A DNA stretch of 40,146 nucleotides. Origin: a virus. The stretch covers positions 1 to 40,146 of IMG/VR virus record IMGVR_UViG_3300027733_000097; one strand, given 5' to 3'. Shown piece by piece: positions 1 to 40,146 of the stretch. How positions within the stretch are numbered: the first letter of the stretch is position 1; the number at the start of each line of letters is the position of its first letter. The notes beneath the pieces were generated by a model. The model worked only from the letters and a program-made list of their open reading frames with translations, was not told where the DNA came from and did not search any database. A program made the translations under genes and the position numbers.

Positions 1-25
1 AATTGCCTGGAAATAGGCAATTTTT
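1..25 (+). terminator. hairpin followed by T-run, terminator-like
   Basis: An 8-bp perfect inverted repeat (AATTGCCT at 1-8, AGGCAATT at 15-22) encloses a 6-nt loop and runs into five T residues at 21-25, as in an intrinsic terminator read on the plus strand. No plus-strand gene lies upstream inside the window. If the genome is circular or permuted it could end transcription arriving from the other end, or it could be a leader structure. Confidence 0.4.
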
Positions 26-171
26 GCCGGTCTACGGTATACATTAGGCAAAGCCTGCCGATTTAAAGGAATCTTTTTGCCTGGAACGCTCTGCGGGGTG
101 CGGGCGTCGCTCGGAGGAGTTCTATGAGCAATTGTTGACAACGCTTTTGAGAATTGTTTTGATTAACGATT
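26..171 (+). promoter_or_regulatory. leader of the late operon with possible promoter
   Basis: This non-coding stretch holds TTGACA at 135-140 and, 17 nt later, TTTGAT at 158-163, a plausible -35/-10 pair. Transcription from it would start almost at the terS ATG, giving a leaderless or near-leaderless mRNA. A GGAGGA motif at 113-118 precedes a four-codon reading frame (124-138, MSNC). TTGCCT or its complement recurs at 46-51 and 77-82. The promoter is inferred from consensus only. Confidence 0.3.
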
Positions 172-690
172 ATGTCGCAAGATTCTGATTCTCCTATTTT
201 GGTTCCTTTATCAACTATTCTGGATTTGTTTGATATTGGATCTAGCAGAGTTACGCAGCTAGCAGAGAAGGGAGTAATTGTTCGAGAATATCACGGAAGA
301 TACGATTTATTAAAATCCGTAAAAGGCTACGTTGCTTATTTAAAAGCAAGACCGGATAATCAATACGATGACGATACAGAGCCGGAAGACGGTGGGCATT
401 CGGCAAACGAAGCGAGGCGGCTTAACGTCATCAAGAAAAACGAACTTCTTGATCTGCAGATTTCCGAAAAAAAAGGAAACTTGATTAACCGCGCAAATGT
501 ACACGAGCAAGGAATCCGTGCAGGAGCAATTCTCAGTGCGGAGTGCAACGCCATGCTTAACGACATGCCTGGGCAACTTGCTGGGTCCGATGAGGTCGGA
601 GTCAGAGAAAAGCTAGGTGCCAGACTTGATTCGCTTCAGATGCAGTTTAAGGAAGCCTGCAGTAAAGCAGCGGATCCACTGTTTGCATAA
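172..690 (+). CDS. terS: terminase small subunit, Nu1-like
   Basis: This 172-residue protein starts the packaging module. Residues about 8-55 look like a winged helix-turn-helix (LSTILDLFDIGSSRVTQLAE), the DNA-recognition domain of phage small terminases. A charged helical part follows (residues about 75-110, RRLNVIKKNELLDLQISEK), then a helical C-terminus, as in lambda gpNu1 relatives. These proteins bind the packaging site and pass the DNA to the large subunit. The large terminase gene lies directly downstream, which supports the call. The ATG at 172 is the first start in frame; an earlier ATG at 124 runs into a stop after four codons. No Shine-Dalgarno sequence is visible. Confidence 0.75.
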   Translation: MSQDSDSPILVPLSTILDLFDIGSSRVTQLAEKGVIVREYHGRYDLLKSVKGYVAYLKARPDNQYDDDTEPEDGGHSANEARRLNVIKKNELLDLQISEKKGNLINRANVHEQGIRAGAILSAECNAMLNDMPGQLAGSDEVGVREKLGARLDSLQMQFKEACSKAADPLFA

Positions 691-927
691 CCAGTCCTAC
701 TGCAAACGCCACTGCAAACGGTTAAACCCTTGATTTTGACCCTCTTGTAATAATAATAATATGAATGCATATAAATATATATATATAGAGAGGGGTCTAT
801 AGAAGGGTATAGAGAGGGGGGGTTATAGGGGTCTATCTACAAAAAATCTGCAAACAGTCATTTTTTCTTTCAATCCATTAATAGATAACAACTTACGGCG
901 TGCAACACGTCGCAAACGATTGCAAAC
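691..927. repeat. intergenic repeat region between terS and terL
   Basis: This 237-nt gap has no credible gene. The heptamer TGCAAAC occurs at 701, 713, 849 and 921, a variant CGCAAAC at 911, and an inverted copy at 681 just inside terS. The middle is an AT run (about 757-787) followed by purine-rich repeats: TATAGAGAGGGG at 784 and 808, and GGGGTCTAT at 792 and 828. The position next to the terminase genes suggests a protein-binding or packaging site, or a promoter region. That function is inferred. Confidence 0.6.
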
Positions 928-2682
928 ATGAAAAAAGATCTCTTCACCGGTATCAATGCCGGCATTCAGATGCGGTACAGTGGGACCATCCAGGACTGGC
1001 TGGTAAAAAACGTGCGGTTGCCTCACTCGGCTAGGTCCACTCAGTTTGATCCAACCTTGGCTCCGTGGTTGAACGACCCGTTGGCAGCTTTTGCTGATGA
1101 CAGGGTAAAACAGATTTGCCTGATCGCACCTACCGGCGGAGCAAAAACAACCTTTTTAGAACTTGTGGTTCCGTGGGTGGTGGCGCAACAGCCAGGCCCG
1201 ATGCTACTGGTCGGCCAGAACGACGATATGTCAAAAGAATGGGCGGAGTCTCGCTTGTTGCCAATTTTAGCAAGTTGCGAACCTGTTAAAAAATTATTTC
1301 CCGAAGACCGGCATCAAAAACGCAAAACAACAATTCTATTTCCGCACATGCCTCTTTTTATAAGCGGTGCTAATATGTCGTCACTGCAGGAAAAATCCAT
1401 GCGGTACTGCTACGGCGACGAGGTCTGGCAGTGGAAAAATGGAATGATCGGGGAAATGAAAAAACGTCACCATGACCGGTGGAACCGAAAAACGATCCTT
1501 GTCTCGCAGGGATACGACGAAGGGTGCGAGTTGCAGGAGGAATTTGAAAGCTGCGAGCAGTTTCATTACGGAACTGAGTGCGGCACCTGCGGACAGTGGC
1601 ACAAGATGCTATGGTCCTCGATCAAATACACGGACGCAAAGCTGGCAAACGGCGACTGGGACCTTGGGGAACTCACTAAGGGGATTTACCATGAATGCCC
1701 GCACTGCGGCTACAGAACTCCGAATACATCCACGGCAAGGCGGGAAATGCTAACTAGAGCCTCCTACCGTTCCGAGAAAAATTCGCACGTCCCAGGGTAT
1801 ATTGCGTTTACTTGGACAGCATTGTCGGTCTGGTGGATCAACTGGGCTGATATGGTGCTGGAATGGGTAAAAGCCAACGATTTGAAAAAGACGGGCATCT
1901 TTGAAAGCCTAAAACAGTTTAAGCAGAAACGCCTTGCACAGATGTGGGTGGCCGAAAACTCTGCACCGGAAGTTGTTTTGTCCGCGGATGATTACTTCAA
2001 AGCAGATTACATTGACGGACAGCCGATTGTGGGCGAGCTGGAACGGTTTTTGACTATTGACCGGCAATCGCGACACTACTGGGTGGCAATTCGAGCCTGG
2101 TGCGCGGACGGATCAAGTAAACTCCTTTGGGAAGGCAAGGTGTTAACCGTGGAAACCATTCGGGACCTCCAGCTACGGATGAAGGTAAAAGACAAGCGAG
2201 TAGCAATGGATGGTCAGTACGAGACGCCGCAGTCCTACGAAGAGTGTAGCCGGTATGGATGGATTGCTTTTCATGGATCCGGCTCCAAAAATTTTATTCA
2301 CGAGCCTCGGAATCAGCGGCATCGTGCGGTCAGTAAACTGTTCAGCAAAATCAAAGAGGCTGCAGCTCCAAACGGAAAACGGGTCCAATTTGCTCACTGG
2401 GCAAATGAAGGAGTGAAGGACCAGCTTGTCAGGTTGAGGTCAATGGGTGCCCCTACTTGGTCGCATCCGCAAGACGTTTCAAGGGACTGGCTCTGGCAAA
2501 TCAACTCTGAGGTCAAAAAAGACATCATTAAACCGACCACCAAGCAAATTGTGCAAGAATACGTTAAATTCAGGACAGATAATCACCTGTGGGATTGCGA
2601 GGCAATGCAGGTAGTTTTTGCGTTGATGTTGAATTTAATTCACGACATTACATCGGAAGCTGGCAGGCCCGACGATGAGTAG
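928..2682 (+). CDS. terL: terminase large subunit, GpA family
   Basis: This 584-residue motor packages DNA into the prohead and cuts it. The N-terminal ATPase domain shows a Walker A loop (APTGGAKT, residues 67-74) and a Walker B-type segment (YCYGDEVW, about 160-167). A zinc-binding insert typical of the lambda gpA family (Phage_GPA) follows, with CGTC at 218-221 and CPHC at 257-260. The C-terminal nuclease domain has candidate metal ligands D378 (LTIDRQ), D428 (VAMDGQ) and the late LWDCEAMQ segment. Length is normal for the family. The ATG at 928 directly follows a TGCAAAC repeat and has no Shine-Dalgarno sequence. GpA-type enzymes usually belong to cos-packaging phages, which is suggestive but not shown here. 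Confidence 0.92.
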   Translation: MKKDLFTGINAGIQMRYSGTIQDWLVKNVRLPHSARSTQFDPTLAPWLNDPLAAFADDRVKQICLIAPTGGAKTTFLELVVPWVVAQQPGPMLLVGQNDDMSKEWAESRLLPILASCEPVKKLFPEDRHQKRKTTILFPHMPLFISGANMSSLQEKSMRYCYGDEVWQWKNGMIGEMKKRHHDRWNRKTILVSQGYDEGCELQEEFESCEQFHYGTECGTCGQWHKMLWSSIKYTDAKLANGDWDLGELTKGIYHECPHCGYRTPNTSTARREMLTRASYRSEKNSHVPGYIAFTWTALSVWWINWADMVLEWVKANDLKKTGIFESLKQFKQKRLAQMWVAENSAPEVVLSADDYFKADYIDGQPIVGELERFLTIDRQSRHYWVAIRAWCADGSSKLLWEGKVLTVETIRDLQLRMKVKDKRVAMDGQYETPQSYEECSRYGWIAFHGSGSKNFIHEPRNQRHRAVSKLFSKIKEAAAPNGKRVQFAHWANEGVKDQLVRLRSMGAPTWSHPQDVSRDWLWQINSEVKKDIIKPTTKQIVQEYVKFRTDNHLWDCEAMQVVFALMLNLIHDITSEAGRPDDE

Positions 2683-2760
2683 AGATAAATTTTGCAAATG
2701 CATTTTTGAAACTTGCAAAAGATTTTTACTGGTATAAATTTACAGTAGCAATCAAGCACT

Positions 2761-3024
2761 ATGACTATTGTCCCAACAATTTTAAACGCATTTATTCGTT
2801 TGGACATAGTGCAGCTTCGCGAGATTCAAAAAAACAATTTTAATCTCACAATTACGGGTCAAGGTGGGCTGATTAAAAGCACCGTAAACGGGAATACATT
2901 TGAATTTCACGCTCCTGACCTAATGTCGTCTCAGGAAATTGTAATCTACGCTGAACTTGCGTTAAGTTACAAAATGAAAGGCATTTGCAGGCCTATAACT
3001 CGCACAACGGCAAGATTTGTTTAA
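2761..3024 (+). CDS. gpW-like head-tail connector candidate
   Basis: An 87-residue protein sits between the large terminase and portal genes, where lambda encodes gpW. Its pattern also fits gpW: an N-terminal helix (LNAFIRLDIVQLREIQKNN), a central beta-rich part (LIKSTVNGNTFEFHA), a second helix (SSQEIVIYAELALSYK) and a short basic C-terminus ending RTTARFV. In lambda, gpW joins the portal after packaging. No database match could be run, so the call rests on position, size and predicted fold. A 78-nt gap upstream has two TTGCAAA motifs (2692, 2713) and a TATAAA at 2733. Confidence 0.45.
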   Translation: MTIVPTILNAFIRLDIVQLREIQKNNFNLTITGQGGLIKSTVNGNTFEFHAPDLMSSQEIVIYAELALSYKMKGICRPITRTTARFV

Positions 3025-3026
3025 TC

Positions 3027-4523
3027 ATGCTAAAAAAACTGATCAACATTTTTAAAAGTCCATCAGTCAAAGCTGATTACAATCGGCCTCAATCAAATCG
3101 GTTGATTGAAGGCGGTTGGTGGGCAAACAAGCCTTGGTGGCCAAATCACATCAAGCCAATTGAAAAAGAAGTCACTGTTCAGGAATGGCGCACAATTGTC
3201 TCTTCTTGCAATCGCCTGTATTGGAATTTTGGGCCTGTGGCAGGCGCAATTGATGACAAGGCGACGTATGCAATCGGCAAAGCGTGGTCACCAAAATTTG
3301 AGGGAGAGGACAAAGAGTGGGGAAAAATAGCCACAGAATGGCTTGAAAATCAATGGTATAACGTAGCTTACGTCAACGGAATTACGTTTCAAGACGGCTT
3401 GTATTTGGACTCTATTTGCATCGACCGAGATGGAGATGTTGGGACAATTTTGACTGAAACCGAGAACGGTTATCCGCAATTGCAACAGATTCCGTGGTTT
3501 GCAATTTCGTCAAGGACTGGGGAGCAGGTACTTACTGAAGGACCGTACAAAGGACTGAATCAGTACAACGGCGTCATTTACAACGAGTTTAAGCGTCCAG
3601 TGGCCTACATTTTGTTGGGTGATGTGCCTGAAAATGACCGCTACATTTCGGCTCGATCAATGGAGTTGGTACTTGATCCTAGAACGCCTGGGCAAATGCG
3701 AGGATTTCCGGCGTTTACTTCTGCGGTGCTGGATCTTCGAGACTTAATGACGACTCAGGGCTACATCAAGCAAGCAGCAATGCTGGCAAGTTCAATTGGG
3801 CTGATTGAGACTAATGAGCTTGGAATGGTTGACCCTGGAGATCCTGCTATTGCTCTTAACGACGGTCCGGCTTACGGAACCGGCGGCGGGCTGTACACAG
3901 AAGAAATTGTCGGCGGAACAGTTCGGTACTTCAGGGCTAATTCCGGTGCAAAAATTGAGCAGTTGGCTTCCAACGTCCCATCGGACCAGACTAACTCGCT
4001 AATGGAGCGTTTGGTGCGCAATGCAATGCTTTCTGCTGGAATGCCGCCAGAGTTTTATTGGAAACCAGAGGGCACCGGCGCAAACGTCCGAGTAATCGTT
4101 CAAAAGGTAAACAAGACCATTGCTGACCGGCAGAGCTTGCTGCACCGGTCAGCTAAACGGCGCGTCAGTTTTGCTGTCGCAAAAGCCATTAAGCTGGGAT
4201 TGATTCCCAAGTACACCGGCAAGGATCTTGGCGGAATGTTGAAGTGGAATTTTTCGATGCCAGAAAAACTGACGCCGGATGCCGGTCACGCTTCAAACGA
4301 CGCACGGGAAGCGTACAAGCTCGGCTTAAAGACCATGACGGAAATCCTCGGAGAAAGCGGCAGGACGCTTGAAAAGCACCTTGATGAACGCGAGGCAGAG
4401 GAACTAGCAATTCGCGAACGAATGCAGCGCAGCGGGCTTCCAGAGTCGGCATTCAGAGTTTTGCTAAACACTGGAAACCCACCGGACCCAACCCAGCAAC
4501 CAATTGACGAAAATGCGATTTAG
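3027..4523 (+). CDS. portal protein, lambda family
   Basis: A 498-residue portal of the lambda gpB type, which forms the ring at one capsid vertex for DNA entry and tail attachment. The N-terminus is basic (MLKKLINIFKSPSVK), then comes an aromatic-rich part (EGGWWANKPWWPNHI). The core has RTIVSSCNRLYWNFGPVAGAI, and the stem and crown part includes SAGMPPEFYWKPEGTGANVR. The C-terminal acidic helix (EAEELAIRERMQRS) is usual. I chose the ATG at 3027. A longer frame reaches back to 2985, but those 14 residues lie inside the previous gene. The protease gene overlaps the 3' end by 11 nt. Confidence 0.9.
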   Translation: MLKKLINIFKSPSVKADYNRPQSNRLIEGGWWANKPWWPNHIKPIEKEVTVQEWRTIVSSCNRLYWNFGPVAGAIDDKATYAIGKAWSPKFEGEDKEWGKIATEWLENQWYNVAYVNGITFQDGLYLDSICIDRDGDVGTILTETENGYPQLQQIPWFAISSRTGEQVLTEGPYKGLNQYNGVIYNEFKRPVAYILLGDVPENDRYISARSMELVLDPRTPGQMRGFPAFTSAVLDLRDLMTTQGYIKQAAMLASSIGLIETNELGMVDPGDPAIALNDGPAYGTGGGLYTEEIVGGTVRYFRANSGAKIEQLASNVPSDQTNSLMERLVRNAMLSAGMPPEFYWKPEGTGANVRVIVQKVNKTIADRQSLLHRSAKRRVSFAVAKAIKLGLIPKYTGKDLGGMLKWNFSMPEKLTPDAGHASNDAREAYKLGLKTMTEILGESGRTLEKHLDEREAEELAIRERMQRSGLPESAFRVLLNTGNPPDPTQQPIDENAI

Positions 4524-5316
4524 CAACATTATCGAGCAGGTTTATCACAGGCCTTGGTTTATTACGGCTGAAGGCTATTCTTCAATTCGCAAAGTTGTTG
4601 AGGCAAAGCTGCGGTCGGAGCAGATGGACCTTTCTGATTTCACTAATCCTCGCAAGGAAATGGAAATTGACGGCAACGGGATTGCCCACATTGACATTTG
4701 CGGAGTCCTCGGAAAGGGCATGAGTAAAATTGAAAAAAGCTGTGGTAATACAGGCTACGAAGACATTGAGGACGACATTGAAAAAGCCATGGGCGAAGGA
4801 TGCCAAGGCATTTTCTTTGAAATAAATTCGCCTGGCGGCGGCGTTACCGGAAATTCTGAAATTGTTGAAATCATTCAGAAGCTGCAAATTCCGACAATGG
4901 CTTACGCCGAGGAAATGGCGTGCAGCGCAGCGTACAATATCGCTGCATCGTGCGACAAAATAATGGCCTCACAAAGCTCCACGATTGGATCTATCGGCAC
5001 TATTATTCCGTGGGTGGATAGCACTCGCCAATGGGAAGAAGAAGGGATTTCTTGGCAACCAATCACAAACCAATCTGGCGATCTTAAAGGAGCCATGATG
5101 GGGCCTGGGTTGACTGAATCACAGAAAGCCAGCTTGCAGGAATATTGCGAAGACGCTTTTCAAGAATTTAAGGCAAATGTCCTGAGAAATCGCAAAGTTG
5201 CGGACCAATGGATGAGAGGCCAAGCATTTTTTGCAAATAGAGCCTTGAAATATAATTTAATTGATGGTATCAGTACTTCCGACGAAGCGTATTCGGTTTT
5301 AGCCGGAATGCTGTAA
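4513..5316 (+). CDS. S49-family prohead protease (SppA/gpC-like)
   Basis: This 267-residue peptidase probably matures the prohead. It has the ClpP/SppA crotonase-like fold: the oxyanion segment NSPGGGVTG (105-113), the nucleophile serine in MACSAAYNIAA (S138), and a candidate lysine of the S49 Ser-Lys dyad in SGDLKGAMMGPG (K192). SSTIGSIGTI (155-164) is also typical. The start at ATG 4513 overlaps the portal stop; a TTG six codons... three codons earlier at 4504 is possible but less likely. The scaffold-like gene follows 21 nt later as a separate gene, unlike lambda where the scaffold is nested in gene C. Confidence 0.88.
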   Translation: MRFSNIIEQVYHRPWFITAEGYSSIRKVVEAKLRSEQMDLSDFTNPRKEMEIDGNGIAHIDICGVLGKGMSKIEKSCGNTGYEDIEDDIEKAMGEGCQGIFFEINSPGGGVTGNSEIVEIIQKLQIPTMAYAEEMACSAAYNIAASCDKIMASQSSTIGSIGTIIPWVDSTRQWEEEGISWQPITNQSGDLKGAMMGPGLTESQKASLQEYCEDAFQEFKANVLRNRKVADQWMRGQAFFANRALKYNLIDGISTSDEAYSVLAGML

Positions 5317-5337
5317 AGTAAAGTAAAGTTGACAATT

Positions 5338-5739
5338 ATGGAACTTCCTCAAACTTTAAATCAAGCAATTGAAATGCTTGAAAAATCAAATGCTGAAAAC
5401 GTGGTTTTAAAAACCGAAGTTGATGCATTCAATGCGCTTACCGCAGAGCATAATCTCTTAATTACTCAACGTGACGACCTTAACGCTAAGGCTCAGGAAT
5501 TGAGTGCGCAACTTGAGAATTTTACGATTGAAAACAAGGAGCTGAAAGAAAAAGCTCAATCTGTTGACGAAAAGTTGGCAGACGTTTTGGCCGGCCTTGC
5601 TGTCTCTCCAGCAAAGATTTCAGAGTCAAATCCCAACCAAAAATTGTCTGCTCGCGAACAGCTTGCGCAGATTTCAGATCCAGTAGCTCGCGGAAAGTTC
5701 CGAGTGGAACATTTTGACGATCTGCTTAAGAACAAGTAA
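5338..5739 (+). CDS. scaffolding-like coiled-coil protein
   Basis: A 133-residue protein dominated by heptad-like helix (residues about 1-85, for example AQELSAQLENFTIENKELKE), followed by a flexible link and a basic-acidic C-terminal helix (REQLAQISDPVARGKFRVEH). Position between the protease and the major capsid protein, together with the coiled coil, is characteristic of a head scaffold that guides capsid assembly and is later cleaved. The ATG at 5338 is preferred over TTG at 5329. The short gap upstream contains three TAAAG repeats and no clear ribosome-binding site. Confidence 0.65.
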   Translation: MELPQTLNQAIEMLEKSNAENVVLKTEVDAFNALTAEHNLLITQRDDLNAKAQELSAQLENFTIENKELKEKAQSVDEKLADVLAGLAVSPAKISESNPNQKLSAREQLAQISDPVARGKFRVEHFDDLLKNK

Positions 5740-5757
5740 TTTAACTACAACTAATCT

Positions 5758-6639
5758 ATGTCGAATACACTCGGTACTCTTAGCAGTTCGCTGATTCTTC
5801 AGGAAGCCTTGAGCCTGGTTTTCACCAAGCGTCCGATGCTCTCCATGATCAGCAAGGACCTTGCGCCTCAGAACGCAAAACTCAACCAGCAAATCATCAC
5901 TCGGGTTCACTCGATTCCTGCTGTCGGAAATTTTCCAAACGGCATTCAGAACAAAGTGGATACTGACGTTCCTGTAACGCTTGATCAGTTCAAGCATGTT
6001 GGGTACGAATTCACTGCAACTGAACTAAACTCTACTGACCGTAATTTGGTTCGTGAAGCTGCAGAGCCTCTTGCTGTTGCCATGGCAAATCAGCTTGTAG
6101 ATTCCGTTGCAGCTCTTTGGCAAAGTGCAACCAACTACGTTTTGGATGCAACGCCCGATTACGAAACGCTTGTAAAATTACGCAAGCATTTTATTGATAA
6201 TGGCGTGCAGGGAGATCGTTGGTTAGCAGTTAATGCAGCCACTTACGCGAGCCTCCTTCAGGATCCGCTTTGCAATCGCTACTACAAATCCGGCGGCAAT
6301 GACCCTATCGCTGAAGGTGAACTTGCTGGCGTTGCTGGTTTTTCTCGGATTTTTGAATACCCCGCAACTCCAACCGCTAATGACATGATCGGTTTTGCTG
6401 GCACCAAGGAATCCGTTATTCTTGCAAGCCGTATTCCTCGCGATCCTCGCGAAGTGCTTCCGAATGCACCCGCAAACGGCAATATTGAGGTCATCACGGA
6501 TCCCACTACAGGATTCTCTGTGCTTGCCGTCGAATCTATCGACGTAAACACTCTTTCTGCAAAGGTGTTTATGACTTGGATTTACGGTGTTGCAACTGGC
6601 CGCAATGTGGCTGGATGCCGTCTGGTAAGCAACGACTAA
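5758..6639 (+). CDS. major capsid protein, HK97 fold
   Basis: This 293-residue protein is in the right place for the major head protein. The sequence looks like the P22-gp5-like branch of HK97-fold coat proteins. It has an N-terminal helix (SSSLILQEALSLVF), a P-domain-like part with a long helix (REAAEPLAVAMANQLVDSVAALW), and an A-domain with RWLAVNAATYASLLQDP and EGELAGVAGFSRIFEY. The upstream context TAATTTAACTACAACTAATCT has no Shine-Dalgarno motif, which is striking for what should be the most abundant phage protein. No separate decoration protein is recognised nearby. Confidence 0.85.
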   Translation: MSNTLGTLSSSLILQEALSLVFTKRPMLSMISKDLAPQNAKLNQQIITRVHSIPAVGNFPNGIQNKVDTDVPVTLDQFKHVGYEFTATELNSTDRNLVREAAEPLAVAMANQLVDSVAALWQSATNYVLDATPDYETLVKLRKHFIDNGVQGDRWLAVNAATYASLLQDPLCNRYYKSGGNDPIAEGELAGVAGFSRIFEYPATPTANDMIGFAGTKESVILASRIPRDPREVLPNAPANGNIEVITDPTTGFSVLAVESIDVNTLSAKVFMTWIYGVATGRNVAGCRLVSND

Positions 6640-6640
6640 C

Positions 6641-6850
6641 ATGTCCAGGCTTCACTTAACAGTGGCCCACACGGAGGCGGGCGGAATCGAGGTCCTTTAT
6701 TGTGGCCCAGACCGCCTAGCCGCCAAAACAGCTCTTGAAGAGGGCAATGGCTCGCCAATCACCGAGTTGTTTTCTTTCATTGAAAGAACTGCAGTTCGGA
6801 AGCATGAGGCAGCTAAAGAGGCTTTAAAGAAAAAGAAACAAAATGGCTGA
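6641..6850 (+). CDS. hypothetical protein after capsid gene
   Basis: A 69-residue protein starting one base after the capsid stop and overlapping the next gene by 8 nt, so it is probably translated with its neighbours. The N-terminal half is mixed (HLTVAHTEAGGIEVLYCGPD). The C-terminal half is a lysine-rich helix ending KEALKKKKQNG. No family recognised. In head operons such small genes often encode connector or completion proteins, but nothing in the sequence proves that here. Confidence 0.6.
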   Translation: MSRLHLTVAHTEAGGIEVLYCGPDRLAAKTALEEGNGSPITELFSFIERTAVRKHEAAKEALKKKKQNG

Positions 6851-7145
6851 TTTTTTTCAAGTAACCGCTGCTGCACTGGCTCAATCGGTAGGCATAATGG
6901 GACGCCCATTTTTTATTGATGGAGTTGAATACAGTGGAGTCATCGATGAATTGAAAGAAACAGAAAAAATTACAATCGGTGGATTTGAGACAACTTTGTC
7001 TGCGTCTATTGTTGTAAATAAATCTAATTTTGTGCCGCCTGTTGTTGGTACAAAAGTCACAGTTAATGACAGGCTAAGGCGCGTTATTGCTGTGAATGAA
7101 GACGCCATTTCGTACACCTTGCATCTTGAAAATATTAACAGGTGA
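6843..7145 (+). CDS. head-tail joining protein candidate
   Basis: A 100-residue protein with an N-terminal helix (VTAAALAQSVGIMG) and then predominantly beta strands (RPFFIDGVEYSGVI, TKVTVNDRLRRVIAVN, AISYTLHLENI). This outline matches small beta-barrel head-closure or stopper proteins (gpFII or the ATP-binding-sugar-like joining family). The 'KVTVNDRLRRVIAVNEDAIS' part resembles the 'define measurement, re-express' strand pattern of that group. Position between capsid and tail genes supports it. The family assignment is an inference from size, order and strand pattern. Confidence 0.5.
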   Translation: MADFFQVTAAALAQSVGIMGRPFFIDGVEYSGVIDELKETEKITIGGFETTLSASIVVNKSNFVPPVVGTKVTVNDRLRRVIAVNEDAISYTLHLENINR

Positions 7146-7522
7146 TTGATTTATCGTTATTGCAAATAATCCGAGATAGAATCGATCAAGAATTTGATGG
7201 CTTCTATATTGGATTACAGCATGATTCTGAAAAAATCACATTGCCTGCAATATTTCTTGATGTTACATCTGAAGCGGTAGTAGGTGGGCCATTGTACAAG
7301 GGAAATTTGCTTGTCCATGTTTTAACCCAGGCGGACGATCAAACTCTTCAAGAGCATTCAGAAATTGTTTTAGGAATTAACAATTTTATCAAAAACTTAA
7401 CCATACTATCTGGAGATATCCAGATATTTGGAATAGTTCCAATTCAAACAAACACATCTAGAGGAGAACGACATTTTCAAACTTCATTGACTTTTGTCAT
7501 TGGGTTTGGATCTGAATGTTAA
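7142..7522 (+). CDS. tail terminator / tail completion candidate
   Basis: A 126-residue protein starting with GTG that overlaps the previous stop (GTGA), a sign of translational coupling. It has an N-terminal helix (LSLLQIIRDRIDQEFD), a beta segment (ITLPAIFLDVTSEAV), a strand 'YKGNLLVHVLTQADD', a helix (EHSEIVLGINNFIKN) and a C-terminal beta pair (RHFQTSLTFVIGFG). That helix-strand order is typical of gpU-like tail terminators, which cap the tail tube and join it to the head. Call based on gene order and fold pattern. Confidence 0.5.
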   Translation: MIDLSLLQIIRDRIDQEFDGFYIGLQHDSEKITLPAIFLDVTSEAVVGGPLYKGNLLVHVLTQADDQTLQEHSEIVLGINNFIKNLTILSGDIQIFGIVPIQTNTSRGERHFQTSLTFVIGFGSEC

Positions 7523-7526
7523 AAAT

Positions 7527-7838
7527 ATGGGAGCTGTACCATTTGGTGTTAACAATTATTTTAGCGGGACTGCGCCAAGTGCTGGCTGCGTCCAGGAATC
7601 TTCACTTGAATTAGCCTGTGAAGTGGCAACTATCAAAGGCCCTAATGGGCAAACAAGGCAAGCGCAGGCAAAACCGCTTGTTACCGGAACGGTGACAATC
7701 AAAAGCAAGGGTTCTGCTGTTTTGGCTTACATTGGTTCAAATCAAGACATGTCTGCAATGACCATAACAAGCACAAAATACACAGAGTCAAACAATGATT
7801 TCCCGACATCAGAAGTAACTTCAACTTTCTATAATTAA
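7527..7838 (+). CDS. tail tube candidate, copy A
   Basis: A 103-residue beta-rich protein. The start at ATG 7527 is preferred over a TTG at 7494 inside the previous gene. The second half reads VTGTVTIKSKGSAVL and then MTITSTKYTESNNDFPTSEV. The same ending, ITSxKYxESNxDFxT, occurs in the next gene, so the two are paralogues. In this place (after the terminator, before the tail chaperones) one expects the major tail tube protein. Tube subunits are small beta-barrels, but these two are shorter than most known ones. Which, if either, forms the tube is not clear. Confidence 0.5.
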   Translation: MGAVPFGVNNYFSGTAPSAGCVQESSLELACEVATIKGPNGQTRQAQAKPLVTGTVTIKSKGSAVLAYIGSNQDMSAMTITSTKYTESNNDFPTSEVTSTFYN

Positions 7839-7839
7839 T

Positions 7840-8148
7840 ATGCCATTTGGAATTCAAACTCTAAGCGGAACTTATATTGAATCCGTTGATGTAGAAAGAA
7901 AAGCGGAAACAAAAGTACTTCTTGATTCCGGCGGAAATTATGCTGGTGGTCACGTTGTCGATGACTCTTACACGTTTACTGTAAAGGGAAAAGGCAACGC
8001 ACCTGTAGGAATTGCTGAGGCCGGCGGTGATCCAAATCCGGTTACCGGAACTGTAATTATTACAAGCGTAAAATATATTGAAAGCAACGAAGATTTTCAG
8101 ACGTTTGAATATTCTGGAGTAGCATATCCATACGCAAGCGGCTGTTAA
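7840..8148 (+). CDS. tail tube candidate, copy B (paralogue of 7527-7838)
   Basis: A 102-residue beta-rich protein starting two bases after the stop of its paralogue. It has VERKAETKVLLDSGGNY, then DSYTFTVKGKGNAP, then VTGTVIITSVKYIESNEDF. The N-terminal part, with 'IESVDVERKAETKVLLD' and a tube-like 'YTFTVKGKG' strand, looks more like the core of a tube or spike barrel. The C-terminal 25 residues match copy A most closely. The pair probably arose by tandem duplication and divergence. Function inferred from position. Confidence 0.5.
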   Translation: MPFGIQTLSGTYIESVDVERKAETKVLLDSGGNYAGGHVVDDSYTFTVKGKGNAPVGIAEAGGDPNPVTGTVIITSVKYIESNEDFQTFEYSGVAYPYASGC

Positions 8149-8166
8149 ACGCAGCAATTTTAGATT

Positions 8167-8610
8167 ATGAAAATAGGCCAGACAGTTGAATGGTTAAAAG
8201 ATAATTTGTCTCCTTTGAAATCACCGCACACCGACCTTGTTATTGCATGGTTGACGTGCGGTGGTACTCTTTTAAAGGACAATTCGTACATTGACACAAT
8301 TGAGCAAACTCAAAACGGACCAAAGCGCACCGTCACTTGGTGTATTGATGGAGACGTTAAGGCTTTATTTGGCGATAACGAAATGGATTTTCGAGAATTT
8401 AAATCAAAATGGAATGACGCTGAGTGGTGCAAGAAAAACAACGACCATCCAATTGCGCATCATAGATTAAGCCGTGATAACACTGTTCAAATTCGCGATT
8501 GGCTAAAACAACAAAAGCCTGCCGCTTTAATTAGAAGAGGAAACCGCACTGCAATTATTCCTGCGGATTGCCCAGAAGCTCAGAAAAATAAGATTTTAGC
8601 AAACTTGTAA
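8167..8610 (+). CDS. hypothetical tail-region protein
   Basis: A 147-residue protein between the tube candidates and the chaperone genes. It has a hydrophobic N-terminal helix (PHTDLVIAWLTCGGTLLKD), a central part (RTVTWCIDGDVKALFGD), a charged segment (EFKSKWNDAEWCKKNN) and a basic end (PAALIRRGNRTAIIPADC). No signal peptide or membrane segment is convincing. No family recognised. It starts with TTTAGATTATGA, the same context as the glycosyltransferase gene at 25893. Confidence 0.55.
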   Translation: MKIGQTVEWLKDNLSPLKSPHTDLVIAWLTCGGTLLKDNSYIDTIEQTQNGPKRTVTWCIDGDVKALFGDNEMDFREFKSKWNDAEWCKKNNDHPIAHHRLSRDNTVQIRDWLKQQKPAALIRRGNRTAIIPADCPEAQKNKILANL

Positions 8611-8611
8611 T

Positions 8612-9001
8612 ATGGAAGATTATTTAGATGAACCAAAATTAATTGGAGGCGTCATGTTTCGAGCGTTTACAGCCGGAACTCGAAAGGCCTGTTTTCAAAT
8701 GAAGCTTTCAATTTTTACTGGCGTCAAAGATGACAATACAGTTTTAAATGAGGAAGAACTTGAAAATCAAGTAATTGCTTTTGCTTGGCTTCAATCTGCT
8801 CCGTTTCAAGATGTAAAAAAGGCATTAGCAACAAACACATGGAAGAATGCAGTGCTTGATTTTTCATTTAGCTTTCCAATCAGCTTAATCCCTCAGTTGA
8901 TGCTTGAGGTGAGCCGGATCCAGAAAGCAATTGAAGCGGTAGCTGTAGAGGTTGTTCCAAAGCCTAACGAAAAACCTGAAGAAAATGTGCCCCCAAACTA
9001 G
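8612..9001 (+). CDS. tail assembly chaperone, short form (gpG-like)
   Basis: A 129-residue, mostly helical protein just upstream of the tape measure region, the place of lambda gene G. It has AGTRKACFQMKLSIF, LENQVIAFAWLQSAPFQDVKKA and a hydrophobic stretch SFSFPISLIPQLMLEV; the end is proline-rich (PKPNEKPEENVPPN). Chaperones of this type coat the tape measure protein during tail assembly and are made in a short and a frameshifted long form. The last sense codons are CCC CCA AAC before TAG, which contain a slippery heptamer (see 8992-9041). The gene order and frameshift signal give this call most of its weight. Confidence 0.75.
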   Translation: MEDYLDEPKLIGGVMFRAFTAGTRKACFQMKLSIFTGVKDDNTVLNEEELENQVIAFAWLQSAPFQDVKKALATNTWKNAVLDFSFSFPISLIPQLMLEVSRIQKAIEAVAVEVVPKPNEKPEENVPPN

Positions 9002-9240
9002 TTGCGCCAGGTCAAACGGCACAATTTGTGTTTGGCCTGGCAAAAGAAACTGGTTGGTCTGAAGAGTACATTTTATGGGAACTTCCGTTTGTTCGAGCTA
9101 TGGAATATTACCATGCGGCATTAATTTCCGCAGGAAAATGGACAATTAAATACAAATCAGAATCAGAGAAAAAAGCAGATTTGGATAATTTACTTTCTGA
9201 AATTAGCCAAACGCCTTTTGACGATGAAGACGATTACTAG
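8612..9240 (+). CDS. tail assembly chaperone, frameshifted long form (gpGT-like)
   Basis: Predicted 209-residue fusion made by a -1 slip at 8992-8998. The first 129 residues are the short chaperone. Reading then continues CTA GTT GCG CCA from 8998 (LVAPGQTAQFVFGLAKE) to the TAG at 9238-9240. In lambda the equivalent G-T fusion uses the T part to recruit the tube protein while G binds the tape measure protein. The ratio of short to long form matters for assembly. The fusion is an inference from sequence; the slip rate is unknown. Segment coordinates would be 8612-8998 joined to 8998-9240. Confidence 0.75.
8992..9041 (+). promoter_or_regulatory. -1 programmed ribosomal frameshift signal
   Basis: The heptamer CCCAAAC lies at 8992-8998 in the X XXY YYZ phase (C CCA AAC), immediately before the TAG stop at 8999. 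After a 7-nt spacer a 12-bp stem can form between 9006-9017 (GCCAGGTCAAAC) and 9030-9041 (GTTTGGCCTGGC), with a single G-U pair and a 12-nt loop. A -1 shift enters a frame that is open to 9240. Heptamer, spacer and stem are the three parts of a classical signal. Confidence 0.82.
9028..9240 (+). CDS. T-like extension of the tail chaperone
   Basis: This frame encodes the C-terminal domain of the long chaperone (GLAKETGWSEEYILWELPF, VRAMEYYHAALISAGKW). The GW.E.yiLwe(l/i)pf..a..y.haal pattern is common in the second half of split tail chaperones, where it follows the frameshift. The GTG at 9028 could in theory start a 70-residue protein alone, but it lies within the right half of the upstream stem region and has no ribosome-binding site. 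The frame is open upstream to the slip site, so expression by frameshifting is the better explanation. Confidence 0.7.
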   Translation: MFGLAKETGWSEEYILWELPFVRAMEYYHAALISAGKWTIKYKSESEKKADLDNLLSEISQTPFDDEDDY

Positions 9241-10036
9241 AAGCGTAAGAACAGTCTCAGTTGCATCTTCCGGCTTTACTCCGCTTAGTTCATCTAGTGG
9301 AAAAAGTATGGACGCAACAAACGTCCGTCTTCAAAAGGAATTTGAAGACTCGCTAAAGCGTTTTTACAGCAACCTTGCCACCGCGTTAAAGGTCACAAAG
9401 CGAAAACTTAAAGACGAAGCAAAAACCCAATACAAGGGAGTTGCTAGAAATATTTTGGCGGTTACTCCTCCGATGAGATCTGATTTTGTTCAATGGGGTA
9501 AAACAAACAAAGGATCGGATCGTGTAGATTTTGCGACTGGTCGCCAGCGAGGAAGAAATAAAATTCTTTCAAACATGGCTGGAGTTTTAAAAGTGATTCG
9601 CGCAAACACTCTTGAATACAAAAAAGAACGCAGGGAACCACTGTCCTACTATCTTGCTGTTCGGCAAGAAAATCGCAGGCCTAAAAAACATCCAGAAAAA
9701 GCAAGAGTGGCTGTTTCAAGAAACCAGTGGAACATGATTAAAAAATTCCTGTTTGAAAGACAGGGATGGATTTTGTCTGGCTGGAAAGCAATGACCAAGC
9801 AGTTTAGTGTTGGGCTAAAAGATTGGGTTGAACGCAAAAATTTAACATCTACATGCAAAGTTATTGACACAGAAACTATGTACGGGTTTGAGGCAATAAA
9901 TGGGTCTAAAGCCGTAATGGACGCATCCATTCAAGCCAGAATTCGGTTTGGCCTTGATAAACAAAGCAAAGCAATGGAAAACTCTTTTAAAAATCGGACC
10001 GAGCGATTAATGAGAGAGGGAAAACTGACGTTATGA
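9224..10036 (+). CDS. basic tail-region protein, function unknown
   Basis: A 270-residue, strongly basic protein. I chose ATG 9224, which overlaps the chaperone extension by 17 nt; TTG 9218 or ATG 9308 are alternatives. Features: a serine-rich start, a helical part (LQKEFEDSLKRFYSNLATAL), a segment VARNILAVTPPM reminiscent of HK97-gp10/gpZ-like tail proteins, and a C-terminal helical region with SGWKAMTKQFSVGLKDWVERKN. Such minor tail proteins often appear before the terminator, so its place directly before the tape measure gene is unusual. The gpZ/gp10 link is tentative. The next gene overlaps its stop as ATGA. Confidence 0.5.
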   Translation: MKTITRSVRTVSVASSGFTPLSSSSGKSMDATNVRLQKEFEDSLKRFYSNLATALKVTKRKLKDEAKTQYKGVARNILAVTPPMRSDFVQWGKTNKGSDRVDFATGRQRGRNKILSNMAGVLKVIRANTLEYKKERREPLSYYLAVRQENRRPKKHPEKARVAVSRNQWNMIKKFLFERQGWILSGWKAMTKQFSVGLKDWVERKNLTSTCKVIDTETMYGFEAINGSKAVMDASIQARIRFGLDKQSKAMENSFKNRTERLMREGKLTL

Positions 10037-11613
10037 TCGTTGCCGCTTTAGGACTTGATGTTTCCGCTTTTGCCTCTGGCGCAACCAGGGCTGCCTCTAT
10101 GGCCGGTGGACTCGGTTCTGTTGGGTCTACTTTAGCAAAGGCGTACTCTATTGCTGGTCAAGCGATAGGTTATGCAATGAATGGTGCCGCCGCAGCCATT
10201 GCTGGGGTGGCAGCAACTGCAATTGGCCTTAAAGCCGCCTTAAACGAAGGGAGGGAACTCACTGGCCTTGCAATGGAAACAGGGGTCGCCATTGACCGCC
10301 TGGTGATCCTGCGGGGAGTTTTTGAATCAGTCGGCCTAGGAGCAGAGGAGGCTTCTAATGGCATCAGCCATATGCAGCGAGCGATTGTCGATACTGCTTC
10401 CGGCAGCGGCAACGCTATTCGAGCTTTTGGACTCTTGAAACTTTCCGCTCAAAACCTTGCAACGATGACTGCTGACCAGCAGTTGCTGGTCATCGGTGAA
10501 GCAATAAGTAAAGTCGGAAACGCAGCACTTAAAAGCGAACTTGCGTTTGAAATTTTTGGAAAAGGAGGCAGAAGGCTTTTGCCGTTTCTTACCAAAGGTG
10601 GCTTTCAAAATATTGAAACTGTTTTAGGCGAACAAGCAAGGGCACTCCAAAAAAACGCCGGAGTTTTTGATGCGGCAGCAGGAATGCTTTCGCTTACTAA
10701 AATTAAGCTAGGCGGATTTTTTGTTGGAATGGCAGATTCGCTAGTAAGCGTATTGATGCCGGTAATTGAAAAACTAACTTCAATTAATTTTTTAAAGTGG
10801 GGCCAGGACATTGGGTTAGTTTTTGGCTCATTTATTGAAAGCATTGCATCTGGCGAAACTTCAAAGCTGGTCACGCTTGCATTTAGCATTGGAATGCAAG
10901 CTGCTCTTGATGGTTTTTTAATAGCTTTAAGCGTTGGAATTGAAAATATTTTTACAGCGGCTGCAAGTTTATTAGCTTACGGAATTAAATTAGCAGTTCT
11001 TGCAATAGCTCAAGCATTTACGACGTTAATAACTTCCGTAATTGATGCTGTCATTAATACATTAATGGAGCGCATTAATTCAGTGATGTCATTTTTTGGA
11101 AAAGGAGAAAAAGACAGAAAACCATCAACGCCAGCAACAGATGCAGCAGATGATTTTTTTAAAGGACAACGCGATTATCATAAAAAAACCGTTTCCGAAA
11201 GCCTTTCAAAAAACGCAAAAGATTTAGGGCAAAGAGTAAGCGGCGGAATATCTGAAAGCGTTTCTGGAATTTCAAATTCTCCAGAAAACAAAGCCTTGCA
11301 AGAAGAGCTGCAAAAACAAAGAGAAAAAGCCGCAAAAGACAGGGTTGGCATTGATCAAAAATATCCTTCTTTTACTCCTGGAGGGCCTGCTCCATTAATG
11401 GTTGCGCCAAAAACGGAAATGATATCTTCTTCGCTTGCAAAAATTGGCGGCGGTGGCGGTTTTGCGTATGCCGAAAGAAATAACACGCAGCAGTTGATAC
11501 AGGCGCAATCCGACAACACAAGGGCATTAAATGATCTTACAAACGCTGTAAAAGCAATGCCTACACGAAGCTCAGTAATGCAAAGATCTGCGGAACCAAC
11601 CTGGACAGATTAA
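10033..11613 (+). CDS. tape measure protein (short)
   Basis: This 526-residue protein sets tail length and is probably ejected ahead of DNA. It has alanine-rich hydrophobic segments near the N-terminus (IAGQAIGYAMNGAAAAIAGV), long helical parts, and the signature-like ELAFEIFGKGGRRLLPFL, which recurs in many tape measure proteins. Further hydrophobic stretches appear around residues 280-350. The C-terminal third is polar and coiled (NKALQEELQKQREKAAKDR). By the usual rule of about 0.15 nm per residue the tail would be near 80 nm, short for a siphovirus. Start overlaps the previous stop (ATGA). Confidence 0.82.
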   Translation: MIVAALGLDVSAFASGATRAASMAGGLGSVGSTLAKAYSIAGQAIGYAMNGAAAAIAGVAATAIGLKAALNEGRELTGLAMETGVAIDRLVILRGVFESVGLGAEEASNGISHMQRAIVDTASGSGNAIRAFGLLKLSAQNLATMTADQQLLVIGEAISKVGNAALKSELAFEIFGKGGRRLLPFLTKGGFQNIETVLGEQARALQKNAGVFDAAAGMLSLTKIKLGGFFVGMADSLVSVLMPVIEKLTSINFLKWGQDIGLVFGSFIESIASGETSKLVTLAFSIGMQAALDGFLIALSVGIENIFTAAASLLAYGIKLAVLAIAQAFTTLITSVIDAVINTLMERINSVMSFFGKGEKDRKPSTPATDAADDFFKGQRDYHKKTVSESLSKNAKDLGQRVSGGISESVSGISNSPENKALQEELQKQREKAAKDRVGIDQKYPSFTPGGPAPLMVAPKTEMISSSLAKIGGGGGFAYAERNNTQQLIQAQSDNTRALNDLTNAVKAMPTRSSVMQRSAEPTWTD

Positions 11614-11614
11614 T

Positions 11615-12313
11615 ATGGGGTACTGTAATCCAAGAGAAGAAATTGAAAGAAACTTCTGCAAAACAAAAGTTGTAAAACGTGTTTGGCAAGATTTTTTAAG
11701 AGAAGGCGGCCCAGCGGATCCTCCTGAAAACAATCCAGATGGAAGAATTTCAAGAAAAACAGAAATTGCGGACGGAGTTGTAACTGTTACTGATGAGGTA
11801 ATTGAGGAAGGCGGAGAACCTCATTACTCTTGCGAGGTATCAATGGGCAGTGAGCCAATTGAAAGTCACTTTCGTTACTCGAGCGCATTTAATCAAGAAT
11901 GGCAGCAAGCAGAGTTGATTAAATGGAAAACTTGGAAATCAAATCCAAACGATCCAAGCCTTGCAAGCACAACAACTAACGATGCTTATTGGACGCCTTT
12001 TAAGTCTACAAGCTGGGCAGTTGTTGAATGGGGTGAGTTTTTCACTAAAGGAATAACTGATTATTTAGAGCCAAAAGTAACCTTGAAGTTCACTAAATTT
12101 GAAAAAACGCCACCTGAAATTTCTAATATTGGCTTAATTGGAAATCCTGGTTCTATTTTTGAAGTAGGAACAAAAACATGGCTGTTTATTGGAGCTAACG
12201 GGCAGCAAGAAACGGTGCCGGCAGAAGGAATTGAAGGTTGGTGGAAAAATACTTACGAATATCTTTTGTCTGGCAGAAACGGCTGGAATGTAAAATTGTA
12301 CGGATCGGAATAA
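11615..12313 (+). CDS. hypothetical tail protein
   Basis: A 232-residue protein following the tape measure gene by one base. It starts MGYCNPREEIERNFCKTK, has a beta-rich middle (KTEIADGVVTVTDEVIEEGG) and many aromatic residues (WQQAELIKWKTW, WWKNTYEYLLSGRNGW). The order of genes suggests a distal tail or baseplate component. No family recognised and no signal peptide seen. The next gene begins directly after its stop. Confidence 0.55.
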   Translation: MGYCNPREEIERNFCKTKVVKRVWQDFLREGGPADPPENNPDGRISRKTEIADGVVTVTDEVIEEGGEPHYSCEVSMGSEPIESHFRYSSAFNQEWQQAELIKWKTWKSNPNDPSLASTTTNDAYWTPFKSTSWAVVEWGEFFTKGITDYLEPKVTLKFTKFEKTPPEISNIGLIGNPGSIFEVGTKTWLFIGANGQQETVPAEGIEGWWKNTYEYLLSGRNGWNVKLYGSE

Positions 12314-13048
12314 ATGGATTACCCAACGCCAAAGCGAGGAGATGCGTTATCCATTCGCGACTGGAACAAAATGCTGGCGCAAATGCGTTCCAACACGCTT
12401 TGCCCAGGCCCAGGGTACACGCTTTCTAAAACTACTGGCGGAACCGTCATAAGACTTGCTCAACAGGCCTCAAGCGGCGGGAGCGCGGTTGCCGCAAAAA
12501 CAATCCATCCATTTAAGGTTGTTGCCGGTTACGATTTCAATGGCGGTAAAACGCTTCGCGTTGCAGGCCAATCGTATCTGCAAAACATTGAGTCCGGCGT
12601 AAGGATTCCAATTCAAGACCTCGGAGCCGTCATTGGCGGGCCTAACGACAACAAAGATGACCAAGGGCAGTTTTCGATTCCTCCGGTCGGGCACATGATT
12701 TGGCTGACTGTTGAAGTTTACAACCTTGTTGTGGTGAGCGCCTACATCGAACACGGAATGCCAGGCACTGCAAATGTGTGGAAAAACTTTCCATCTCCGA
12801 TTGAAGCTTCTGAGGATGACATTCCTGAGTGCCGGTATTCTCGCATTGCAATCGCTGAAATTCACGGCGAAGGCGAAGATGTTGATGGCGATGTTTACAC
12901 TATCGGGACAGGAGAAAATGCACAAATCAGAATTGTGCGGCAGCTTGTAAATACGCACCTTGGTGTTAAGCTGGGCGTCATTAATTACATTGTCAGCCCG
13001 ATCATAATGCCATGGTCGGCTCCTGGGCGCGTTACTTGGACTCCATAA
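12314..13048 (+). CDS. hypothetical tail/baseplate protein
   Basis: A 244-residue protein with a short helical N-terminus (SIRDWNKMLAQMRSNTL) followed by glycine-rich linkers and beta strands: GGKTLRVAGQSYLQNI, GHMIWLTVEVYNLVVVSAYIEH, CRYSRIAIAEIHGEGEDVDG and AQIRIVRQLVNTHLGVKLG. The N-terminal 'M..P..G....A..WN.m' layout is common in phage tail proteins that precede fibre genes. No firm family. It starts at the base after the previous stop and ends one base before the next start, as part of the late operon. Confidence 0.55.
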   Translation: MDYPTPKRGDALSIRDWNKMLAQMRSNTLCPGPGYTLSKTTGGTVIRLAQQASSGGSAVAAKTIHPFKVVAGYDFNGGKTLRVAGQSYLQNIESGVRIPIQDLGAVIGGPNDNKDDQGQFSIPPVGHMIWLTVEVYNLVVVSAYIEHGMPGTANVWKNFPSPIEASEDDIPECRYSRIAIAEIHGEGEDVDGDVYTIGTGENAQIRIVRQLVNTHLGVKLGVINYIVSPIIMPWSAPGRVTWTP

Positions 13049-13049
13049 T

Positions 13050-14801
13050 ATGCCGGATCCAGCTCCAGCTTTTGTCACGCAACAGCTTCGCTGCGGAGCC
13101 TATTGGGACGCCGTTCCTCCGTTTTACGCTGTAAACGGATTGCCGCCAATTCCTCAATCAAATTACGACGCTCACACTGGGCCAAATTACTATCCACTTA
13201 GTTTTCAAAAAGACCAAGACCCTATAAAGTATAAGGCTTTAGTTCCAGTAGTATTACCAAAATCTTTAGCTCTAAAATTTTTATGGCAAGTCAGAAGTGT
13301 TGTACTTAAATTTAAATTTGAAAATAATGAAATTGAATCAGGCGGATTTAAATTAACTTTTCCGTTAGATTCAAGCAATCAAGATTTTGAAAGAATCGGA
13401 TCAAGTTCTTCAATTGCTTTAAAAAGCGATCTTTTTAACACTTTAAACACAAGCGAAAAATGGGCAACAAGAGATTTAAAAATACCTCAAGGCTCTGTTT
13501 CAATTTTACAAACTCCATATCCAAATAACAGAAGTGAAGCCAAAGATATTACGCGCCAAAAAACCGGACTAGTATTATATTTTAATTCATCAGATTACGC
13601 AAATTACGAAAATGAAAAAACAAAAATAATAGAAGCAATAGATCAACAAGCCGCAATAGAAATAACAAGGTTAGATTTAATAAAATCTTATTCTGATGCT
13701 TCTAATTATAAAATTTTATCAGATGAAATAAACCGTCAAAAAAACGAGTTTCAAGCAGGTATTCAAAAATTAAAGCAAAACTATCAAGAAAAAGTTGACG
13801 AAATAATTATTAAAAGGCAATCTGAAGAGGAGCCAATTGTAATTGAAATTTTAAATATTTTTTATGGAAAATTGCTTGAATCATTAAAAGCGTCAGCAAT
13901 ACAAGCAACAAAAGAAGAAGCCGCATTACAATGGTTTGAGTTTAATAAAGGATTTGAAAATAATATTGATTTTTGGTCAATGCAGCAATATTTAACAAGC
14001 AGGCCATTATCAATGCACAATCCTCCGCACATAAATGGATTATTTGGTGGCATTTTTAAATCTACAGATAACAATCCAGAAAATTGCACAGTTTCATTAC
14101 GGTTCCCTGGTGAATTTTTTACAGACCCAAGATCTGATAAGTTTTATTTAACTAAGTTTATTAACTACGAGGTAGATTCTTATTCTAAAACAAATTATGG
14201 AGATCCAAATGCGGAGCCTGTTGTAGAAATAACAAAATACGAAACATCTACTCGCACTGGGTATATAATACCGTTTTCATTATCATCAATTAGTGGAATA
14301 CCGGAGTACGCTGGCGCTTTTAAATTTTTTCATCAAGAAATATTAGGAAATTTTTCATCCGGCAGTGTTTACACTGATGAACTTGGTGATATTACTATCT
14401 TTAAAAACTACAAACAGTTAATAAATCCTTACAATGAATCTCAAATTTCTCAAAAGCCGCAATTTCCAACTTCAGATCCTGAAATATTAAGTAAAATAGA
14501 AACACTTGACGAAGAGCAAAGATCAGCTCTTTTTTCAGGCCCATATTTTAGCGAGCAAAGCTGGGAAGCAATAGCGCAAGAACTTGAATTAGCTGCAGAT
14601 AAATTTTCTCAATTAAAAGAAATTTCAGAAACTGAGCAAAAAGGAAAAATTGAATTTAGGGACAAGTCTGGAAATCTACTTCACGAAGTTCCTGCTTACG
14701 GTAAAAAATTGCTTCCTGTTAAAAATTACGTTTTAACAATACAGATTCACGAGTTAAATACAGATCCAATCACAGAAACTCCCGCAGAAGAACCAGTATA
14801 A
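13050..14801 (+). CDS. large tail protein with coiled-coil insert, unknown
   Basis: A 583-residue protein. Residues 1-60 are proline and aromatic rich (YWDAVPPFYAVNGLPPIPQS). A charged helical insert lies around residues 190-270 (INRQKNEFQAGIQKLKQNYQ, EKVDEIIIKRQSEE), and beta-rich parts lie on both sides (RTGYIIPFSLSSISG, KNYVLTIQIHELN). Probably a structural component near the tail tip, judged only by position. The DNA is markedly AT-rich (many ATA, AAA, TTA codons) compared with the head genes and the gene just upstream, so its recent history may differ. Confidence 0.55.
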   Translation: MPDPAPAFVTQQLRCGAYWDAVPPFYAVNGLPPIPQSNYDAHTGPNYYPLSFQKDQDPIKYKALVPVVLPKSLALKFLWQVRSVVLKFKFENNEIESGGFKLTFPLDSSNQDFERIGSSSSIALKSDLFNTLNTSEKWATRDLKIPQGSVSILQTPYPNNRSEAKDITRQKTGLVLYFNSSDYANYENEKTKIIEAIDQQAAIEITRLDLIKSYSDASNYKILSDEINRQKNEFQAGIQKLKQNYQEKVDEIIIKRQSEEEPIVIEILNIFYGKLLESLKASAIQATKEEAALQWFEFNKGFENNIDFWSMQQYLTSRPLSMHNPPHINGLFGGIFKSTDNNPENCTVSLRFPGEFFTDPRSDKFYLTKFINYEVDSYSKTNYGDPNAEPVVEITKYETSTRTGYIIPFSLSSISGIPEYAGAFKFFHQEILGNFSSGSVYTDELGDITIFKNYKQLINPYNESQISQKPQFPTSDPEILSKIETLDEEQRSALFSGPYFSEQSWEAIAQELELAADKFSQLKEISETEQKGKIEFRDKSGNLLHEVPAYGKKLLPVKNYVLTIQIHELNTDPITETPAEEPV

Positions 14802-14818
14802 TTTACGCAAACAATTTT

Positions 14819-15151
14819 ATGGCCGCTGAAATTTACAATTTTGCAATCGAAGAAGGAGCAGATATTGCCTACGGAATTCGTCTAAAAGAAAATAAAATTC
14901 CTCAGAACTTAAGCGAGTGGACGTTTAAGGCTCAACTTCGAGCATTGAATGACACCGTAATTTTTGACTTTGACGTTGAAGTAAGCCAGAATGATCCGTA
15001 TGTGTTGCGGATCGGCAAAAGCGGATCAGTTACTGATGCGTTAATTGCTGGCGTTGCAAAGCATGATTTGCTAGGAATAGCACCAGACGGCAGGCGATTT
15101 CGTCTGCTTGAAGGACAAGTTACAATTTCATCTTCCGTTACTGAGCTATGA
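14819..15151 (+). CDS. small fibre-associated protein, BppU-N-like
   Basis: A 110-residue protein with the pattern 'f.ieeGad..y.irlken..p.[12 protein letters not shown]', then [20 protein letters not shown] and [19 protein letters not shown]. This all-beta layout is common in small phage proteins encoded directly upstream of collagen-like or fibre genes, and resembles the immunoglobulin-like N-terminal domain of BppU baseplate proteins. It may link fibre and baseplate. The start context AAACAATTTTATG is shared with the gene at 40061. Its stop overlaps the next start (ATGA). Confidence 0.55.
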
Positions 15152-18100
15152 GCGATTGCGGCTGCGACAGTGATATTATTTCAATTGAGATCCTGTCAGG
15201 GGCACCTGGAGCATATGGTGGCCCTGCCGGCCCTATGGGTCCCGCAGGCGCGACTGGCGCAACCGGCGCAGGCGCAACCGGCGCAACCGGAACAAAAGGC
15301 GCAACCGGGTCAACGGGCGCAACTGGACCCATTGGCGCAACTGGATCAGGCGCAACGGGAGCCACCGGCATTGGATCGAGCGGTGCTACCGGTGCCACAG
15401 GACCTGCAGGCGCAACTGGATCCGGCGCGACTGGCGCAACAGGCCAAAAAGGTGATATTGGAATTAGCGGCGAAGACGGCGCAACAGGTCCAACAGGCCC
15501 CTCGGGCGCAACTGGGCCTGTTGGAGCAACTGGGGTAGGAGCAACCGGATTACAAGGTTTAACCGGCGCAACAGGACCTAGCGGAGCCCAAGGCGTCAAA
15601 GGAAACAGTGGCGATACTGGGTTGACTGGATCAACTGGCCCTACTGGCATTCAAGGCTCGACTGGCCCATCTGGGCTGCAAGGCTCGACTGGCGCAACTG
15701 GCATCGGTGCTACTGGCGCAACCGGACCAAAAGGAGACACGGGTTTTGAAGGCCCATCTGGGCCACAAGGCCTGATCGGCCCTACTGGATCTACTGGGGT
15801 TTCTGGCGCGACTGGCCCGTCTGGATTTGGCGCAACAGGAGCAACTGGTTTGCAAGGCTCGACTGGTTTAGTTGGGGCAACAGGACCTGGGAACGGTCCT
15901 TCGGGACCTACTGGTCCAACTGGAGCAACTGGAGCAACTGGACCGCAGGGCATTCAAGGCATTCAAGGAATAATTGGAATTTCTGGCGCAACCGGCTCTA
16001 CAGGAGTTTCAGGCGCAACTGGTCCAACGGGATTAACTGGAGCGACTGGACTTGGCGCAACTGGAGCAAGTGGCGCAACCGGTGCAACCGGACCTTCCGG
16101 CGCCGCTGGCTCGACTGGTGCCAGCGGACCGTCTGGGTTAATTGGACCAACCGGATTGACTGGTCCATCTGGCGCGACAGGACCTTCAGGTGCGCAAGGT
16201 GCTAGTGGGCCTTCTGGCTCGACTGGGTCTAGCGGTATTCAAGGCTCAACTGGTCAAAGTGGTTCATCTGGCGCAACGGGACCGCGAGGCTCTACCGGCG
16301 TTTCTGGCGCGACTGGACCGTCTGGACTTGGCGCAACAGGAGCGACTGGTTTGCAAGGCTCGACTGGTTTAGTTGGGGCAACAGGACCTGGGAATGGCCC
16401 CACAGGCCCCACAGGCGCGACTGGCGCAAATGGACCTACAGGCGCAACCGGATCAACGGGCGCAACCGGTGCAACGGGATTTGGCGCAACTGGCGCAACT
16501 GGCGCAACTGGACCTGCAGGCGCAACCGGATCTGGAGCAACAGGCGCAACCGGATTTGGCGCGACCGGTGCAACGGGACCCATAGGGTTAACTGGACCTG
16601 CAGGAGGCCCGACTGGAGCAACAGGCGCAACTGGGTCTTCTGGAATAAATGGAATTTCCGGCGCAACTGGCGCAACCGGTCCAGCAGGTGCGACCGGCAG
16701 CGGCGCAACCGGTGCAAGTGGAGTTACTGGCGCAACTGGACCCGCTGGTGGTCCTACCGGAGCAACAGGCGCAACGGGGCCTTCTGGAATAAATGGAATT
16801 TCCGGCGCAACTGGCCCTGCAGGTGCTACCGGACCAGCAGGTGCAACCGGATCTGGAGCAACAGGCGCAACGGGGCCAATTGGCGCAACTGGATCAGGCG
16901 CAACGGGAGCTACTGGAATAGTTAGTTTAACTCAAGGCGCGTCCATAAAAACTAGTTTTATTGGAAATGGCGCTGATTTTGTATTTCAAGCTGTTCAAGG
17001 CGCATATACTTCAAATGCAGATGGTTATCTTGTAACAGTCGATGGTGTTGTGCAATCTTCACCAGCAGATTACAGTGTTGGAACTCCAGTAAATGGTCAA
17101 GTTAATATTACATTTACAACAATTCCAGCCAATCAATCAATTATTGATGTTCGGACTATCGTTGGGCAACAAGGAGAAACCGGTGCAACGGGACCAAGTG
17201 GGTTAGCAGGACCTGCAGGCGGGCCATCTGGCGCGACAGGTGCAACTGGTGCAACGGGATTTGGCGCAACTGGCGCGACTGGCGCAGCGGGTCCAAGTGG
17301 CGCGACGGGACCTACCGGAGCAATCGGCCTTGCTGGCGCAACTGGATTTGGCGCGACCGGTGCAACTGGACCAAGAGGAGCCACCGGAAGCGCCAACCAG
17401 GCACTGTCTGTTAGCCAGACGTTTTACGGCACTGGAATTACAACTGCATTTGGTCCCATTACAATGGGGACAGTTGCAAGCCGAGCTGGATATTTTGTAA
17501 CTGTTGATGGAGTAATGCAGCATCCTTTAGATACAGTTTACTCAACGCCATATGTTACTAACCCGCAAACTTTAGTAAATGAAATTTATGTAATTTTTGT
17601 TGAACCTCCGCCGCTGGGTATGGAGATTATAGTGCGAGTTTTAATGGGTGATGCTGGGGCTACAGGATCCATTGGACCAACTGGAATACAAGGCGCAACG
17701 GGGCCAAGTGGACTTCAAGGAGCTACAGGACCAATCGGAATTAGTGGAATAACCGGTGCAACTGGCGTTAAAGGATCCACTGGTTCAACCGGCCCGAGTG
17801 GCACTCAGGGAGACACAGGGGCAACAGGATCAACTGGACCCGCTGGATCAATAGCAAGTTTTTCGTTATTAAAAGAAAAGGTCACACAAGACAACACGGC
17901 AGCAAATGGAGTTATTGATTTTAACATTTCAGCTCAACAGATAATATACAAAACTTCACCTGCCGCCGGAAATTTTTCAATTAATCTAATAGATCAAAAT
18001 AACACTCCATTAGTGTTAAATAACGGAGATTGCTTTACGATTACACTGTTAAACACAAACGGAAATGATCCGTATTTATGCACAAAAATTTCAGCGTTAA

Positions 18101-18294
18101 ATAACAACATAAATGAAATTCCTGTTAAATATTTAACAGGAAGCAGCACTACGCAATCTATCACAAATGGAGTTGAAGCTTGGACTTTTACAATTAATTA
18201 TCAAGAAGTTAATGCTGGAAAGCCAAGCAACATTTTAGCACGAGACTGGCTTTATAATTATTTTGTTTTTGGATCAGTAAGCAGATTCAAATAA
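15148..18294 (+). CDS. collagen-like tail fibre protein
   Basis: A 1048-residue protein made mainly of Gly-X-Y triplets, dominated by GAT and GPx ([10 protein letters not shown] patterns), which should trimerise into a collagen-like rod. It begins with a short non-collagen head with CGCDSD. Two beta-rich modules interrupt the rod, at about residues 590-672 ([19 protein letters not shown]) and 750-834 ([19 protein letters not shown]). A non-collagen C-terminal domain starts near residue 900 and ends [13 protein letters not shown]; it is the likely trimerisation or receptor-binding end. The collagen DNA contains long direct repeats. The start overlaps the previous stop (ATGA). Role as an adhesin is inferred from position. 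Confidence 0.82.
15801..15894 (+). repeat. 94-bp direct repeat in collagen gene, copy 1
   Basis: This segment is nearly identical to 16302-16395, 501 bp downstream (167 codons, so in frame). It encodes a fixed run of triplets with the unusual [16 protein letters not shown]. Few base differences suggest recent duplication or gene conversion. Confidence 0.8.
16302..16395 (+). repeat. 94-bp direct repeat in collagen gene, copy 2
   Basis: Second copy of the repeat at 15801-15894. Differences are few and mainly silent (for example CCCGTCTGG against CCGTCTGG context and AACGG against AATGG). Recombination between the copies would delete or add 167 codons of the rod and so change fibre length. Confidence 0.8.
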
Positions 18295-19919
18295 TGTCTT
18301 TTTTATCTACATTTTCAAATGCAAGCGTAAGGAATTTTAGAATAATTCCAAGCTCAAGCAATAGATGGGTTTTATTTCAAAACTTTATCGGATGGAATTT
18401 TGATGAATTTATTTCCGGTAAAGTAATTTTTCCATACTTGGCAGCAGTTGGAATACATGACGTTTTTGCGCCAACAGGAAATCCAGATTACCCAAAACAA
18501 GCACTTCCAGCATATGATTCGGCATATTACGACATGCCGTATGCTGTAAATTTTGATAACGATAACGCGGAAACTAAAAAAATTGAAAACGTACCAGATT
18601 TTAATTTAAAATTAATTCCATACAATAGAAATTCAGTAACCAAATATCCATATGCAACTTTTAAAGAAAGAATGGTTTATTGCGCAATATGGATTGATGT
18701 TTCAGATTACAAAAAAGACAAACTTTTTTATTACGAAACAACTGGAAATTTTAGCGGCACTACTTATAATTTTGTAACAAACATAAGTGGACTGGGGACT
18801 CAAACCAACCCAGGTATGCCAAATGGAAATTTTATACATTGGGCAAGAATAATTGCTATTTCTTCTGAAAATACTTTTGGAGATACAGGAAGATCAAACA
18901 CACTGTATGGAAAAAGATGGATTGCGTGCGGCAATTCATCTACTTCAACAACGTATTCTAAAGAGTTTAACGAATATAGAGCAATTAGTTCTTTTTACGA
19001 CAACTCATTTGGAGGCTATGTTAATAGAACAAATTATGCACAATGGCTTGACAATGGGTTTGTTCAAAGACGCCCAGCAGGAAATGTAGCTCCTGAAAAT
19101 TCAATATTTGCAACTATTGCAATAAACGAAAATAAAAAAGTATCAACACTTACAAATATTGCGGAATGCATTAGAAATACATTGACAAATGCTTACACGG
19201 TTAGGTTAATGCAATTAAAGTGGGAAAAATCTGATTTTTATGTTATAAACAACCCGTGGCCAAACACGCAATTTGCAGTAAAACAAATAGGTCAAGATTT
19301 AACTTTTGCTAACGTAAAATCTTTAACTATTAATTCTGGTCCGCAAGGAGAATTTGAAGGCATTCAATTTTCAACAATTGGATTAAAAATTTGCGTAACA
19401 GATAAAATATTTCAACCCGAAAACATAAACGCTGACGAAAATGGCTTTGTTAGAATAACAAATGTTTGGGAAATAACAGGCGGAAATGGAAATGAAGCTG
19501 GAAATACATTAATAAAAGTAGGGAATGATTTTTTTACTGGCAAAAATGACGAGCATACACATATATCAGCAAATGGAAACTTTGTTTTAGCTGATTCAGT
19601 AAACTCAAGATGCTGTATTTTTAAGTTAACAAATTCAAGCTGGAATATTGATTACACATTTCCGCAACAGTTGTTGAACAGTAAATTTATCGCAAGGTGG
19701 AACGGAGATTCAACTGCGGTGTTAGTTTTTGAATACACTTCAATTCAAGGATTGTTTACAATTTATAAAAATGATGGTACTTGGTCAAAATTTGGTGATT
19801 CATTTACGCAGCTCGCGGAAGATGTTGGAACTCTTCCAACATTAATGAGAATTAATTTAACTTGCACTAAGCTGTACACGATATTTCAAAACTCAGGAAA
19901 GCGACTTTACACAACTTAA
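18294..19919 (+). CDS. putative receptor-binding/tail protein, beta-propeller-like
   Basis: A 541-residue protein whose start overlaps the stop of the collagen-like gene by one base. Strand-rich repeats with spaced aromatic residues are visible: RWVLFQNFIGWNFDEF, FVLADSVNSRCCIFKLTNSS, KFIARWNGDSTAVLVFEYTS and GLFTIYKNDGTWSKFGDSF. The C-terminal half could be a beta-propeller or another repeated sheet fold. Position between a collagen fibre and a glycine-rich fibre suggests a role in host attachment. The gene is AT-rich with many ATA and TTA codons, in contrast to the collagen genes. No family recognised. Confidence 0.5.
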   Translation: MSFLSTFSNASVRNFRIIPSSSNRWVLFQNFIGWNFDEFISGKVIFPYLAAVGIHDVFAPTGNPDYPKQALPAYDSAYYDMPYAVNFDNDNAETKKIENVPDFNLKLIPYNRNSVTKYPYATFKERMVYCAIWIDVSDYKKDKLFYYETTGNFSGTTYNFVTNISGLGTQTNPGMPNGNFIHWARIIAISSENTFGDTGRSNTLYGKRWIACGNSSTSTTYSKEFNEYRAISSFYDNSFGGYVNRTNYAQWLDNGFVQRRPAGNVAPENSIFATIAINENKKVSTLTNIAECIRNTLTNAYTVRLMQLKWEKSDFYVINNPWPNTQFAVKQIGQDLTFANVKSLTINSGPQGEFEGIQFSTIGLKICVTDKIFQPENINADENGFVRITNVWEITGGNGNEAGNTLIKVGNDFFTGKNDEHTHISANGNFVLADSVNSRCCIFKLTNSSWNIDYTFPQQLLNSKFIARWNGDSTAVLVFEYTSIQGLFTIYKNDGTWSKFGDSFTQLAEDVGTLPTLMRINLTCTKLYTIFQNSGKRLYTT

Positions 19920-19938
19920 AACAACGCTAAAATAAATT

Positions 19939-20916
19939 ATGCCACTTACAAAAGTAAATTCTACCATGATGCAAGCTACTGGCTTATCACCAGGAACTTA
20001 CGGCGGAGTTACCTACGATGACGCAGGAAGGGCTACCGCAGCGCCTGGGCCGTTTGGGGGGGCAAGTCCAAACATTCAAATATTTACATCTTCTGGAACT
20101 TGGACAAAACCTGCAGGAGCAAAGCAAGTGGTAGCAGAGTGCGTTGCGGGTGGAGGAGGTGGCGGATATGGGTTTAGAGGAACTGCAGGTACAGCTTTAT
20201 ATGGCGGAAGCGGTGGTGGTGGTGGTGGATTTACACGTGCGCTTTTGGATGCTTCTCATTTAATAGACAGCTCATATACAGTGACGATAGGCGCAGGTGG
20301 TACGGGTGGTGTATTTGCCACATCTATTAACGCGACGCTAGGTACAGCTACCTCCTTATCTGGTGCAATTCTGGGTAGAATTGCTGGTGCAAATAGTGGT
20401 GGCACAGTTGCTGGCAACGGCGGTACAACAGCACCTTCATCTGGTAGTGCTGGAGGACCAGCGGGAAATACAGGTGGTACTGGCAGCATTACGGGAATTC
20501 CCAGTACTGGTAGCAGCGCTAACTTAGGACCATCTTCTGGTGGTGCAGGCGGCGGTATGACCGCCGCGGCTGCAGTAGGGTCTTTAGGAAGCCCTGCAAA
20601 TGTCTTCAGCGGTAGCTCAGGGGGCAACAATCCGAATATTGCAAGTTCAAGTTCTGGTGGAGCTGCTTCTGCTACAAGTAATGGAGGTTCTCCTGCATCC
20701 GCTGGAACAAGAAGCCTTGCTTCAATGATAATCAACGGTGCAGGGGGTGGCGGTGGTGGCGCAAGTTCATTTGCTACCGGTAGTGGTGGAAATGGAGCAA
20801 ATGGATCTGGTTACGGTACTGGTGGCGGTGGTGGTGGATCTACCATTGGTAGCGGAAATGGTGGTAATGGTGGTAACGGAGGACCTGGAATTATGATTAT
20901 AACAACTTATTTTTAA
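19939..20916 (+). CDS. glycine-rich tail fibre protein
   Basis: A 325-residue protein. The N-terminal 40 residues (PLTKVNSTMMQATGLSPGTY) are probably the attachment part. Then FTSSGTWTKPAGAKQVVAECV leads into long glycine-rich stretches (GGGGGGYG, GGSGGGGGGF, GAGGGGGGASSFATG). The TWTKPAGA...GGGGGG layout is known from many phage fibre and adhesin proteins with a glycine-rich tip, as in T4-like gp38 adhesins. The glycine loops can form a polyglycine sandwich that binds the receptor. The short N-terminus resembles that of the protein at 21095. Confidence 0.75.
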   Translation: MPLTKVNSTMMQATGLSPGTYGGVTYDDAGRATAAPGPFGGASPNIQIFTSSGTWTKPAGAKQVVAECVAGGGGGGYGFRGTAGTALYGGSGGGGGGFTRALLDASHLIDSSYTVTIGAGGTGGVFATSINATLGTATSLSGAILGRIAGANSGGTVAGNGGTTAPSSGSAGGPAGNTGGTGSITGIPSTGSSANLGPSSGGAGGGMTAAAAVGSLGSPANVFSGSSGGNNPNIASSSSGGAASATSNGGSPASAGTRSLASMIINGAGGGGGGASSFATGSGGNGANGSGYGTGGGGGGSTIGSGNGGNGGNGGPGIMIITTYF

Positions 20917-20918
20917 CC

Positions 20919-21092
20919 ATGAGGTACGCTTTAATTGAAACAGCAACAGGCCGAGTGGAAAACGTCATTATTTGGGACGGGGAAGCTTTTTTTCCTGTAC
21001 CAGAAGGTTACGAGCTTGTCGCGCTCGGAGATGCGGCGTGCGGGCTTGAATGGATTTACATTAACGGCAGCTTTCAGCCTCCGATAGAATAA
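20919..21092 (+). CDS. small tail-fibre accessory protein
   Basis: A 57-residue protein, ATG at 20919, two bases after the glycine-rich fibre gene. It reads MRYALIETATGRVENVIIWD, then GEAFFPVPEGYELVALGD and ends EWIYINGSFQPPIE. The plan 'ryAlie...g.VenvilWdG...f.pPeGy.lv......igw.y..g.F.pP' is widespread in short phage proteins beside fibre genes, related to the C-terminal part of tail-fibre assembly proteins. Probably helps folding or attachment of a fibre. The next gene follows by two bases. Confidence 0.65.
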   Translation: MRYALIETATGRVENVIIWDGEAFFPVPEGYELVALGDAACGLEWIYINGSFQPPIE

Positions 21093-21094
21093 TT

Positions 21095-22003
21095 ATGGCG
21101 CGAACACAAGTCACATCTGCAATGATGAAAGCTCCTGAAGCTGGAACGCAAACTTATGGCGCGTCTACTAGTGTCTTGCGTTCAATTACAACTGATGTCT
21201 CTGGGCGAATAGTTTCCTCAATTTCAACAAATTCAACTAATCCAGATCTTGTTTACAGAATTGATGAGCATTTTGCTAATCAAGGCCCTACGTTTGATGG
21301 TGGAATAACATCATTTCAAACGGGAGGCGGGCAAATAAAAACAGCATCAGCGACTGAAGGTCTTGATAACCAAAATTTTATTTCTGGAATTTTAGGGTTT
21401 GCTACCGGAACTACTGCGGCGGGAACAAGCGGACCAATGCAAGGTGCCGGTATTGCAACAACAAACAGTCCGTCTATTTCAATTTATCCACATTCTCAAA
21501 TTCAGGTTACATGCGGATTGTATCCACTCGATGCCAATTGGTTTGATTCTAACTCTCAAAAAGGCGTTGCGAGGTTTGGGTTAATGCAATCTAGAATCAA
21601 TGATGCAAATTACGCAAACTTACCAAGTTCCTTAATTACAAATTCTGATTATGAGCCAAAATACGGAATGTATTTTAGGGCAAAAAACTCAAGAACACTG
21701 CAAGCGGTTACAAGAAATAACAATACAGAAACAGTAACAAACTTATCATCAATTTTAACTGCGGGCACATGGATTTATCTTAAAGTTGCTTATGGAAAAT
21801 TTGAAGAAGTTGATACTGTATTTTTTTTAGTAAACAATGTACTTGTAGCATCACACACAGGAAATATACCATTAGTATCACTTGGATTTGGAATGCATTT
21901 ATATAGAGATTTTGGAACAAACCAAACGTCTGCAAACAATATTGAAATGCGAACAAATGGCTACTCCATAGTAATGATTAGAAATTCTGCAATTTTTGGA
22001 TAA
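21095..22003 (+). CDS. tail fibre protein with lectin-like fold
   Basis: A 302-residue protein. The N-terminus ([20 protein letters not shown]) resembles that of the glycine-rich fibre at 19939, with a TxVxSxMM motif. The rest is beta-rich and resembles concanavalin A-like or LamG-type domains: a start [20 protein letters not shown], then [11 protein letters not shown], then [30 protein letters not shown] and [13 protein letters not shown]. Such domains bind sugars in fibre tips. Fold assignment is from pattern only. Confidence 0.5.
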
Positions 22004-24003
22004 TGAAAATTCTTTGCGTTGAACTTGAAACTGGCCTTCAGGGGAAGCAGGGCGCAACTGGCGCAGTCGGTCCTATTGGCGCGTCTGGAGCAACTGGGCC
22101 ACAAGGCGCAACTGGAGCAGCATCGACCGTTCAAGGCCCTACAGGATCGACTGGTCCAGCAGGCGCAACGGGCGTTATTGGCCTCACTGGAGCAACGGGG
22201 GCAGATTCTTTTGTTGCAGGGCCAACCGGAGCAACTGGAGTTACCGGTTTAACCGGCGCGACTGGCGCAAATTCTGTAATACCAGGGCCTACCGGAGTTA
22301 CAGGTGCAACAGGACCCGCGTCAACCGTATTGGGACCGCAGGGAGCGACGGGCGCCACTGGGCCGGCTTCAACCACACCAGGACCGCAGGGCAGCACGGG
22401 CGCCACTGGGCCGGCTTCAACCACACCAGGACCGCAGGGAGCGACGGGCGCCACTGGGCCGGCTTCAACCACACCAGGACCGCAGGGCAGCACGGGCGCC
22501 ACTGGGCCGGCTTCAACCACACTAGGACCGCAGGGCAGCACGGGCGCCACTGGGCCGACTTCAACCACACTAGGACCGCAGGGCAGCACGGGCGCAACGG
22601 GTCAGGCCGGCGTTGCGGACAAATATTACGGAACTTCGACCACCACTTTGACTGTCGGGAATGGCAGCAAAACGCTAACGACTCAAGCGGGACTTTCCTA
22701 CTCACTCGGACAACCCATCACTATTGCATACGCCGGCAACGGCGAGCACATGCACGGGGTGGTTGCGTCCTATAATCAAACAAGCGGAGTTTTAGTTGCA
22801 GATATTTCCCATCACACCGGCAACGGTACGCGGTCAAATTGGATTGTAAACCTTGAGGGTGTTGCGGGCGTTGCGGGAGCTACGGGTGCCACAGGTCCAG
22901 TTTCAACCGTATTGGGACCGCAGGGAGCGACGGGCGCCACTGGCGCACCATCAACAGTTTCCGGTCCACAGGGCAGCACGGGCGCCACTGGACCAGCGGG
23001 GAGCGCATCAGACAGGCTGACCAGTCCTGATTTGTCTAAAGATGTTACGCTTAACAACGCTGGAGTAATCACTTTGCCAGCAGGCGGAACCATTGAAGAC
23101 TCCGCAGCGGCAGAGGGATCAATTACGCTGACGCCACCCAACGCAGTTGCAGGTCAGGCCCTAGTCATTCGGCCAACAGTGGGGACGAGTTTAACTAATG
23201 ACGTTCCATTTGCGGCGGGAGCTACAATCACCGTCACGCTGACAGACGCAGGAACACACATTTCTGAGGACAAGACTGCACAAGGCGGGGAAGATGCTAG
23301 CTGGCCGTTTACGATTACAGGCATTTCTTCAGGCAACCTTGGTAGTGCGCTTACAGGCACTTTCCTTGCCGAGGACTGGGTTTTTGGCAATGGCAACCCA
23401 ACAAACGTCAAGACGTTTAACATTCCAGCAAACAGCACAGGCACAGGATTTGCAATCACGCTTGACGAGCTAATCACTCAGGACGGTAACATCTACCCTG
23501 GTTATCCGCTAAATGGAATCCTCACGCTGACGGTCGGGGCAGTTGTCTCCGAGGCAACCACAGGACATCTGCATCTTGTCGCAGCGGATCCAGTCAACAT
23601 CGACATTTATTTGGGGGACGATAACCAGTACGTCAAAGTCCAAAGGAACAACGGCGACATCGTCATTGGCAACAACGACAACGCTAACCAGTGGACTTTT
23701 GGAACGGACGCCAAACTAGAGTTACCCATTGGCGGCGATATTGTAGACAGCACTGGAGCCAGCGTTTTAGGGCAGGCGTTGCAGTCCTTTGCTTGGGACC
23801 TTACTACCTCGAGCGGAGTTGCGTTAACAACGCTTGCCATCAACGGGTTTTCAACCAATGATATTCCCGCGCTGTACAACGTTAGCATTGACGGCATCAA
23901 CCAGCACGCGGGCGCTTACACGCTTTCAAACGGAGTGTTAACCTTTAGCGAAACAGTTGGCGCAGCGGCAAAAGTAGAAATTAAAAGACCCAAACTCATA
24001 TGA
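22003..24003 (+). CDS. second collagen-like tail fibre protein
   Basis: A 666-residue protein whose start overlaps the previous stop by one base. Residues about 8-205 are Gly-X-Y rod, including six 16-residue units of the type [17 protein letters not shown] short beta module follows ([20 protein letters not shown]), then another collagen piece, then a long beta-rich C-terminus (from about residue 340) with [18 protein letters not shown] and later [17 protein letters not shown]. The last 55 residues ([20 protein letters not shown]) look like the module that interrupts the first collagen protein. The unit composition suggests a modular adhesin. The stop overlaps the start of the next gene. Confidence 0.78.
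22333..22620 (+). repeat. 48-bp tandem repeat array, six units
   Basis: Six consecutive 48-bp units start at 22333, 22381, 22429, 22477, 22525 and 22573, each beginning GGACCGCAGGG. The first five are almost identical; the sixth is diverged after its first half. Each encodes 16 residues of collagen rod. Related partial units recur at 22915-22995. Low divergence suggests active slippage or unequal recombination. Confidence 0.9.
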
Positions 24004-24170
24004 CATACCTACTCGAACGCCTCAAAGAACCATCAACCTGGCGCGGAATTTTAGCAATGGCAACGGCTGTCGGCGTCAAGTTGCACCCAGAAATGCAGGA
24101 AGCTATTATTTCTGCGGGGCTTGCGCTTATTGGAATGGTGAACATTTTTCGTGAAGAGAAAAAGTCGTGA
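24000..24170 (+). CDS. small holin-like protein
   Basis: A 56-residue protein, ATG at 24000 overlapping the stop of the collagen-like gene. It reads [20 protein letters not shown], then [20 protein letters not shown], then [16 protein letters not shown]. It has one or two hydrophobic helices, a positive start with '[10 protein letters not shown]' and a charged end. This plan is common in small phage holin-like proteins next to lysis genes. Holins open the inner membrane to release the endolysin. Several other small membrane proteins follow, so the actual holin is not certain. Confidence 0.55.
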
Positions 24171-24424
24171 TTGTGCCGCTCGTTAAGGCGCTGCAGTACC
24201 TGCTTGAGCTTCGAGCAGTTCGGGTGCGATGGGATTTGGAAAGGGAAATTGATCTTTATGTCGAACACGTTGAGCAACTCATTGATGAAAAACGCATTGA
24301 AGGCGATCACGCTGGTGCTGATTTGCTTCGGCACAAGCTGCTCCGCTCCTCGGCAATTGCCCTCCCTAAACAACCAGATACTCCGGTTGAAATCAGGGGA
24401 GAAGTACGCAGCTCAAACAGATGA
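24167..24424 (+). CDS. hypothetical protein in lysis region
   Basis: An 85-residue protein starting with GTG that overlaps the previous stop (GTGA). It is mostly helical and charged: VPLVKALQYLLELRAVRVRW, DLEREIDLYVEHVEQLIDEK, then AGADLLRHKLLRSSAIALP. It has no clear membrane segment, so it does not look like a standard Rz inner-membrane spanin. It overlaps the lipoprotein frame below by 167 nt. Coiled-coil character could fit a lysis helper, but no family is recognised. Confidence 0.5.
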   Translation: MIVPLVKALQYLLELRAVRVRWDLEREIDLYVEHVEQLIDEKRIEGDHAGADLLRHKLLRSSAIALPKQPDTPVEIRGEVRSSNR

Positions 24425-24512
24425 GACTTGGCACTCTGATGGGCGTTATCGGGCTTTAGAGCAAGAGGTAATAAATGCCGTCGCGGCCCTTAAACAAGCG
24501 AACAGCAGATGA
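24258..24512 (+). CDS. small lipoprotein, Rz1-like spanin candidate
   Basis: An 84-residue frame that overlaps the previous gene in the +1 frame. Starting either at ATG 24258 or at ATG 24285, it has a lipoprotein signal peptide: MKNALKAITLVLICFGTSC, with lipobox GTSC just before SAPRQLPSLN. The mature part is short, polar and helical at its end (RALEQEVINAVAALKQANS). A short lipoprotein nested in or overlapping another gene right before the endolysin is typical of Rz1-type outer-membrane spanins of phages of diderm bacteria. The matching inner-membrane partner is not clear. It would imply a host with an outer membrane. Confidence 0.6.
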   Translation: MSNTLSNSLMKNALKAITLVLICFGTSCSAPRQLPSLNNQILRLKSGEKYAAQTDETWHSDGRYRALEQEVINAVAALKQANSR

Positions 24513-24826
24513 CGCTCAAGGAATCAGGGATCGACTTAGGGCTCGCGGTCGCTGGTTTGTTCGGAAGCGTCCTCTGTTCCTCAAAACAAGCTGGGGCCAA
24601 TCTCAGTCGGACCATTGCATCACTTGTGGGTGGCGCGGCAAGTGCGAATTATGTGACACCGCTGCTACTGAAATTCGCCCATCTTGAAGGCGAGCCTCAA
24701 TTCGGTTTTGCTGCAGCATTCCTGCTTGGATTCTGCGGCCTGAGAGGCGTTGAAATGCTTAGCGACAGACTTCTCCCTTCAAATGAACCTAAGTCCACTA
24801 ATACTCGCAAACGCACTCGCAAATAG
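24509..24826 (+). CDS. membrane protein, holin candidate
   Basis: A 105-residue protein overlapping the lipoprotein stop (ATGA). Three hydrophobic segments are visible: residues about 8-24 (IDLGLAVAGLFGSVLCS), 34-53 (TIASLVGGAASANYVTPLLL) and 66-82 (FGFAAAFLLGFCGLRGV), followed by a basic tail (NEPKSTNTRKRTRK). Three membrane segments with a positive C-terminus resemble class I holins, and the 'GlfGg...ags..anYltPl' plan occurs in phage holin-like proteins. Position in the lysis cassette supports it. Confidence 0.6.
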   Translation: MTLKESGIDLGLAVAGLFGSVLCSSKQAGANLSRTIASLVGGAASANYVTPLLLKFAHLEGEPQFGFAAAFLLGFCGLRGVEMLSDRLLPSNEPKSTNTRKRTRK

Positions 24827-25142
24827 CATCCTTGCCGTTTCTGCGATCCATCTCTGGCTGAAAGTCTTCGGGCATGAAGAGTCTGCCATTTATCGGCATC
24901 CTTATGCGGCTTTGCTTTGCAAGCTTGCGACTGCAATAACCATTTGCGGATCGGTTGCAAATATTTTTAATCATCAAGAGCCTCCAATTACAGAATTTGT
25001 GTTGAACATTGGAGTCGCAATGAACTACACATGGCTGTCGTGGTTTTCAACTATGTCTGTCGATAAGCCGAAAAAGAAAAATGGAACACAGCACAAACCC
25101 ATTACCCGCACTAGGAGTAAATCTAGCGGCACTCGCTCTTAG
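24783..25142 (+). CDS. small integral membrane protein of lysis region
   Basis: A 119-residue protein with ATG at 24783, overlapping the previous gene by 44 nt in another frame; upstream in-frame starts lie within that gene. Three hydrophobic segments are seen: LSPLILANALANSILAVSAI, HPYAALLCKLATAITICGSV and EFVLNIGVAMNYTWLSWF, then a basic tail (KPKKKNGTQHKPITRTRSKS). It may be a holin, an antiholin or a regulator of lysis. No family recognised. Confidence 0.55.
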   Translation: MNLSPLILANALANSILAVSAIHLWLKVFGHEESAIYRHPYAALLCKLATAITICGSVANIFNHQEPPITEFVLNIGVAMNYTWLSWFSTMSVDKPKKKNGTQHKPITRTRSKSSGTRS

Positions 25143-25236
25143 TTTTTCTACAGCAGAACAAAGCCTGCGGATTGCTGGGCTTTGCATTAGTCTTTTAATT
25201 GGAGTTGTTACTTTGGTTAAGATGTTAAAAAAATGA
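25081..25236 (+). CDS. small one-pass membrane protein
   Basis: A 51-residue protein: MEHSTNPLPALGVNLAALAL, then SFSTAEQSLRIAGLCISLLI and GVVTLVKMLKK. One strong hydrophobic helix (residues about 29-46) is followed by a positive end; a weaker one is near residues 9-21. It overlaps the upstream gene by 62 nt in another frame and the endolysin start by 4 nt (ATGA), so it is coupled to the endolysin. It resembles a holin or antiholin by size and position. Confidence 0.55.
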   Translation: MEHSTNPLPALGVNLAALALSFSTAEQSLRIAGLCISLLIGVVTLVKMLKK

Positions 25237-25841
25237 GATTATCAGAAAACGGATTAAAGCTAATCCTTGAACATGAAGTTGGAGGCGGGAAATTTTACTA
25301 TGAAAAATTCCTATCGAACCCAACATGGCCTGGCTATCAAAGTGGAATTACCATAGGTATAGGATACGACATCGGATACATCTCCGAGACCGCTTTTAAT
25401 ACGCACTGGAAGGATTTACCTGAAGAGCATCGGGATCGATTGTCTAAAACAATTGGAATCAAAGGGCTTGACGCAAAGCCATTTGTAAAAGCTTTTTCTG
25501 ATATCATTATTAGTTGGGATTTGGCCCTCGAAGTATTTTTAGGGCATACATGCGCACAGCACACGCTGGCAATGTTTCGATTTGCTCCGGCTGCTGTTGA
25601 CCTTCCAGAAGACGCGCAGGCGGCTTTGTTCAGCCTGGTGTTCAATAGGGGGACTGCAACAAAAGGAGAGAAGCGCGTGGAGATGGCTCAGATCGCTCAG
25701 GTGATCAGCGCCGGTCAACCTGAAAAGGTGCCGTATTTGATTCGCGCCATGAAACGGTTGTGGCCGCAGGGATCCGGCCTGATTCGCCGCAGGGAAGATG
25801 AAGCAAAGCTCTGGGAGTCGGCTTTTAACAACATTGCATAA
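25233..25841 (+). CDS. endolysin, phage lysozyme-like muramidase
   Basis: A 202-residue lysozyme-like enzyme expected to cut peptidoglycan at the end of infection. The start shows the family pattern: a catalytic glutamate in LKLILEHEVGGG (E14 by alignment with T4 lysozyme E11), then GITIGIGYDIGY around residues 37-48, which carries the second active-site region (T4 D20/T26 area). Later parts include DAQAALFSLVFNRGTATKG and RRREDEAKLW, also usual. No signal peptide is seen, so it needs a holin for export. The ATG overlaps the upstream stop. Confidence 0.82.
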   Translation: MRLSENGLKLILEHEVGGGKFYYEKFLSNPTWPGYQSGITIGIGYDIGYISETAFNTHWKDLPEEHRDRLSKTIGIKGLDAKPFVKAFSDIIISWDLALEVFLGHTCAQHTLAMFRFAPAAVDLPEDAQAALFSLVFNRGTATKGEKRVEMAQIAQVISAGQPEKVPYLIRAMKRLWPQGSGLIRRREDEAKLWESAFNNIA

Positions 25842-25892
25842 GTTTCATAAGTCTTTTATTAGCAAATAGATTGTAAGCAAACCATTTAGATT

Positions 25893-27041
25893 ATGAGATT
25901 TCATTGCCTTGGAGTGCCGCACACTGTCACTTCGGAAGAATACGTCGGCTGCGCATTTACTCAAAAAGTGCGCAAGTTTTTAAAGATGATGAAGGGGCGC
26001 GGTCATCACACGATTCACTACGGCCACAAAGAATCTGTGACGGACGCTGATGAGCATGTGACGATAACGGATAACGATCTCCTGAAAGCGACCTATGGGT
26101 CTTACAATTGGCGGAAAGAGTTTTTCCGGCACTCCAAAGATGACCTTGCTCACAAGACGTTTAATGAGCGTGCAGGGATAGAAATTGCCAAGCGCAAGCA
26201 GCCTAATGATTTTGTTTTGGCGTTTTGGGGCTGGGGAGTGAAAGAGGCCTGTGACGCAAATCCTGAGCTGATTGTGGTTGAGCCTGGCATTGGGTATCCG
26301 GCTACGTTTGCTCGGTTCAAAATTTTTGAATCTCGAGCGATTTACAACGCTTATCGAGGCATCAACTCAGTCGCCCAGTGCAACCAAGACTGGTACGAGT
26401 TTGTCGTACCCAATTACTTTGACATTGAAGAATTCGAGTACAGTGATCGGAAAGGAGATTATGTCTTAGCCTTGGGCCGTATTGGCATGAATAAAGGCAC
26501 CCACATGATTGTCGAGGCAACTAAAGCTCTTGGCATAAAGCTGGTCATAGCAGGGCAGGGAGCGCCGTCAGACGCCGGTTACGCAGAATGGCCGAGTCAC
26601 GTTGAATACGTTGGCTACGCTGACCTCGAAAAGCGAAAACGCTTAATGGCGGATGCTAAGTGCGGTTTTCTAGGCTCGACGTACATTGAGCCGTTTGGCG
26701 GAACATCGATCGAATTTGCGTTGTCTGGAACGCCAATGATCGTCACGCCTTGGGGGGCAAATTGCGAAAACGTAATCCACAACGAAACTGGATTTCATTT
26801 TCAGACTTACGACCAGCTTCTTTGGGCTTTAGAAAACACTTCAAAGATTAGACCAAAAAGATGCCGGCAATGGGCAATCGACAATTTCTCACTTAACCGA
26901 GTAGGAAATCTTTACGATCACGTTTTTGCCGACATCCATGCTGTTTTTAGTGGTGCTGGATGGTATCAGAGGTTTCCTGGTCGCGATTATTCCTCTTACC
27001 ATTCACGTATCTACGGCAATCTGACTTCAAGGGTTCCTTGA
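25893..27041 (+). CDS. glycosyltransferase, GT4-like (GT-B fold)
   Basis: A 382-residue enzyme that should transfer a sugar from a nucleotide donor. The C-terminal nucleotide-sugar domain is clear: DYVLALGRIGMNKGTHMIVEA (about 189-209 in two parts), KLVIAGQG (216-223), and the EX7E motif EPFGGTSIE (E266 and E274), then ALSGTPMIVTPWGANCENVI. The N-terminal domain is divergent (CLGVPHTVTSEEYVGCAFTQ). The acceptor is unknown: DNA, a virion protein or host surface glycan are all possible. It is the last gene of the plus-strand run. Its last 95 nt overlap the 3' end of the convergent gene. Start context TTTAGATTATGA. Confidence 0.82.
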   Translation: MRFHCLGVPHTVTSEEYVGCAFTQKVRKFLKMMKGRGHHTIHYGHKESVTDADEHVTITDNDLLKATYGSYNWRKEFFRHSKDDLAHKTFNERAGIEIAKRKQPNDFVLAFWGWGVKEACDANPELIVVEPGIGYPATFARFKIFESRAIYNAYRGINSVAQCNQDWYEFVVPNYFDIEEFEYSDRKGDYVLALGRIGMNKGTHMIVEATKALGIKLVIAGQGAPSDAGYAEWPSHVEYVGYADLEKRKRLMADAKCGFLGSTYIEPFGGTSIEFALSGTPMIVTPWGANCENVIHNETGFHFQTYDQLLWALENTSKIRPKRCRQWAIDNFSLNRVGNLYDHVFADIHAVFSGAGWYQRFPGRDYSSYHSRIYGNLTSRVP

Positions 27042-27279
27042 GCTTTTCGTAGTCTTCTTTCACCTTTGAAAGATTTCGCTGCTCTGTTTTTTGGACATCC
27101 TCAAAGCCCTTTAAAAGGTCTGCGTATTTTTCAGGCGCAGTTTCTTTTATGATTTCAGCAAACATCTGACTAAACGACTTATAGATGTTACTCTGACGGT
27201 TTGCCCTACCTGCCTCGCGGCAGGTAGGCTCAAGTCCGTAATGTAGCTCCAGAAGCATTCCGCAACTAGAGCATTTCAT
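26947..27279 (-). CDS. small zinc-ribbon-like protein with palindromic insert
   Basis: A 110-residue protein of the minus-strand operon. It starts MKCSSCGMLLELHYGLEPTC; the CxxC at residues 3-6 suggests a half zinc ribbon, but no clear second pair is visible. Residues about 17-27 (LEPTCREAGRA) are encoded by a perfect 10-bp palindrome, which looks like an inserted element (27205-27228). The rest is helical and charged (FAEIIKETAPEKYADLLKGF). Its 3' end overlaps the glycosyltransferase gene tail to tail by 95 nt. Function unknown. Confidence 0.5.
   Translation of the reverse strand: MKCSSCGMLLELHYGLEPTCREAGRANRQSNIYKSFSQMFAEIIKETAPEKYADLLKGFEDVQKTEQRNLSKVKEDYEKLKEPLKSDCRRYVNGKRNNRDQETSDTIQHH
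27205..27228. repeat. palindromic repeat inside a coding region
   Basis: Two perfect 10-bp arms, CCTACCTGCC (27205-27214) and GGCAGGTAGG (27219-27228), flank a TCGC tetraloop. Palindromes of this CCTGCC...GGCAGG type occur as dispersed small elements in some bacterial genomes. Here it is in frame within the gene at 26947-27279. Confidence 0.75.
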
Positions 27280-27557
27280 TAGTATTTGATTTTGTGGTCA
27301 TCCAGAAGTTTCTGGAGTCGCTCTGTTTCTTTTTTCCAGCTTGTCCTAGCTGGAACCTCGATGCCTAGCAGGCCTTTTAGCTTAATTGTGGTAGTCCTCC
27401 CAATTCCTTCTACCTGTTTATCGCTAAGAAGAATTTCCTTAAGGTCATCAGCGTTTTTTGCGCCTGTTTCATGGATGTATTTTGCCATCCGATAATCTAG
27501 TGGCTGCAAACCAATCGATACTGCTGTCAACTGAATGAATTTTAATTTATCTGTCAT
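27279..27557 (-). CDS. hypothetical protein with helix-hairpin-helix-like segment
   Basis: A 92-residue protein. The middle (LSDKQVEGIGRTTTIKLKGL) resembles a helix-hairpin-helix that contacts DNA without sequence specificity, and the C-terminus is lysine-rich (SWKKETERLQKLLDDHKIKY). Its stop overlaps the start of the next gene (TAATG), so the two are coupled. Upstream, about 65 nt separate it from the remnant frame at 27623. No named family. Confidence 0.5.
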   Translation of the reverse strand: MTDKLKFIQLTAVSIGLQPLDYRMAKYIHETGAKNADDLKEILLSDKQVEGIGRTTTIKLKGLLGIEVPARTSWKKETERLQKLLDDHKIKY

Positions 27558-27622
27558 ATTATCTACGTTTTACGCACGCCAACCATTGGAGTGCGTTTAA
27601 TTTTTATAGCTGTTTAAGAAAA

Positions 27623-27724
27623 TCAAGCAAGCGGTTTTGTTTTCCATTTGCCTAGCGTCCGCAGAAACGCTTCTGCCCGTTGGCGTGCGGTGGCTTTGAT
27701 GTGTGCAAAAGATCCGTGCGCATA
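27623..27724 (-). pseudogene. 3' part of the interrupted gene at 27725-28018
   Basis: After the TAA at 27725-27727 the same frame stays open for 33 codons to a TGA at 27623-27625. It reads YAHGSFAHIKATARQRAEAF, then LRTLGKWKTKPLA. As I recall it, the phage protein family to which the upstream part belongs usually ends ...QRAEAFLRTLGKW, so this looks like its missing C-terminus. Either one base change created the stop, or the stop is read through. Confidence 0.6.
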
Positions 27725-28018
27725 TTAGACGCCGATTCCAGCACTGCGGCTTACAATATCCAGTAAGTTCCGCGCATATTCTGGCCCCATACGTTTTAAT
27801 ATCTGCTCCGCCTCATGCATGGCGTTGAGGTCGTTAACGTAATCCGGCAGGTCTGGACGCAACTCTGCGCCGTTGTCGAAGCCCCTATAAAACCCAGAGT
27901 CTCCATCCACGCTAACTGCCTTCCACCCACACACCTCCGCAATAGCCGCGTTAATTTGATCGTCGGTCATTTTGTTTTTTTGTGTTTTCCAGATTTTATG
28001 TAGTTCATGTGGATGCAT
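27725..28018 (-). CDS. small phage protein of the ABA-sandwich-like type, ended by an in-frame stop
   Basis: A 97-residue frame (81 residues if it starts at ATG 27970, MTDDQINAAIAEVCGWK, which fits the usual start of this family). It continues AELRPDLPDYVNDLNAMHEA, then EQILKRMGPEYARNLLDIVS. The 'npD.lNdlNAMhEAe' motif is widespread in small phage proteins of unknown role. Here the protein stops at GIGV, earlier than relatives, and the expected C-terminus lies just after the TAA in the same frame. The start at 28018 overlaps the upstream stop by one base. Confidence 0.65.
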   Translation of the reverse strand: MHPHELHKIWKTQKNKMTDDQINAAIAEVCGWKAVSVDGDSGFYRGFDNGAELRPDLPDYVNDLNAMHEAEQILKRMGPEYARNLLDIVSRSAGIGV

Positions 28019-28698
28019 TAAGCAAAAATCATCTGTTTTTTATCACGTTGTTGTTTGCAAGTGAATGGGGTAAGCAAATCAACTCTAGGCTGTGGCATTG
28101 TCCTTGCCCAAATTTCTAGCCCTATAGTTTGATCTTTATTCCCGCGATTCCAACCTGTCCCGTCACAGCTTTCCACGCCTATGGACTCAAGATAACTTAA
28201 TTTACTTGGACTATTGACCCGAAGCACATGCACTCTCGGGAACGCTTTTACCCACATTTCGACAGTAGCCCACTTCCACTCTGTCGTCCCGCCAACACAG
28301 ATTACATCTGGGTTAAGCGCCAGCGCATCTTCGACGGTCATGCCGTCTTGCACAGCCAGTGCCTTAGCAAATGGCACTTCATCCTTAAACTGATGCCAAC
28401 GCTCAATGGTCTTTTGCCCATCACCAATCCAGTCCGGCACAATTGCCCATAACGGCTTTTGCTGTTGTGACTGAGCCCAGAAGATCATCCGTCTCCATGC
28501 GCCGAGACTCCACTTTCCTTCATCCCACACATTGTTAGCCATGTCCCACGCAGCAAATGCACCATTATCTAGTGCATACGGAAACCAAGGCCAAGGCCCA
28601 CGTTGAGCTTCTGGGCTAAACAAATGACCAATCCTTCCCGTCTCTCTCGCAAGACAATGCCAAAACCATCCCGTTGCATTAGCAGGCATAACTCTCAT
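28018..28698 (-). CDS. TGT/DpdA-like protein (deazaguanine transferase-like)
   Basis: A 226-residue protein if started at ATG 28698, which has a rare clear Shine-Dalgarno (GGAGGAG, 5-nt spacing); the frame extends to 28770. It resembles a compact queuine/archaeosine tRNA-guanine transglycosylase barrel. YALDNGAFAAW (41-51) matches the LDSGGFQ-type segment carrying the catalytic Asp. WAIVPDWIGD (84-93), LAVQDG (114-119) and ICVGGTTEWKW (133-143) follow the strand-end motifs of that fold. Small phage members related to DpdA insert 7-deazaguanine into DNA. No genes for precursor synthesis are recognised here, so the host would have to supply it. Family call from motifs only. Confidence 0.55.
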   Translation of the reverse strand: MRVMPANATGWFWHCLARETGRIGHLFSPEAQRGPWPWFPYALDNGAFAAWDMANNVWDEGKWSLGAWRRMIFWAQSQQQKPLWAIVPDWIGDGQKTIERWHQFKDEVPFAKALAVQDGMTVEDALALNPDVICVGGTTEWKWATVEMWVKAFPRVHVLRVNSPSKLSYLESIGVESCDGTGWNRGNKDQTIGLEIWARTMPQPRVDLLTPFTCKQQRDKKQMIFA

Positions 28699-28760
28699 TT
28701 TTTCTCCTCCCATTTGCCTAGTGTCTTCAGAAACGCCTCTGCGCTTTGGTGACTCGCTCA
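28699..28760 (-). pseudogene. remnant of a gene end (AEAFLKTLGKW)
   Basis: In the frame that follows the TGA of the PP-loop gene the DNA reads ASHQSAEAFLKTLGKWEEKK and then TGA at about 28697. Its core at 28710-28742 matches 27644-27676 at 29 of 33 bases, and both encode AEAFL-TLGKW. It lacks the body of that gene, so it looks like a recombination scar between the PP-loop and TGT-like genes. It also holds the Shine-Dalgarno of the TGT-like gene. Confidence 0.55.
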
Positions 28761-29618
28761 TACGCCACAAAGTCCTTCACATTCGTTGTTAAACATATCA
28801 AGTTGTCCTGCATCTTCTTCTGTAGATAAGTCTACCTCTTCAAGCGGCACGCACGAGCGATGAAGCCACGGAACTGATTGCATATTGTCAGTCTCTGCCT
28901 TTGTTTGTTGCAATTCCTTTTCCACGCGCACAGCCTCTGCAAACGCTTCTGGCTCGTGATCTTTAAGCCTGCGCCACTCTTTATTGCTGTGGAACGGGCA
29001 ATAACTGCAAGCACTTCTGGGTGGTTCTGGGTAGCCATGTTGTTTTAGCCAACCAATGCAGTCATGCCGTCTCATTTCGCGTTCAACTAATGGCCATCTG
29101 TGTTGCGTCCACTTGTCTCGGCTTGGCTTCATGCGCTGGATCTCGTCGTAACTAATGCCAATCCATTGTGTGATTTGCAAATTCTTCTCTCCACGTTTAA
29201 TGCCACATAACTTGCGAAGATTCTGAAGGATTGGTGCAATCTTGTAGTCTGCTGTGCAAGATCTTCCAAGCAATCCAATGCTTCCATCTGGAGCCTGCAT
29301 GAATGCTGGGATCATGCTTTTCGTCCATACCCTGCCATCTTGTGCGGTGCGAAACAACATCATGTCAGCAGTCATATTGCCCTTGGTCACGCGATGGACA
29401 GGAAACGGCAATTGAGTCTCTAGCCAGTCCAACCATTTGTACACGCTTGCAGGCTCTGCTTGAGTATCGGCAAAGATAGCAAAGTCTGGCATGGGTCCAA
29501 TCTCTCCGGCTGCTGCCATTAGCGCCAGCGTACTAGACTGCACGCCAGCTCCAAGATTAAGCACATTCCACTGTGTCGCAGTAGGAGGCTTGCCGTTAAG
29601 TGAAAGCATTACGCTCAT
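28758..29618 (-). CDS. PP-loop ATPase, PAPS-reductase-like
   Basis: A 286-residue member of the adenine nucleotide alpha hydrolase-like group common in phages and often labelled PAPS reductase. The PP-loop variant is NLGAGVQSSTLALMAA (21-36). FAIFADTQAEPASVYKWLDW (47-66) follows as in relatives. The C-terminal half has SCTADYKIAPI (119-129) and ACSYCPFHSNKEWRRLK (about 204-220). Related enzymes activate a substrate with ATP, as in sulfur transfer or 7-deazaguanine synthesis (QueC). The true substrate is unknown. Placed next to the TGT-like and methyltransferase genes it may take part in DNA modification; that is inference. The start ATG 29618 has a weak AGAAG upstream. Confidence 0.78.
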   Translation of the reverse strand: MSVMLSLNGKPPTATQWNVLNLGAGVQSSTLALMAAAGEIGPMPDFAIFADTQAEPASVYKWLDWLETQLPFPVHRVTKGNMTADMMLFRTAQDGRVWTKSMIPAFMQAPDGSIGLLGRSCTADYKIAPILQNLRKLCGIKRGEKNLQITQWIGISYDEIQRMKPSRDKWTQHRWPLVEREMRRHDCIGWLKQHGYPEPPRSACSYCPFHSNKEWRRLKDHEPEAFAEAVRVEKELQQTKAETDNMQSVPWLHRSCVPLEEVDLSTEEDAGQLDMFNNECEGLCGV

Positions 29619-29643
29619 TCTTCTATATCGTTGTGCTCTTTGG

Positions 29644-29970
29644 TTATTTCAGATTCCACAGCTCATCTCCTTCTTTTACAAAAACGCCTGACGGAAGCAG
29701 TGTGCCTTTGCGATCTTTGATTTGATCGTAAGCAAGCTCCAGGCAATCCGTAAGAGTAAAATTTTGCAACGCGCAAAAGTTAATCAAGCAGACAACAATG
29801 TCACCAACGGCATCCATGCGGCCTGCTCGATCTCCCTTGTTTACCGCGTCTGCTAATTCTCCCATTTCGCTAACTGCTTTTAGCAATTGCGATGTTGGCG
29901 TTGCGTTTGGAATGATGCAGCGGTTTTTTGCCCACTGCAACACTAAGGCTTCAAGTTCTTGATAGTTCAT
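29644..29970 (-). CDS. MazG-like nucleotide pyrophosphohydrolase
   Basis: A 108-residue protein with the MazG pattern: an acidic helix KAVSEMGELADAVNKGD (31-47) with the ExxE pair, then RMDAVGDIVVCLINFC (50-65) giving the ExxD-like second metal-binding helix, here with D and GD. These all-alpha enzymes hydrolyse nucleoside triphosphates to monophosphates, and phage forms may adjust the nucleotide pool or alarmone level. Its ATG overlaps the upstream stop (ATGA). The first acidic pair fits; the second is slightly unusual but in the normal range. Confidence 0.75.
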   Translation of the reverse strand: MNYQELEALVLQWAKNRCIIPNATPTSQLLKAVSEMGELADAVNKGDRAGRMDAVGDIVVCLINFCALQNFTLTDCLELAYDQIKDRKGTLLPSGVFVKEGDELWNLK

Positions 29971-30131
29971 TTAGCTAATTCCTGAAATAGCAATGTGTTG
30001 TAATGGTCAGCTTTTGCAGAGTAGTACTCTCTCAGCAAACGATAGGCTATTGCTTGCAACGAATCCGTTTCGTGATTTTTGAAATTACGAAGGATAAATT
30101 TTAGTTCTTCTAACTGTTTCTCTGGGTCCAT
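29967..30131 (-). CDS. small hypothetical protein
   Basis: A 54-residue helical protein: MDPEKQLEELKFILRNFKNH, then ETDSLQAIAYRLLREYYSAK and ADHYNTLLFQELAK. It begins within the last 22 nt of the methyltransferase gene and ends overlapping the MazG start, so it is a tightly packed member of the operon. No membrane segment, no family recognised. Confidence 0.6.
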   Translation of the reverse strand: MDPEKQLEELKFILRNFKNHETDSLQAIAYRLLREYYSAKADHYNTLLFQELAK

Positions 30132-30985
30132 AATAATTTAAATGCTAATTCTGCAACTTTAGGAATTACGCCATTTCCTAACAACCGAAGTTCATCTACC
30201 CAAGAATCACAGGCAGCGTGCAACTTGGCATGGTCCATCCGATCGGAAGTCCCATTAACGTCTCTACCCAGCGTGGATTCAATAGTCCTTGGCGGCTCCC
30301 AGGATTTTTGTTCCCTGTATGGGCCGCTAGGCCATAAACAAGCCTTGGAAGTTGGTCTAAACGCTTTCTCGTTGATCCGTCTTTGTTTTGCGTTTTCCAA
30401 ACCATCCTTGGGGTGTCTTTCCAATCCCTGCTCGCAGCGGTGGGCCATAATAAAGACCCGCTTTCGTTGATGTGGCGCACCAATAAGAGACGCCGATAAT
30501 ATCTCAAACGACACCTTGTAACCCATTTCTTCCAAATCACTGATGACTGTGGACAATCCCAACGAAATGTGTCCTTCGACGTTTTCGGCAAAACAGACGC
30601 TTGGTCGCATTCGATCAATTCCGTTTGCAATATACGGCCAGAGGTGCCTTGGATCTTCGGTTCCGAGTCGCTTACCAACGGCTGAAAACGGCTGGCATGG
30701 ATATCCAAAAGAGAGGATGTCCACTCGGTCTCGAAAACTTTCCCAAGGAAATGTTTTAACATCACTCCAGATTGGAGCCGCATCAATTTGCCCGCTTTCC
30801 ATTCGCGCAAGAAGTACTTCGCACGCGAAGGCTTCGATCTCACTATAAGCGACTGTTCGCAGGCTTGGGATAGCTCTTTTAAGTCCCAAGTCGATGCCTC
30901 CGTATCCAGCGCATAACGAGACATGAGTTGTTTCGGTAAAATCCACATCAATTTCTCCAATGGCTTGAAAATTCAAGCTGTTCAC
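30110..30985 (-). CDS. DNA (cytosine-5-)-methyltransferase
   Basis: A 291-residue C5-cytosine methyltransferase with its motifs in the usual order: I (SLCAGYGGIDLG, 23-34), IV with the catalytic cysteine (FGYPCQPFS, 93-101), VI (ENVEGH, 134-139), VIII (QRKRVF, 173-178) and X (LGNGVIP, near 270). The target-recognition part between VIII and X is short, so the specificity cannot be guessed. No restriction enzyme gene is nearby, which suggests an orphan enzyme that protects phage DNA from host restriction. The start appears to be GTG at 30985; it overlaps the upstream gene by 38 nt. Confidence 0.92.
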   Translation of the reverse strand: MNSLNFQAIGEIDVDFTETTHVSLCAGYGGIDLGLKRAIPSLRTVAYSEIEAFACEVLLARMESGQIDAAPIWSDVKTFPWESFRDRVDILSFGYPCQPFSAVGKRLGTEDPRHLWPYIANGIDRMRPSVCFAENVEGHISLGLSTVISDLEEMGYKVSFEILSASLIGAPHQRKRVFIMAHRCEQGLERHPKDGLENAKQRRINEKAFRPTSKACLWPSGPYREQKSWEPPRTIESTLGRDVNGTSDRMDHAKLHAACDSWVDELRLLGNGVIPKVAELAFKLLWTQRNS

Positions 30986-31133
30986 CTCGGTCTTGAAGTT
31001 CGACTATTAGTTTCCTTGCGCGGTAATAATCGCTTTCAAGTTTTGCGTTTCTGACCAACTGCAATGCGAGCTGGTCAGATAACATTTCAATCACTTGATC
31101 CTTTTCCTCTGGGGTAAGCTCACTCAAATTCAC
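30948..31133 (-). CDS. small coiled-coil hypothetical protein
   Basis: A 61-residue helical protein (MNLSELTPEEKDQVIEMLSD, then QLALQLVRNAKLESDYYRAR, KLIVELQDRGEQLEFSSHWRN). It overlaps the 3' end of the RecT-like gene by 14 nt and the start of the methyltransferase gene by 38 nt. Probably a small coiled-coil, function unknown. Confidence 0.6.
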   Translation of the reverse strand: MNLSELTPEEKDQVIEMLSDQLALQLVRNAKLESDYYRARKLIVELQDRGEQLEFSSHWRN

Positions 31134-31758
31134 TTGGTTCCTCCACTTTTACTGGTTCAACTTTGGGAGCTTCTAACAATTGTTTTGCCACAGACACTTT
31201 TGGAGCCTGTTCTACAATGTCCTGAACTTCTTCAGCGGCGTGCATTCCGTTCAGAACATCGGGGGCATACAACCGGCCAAAGAACGCCGCCGCACGGTAG
31301 CGCAGCATTAACTCTGGCATCGACTTCCATTTTGATCCGTTTTTGCCGTACCAGCCTTCGGCTTTTGCCATATCAATGCTGATTTCTGGGCCTTCAAGCC
31401 GCTCGCCGGTTTTATCGGTCGCCCAGGCTTTGCATGTGCGCTTATCGCCTTCTCCATTCATCTCAAAGCGCAGCGGCGAAAACCGACCACAAGAATTGAG
31501 CGCGCTAATGATAAAGGTACTGCTCCAGCTTGGCCTGCCATGAATTACATGGAGGTTTTGCATCACTGCCATTGGAGACGCTCCAATCCTTTGCGCCATT
31601 TCTAGCGCAATAAGGCAATTCGGAATGTTTTCTTTTCCGCGAAATCCTTCAGGCACCAACGCTGATGCACAAAGAAGTTGAGCCATGCGTTGTGCGCCTT
31701 CAAATCGCTCAATCGAGCTAAACGCGGTTTCTTGTATTACGATACTATTTTCGGACAT
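31120..31758 (-). CDS. RecT-like single-strand annealing protein candidate
   Basis: A 212-residue protein. The core has NCLIALEMAQRIGASPMAVM and HVIHGRPSWSSTFIISALNS, then GRFSPLRFEMNGEGDKRTCK. A C-terminal part has SKWKSMPELMLRYRAAAFFG, and RLYAPDVLNGMHAAEEVQDI resembles the MLRYRA...P...G...EE element of RecT/Red-beta-like proteins. The tail is rich in V, E and P. It is encoded directly downstream of a RecE-like exonuclease (14-nt overlap), which is the usual partner. In such pairs the exonuclease makes 3' overhangs that the annealing protein pairs. The match to classic RecT is partial, so this is a family-level inference. Confidence 0.55.
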   Translation of the reverse strand: MSENSIVIQETAFSSIERFEGAQRMAQLLCASALVPEGFRGKENIPNCLIALEMAQRIGASPMAVMQNLHVIHGRPSWSSTFIISALNSCGRFSPLRFEMNGEGDKRTCKAWATDKTGERLEGPEISIDMAKAEGWYGKNGSKWKSMPELMLRYRAAAFFGRLYAPDVLNGMHAAEEVQDIVEQAPKVSVAKQLLEAPKVEPVKVEEPSEFE

Positions 31759-32551
31759 ACCATTTAGGGAGGTTAAGGGTTTCTACTTCCTGGCTGTAAC
31801 CAGGCCAGTTATTTGCTGCGACACAATCTTTATACGTCATCAGGTTTTGAAGCATTTCATGCCGACCGGCATCAATGAATTCGTCTGACGCTTCAAAAAC
31901 TTGAACCAAATATGGCGCTTTCTTTTCGACTACGACAAAGACAAATGCTTCTGCTTTTAATCCACAAGCTCGCGCTGCATCGAGGTACATTGCTGCCTGG
32001 ACGTGATAACGGTAGTTGATTGCGTCTCGCGCAAATGCTCCGTTGTCGGCGCTTTGACTTGTTTTAAGATCAACAATAATTCCTTTTTGCAAAATGAAGT
32101 CAGGCCTTGCTCGGCACTCGACTCCTGTATCTTCTTGTTTCCAAAAAAGGCTTGCTTCAACATTTCCAATTTCCCCAAGAACGGTCCCAGCAGAACGGTG
32201 ATTATAAATGTTATCGGTCATGCGCTGAATAATTCCATTTTCAGCAGGGGTGCAGATTTCTTTTCCGGCGTTCTGCGCTTCAAATAGCTCTGCTGCCGCT
32301 TTTCCAGCTTTGGTGCGACGATCAAAGCCTTCGCTGACAATAACACTTGAATCCCATTTTTCAGGCTCAAGAACAGCTAAATGAACAAGCCGACCAAACC
32401 GATATGCGTCTTGATCTTCTTTTGTGTAATCCTGGCTAAACCGGTAATAGGCCGGAGCCTTATCAATAAGATGTAGGCCGTGGGCCGAGATTTCTGGACG
32501 TGAGTGGTACTCGGACGAATCCAAGTCCCAAATGATCTGATTTTGTTTCAT
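31745..32551 (-). CDS. RecE-like PD-(D/E)XK exonuclease
   Basis: A 268-residue nuclease starting at ATG 32551 (MKQNQIIWDLDSSEYHSRPE); a longer frame to 32605 runs into the divergent control region. Typical parts: DKAPAYYRFSQDY, YRFGRLVHLAVLEPEKWD, the metal-binding core ARPDFILQKGIIVDLKTSQS with D and DLK, and YRYHVQAAMYLDAARA, which carries the QxxxY element of RecB-like nucleases. This matches the phage exonuclease group with the RecE C-terminal domain (DUF3799). It probably degrades one strand from DNA ends for recombination, with the RecT-like gene as partner. Confidence 0.8.
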   Translation of the reverse strand: MKQNQIIWDLDSSEYHSRPEISAHGLHLIDKAPAYYRFSQDYTKEDQDAYRFGRLVHLAVLEPEKWDSSVIVSEGFDRRTKAGKAAAELFEAQNAGKEICTPAENGIIQRMTDNIYNHRSAGTVLGEIGNVEASLFWKQEDTGVECRARPDFILQKGIIVDLKTSQSADNGAFARDAINYRYHVQAAMYLDAARACGLKAEAFVFVVVEKKAPYLVQVFEASDEFIDAGRHEMLQNLMTYKDCVAANNWPGYSQEVETLNLPKWYVRK

Positions 32552-32628
32552 ATATGTAGTGCCGTGTGGCGCATGAAAACTTGCATGGCACTTGCATTCT
32601 GCCAAGAAAAATTTTAAAAGAATCTTCT
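32552..32628. promoter_or_regulatory. divergent control region with direct repeats
   Basis: This 77-nt gap separates the minus-strand recombination operon from the plus-strand replication operon. ACTTGCAT occurs at 32579 and again at 32590, one helical turn (11 bp) apart. GCCGTGTGGC (32561-32570) is a small inverted repeat. They are candidate operators, perhaps for the HTH protein encoded just downstream. Confidence 0.45.
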
Positions 32629-32847
32629 ATGCGAGTCACCATTGATCACATCCTTGAGTTTGACAAGCACCGTAAAAGTATGGGCCTGAGCAGGAAATAC
32701 ATTTTAGATTTCCTGCAGATTTCCGAAAGTACTTGGTATCGGTGGATGTCACAAAAAACAGAACCTACACAAAAAACACTTCAGAAATTTGAGCAGTTAA
32801 TACAACTACAAGATGCAACTCCGAGATTATCAAGAAGATGCGATTAA
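32629..32847 (+). CDS. small helix-turn-helix regulator
   Basis: A 72-residue protein beginning MRVTIDHILEFDKHRKSMGL. Residues about 18-45 (SRKYILDFLQISESTWYRWM) form a lambda-repressor-like helix-turn-helix, and QKTLQKFEQLIQLQ follows as the closing helices. It is the first gene of the replication operon and probably binds the divergent control region. The start at ATG 32629 is chosen; the frame extends upstream into the control region. The helicase gene starts 35 nt before its end, so the two overlap. Confidence 0.65.
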   Translation: MRVTIDHILEFDKHRKSMGLSRKYILDFLQISESTWYRWMSQKTEPTQKTLQKFEQLIQLQDATPRLSRRCD

Positions 32848-34243
32848 TGCAGTGCGCAAGTCGTTTGCAAGTGGCAGTCGCGCACCAGTTTTAGTTTCTC
32901 CGACCGGAAGTGGAAAAACCGTCATGTTTTGCTACATAGCTGAGCAGGCGGCACTTAAGGGAAATCGTATTTTAATTTTAGTTCATCGGCAGGAATTGCT
33001 TGATCAGACCTGCAAATCACTTTCGATGATGAATCTGCGATACGCTCAAATCGCTGCAGGAAGAACTTACGATCCGAGTGTGCCCATTGTGGTTGCCTCG
33101 GTAGGGACACTTGTCCGCAGGCTCGATACGATCAAAAAGCCAGACCTTTTAATCGTCGATGAAGCTCATCACGCGATGGCAGGTTCATGGAAAAAAATTA
33201 TCGATTGGGTAAAGCCGAATCGAATTCTTGGCGTGACCGCCACACCAGAGCGCCTTGATGGAAAAGGTCTCAAGGAAGTGTTCGATGACCTGATTTGCGG
33301 GCCGGAAGTATCCAGTTTGATCGAGCGTGGATTCTTATCTCCTGTGAAGTACTTTTGTCCTCCTGTGCAGTTCAACTCAAAGAATCTGCGCATTACTGCA
33401 GGCGATTACAATAAGAAGGACATGGCGGAGGAACTTGATAAGCCGGCGATCGTCGGAGATGCAGTGAAGCACTACAGAAAAGTTGCCCACAACCAGCCAG
33501 CAATTTGCTTTTGTGTCTCGTTGAAAGCCGCTCATGCAGTTGCTCTTGAATTTCAAAAAGAAGGATATAAATGGGACGTAATTGACGGGACCCTCACGCC
33601 GGAAGATCGCAGGGATTTGGTCAGAAAACTTGGCCGCGGCGAGTTGCATGGACTGAGTTCATGCGAAATCGTGAGTGAAGGCTTTGACTTGCCTGTAGTC
33701 TCCGTTGCGATTTTGCTGCGGCCAACTGCGAGTGTTTCGTTGCATTTGCAACAGATTGGTCGGGTACTTCGAGCAGCGCCGAATAAACCGCACGCGATCA
33801 TTTTGGACCACGTTGGAAATGTCGGCTCGATGAAAGATGGCGAATGGACTGACAAGCATGGGATCGCTGAAGAAATTCGTGATTGGTCGCTCGATGGGCG
33901 CAAAAAGAAAAAAGGCGCACCAAAACCAAGCGGATCTGGATCACAGTGCCCGAATTGTTTTGCCATGCACTTTCAAAAGACAGCAACTTGCCCTTTGTGT
34001 GGTTACACGATTGAAGTAAAGGTCCGTGAAATCCAGCAAGTGGATGGCGAGTTGGTGGAAATCCAGCAGGCCTCGTACAAGAAAAAACACGAACAAGGGA
34101 GCGCAAATACTTTAGATGCCTTGATTAAAATTGGGACACAACGCGGATATAAAAATCCATACGTCTGGGCGACTCATGTAATGAACGGTCGAAAAAAGAA
34201 ACAAGAGAAACGCGCAACAGGAGTCGTGATAGGCCATGAATGA
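32813..34243 (+). CDS. SF2 DEAD/DEAH-type DNA helicase
   Basis: A 476-residue helicase. Motifs: LRDYQEDAI at the start, I (PTGSGKT, 30-36), Ia (LVHRQELLDQ), II (VDEAHH, 115-120), III (GVTATPERLDGKG), and VI (LQQIGRVLR). The C-terminal part has a small zinc site (CPNC and CPLC, near residues 378-400). It resembles the RecQ/UvsW/type III restriction-like helicases common in phage replication modules. It likely unwinds branched or duplex DNA during replication or recombination. Overlaps the HTH gene at the start and the VRR-NUC gene by 8 nt at the end. Confidence 0.88.
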   Translation: MQLRDYQEDAINAVRKSFASGSRAPVLVSPTGSGKTVMFCYIAEQAALKGNRILILVHRQELLDQTCKSLSMMNLRYAQIAAGRTYDPSVPIVVASVGTLVRRLDTIKKPDLLIVDEAHHAMAGSWKKIIDWVKPNRILGVTATPERLDGKGLKEVFDDLICGPEVSSLIERGFLSPVKYFCPPVQFNSKNLRITAGDYNKKDMAEELDKPAIVGDAVKHYRKVAHNQPAICFCVSLKAAHAVALEFQKEGYKWDVIDGTLTPEDRRDLVRKLGRGELHGLSSCEIVSEGFDLPVVSVAILLRPTASVSLHLQQIGRVLRAAPNKPHAIILDHVGNVGSMKDGEWTDKHGIAEEIRDWSLDGRKKKKGAPKPSGSGSQCPNCFAMHFQKTATCPLCGYTIEVKVREIQQVDGELVEIQQASYKKKHEQGSANTLDALIKIGTQRGYKNPYVWATHVMNGRKKKQEKRATGVVIGHE

Positions 34244-34580
34244 AAAATCATTGCAGACGGAAATCTGGGTCACGTTAAGCGGCCTCGGGGTGAAACTTTT
34301 TAGGAACCAGGTTGGCAAATACAGGCTTGCTGACGGAAGATTTTTGTCATCCGGTTTGATCCCTGGATCTGGCGATTTGATCGGTTGGAGATCAGTCGAG
34401 ATCACTCAGGATATGGTTGGAAAAACGGTAGCTCAATTTGTATCCGTGGAAGTCAAAACAAGCAGCGGTAAAATTTCAGAAAAACAACATCATTGGTGTA
34501 ATGCGGTCAATGAAGCAGGCGGAATAGCCTGCATTGCGAGATCGTCAGAAGAAGCGGTAAAATTTGTAGTAACAACATGA
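34236..34580 (+). CDS. VRR-NUC nuclease
   Basis: A 114-residue VRR-NUC domain protein, part of the PD-(D/E)XK group. It has the start EKSLQTEIWVTLSGLGVKLFRNQVG, here shown in two parts: SLQTEIWVTLSG and LFRNQVGKYR. GLIPGSGDLIGWR, with the catalytic aspartate in GSGDLIGW, then SVEVKTSSGKISEKQ (ExK), and the Q...W...V...GG.A end follow. Such nucleases cut branched DNA such as Holliday junctions or stalled forks. It is encoded between the helicase and the primase-helicase, with a 4-nt overlap (ATGA) to the latter. Confidence 0.85.
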   Translation: MNEKSLQTEIWVTLSGLGVKLFRNQVGKYRLADGRFLSSGLIPGSGDLIGWRSVEITQDMVGKTVAQFVSVEVKTSSGKISEKQHHWCNAVNEAGGIACIARSSEEAVKFVVTT

Positions 34581-37141
34581 ACGAAAAATTAGATTTTCAG
34601 TCAATTAACGCATCCATCTTAGCGGACTACGAAGGCAGGTTGCGCGAGTGGTTTCCGGCAGGTTTCCGTGAAGGTGATGAGTTTAAAATTGGATCACTTA
34701 CCGGCGAGAAGGGGCGTAGTTGCAGCATCAACATTAAAACCGGCCAGTGGGCTGATTTTGCAGGCAATCAAAAAGGCGGCGACCCGATTAGCTTGCTTGC
34801 GGCGATCAAGGGCATCAAGCAGGTGGAGGCAGCAAAGGAATTGTCGGGCCTCTCATTACCTGTGGTTGAGCAGAAAGCAAAAGAGGTAAGTTGGGAGCCG
34901 GTCCCATACGCGAATCAGATTCCACTTCCGCAGTCAAAAACGCATCACAAATTTGGAGAGCCAACAGCAACGTGGGAGTATCGAGATTTGGAGGATCGTT
35001 TAGTTGGCTGGGTGTGCAGGTTCGACCCAGAGAAGGACAAGAAAATGGTCCTTCCGATGTGCCTAACGACAGACGGTCAGCGGTTTCGTTGGAATTTCAA
35101 GGCATTCGATAAGCCTCGGCCACTTTACAACGGCGAGAATTTAGCAAAAAAGCCTGACGCCACAGTTATCGTTGTTGAAGGCGAAAAATGCGTGGATGCA
35201 CTTCAAGCGAAGGTCCCGAAAGCAGTGGTGATTAGTTGGCCTGGAGGCGCAAAGGCAATGCCGCACGCTCAGTTGGAAGCACTCAAAGGCAGGAATGTGA
35301 TTCTCTGGCCTGATAATGATGAGCCTGGCTTTGATGCGATAAACTACATTGCAGATTTACTCGGCCATGACGTTAGGATCGTCGAGGTGCCCTGCGATAA
35401 GCCGGAAGGTTGGGATGTAGCGGACGCAATTCAGGAAGGCGTAGATCCGCTCCTAATGCTAAAATCGGCAGTGGTCCGTAAAGCGGTTCAGCAGGAAGTT
35501 GCCACACAGGTTATCGAAGAGGCCATCTCGGAAATACAGGCCAGTTATGAGGAGGAGCGGAGTGAGCCGGAGCCGTTCAAGATTCTTGGCACCGATGGCA
35601 GTCATTATTTTTACTTGCCTACATCAACTCGGCGGATTGTTTCCCTTACCGCAAGTCAGCACAAAAGGCTTGAACTTATTCAACTTGCTCCGGCTCATTA
35701 TTGGGAGATTACGTTTCCAGCAAAGGATGGCGCGAACTGGTTTGCCGCTGCAAACTGTTTAATTCAGCAGGCATCCCGCCTTGATTTTGATCTTTCTCGG
35801 ATTCGCGGGAGGGGAGCCTGGTTGGATAGCGGCAAAAGCATTTTTCATGCAGGGGACCATCTTCTTGTTGATGGAGTAAAAGTTGAGCTGGATGAATTTG
35901 ACTCAAAATTTATTTACACACGGGCACGTCCGCTCGATGCGCAAATATCGAATCCGATTACAAATCGGGACGCCGCAGTGTTGATTGATTTGCTGTCGAA
36001 AATTTACTTTAAGAATCCGCTGGATCATAAGCTTTTTGCAGGATGGCTTGCTTTAGCACCCATCTGCGGTGCAATGGAGTGGCGTCCTCACATCTGGCTC
36101 ACAGGAGCATCAGGCACAGGAAAAAGCTGGATCATTTCGAACATCGTTCGGCCAATTCTTGGATACTGCGCGGCCTACTTCACCTCGGTAACAACTGAGG
36201 CCGGCGTCCGTCAGACTTTAGGATCCGATGCGCTGCCGGTGTTGTTTGATGAGGCAGAGGTCGAGAAAGAGGCCGATGCTCGCAGAATGCAGGGGGTGCT
36301 TATTTTGGCGAGGCAGGCCTCACGGGAGCAGGACGGGAAAATTGCAAAAGGAACGGCGTCTGGAAATGCGCTGAGTTGGCACATTCGGTCAGCTTTTCTG
36401 TTTGCCTCAATCGGAGTCGCAGCGGTGCAAAGGGCTGACATTTCCCGAATCACCGTCCTTGAGCTTTTGTCCGAGCATCAACGGAAGGAAAACCGATTTG
36501 CTGAAATCATAGAGCTTTGGGAGAAAACTTGCGCGAATCCAGAGTGGTGTTCTGGCTTTCGAGCCAGGTCTCTGCTTAAAGCTCCAGTCATTGCTCAAAA
36601 TTGCGCTGCGTTTAAGACTGCCGTCATGAAGCACCTCCACAATCAGCGCGATGCCGACCAGATTGCTGCCCTGCTTGCTGCGGCCTACTCGCTCACGAAC
36701 GGTGCGCCGATTAGCCTCGAGAGCGCCCGCGAGTGGGTTGACGCTCAGGACTGGTCTACGCGCACGAGCGAAGGCGGTGACCGTGATGAGATGCGGTGCG
36801 TGGGTCATCTGCTTGAAGCTAAACTGCGATACGAGCCAGTCGATGCCGCGCCGAAAATGCTATCAGTCGGGGAACTCCTGGCTTTAGCTGACGAGGAAAA
36901 TTACTACAGCAAGGGAGGCGCGACCGCCGCGCTGATCCGGCATGGCATCAAGCCGCATACGCACGGAATGGACGTTGCATCGAGTCACCAAGAGTTGTCC
37001 AAAATTTTTAAGGACACCCAATGGACTCTTGGCTGGAAAGATCAGCTCACGCGCATACCAGGATCCTCCCAGAAAGCCGGTGTACGGTTCACTGGGACGA
37101 TCCGGCGGGCGGTGCATGTACCTTACGAGGCTTTTGCCTGA
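34577..37141 (+). CDS. primase-helicase (TOPRIM + DUF927-like ATPase)
   Basis: An 854-residue replication protein. The N-terminal part (SINIKTGQWADFAGNQKGGD, 51-69) resembles the entry to bacterial-type primases but without clear zinc cysteines. A TOPRIM domain follows with VVEGEKC (E201) and WPDNDEPG (DxD 246-248). The C-terminal ATPase resembles DUF927 helicases: Walker A LTGASGTGKSW (about 507-517), Walker B PVLFDEAEVE (about 553-562), and SAFLFASIGVAAVQRADISR. It probably makes primers and opens the fork. It is the last gene of the plus-strand replication operon, and its 3' end overlaps the minus-strand HTH gene by 19 nt. Confidence 0.85.
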   Translation: MNEKLDFQSINASILADYEGRLREWFPAGFREGDEFKIGSLTGEKGRSCSINIKTGQWADFAGNQKGGDPISLLAAIKGIKQVEAAKELSGLSLPVVEQKAKEVSWEPVPYANQIPLPQSKTHHKFGEPTATWEYRDLEDRLVGWVCRFDPEKDKKMVLPMCLTTDGQRFRWNFKAFDKPRPLYNGENLAKKPDATVIVVEGEKCVDALQAKVPKAVVISWPGGAKAMPHAQLEALKGRNVILWPDNDEPGFDAINYIADLLGHDVRIVEVPCDKPEGWDVADAIQEGVDPLLMLKSAVVRKAVQQEVATQVIEEAISEIQASYEEERSEPEPFKILGTDGSHYFYLPTSTRRIVSLTASQHKRLELIQLAPAHYWEITFPAKDGANWFAAANCLIQQASRLDFDLSRIRGRGAWLDSGKSIFHAGDHLLVDGVKVELDEFDSKFIYTRARPLDAQISNPITNRDAAVLIDLLSKIYFKNPLDHKLFAGWLALAPICGAMEWRPHIWLTGASGTGKSWIISNIVRPILGYCAAYFTSVTTEAGVRQTLGSDALPVLFDEAEVEKEADARRMQGVLILARQASREQDGKIAKGTASGNALSWHIRSAFLFASIGVAAVQRADISRITVLELLSEHQRKENRFAEIIELWEKTCANPEWCSGFRARSLLKAPVIAQNCAAFKTAVMKHLHNQRDADQIAALLAAAYSLTNGAPISLESAREWVDAQDWSTRTSEGGDRDEMRCVGHLLEAKLRYEPVDAAPKMLSVGELLALADEENYYSKGGATAALIRHGIKPHTHGMDVASSHQELSKIFKDTQWTLGWKDQLTRIPGSSQKAGVRFTGTIRRAVHVPYEAFA

Positions 37142-37359
37142 GTTGTTTGAACGCGCAGGAATCGCTCGGATTCAAACGCAAGAACATCCTCGGCCTTGTA
37201 CCGGACAACGGTCCCTTGGCCGAGGTTGCCTAATTTGTAGAAACTAGGGCCGATACCTTTAACCCGCCAATTTTGGAGAGTTCCTTGGGCTATTGACCAT
37301 CTTAATGAAAGCTCCCTAGGTGTGAGCCACTGTTTTTCTGGATTTTGGTTTTCTGACAT
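37123..37359 (-). CDS. HTH_17/excisionase-like DNA-binding protein
   Basis: A 78-residue protein with a winged helix: WLTPRELSLRWSIAQGTLQN, then WRVKGIGPSFYKLGNLGQGT, and VVRYKAEDVLAFE, the pattern of MerR-like excisionases and small regulators. No integrase is present in the window, so a role as a regulator is more likely than excision. Its ATG at 37359 lies right next to the two-block repeat at 37362-37420, which may be its control site. It is convergent with the primase-helicase gene. Confidence 0.7.
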   Translation of the reverse strand: MSENQNPEKQWLTPRELSLRWSIAQGTLQNWRVKGIGPSFYKLGNLGQGTVVRYKAEDVLAFESERFLRVQTTQAKAS

Positions 37360-37361
37360 AA

Positions 37362-37420
37362 AATTTTCAGGCGCTGAGAGTTTTAGTTTCTGGATTTTTT
37401 GGCTTCCACAATTGGAGCGG
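37362..37420. repeat. two-block intergenic repeat, copy 1
   Basis: Block 1, AATTTTCAGGCGCTGAGA, is at 37362-37379, and block 2, TCCACAATTGGAGCGG, at 37405-37420. Both match copy 2 exactly (18/18 and 16/16) with a spacer of 25 nt here and 26 nt there. Weaker similarity continues to about 37440 (GGAATTTT). The repeat lies upstream of the HTH gene, so it may hold a promoter and operator for minus-strand transcription. Confidence 0.8.
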
Positions 37421-37571
37421 GAACCTGGTCGGAATTTTTTTCTGGCTATAAACGGTCAATGGTGTTTTATTTGTCGTCCGTCCAAGGCATCCTCGGCTTC
37501 CTCTCTTGCATAGAGTGGAAACAAAAAAAGCCCTCCAGCGTCTCATTACAGAGGCGCGGAGGGCTTTTACG
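37421..37571. other. intergenic region with terminator
   Basis: This gap between the two-block repeat and the next gene holds no credible coding frame. The strong terminator at 37523-37568 is its main feature. A T- and A-rich segment at 37431-37460 continues the repeat similarity. Confidence 0.6.
37523..37568 (-). terminator. intrinsic terminator for the minus-strand early operon
   Basis: The arms AAAAGCCCTCC (37526-37536) and GGAGGGCTTTT (37558-37568) pair fully, and GCGTCTC (37538-37544) pairs with GAGGCGC (37551-37557) around the loop ATTACA, with one G-U pair and one bulged A. Read on the minus strand it ends in seven T residues. It lies 4 nt after the stop of the gene at 37572. Confidence 0.88.
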
Positions 37572-38033
37572 TTAGATCAGCTCGCATTCGTCGCCGTGTT
37601 CGAGCCCTTCGTCAGCGTCATCAAAAAGGAGATGCAAGTACGGGCTTTTTTCGTCGCACAATAGCCATCCAGCCTTTCCGTCGCCTGTGAGCGGGTCAGT
37701 GTGCTTCATGCGCCAGAGTTGAAATAAATAAATGCTTCGATTCCCGCAGCTATACTCGCACGCCAATTTTAAATCCTCAATTTCGCTGGCAAGGTGCGAC
37801 CGATCGTGATCGGGAAGCATTTCAATCCGCAGAGTTGGAACGCCTCTGAAGATTTCAAGGTTCCAAGATTCGACGGAGTTGTCTATGTGCTCAGTCAGCT
37901 CGTGAAGTCGAGTCAGGAGCCGGACTTGAATCTCGGCGCGAGTCTGAGCCCGATCCGCCTCGATATAAATCTCGGTGGTCATTTTCAATGTGGCCTCTGC
38001 TTGGGCGAGGATCTTTGGTTTTTCGATGGTCAT
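37572..38033 (-). CDS. hypothetical early protein
   Basis: A 153-residue protein. The N-terminal half is helical (AEATLKMTTEIYIEADRAQT, then RAEIQVRLLTRLHELTEHID), and the second half mixed with a C-terminal acidic end (HLLFDDADEGLEHGDECELI). It has RGVPTLRIEMLPDHD and YLFQLWRMKHTDPLTGDGKA in between. No family recognised. It is the last gene before the terminator. No Shine-Dalgarno motif precedes the ATG (CCACCATATG). Confidence 0.6.
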   Translation of the reverse strand: MTIEKPKILAQAEATLKMTTEIYIEADRAQTRAEIQVRLLTRLHELTEHIDNSVESWNLEIFRGVPTLRIEMLPDHDRSHLASEIEDLKLACEYSCGNRSIYLFQLWRMKHTDPLTGDGKAGWLLCDEKSPYLHLLFDDADEGLEHGDECELI

Positions 38034-38101
38034 ATGGTGGGTTTGTTAAACGGAGCGTCTTTGCTCCCTACTACGGCCCCGCAGAGCCGCAGTGTGGGGG
38101 C

Positions 38102-38335
38102 CTAGGCGTAAACGTCGCACTCAGCGGCTGTAATAGTTTCGCACGTTGCTTGAATGCTATCTGCAAGCTCCTGTGCGGTTTCGGCGTTTCCATTATTAAA
38201 AAAGAAAAGGTCTTCGATTTCGTTTGCGACGATAGTCGCGCCATTAGCGTCAAGAACTTGAATGCGGTAATAAGCATTTTCTAAACATGGGTACATTTGA
38301 AATATTTGCTCTAAACTTAATTGTGTTTCTTCCAT
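38102..38335 (-). CDS. small acidic hypothetical protein
   Basis: A 77-residue acidic protein: EETQLSLEQIFQMYPCLENA, then IQVLDANGATIVANEIEDLF and ADSIQATCETITAAECDVYA. Its high acidity and size are like those of many phage proteins that bind host proteins, though nothing identifies a target. In the 68-nt gap to the next gene, GGCCCCGCA and TGTGGGGGCC could pair into a hairpin, without a T-run. Confidence 0.55.
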   Translation of the reverse strand: MEETQLSLEQIFQMYPCLENAYYRIQVLDANGATIVANEIEDLFFFNNGNAETAQELADSIQATCETITAAECDVYA

Positions 38336-38368
38336 ATATTTACTCGGTTAAACTAAATTGAATTCTGT

Positions 38369-38593
38369 CTATCGCATCACGGCGCGGTACAGGCGGCGAT
38401 TATCGTCGTGCAGCTCCCTGCAGGCCCGCGCAAATTGGACGCGCCATGAGAGCGGTTTAGAGCGCCAGAAGGCTGGTTTCAGGCGGCTTATTGCGTAGAT
38501 CAGCACCTCGCGGTGAGATTCGGCGGTGTGGCACCGCAAGACGATTGAATAAAGTGCAAATTTCATGGGTTTAAAATAGAGTGCGGATTTCAT
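38369..38593 (-). CDS. small basic protein with duplicated start
   Basis: A 74-residue basic protein reading MKSALYFKPMKFALYSIVLR at its start, then ISRLKPAFWRSKPLSWRVQF and ELHDDNRRLYRAVMR. The first nine residues repeat (MKSALYFKP/MKFALYS) because of a 27-bp tandem duplication at 38551-38604. Both ATGs, at 38593 and 38566, are preceded by TTTAAACCC. The shorter form may be the original. Function unknown. Confidence 0.5.
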   Translation of the reverse strand: MKSALYFKPMKFALYSIVLRCHTAESHREVLIYAISRLKPAFWRSKPLSWRVQFARACRELHDDNRRLYRAVMR

Positions 38594-38604
38594 GGGTTTA
38601 AATT
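38551..38604. repeat. 27-bp tandem duplication at a start codon
   Basis: Units at 38551-38577 and 38578-38604 match at 23 of 27 bases. The unit length is nine codons, so both copies stay in frame and each supplies an ATG. The duplication lies at the 5' end of the gene at 38369-38593. Confidence 0.8.
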
Positions 38605-38977
38605 AGTCTGCGATGCTGCTCGCCATTTTGTTAAATTGATCGTCCGACACATTGCAGGTGCATCCCCACATCTGCGCGCTCGCGCTTGAATTGCCATTGC
38701 AATACGCGCACAACGGCGTTGGCTCCACTTGATTAATAAGCTTCGTAGGCACTGGTTTTCCGCTATCCTCGTACCTTAGGTGCGCCTTGTATTTATGCCC
38801 CCGCTTGCTTTGCAGGGACCGTCCCCATCCGCAGTAGGTTGCTCGAACTGGACGACCTTCTAATGTGCCGCAGAGCCCGTCCCATCCGCGGACGGCGGAC
38901 CGGACAGAAGAATGGACGTAGGTGACGCCAAAGCGGCGAGTTTCTTTGACGTAAAGTAATAAGTCGATGATGGTCAT
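38603..38977 (-). CDS. hypothetical cysteine-containing early protein
   Basis: A 124-residue protein. The N-terminal half is beta-like (FGVTYVHSSVRSAVRGWDGL, then LEGRPVRATYCGWGRSL). A cysteine cluster follows (TPLCAYCNGNSSASAQMWGC, then TCNVSD), which could bind zinc with the pattern CxxC and CxC. No family recognised. It is the first gene after the repeat-rich intergenic region, on the minus strand, and its stop lies close to the duplicated start of the next gene. Confidence 0.55.
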   Translation of the reverse strand: MTIIDLLLYVKETRRFGVTYVHSSVRSAVRGWDGLCGTLEGRPVRATYCGWGRSLQSKRGHKYKAHLRYEDSGKPVPTKLINQVEPTPLCAYCNGNSSASAQMWGCTCNVSDDQFNKMASSIAD

Positions 38978-39097
38978 GGTTTATAGTTGGGTTGGATTGG
39001 AGAAAATGGTATAGCACTGAGCGTGCCAAGCCGTGAAGCGTTTTTTTAAAGAAAATTTGCGGCCTGTTTTGCGCTAAAAATGAGTTTTGCTGTAAGT

Positions 39098-39157
39098 AAT
39101 TTTCAGGCGCTGAGACTTTGTTTACGGAGGAAAAACCGGCGTCCACAATTGGAGCGG
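39098..39157. repeat. two-block intergenic repeat, copy 2
   Basis: Block 1 at 39098-39115 and block 2 at 39142-39157 are identical to those at 37362-37379 and 37405-37420. The 26-nt spacer sequence is different, so the two blocks are what is conserved, as for a pair of protein-binding sites or promoter parts. Similarity ends near 39175 (GGGAATTTT). Confidence 0.8.
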
Positions 39158-39258
39158 AAAACCGGTGGGAATTTTCTAACTAGGCATAGTTTGCCTTGCT
39201 GCAAAATTTGCCTAGGCAGAATTTGCCTACTGCCTGGCAAGCTGGTTTTGCGTTTTTG

Positions 39259-39362
39259 GGCTGTCTGGCTGGCTGGCTGACCGTCTGGCCGTCTGGCTGG
39301 CCGTCTGGCTGTCTGGCTGGCTGGCTGACCGTCTGGCTGACCGTCTGGCTGGCCGTCTGGCC
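39259..39362. repeat. 4-bp periodic degenerate tract
   Basis: About 104 bp are built from tetramers of the types GGCT, GTCT, GGCC and GACC, for example GGCTGGCTGGCTGACC. Larger units of 12-16 bp recur. On the minus strand the tract is AGCC/AGAC/GGCC/GGTC. No stop-free meaning is evident. It may be a slippage-prone tract or a protein-binding array. Confidence 0.85.
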
Positions 39363-39389
39363 TACTTATTAAGCTGAAGGGGCTGTTTT

Positions 39390-40061
39390 TTAGTAGCTAT
39401 TAGCTATCTCAGAGACCTTTTTCGCCTTTGTACCGTGCGCGATAAAGCCGATGACAAAGGGCCGCTTAGGTAATGCGCAGAGCCCGCATTTTGAGCAATC
39501 TATATTGTCGCGGATCTGAGCAGGGCAAACGCGGAACTGTACCCCATCACGCTCAAAACGCTCTGCAGTATGGTCACTGGGCAACAGCGTGACGACTGGC
39601 GCTTGTGGCCCTTTGTTTACAGTCTCAATTGCATGACGAACGCTATTGGTTGAAATGTTAACGGTAAACCCTTCACGATTTGCCTTTTCGATCCAGCTTA
39701 AATTCTTCTCATTGAGAGGCTTATGGGTGTAAGTGAAGCCCCTTTTTCCGCGATTCGCTTCCAAAATTCGGTCCATCGATTCAACATCGATGTCAGAGCC
39801 TTCACCTAGCAGGTCTCCTGCCTGCCCCCATCGCCAAAGCTGCCGAGTCGGCAGGGTGGCAATCGCTTGCGTGAACTCTGGCAAGCTAACACCACGTTTT
39901 TCGTCTGTAACTGCCGACCAGTGAATGGCCAACGGGCCCGAGCTCGCATAGCAGTCACGAATCATAGGGCATTCAGGAGGGCACGTTTTCCGACTCTGCG
40001 TTGAGACTGGAATAGGACCGGTTTTTACGTTTGACGATTTAAGGGTAAGGTGAATCTTCAT
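39390..40061 (-). CDS. cysteine-rich phage protein, Gp37/Gp68-like
   Basis: A 223-residue protein: MKIHLTLKSSNVKTGPIPVS, then TCPPECPMIRDCYA (Cys at about 27, 31 and 37), LWRWGQAGDLLGEG, RGFTYTHKPL and GFTVNISTNSV. Near the end it has FRVCPAQIRDNIDCSKCGLCA and then KRPFVIGFIAHGTK. Barrel-like strand-helix order plus two cysteine groups suggest an iron-sulfur or zinc protein, distantly like the Gp37/Gp68 radical-SAM-type phage proteins (DUF7227-like). The exact activity is unknown. The start context AAACAATTTATG is shared with the gene at 14819. It is the first gene of the minus-strand early region. Confidence 0.6.
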   Translation of the reverse strand: MKIHLTLKSSNVKTGPIPVSTQSRKTCPPECPMIRDCYASSGPLAIHWSAVTDEKRGVSLPEFTQAIATLPTRQLWRWGQAGDLLGEGSDIDVESMDRILEANRGKRGFTYTHKPLNEKNLSWIEKANREGFTVNISTNSVRHAIETVNKGPQAPVVTLLPSDHTAERFERDGVQFRVCPAQIRDNIDCSKCGLCALPKRPFVIGFIAHGTKAKKVSEIANSY

Positions 40062-40146
40062 AAATTGTTTGTTTTTAATGGTTTAAGCTTCGTTTATCTG
40101 CAGTGCGAAAACCTAGGCGAGCTGCAGGCTGTAGGTGCGTCCTCCG
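40062..40146 (-). promoter_or_regulatory. upstream region of the minus-strand early operon
   Basis: The window ends 85 nt upstream of the gene at 40061. The part next to the ATG is AT-rich (CATTAAAAACAAACAATTT on the minus strand), and the outer part is GC-rich with CCTAGG and CTGCAG palindromes. A promoter for the minus-strand operon would be expected here or beyond the window end. No consensus pair is convincing. Confidence 0.3.

Follow-up and report, generated by a model that had tools for sequence, protein, structure and literature searches.

Frameshifting in the pair of tail-assembly chaperone genes known in phage lambda as G and T is the rule in tailed phages, and the lambda G and GT products are made at a ratio of about 30:1 (PMC5009743). 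In Escherichia coli, the site A_AAA_AAG is much shiftier than A_AAA_AAC, and AAC-ending sites represent the mammalian type; the haloarchaeal tailed viruses HCTV-1, -2, and -5 employ GGGAAAC, AAAAAAC, and GGGAAAG for g-t expression (PMC5009743). Likewise, a -1 frameshift is described in the pre-tape-measure chaperones of Caulobacter phages phiCbK (AAAAAAC) and Colossus (GGGAAAC) (PMC3556154), and the gp18/gp19 pair of Burkholderia phage KL1 carries GGGAAAC followed immediately by TGA (PMC3483164). A limited literature search found no paper on chaperone frameshifting in Verrucomicrobiota-linked viruses. Here, we analyze a 40,146-nt stretch of viral DNA (IMG/VR record IMGVR_UViG_3300027733_000097; hereafter, the window) and propose that it very probably encodes a lambda G/GT-type programmed -1 ribosomal frameshift that yields a tail-assembly chaperone in a short and an extended form.

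Anatomy and gene neighborhood of the G/T junction

The features of the locus are listed in Table 1. An initial annotation of the window had described an in-phase CCCAAAC heptamer with TAG directly behind it, a 12-bp stem with one G-U pair and a 12-nt loop beginning 7 nt past the heptamer, and a -1 frame that stays open to 9240. Each of these elements is exactly as described, with the minor correction that the predicted fold allows two extra pairs within the loop. The last -1-frame stop upstream of the site lies at 8977; from 8980 onward, the frame contains no stop until 9238-9240. As in lambda G/GT, a second open reading frame (ORF) in the -1 frame thus overlaps the end of the first, both here and in the 77 junctions compared below. 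The layout of an X_XXY_YYZ heptamer, a short spacer, and a downstream structure is that of a canonical bacterial -1 programmed frameshift.

In-phase XXXYYYZ heptamers (Y = A or T) number 51 among the 8,301 codons of the window. Hairpins of at least 12 bp with no more than one G-U pair and a loop of 3-15 nt occur in two places on the plus strand; 10 first-order Markov shuffles yielded none. When the -1-frame peptide was recoded synonymously 200 times, none of the versions matched the stability of the stem at the junction (z = -3.05; 0/200), which forms 12 of 12 pairs versus 8.1 expected. The sole other hairpin of this size (15489-15525) falls within a collagen-repeat tail-fiber gene (15148-18294).

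Table 1. Features of the G/T locus, in window coordinates.
Feature	Position	Strand	Evidence and remarks
Conserved tail-module gene	8167..8610	+	Synteny anchor directly 5' of G; alignment A2; 147 viral-contig relatives
G-like gene, 129 aa	8612..9001	+	ORF; AlphaFold2 pLDDT 88.7; putative short tail-assembly chaperone from normal translation
Slippery heptamer C_CCA_AAC	8992..8998	+	Phase X_XXY_YYZ of ORF 8612-9001; predicted tandem -1 slip CCA to CCC, AAC to AAA
T-like domain, -1 frame, 80 codons plus stop	8998..9240	+	Conserved peptide in relatives; pLDDT 87.5; predicted GT fusion of 209 aa
0-frame stop TAG	8999..9001	+	Abuts heptamer; sequence
Putative stimulatory hairpin	9006..9041	+	Stem 9006-9017/9030-9041, 12 bp, one G-U, 12-nt loop, 7-nt spacer; MFE -21.0 kcal/mol
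272-aa gene between T domain and tape measure	9218..10036	+	Relatives 3' of T in several loci
Tape measure protein, 526 aa	10033..11613	+	PHROG tape-measure families, best 2.2e-12; top match (7.6e-14) is a PHROG of unknown function

The tape measure gene lies near the G/T pair, with the 272-aa gene intervening. Sequence homology to a known tail-assembly chaperone family, a further mark of lambda G/GT, was not detected: no Pfam or PHROG family was found for the window's G and T proteins, for 39 relatives of G (both libraries), or for 40 relatives of T (PHROG). Fold searches likewise returned no named chaperone at E <= 0.001 for either protein. The single G match at that threshold is an uncharacterized Caudovirales protein; several chaperones appear among the weak matches, including N15 GT at E = 0.64. 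Nor did an annotated phage collection contain a relative by DNA or protein. Because family and fold searches gave no or weak matches, we infer the chaperone role from the proximity of the tape measure gene together with the architecture and the frameshift. Upstream of the anchor gene, two adjacent small genes (7494-7838 and 7840-8148) are apparent paralogues (40% identity over ~50 residues) that are duplicated in several relatives too; they are possible candidates for tail tube or terminator proteins.

Conservation across related viruses and prophages

Because G and T are too diverged for direct detection, the terminase gene (928-2682; loci L005-L084) and the gene upstream of G (L085-L164) served as routes to relatives, and a T-domain profile run on these loci yielded 75 distinct virus junctions. 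Together with two prophages (L169 and L170, below), they form the set of 77. G relatives identified by synteny and tblastn share 25-42% identity. One contig, IMGVR_UViG_3300010885_025032 (L002), shows no difference from the window across 10,387 bases and is therefore not independent evidence.

At the same alignment position, 77 of 77 junctions carry a slippery string: GGGAAAC (27), CCCAAAC (21), GGGAAAG (16), AAAAAAC (7), CCCAAAA (3), or GGGGGAA (3). The preceding codon is proline in 71/77, and its third base always extends the run (CCC_CCA, CCG_GGA or CCG_GGG, CCA_AAA). A protein tree that excludes the junction residues implies at least 11 changes of the slippery triplet, all of which left it slippery, and at least 14 changes of heptamer class; both counts are approximate because many forks of the tree are unresolved. 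The triplet changes and the run-extending preceding codon therefore indicate that it is the string, and not the amino acid (Pro, Gly, or Lys), that is maintained. The initial annotation had noted that CCCAAAC differs from lambda GGGAAAG. This is true but unremarkable, since CCCAAAC, GGGAAAC, and AAAAAAC are usual in the family and one clade carries GGGAAAG itself.

The hairpin is conserved as well. Across 56 ungapped junctions, with the window's 12-bp helix as reference, 82.4% of cells are paired versus 27-47% after displacement of one arm by 1-3 bases, a control that preserves relatedness yet is biased toward a structure drawn from one row. Double-changed cells number 69 versus a shuffled mean of 25.7 (0/500), and the covariation score is 0.347 versus 0.211 (0/500), with the caveat that kinship among sequences can beat shuffles for other reasons. 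Two lengths of sequence were folded for comparison with synonymous recoding, and z fell below -2 for one or both of them at 59 of the 77 junctions. The signal is weakest at GGGAAAG sites (4/16; mean z about -1.1), which comprise one clade plus L054. The latter (L054:9913-10270) is a divergent T-domain relative in which the G stop lies 42 nt later and the hairpin is not above expectation.

A 48-nt folding length had suggested that strong heptamers (GGGAAAG, GGGGGAA) lose the hairpin. We rejected this idea, as longer stretches revealed a different, longer hairpin of 54-58 nt in the same place in the GGGGGAA clade and its neighbors L129 and L131. These two and L132, L133, and L136 form one clade with GGGAAAC and GGGGGAA as sister forms. 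GGGGGAA is reportedly the site that PRFect identifies in many actinobacteriophages.

The initial annotation had suggested an alignment check, in which relatives retaining both frames but lacking the heptamer or stem would count against its G/GT-type reading. The outcome favors that reading: every junction retains a slippery string, and most retain a covarying or stronger-than-expected hairpin. Conservation in dozens of related viruses makes the signal almost certainly real and, on this comparative sequence evidence, the string and hairpin at the G/T junction are not due to chance.

The relatives also point to a host. A terminase scan of bacterial genomes recovered 11 loci, 10 from Verrucomicrobiota (Prosthecobacter, Verrucomicrobium, Verrucomicrobiaceae, Chthoniobacterales, Opitutales, and other Verrucomicrobia) and one from a Bacteroidales metagenome-assembled genome (MAG). 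The junction is present in two of them: L169 in a Chthoniobacterales MAG (CCCAAAC TCC TAG) and L170 in Verrucomicrobium sp. BvORR106 (GGGAAAC TAA). Of 388 Verrucomicrobiota genomes, a T-profile search matched 17, and several of these carry CCCAAAC, GGGAAAC, AAAAAAC, AAAAAAG, or GGGAAAG in phase at or near the junction. Judging from these relatives, the window virus probably infects Verrucomicrobiota.

We considered whether host tRNA-Lys(CUU) forces AAC-ending sites by making AAG poor and AAC preferable. Two hosts of AAC-site prophages (G002 and G003) carry tRNA-Lys(CUU) and (UUU), and Lys(UUU) alone was found in G120 (AAAAAAG). The idea is nonetheless unsupported, for the AAG-site hosts G331, G219, and G128 also match the Lys(CUU) pattern. 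The queuosine enzyme TGT does not discriminate because the two AAC-site hosts and all 14 controls alike possess it. Separately, G002 and G003 contain dense clusters of low-scoring tRNA genes (G002:C117:97762-100454, L204; G003:C90:5401-7633, L216) that look like mobile-element tRNA arrays in two Verrucomicrobiota genomes with related prophages.

Translation of the T domain and the adjacent stop codon

The T domain is conserved as a protein (tblastn up to 54% identity, 1e-25), with the shared peptide L-x-x-P...GW.E..ILWELP..RAL.YYHAALW..GAWTV (alignments A1 and A5). Between the upstream stop and the conserved proline (residue 4), the T frame is devoid of ATG, GTG, and TTG in 64 of 77 junctions, that of the window among them; as in lambda, T mostly lacks a start of its own.

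We propose that most ribosomes would translate the G ORF and terminate at TAG to give the 129-aa G protein. A minority, stalled by the hairpin 7 nt downstream, would slip back one nucleotide on C_CCA_AAC, with tRNA-Pro re-pairing from CCA to CCC and tRNA-Asn from AAC to AAA. The slipped ribosomes would bypass the stop, open the stem, and continue for 80 codons in the -1 frame, producing a 209-aa GT fusion with the junction peptide ...NVPPN-LVAPG.... If they act as in lambda, the two products may cover the tape measure protein and bring in tail tube subunits, their ratio being determined by how often ribosomes slip.

It is very unlikely that the -1 ORF is instead translated on its own, either from its own start or by coupling at the G stop, with heptamer and stem incidental. 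A GTG at 9028 does open a 70-aa ORF in the T frame, and the nearby G stop makes re-initiation conceivable. This GTG, however, lies within the stem loop and downstream of the conserved Leu-x-x-Pro with which the T domain begins; most junctions lack any such start ahead of the proline; and independent initiation leaves unexplained a slippery string kept through at least 11 triplet changes. Transcriptional slippage on a homopolymer could also extend the protein, and some junctions do contain such runs (the seven AAAAAAC and three with a run of five G). We regard it as highly improbable, since the majority (CCCAAAC, GGGAAAC, CCCAAAA, and GGGAAAG) have no long homopolymer and a hairpin 5-9 nt downstream is the arrangement of ribosomal slippage. 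Finally, an indel or sequencing error could have split a single G-T gene, and the second contig, being identical over the compared stretch, lends no independent support against error. Such a pseudogene or mis-assembly is refuted by recurrence to the point of being exceedingly improbable: the same frame relation holds in 77/77 junctions from many metagenomes, as well as in the prophages of a Verrucomicrobium isolate and a Chthoniobacterales MAG.

Within the proposed ribosomal frameshift, the stop codon deserves separate treatment. The initial annotation considered a stop immediately behind the slip site an uncommon arrangement; for this family it is wrong, as the stop abuts the string in 41 of 77 junctions, and several lineages with a stop 3-27 nt later retain the signal. 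The first -1-frame codon is nearly always leucine (CTN), and its wobble base sets whether a stop forms. Given background leucine codon use, an immediate stop would be expected in 7.3 of 33 thinned junctions, versus 22 found. CTA is the first leucine codon in 18 of these 33 against a background of 8% (p = 7e-12), an enrichment that is absent where the following base cannot complete a stop (1/8). Both the immediate-stop excess and the CTA excess, the latter only where a stop can form, thus indicate, at the level of codon choice, that the position of the stop adjacent to the slippery string is under selection.

This selection may equally reflect stimulation of slippage or a clean end to G. A tentative variant, compatible with the programmed frameshift, is that the stop is active: slippage would occur after translocation with TAG in the A site, slow termination would raise the rate, and the hairpin would add to it. 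Immediate stops do exceed what the T peptide needs, an excess explained equally well by selection against junk residues on G, and the lineages with later stops keep the signal nonetheless. By the same token, we suggest as a possible though doubtful extension that 'eukaryote-like' XXXAAAC sites, weak on E. coli ribosomes, are made efficient by an adjacent stop plus hairpin. If so, the adjacent stop would be a selected stimulator and not merely the end of G.

Comparison with known systems

The kind of mechanism is already known from phage lambda, as is a stop-adjacent GGGAAAC from KL1 (PMC3483164). What is added here is the protein family and its Verrucomicrobiota link: a firmly supported programmed frameshift is placed in a Verrucomicrobiota-linked virus lineage, within a putative chaperone family that is missing from Pfam and PHROGs. 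The alignment also provides an annotation rule for this split gene in metagenomic phages. Moreover, it constitutes a natural experiment in which the changes of heptamer class, the varied hairpin lengths, and the varied stop distances allow what heptamer, spacer, stem, and adjacent stop each contribute to be tested directly.

Likened by slip sites alone, HCTV-1, -2, and -5 share with this family a mixture of AAC- and AAG-ending heptamers but infect archaeal hosts. PhiCbK and Colossus, compared on the same basis, resemble the window in an XXXAAAC chaperone site with a -1 shift and differ in host and protein family. KL1 matches the XXXAAAC site abutting the G stop codon, whereas its host is Burkholderia and the window's G and T have no relative among phage records. 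With lambda (gene order G, T, H), the window shares (i) overlapping frames near the tape measure gene, (ii) a -1 heptamer slip near the end of G, (iii) a startless T, and (iv) a helical G-like protein with a separate T domain. Unlike lambda, it features CCCAAAC rather than GGGAAAG, a strong hairpin, a stop abutting the heptamer, and an extra gene before the tape measure, and homology between the two is undetectable by sequence.
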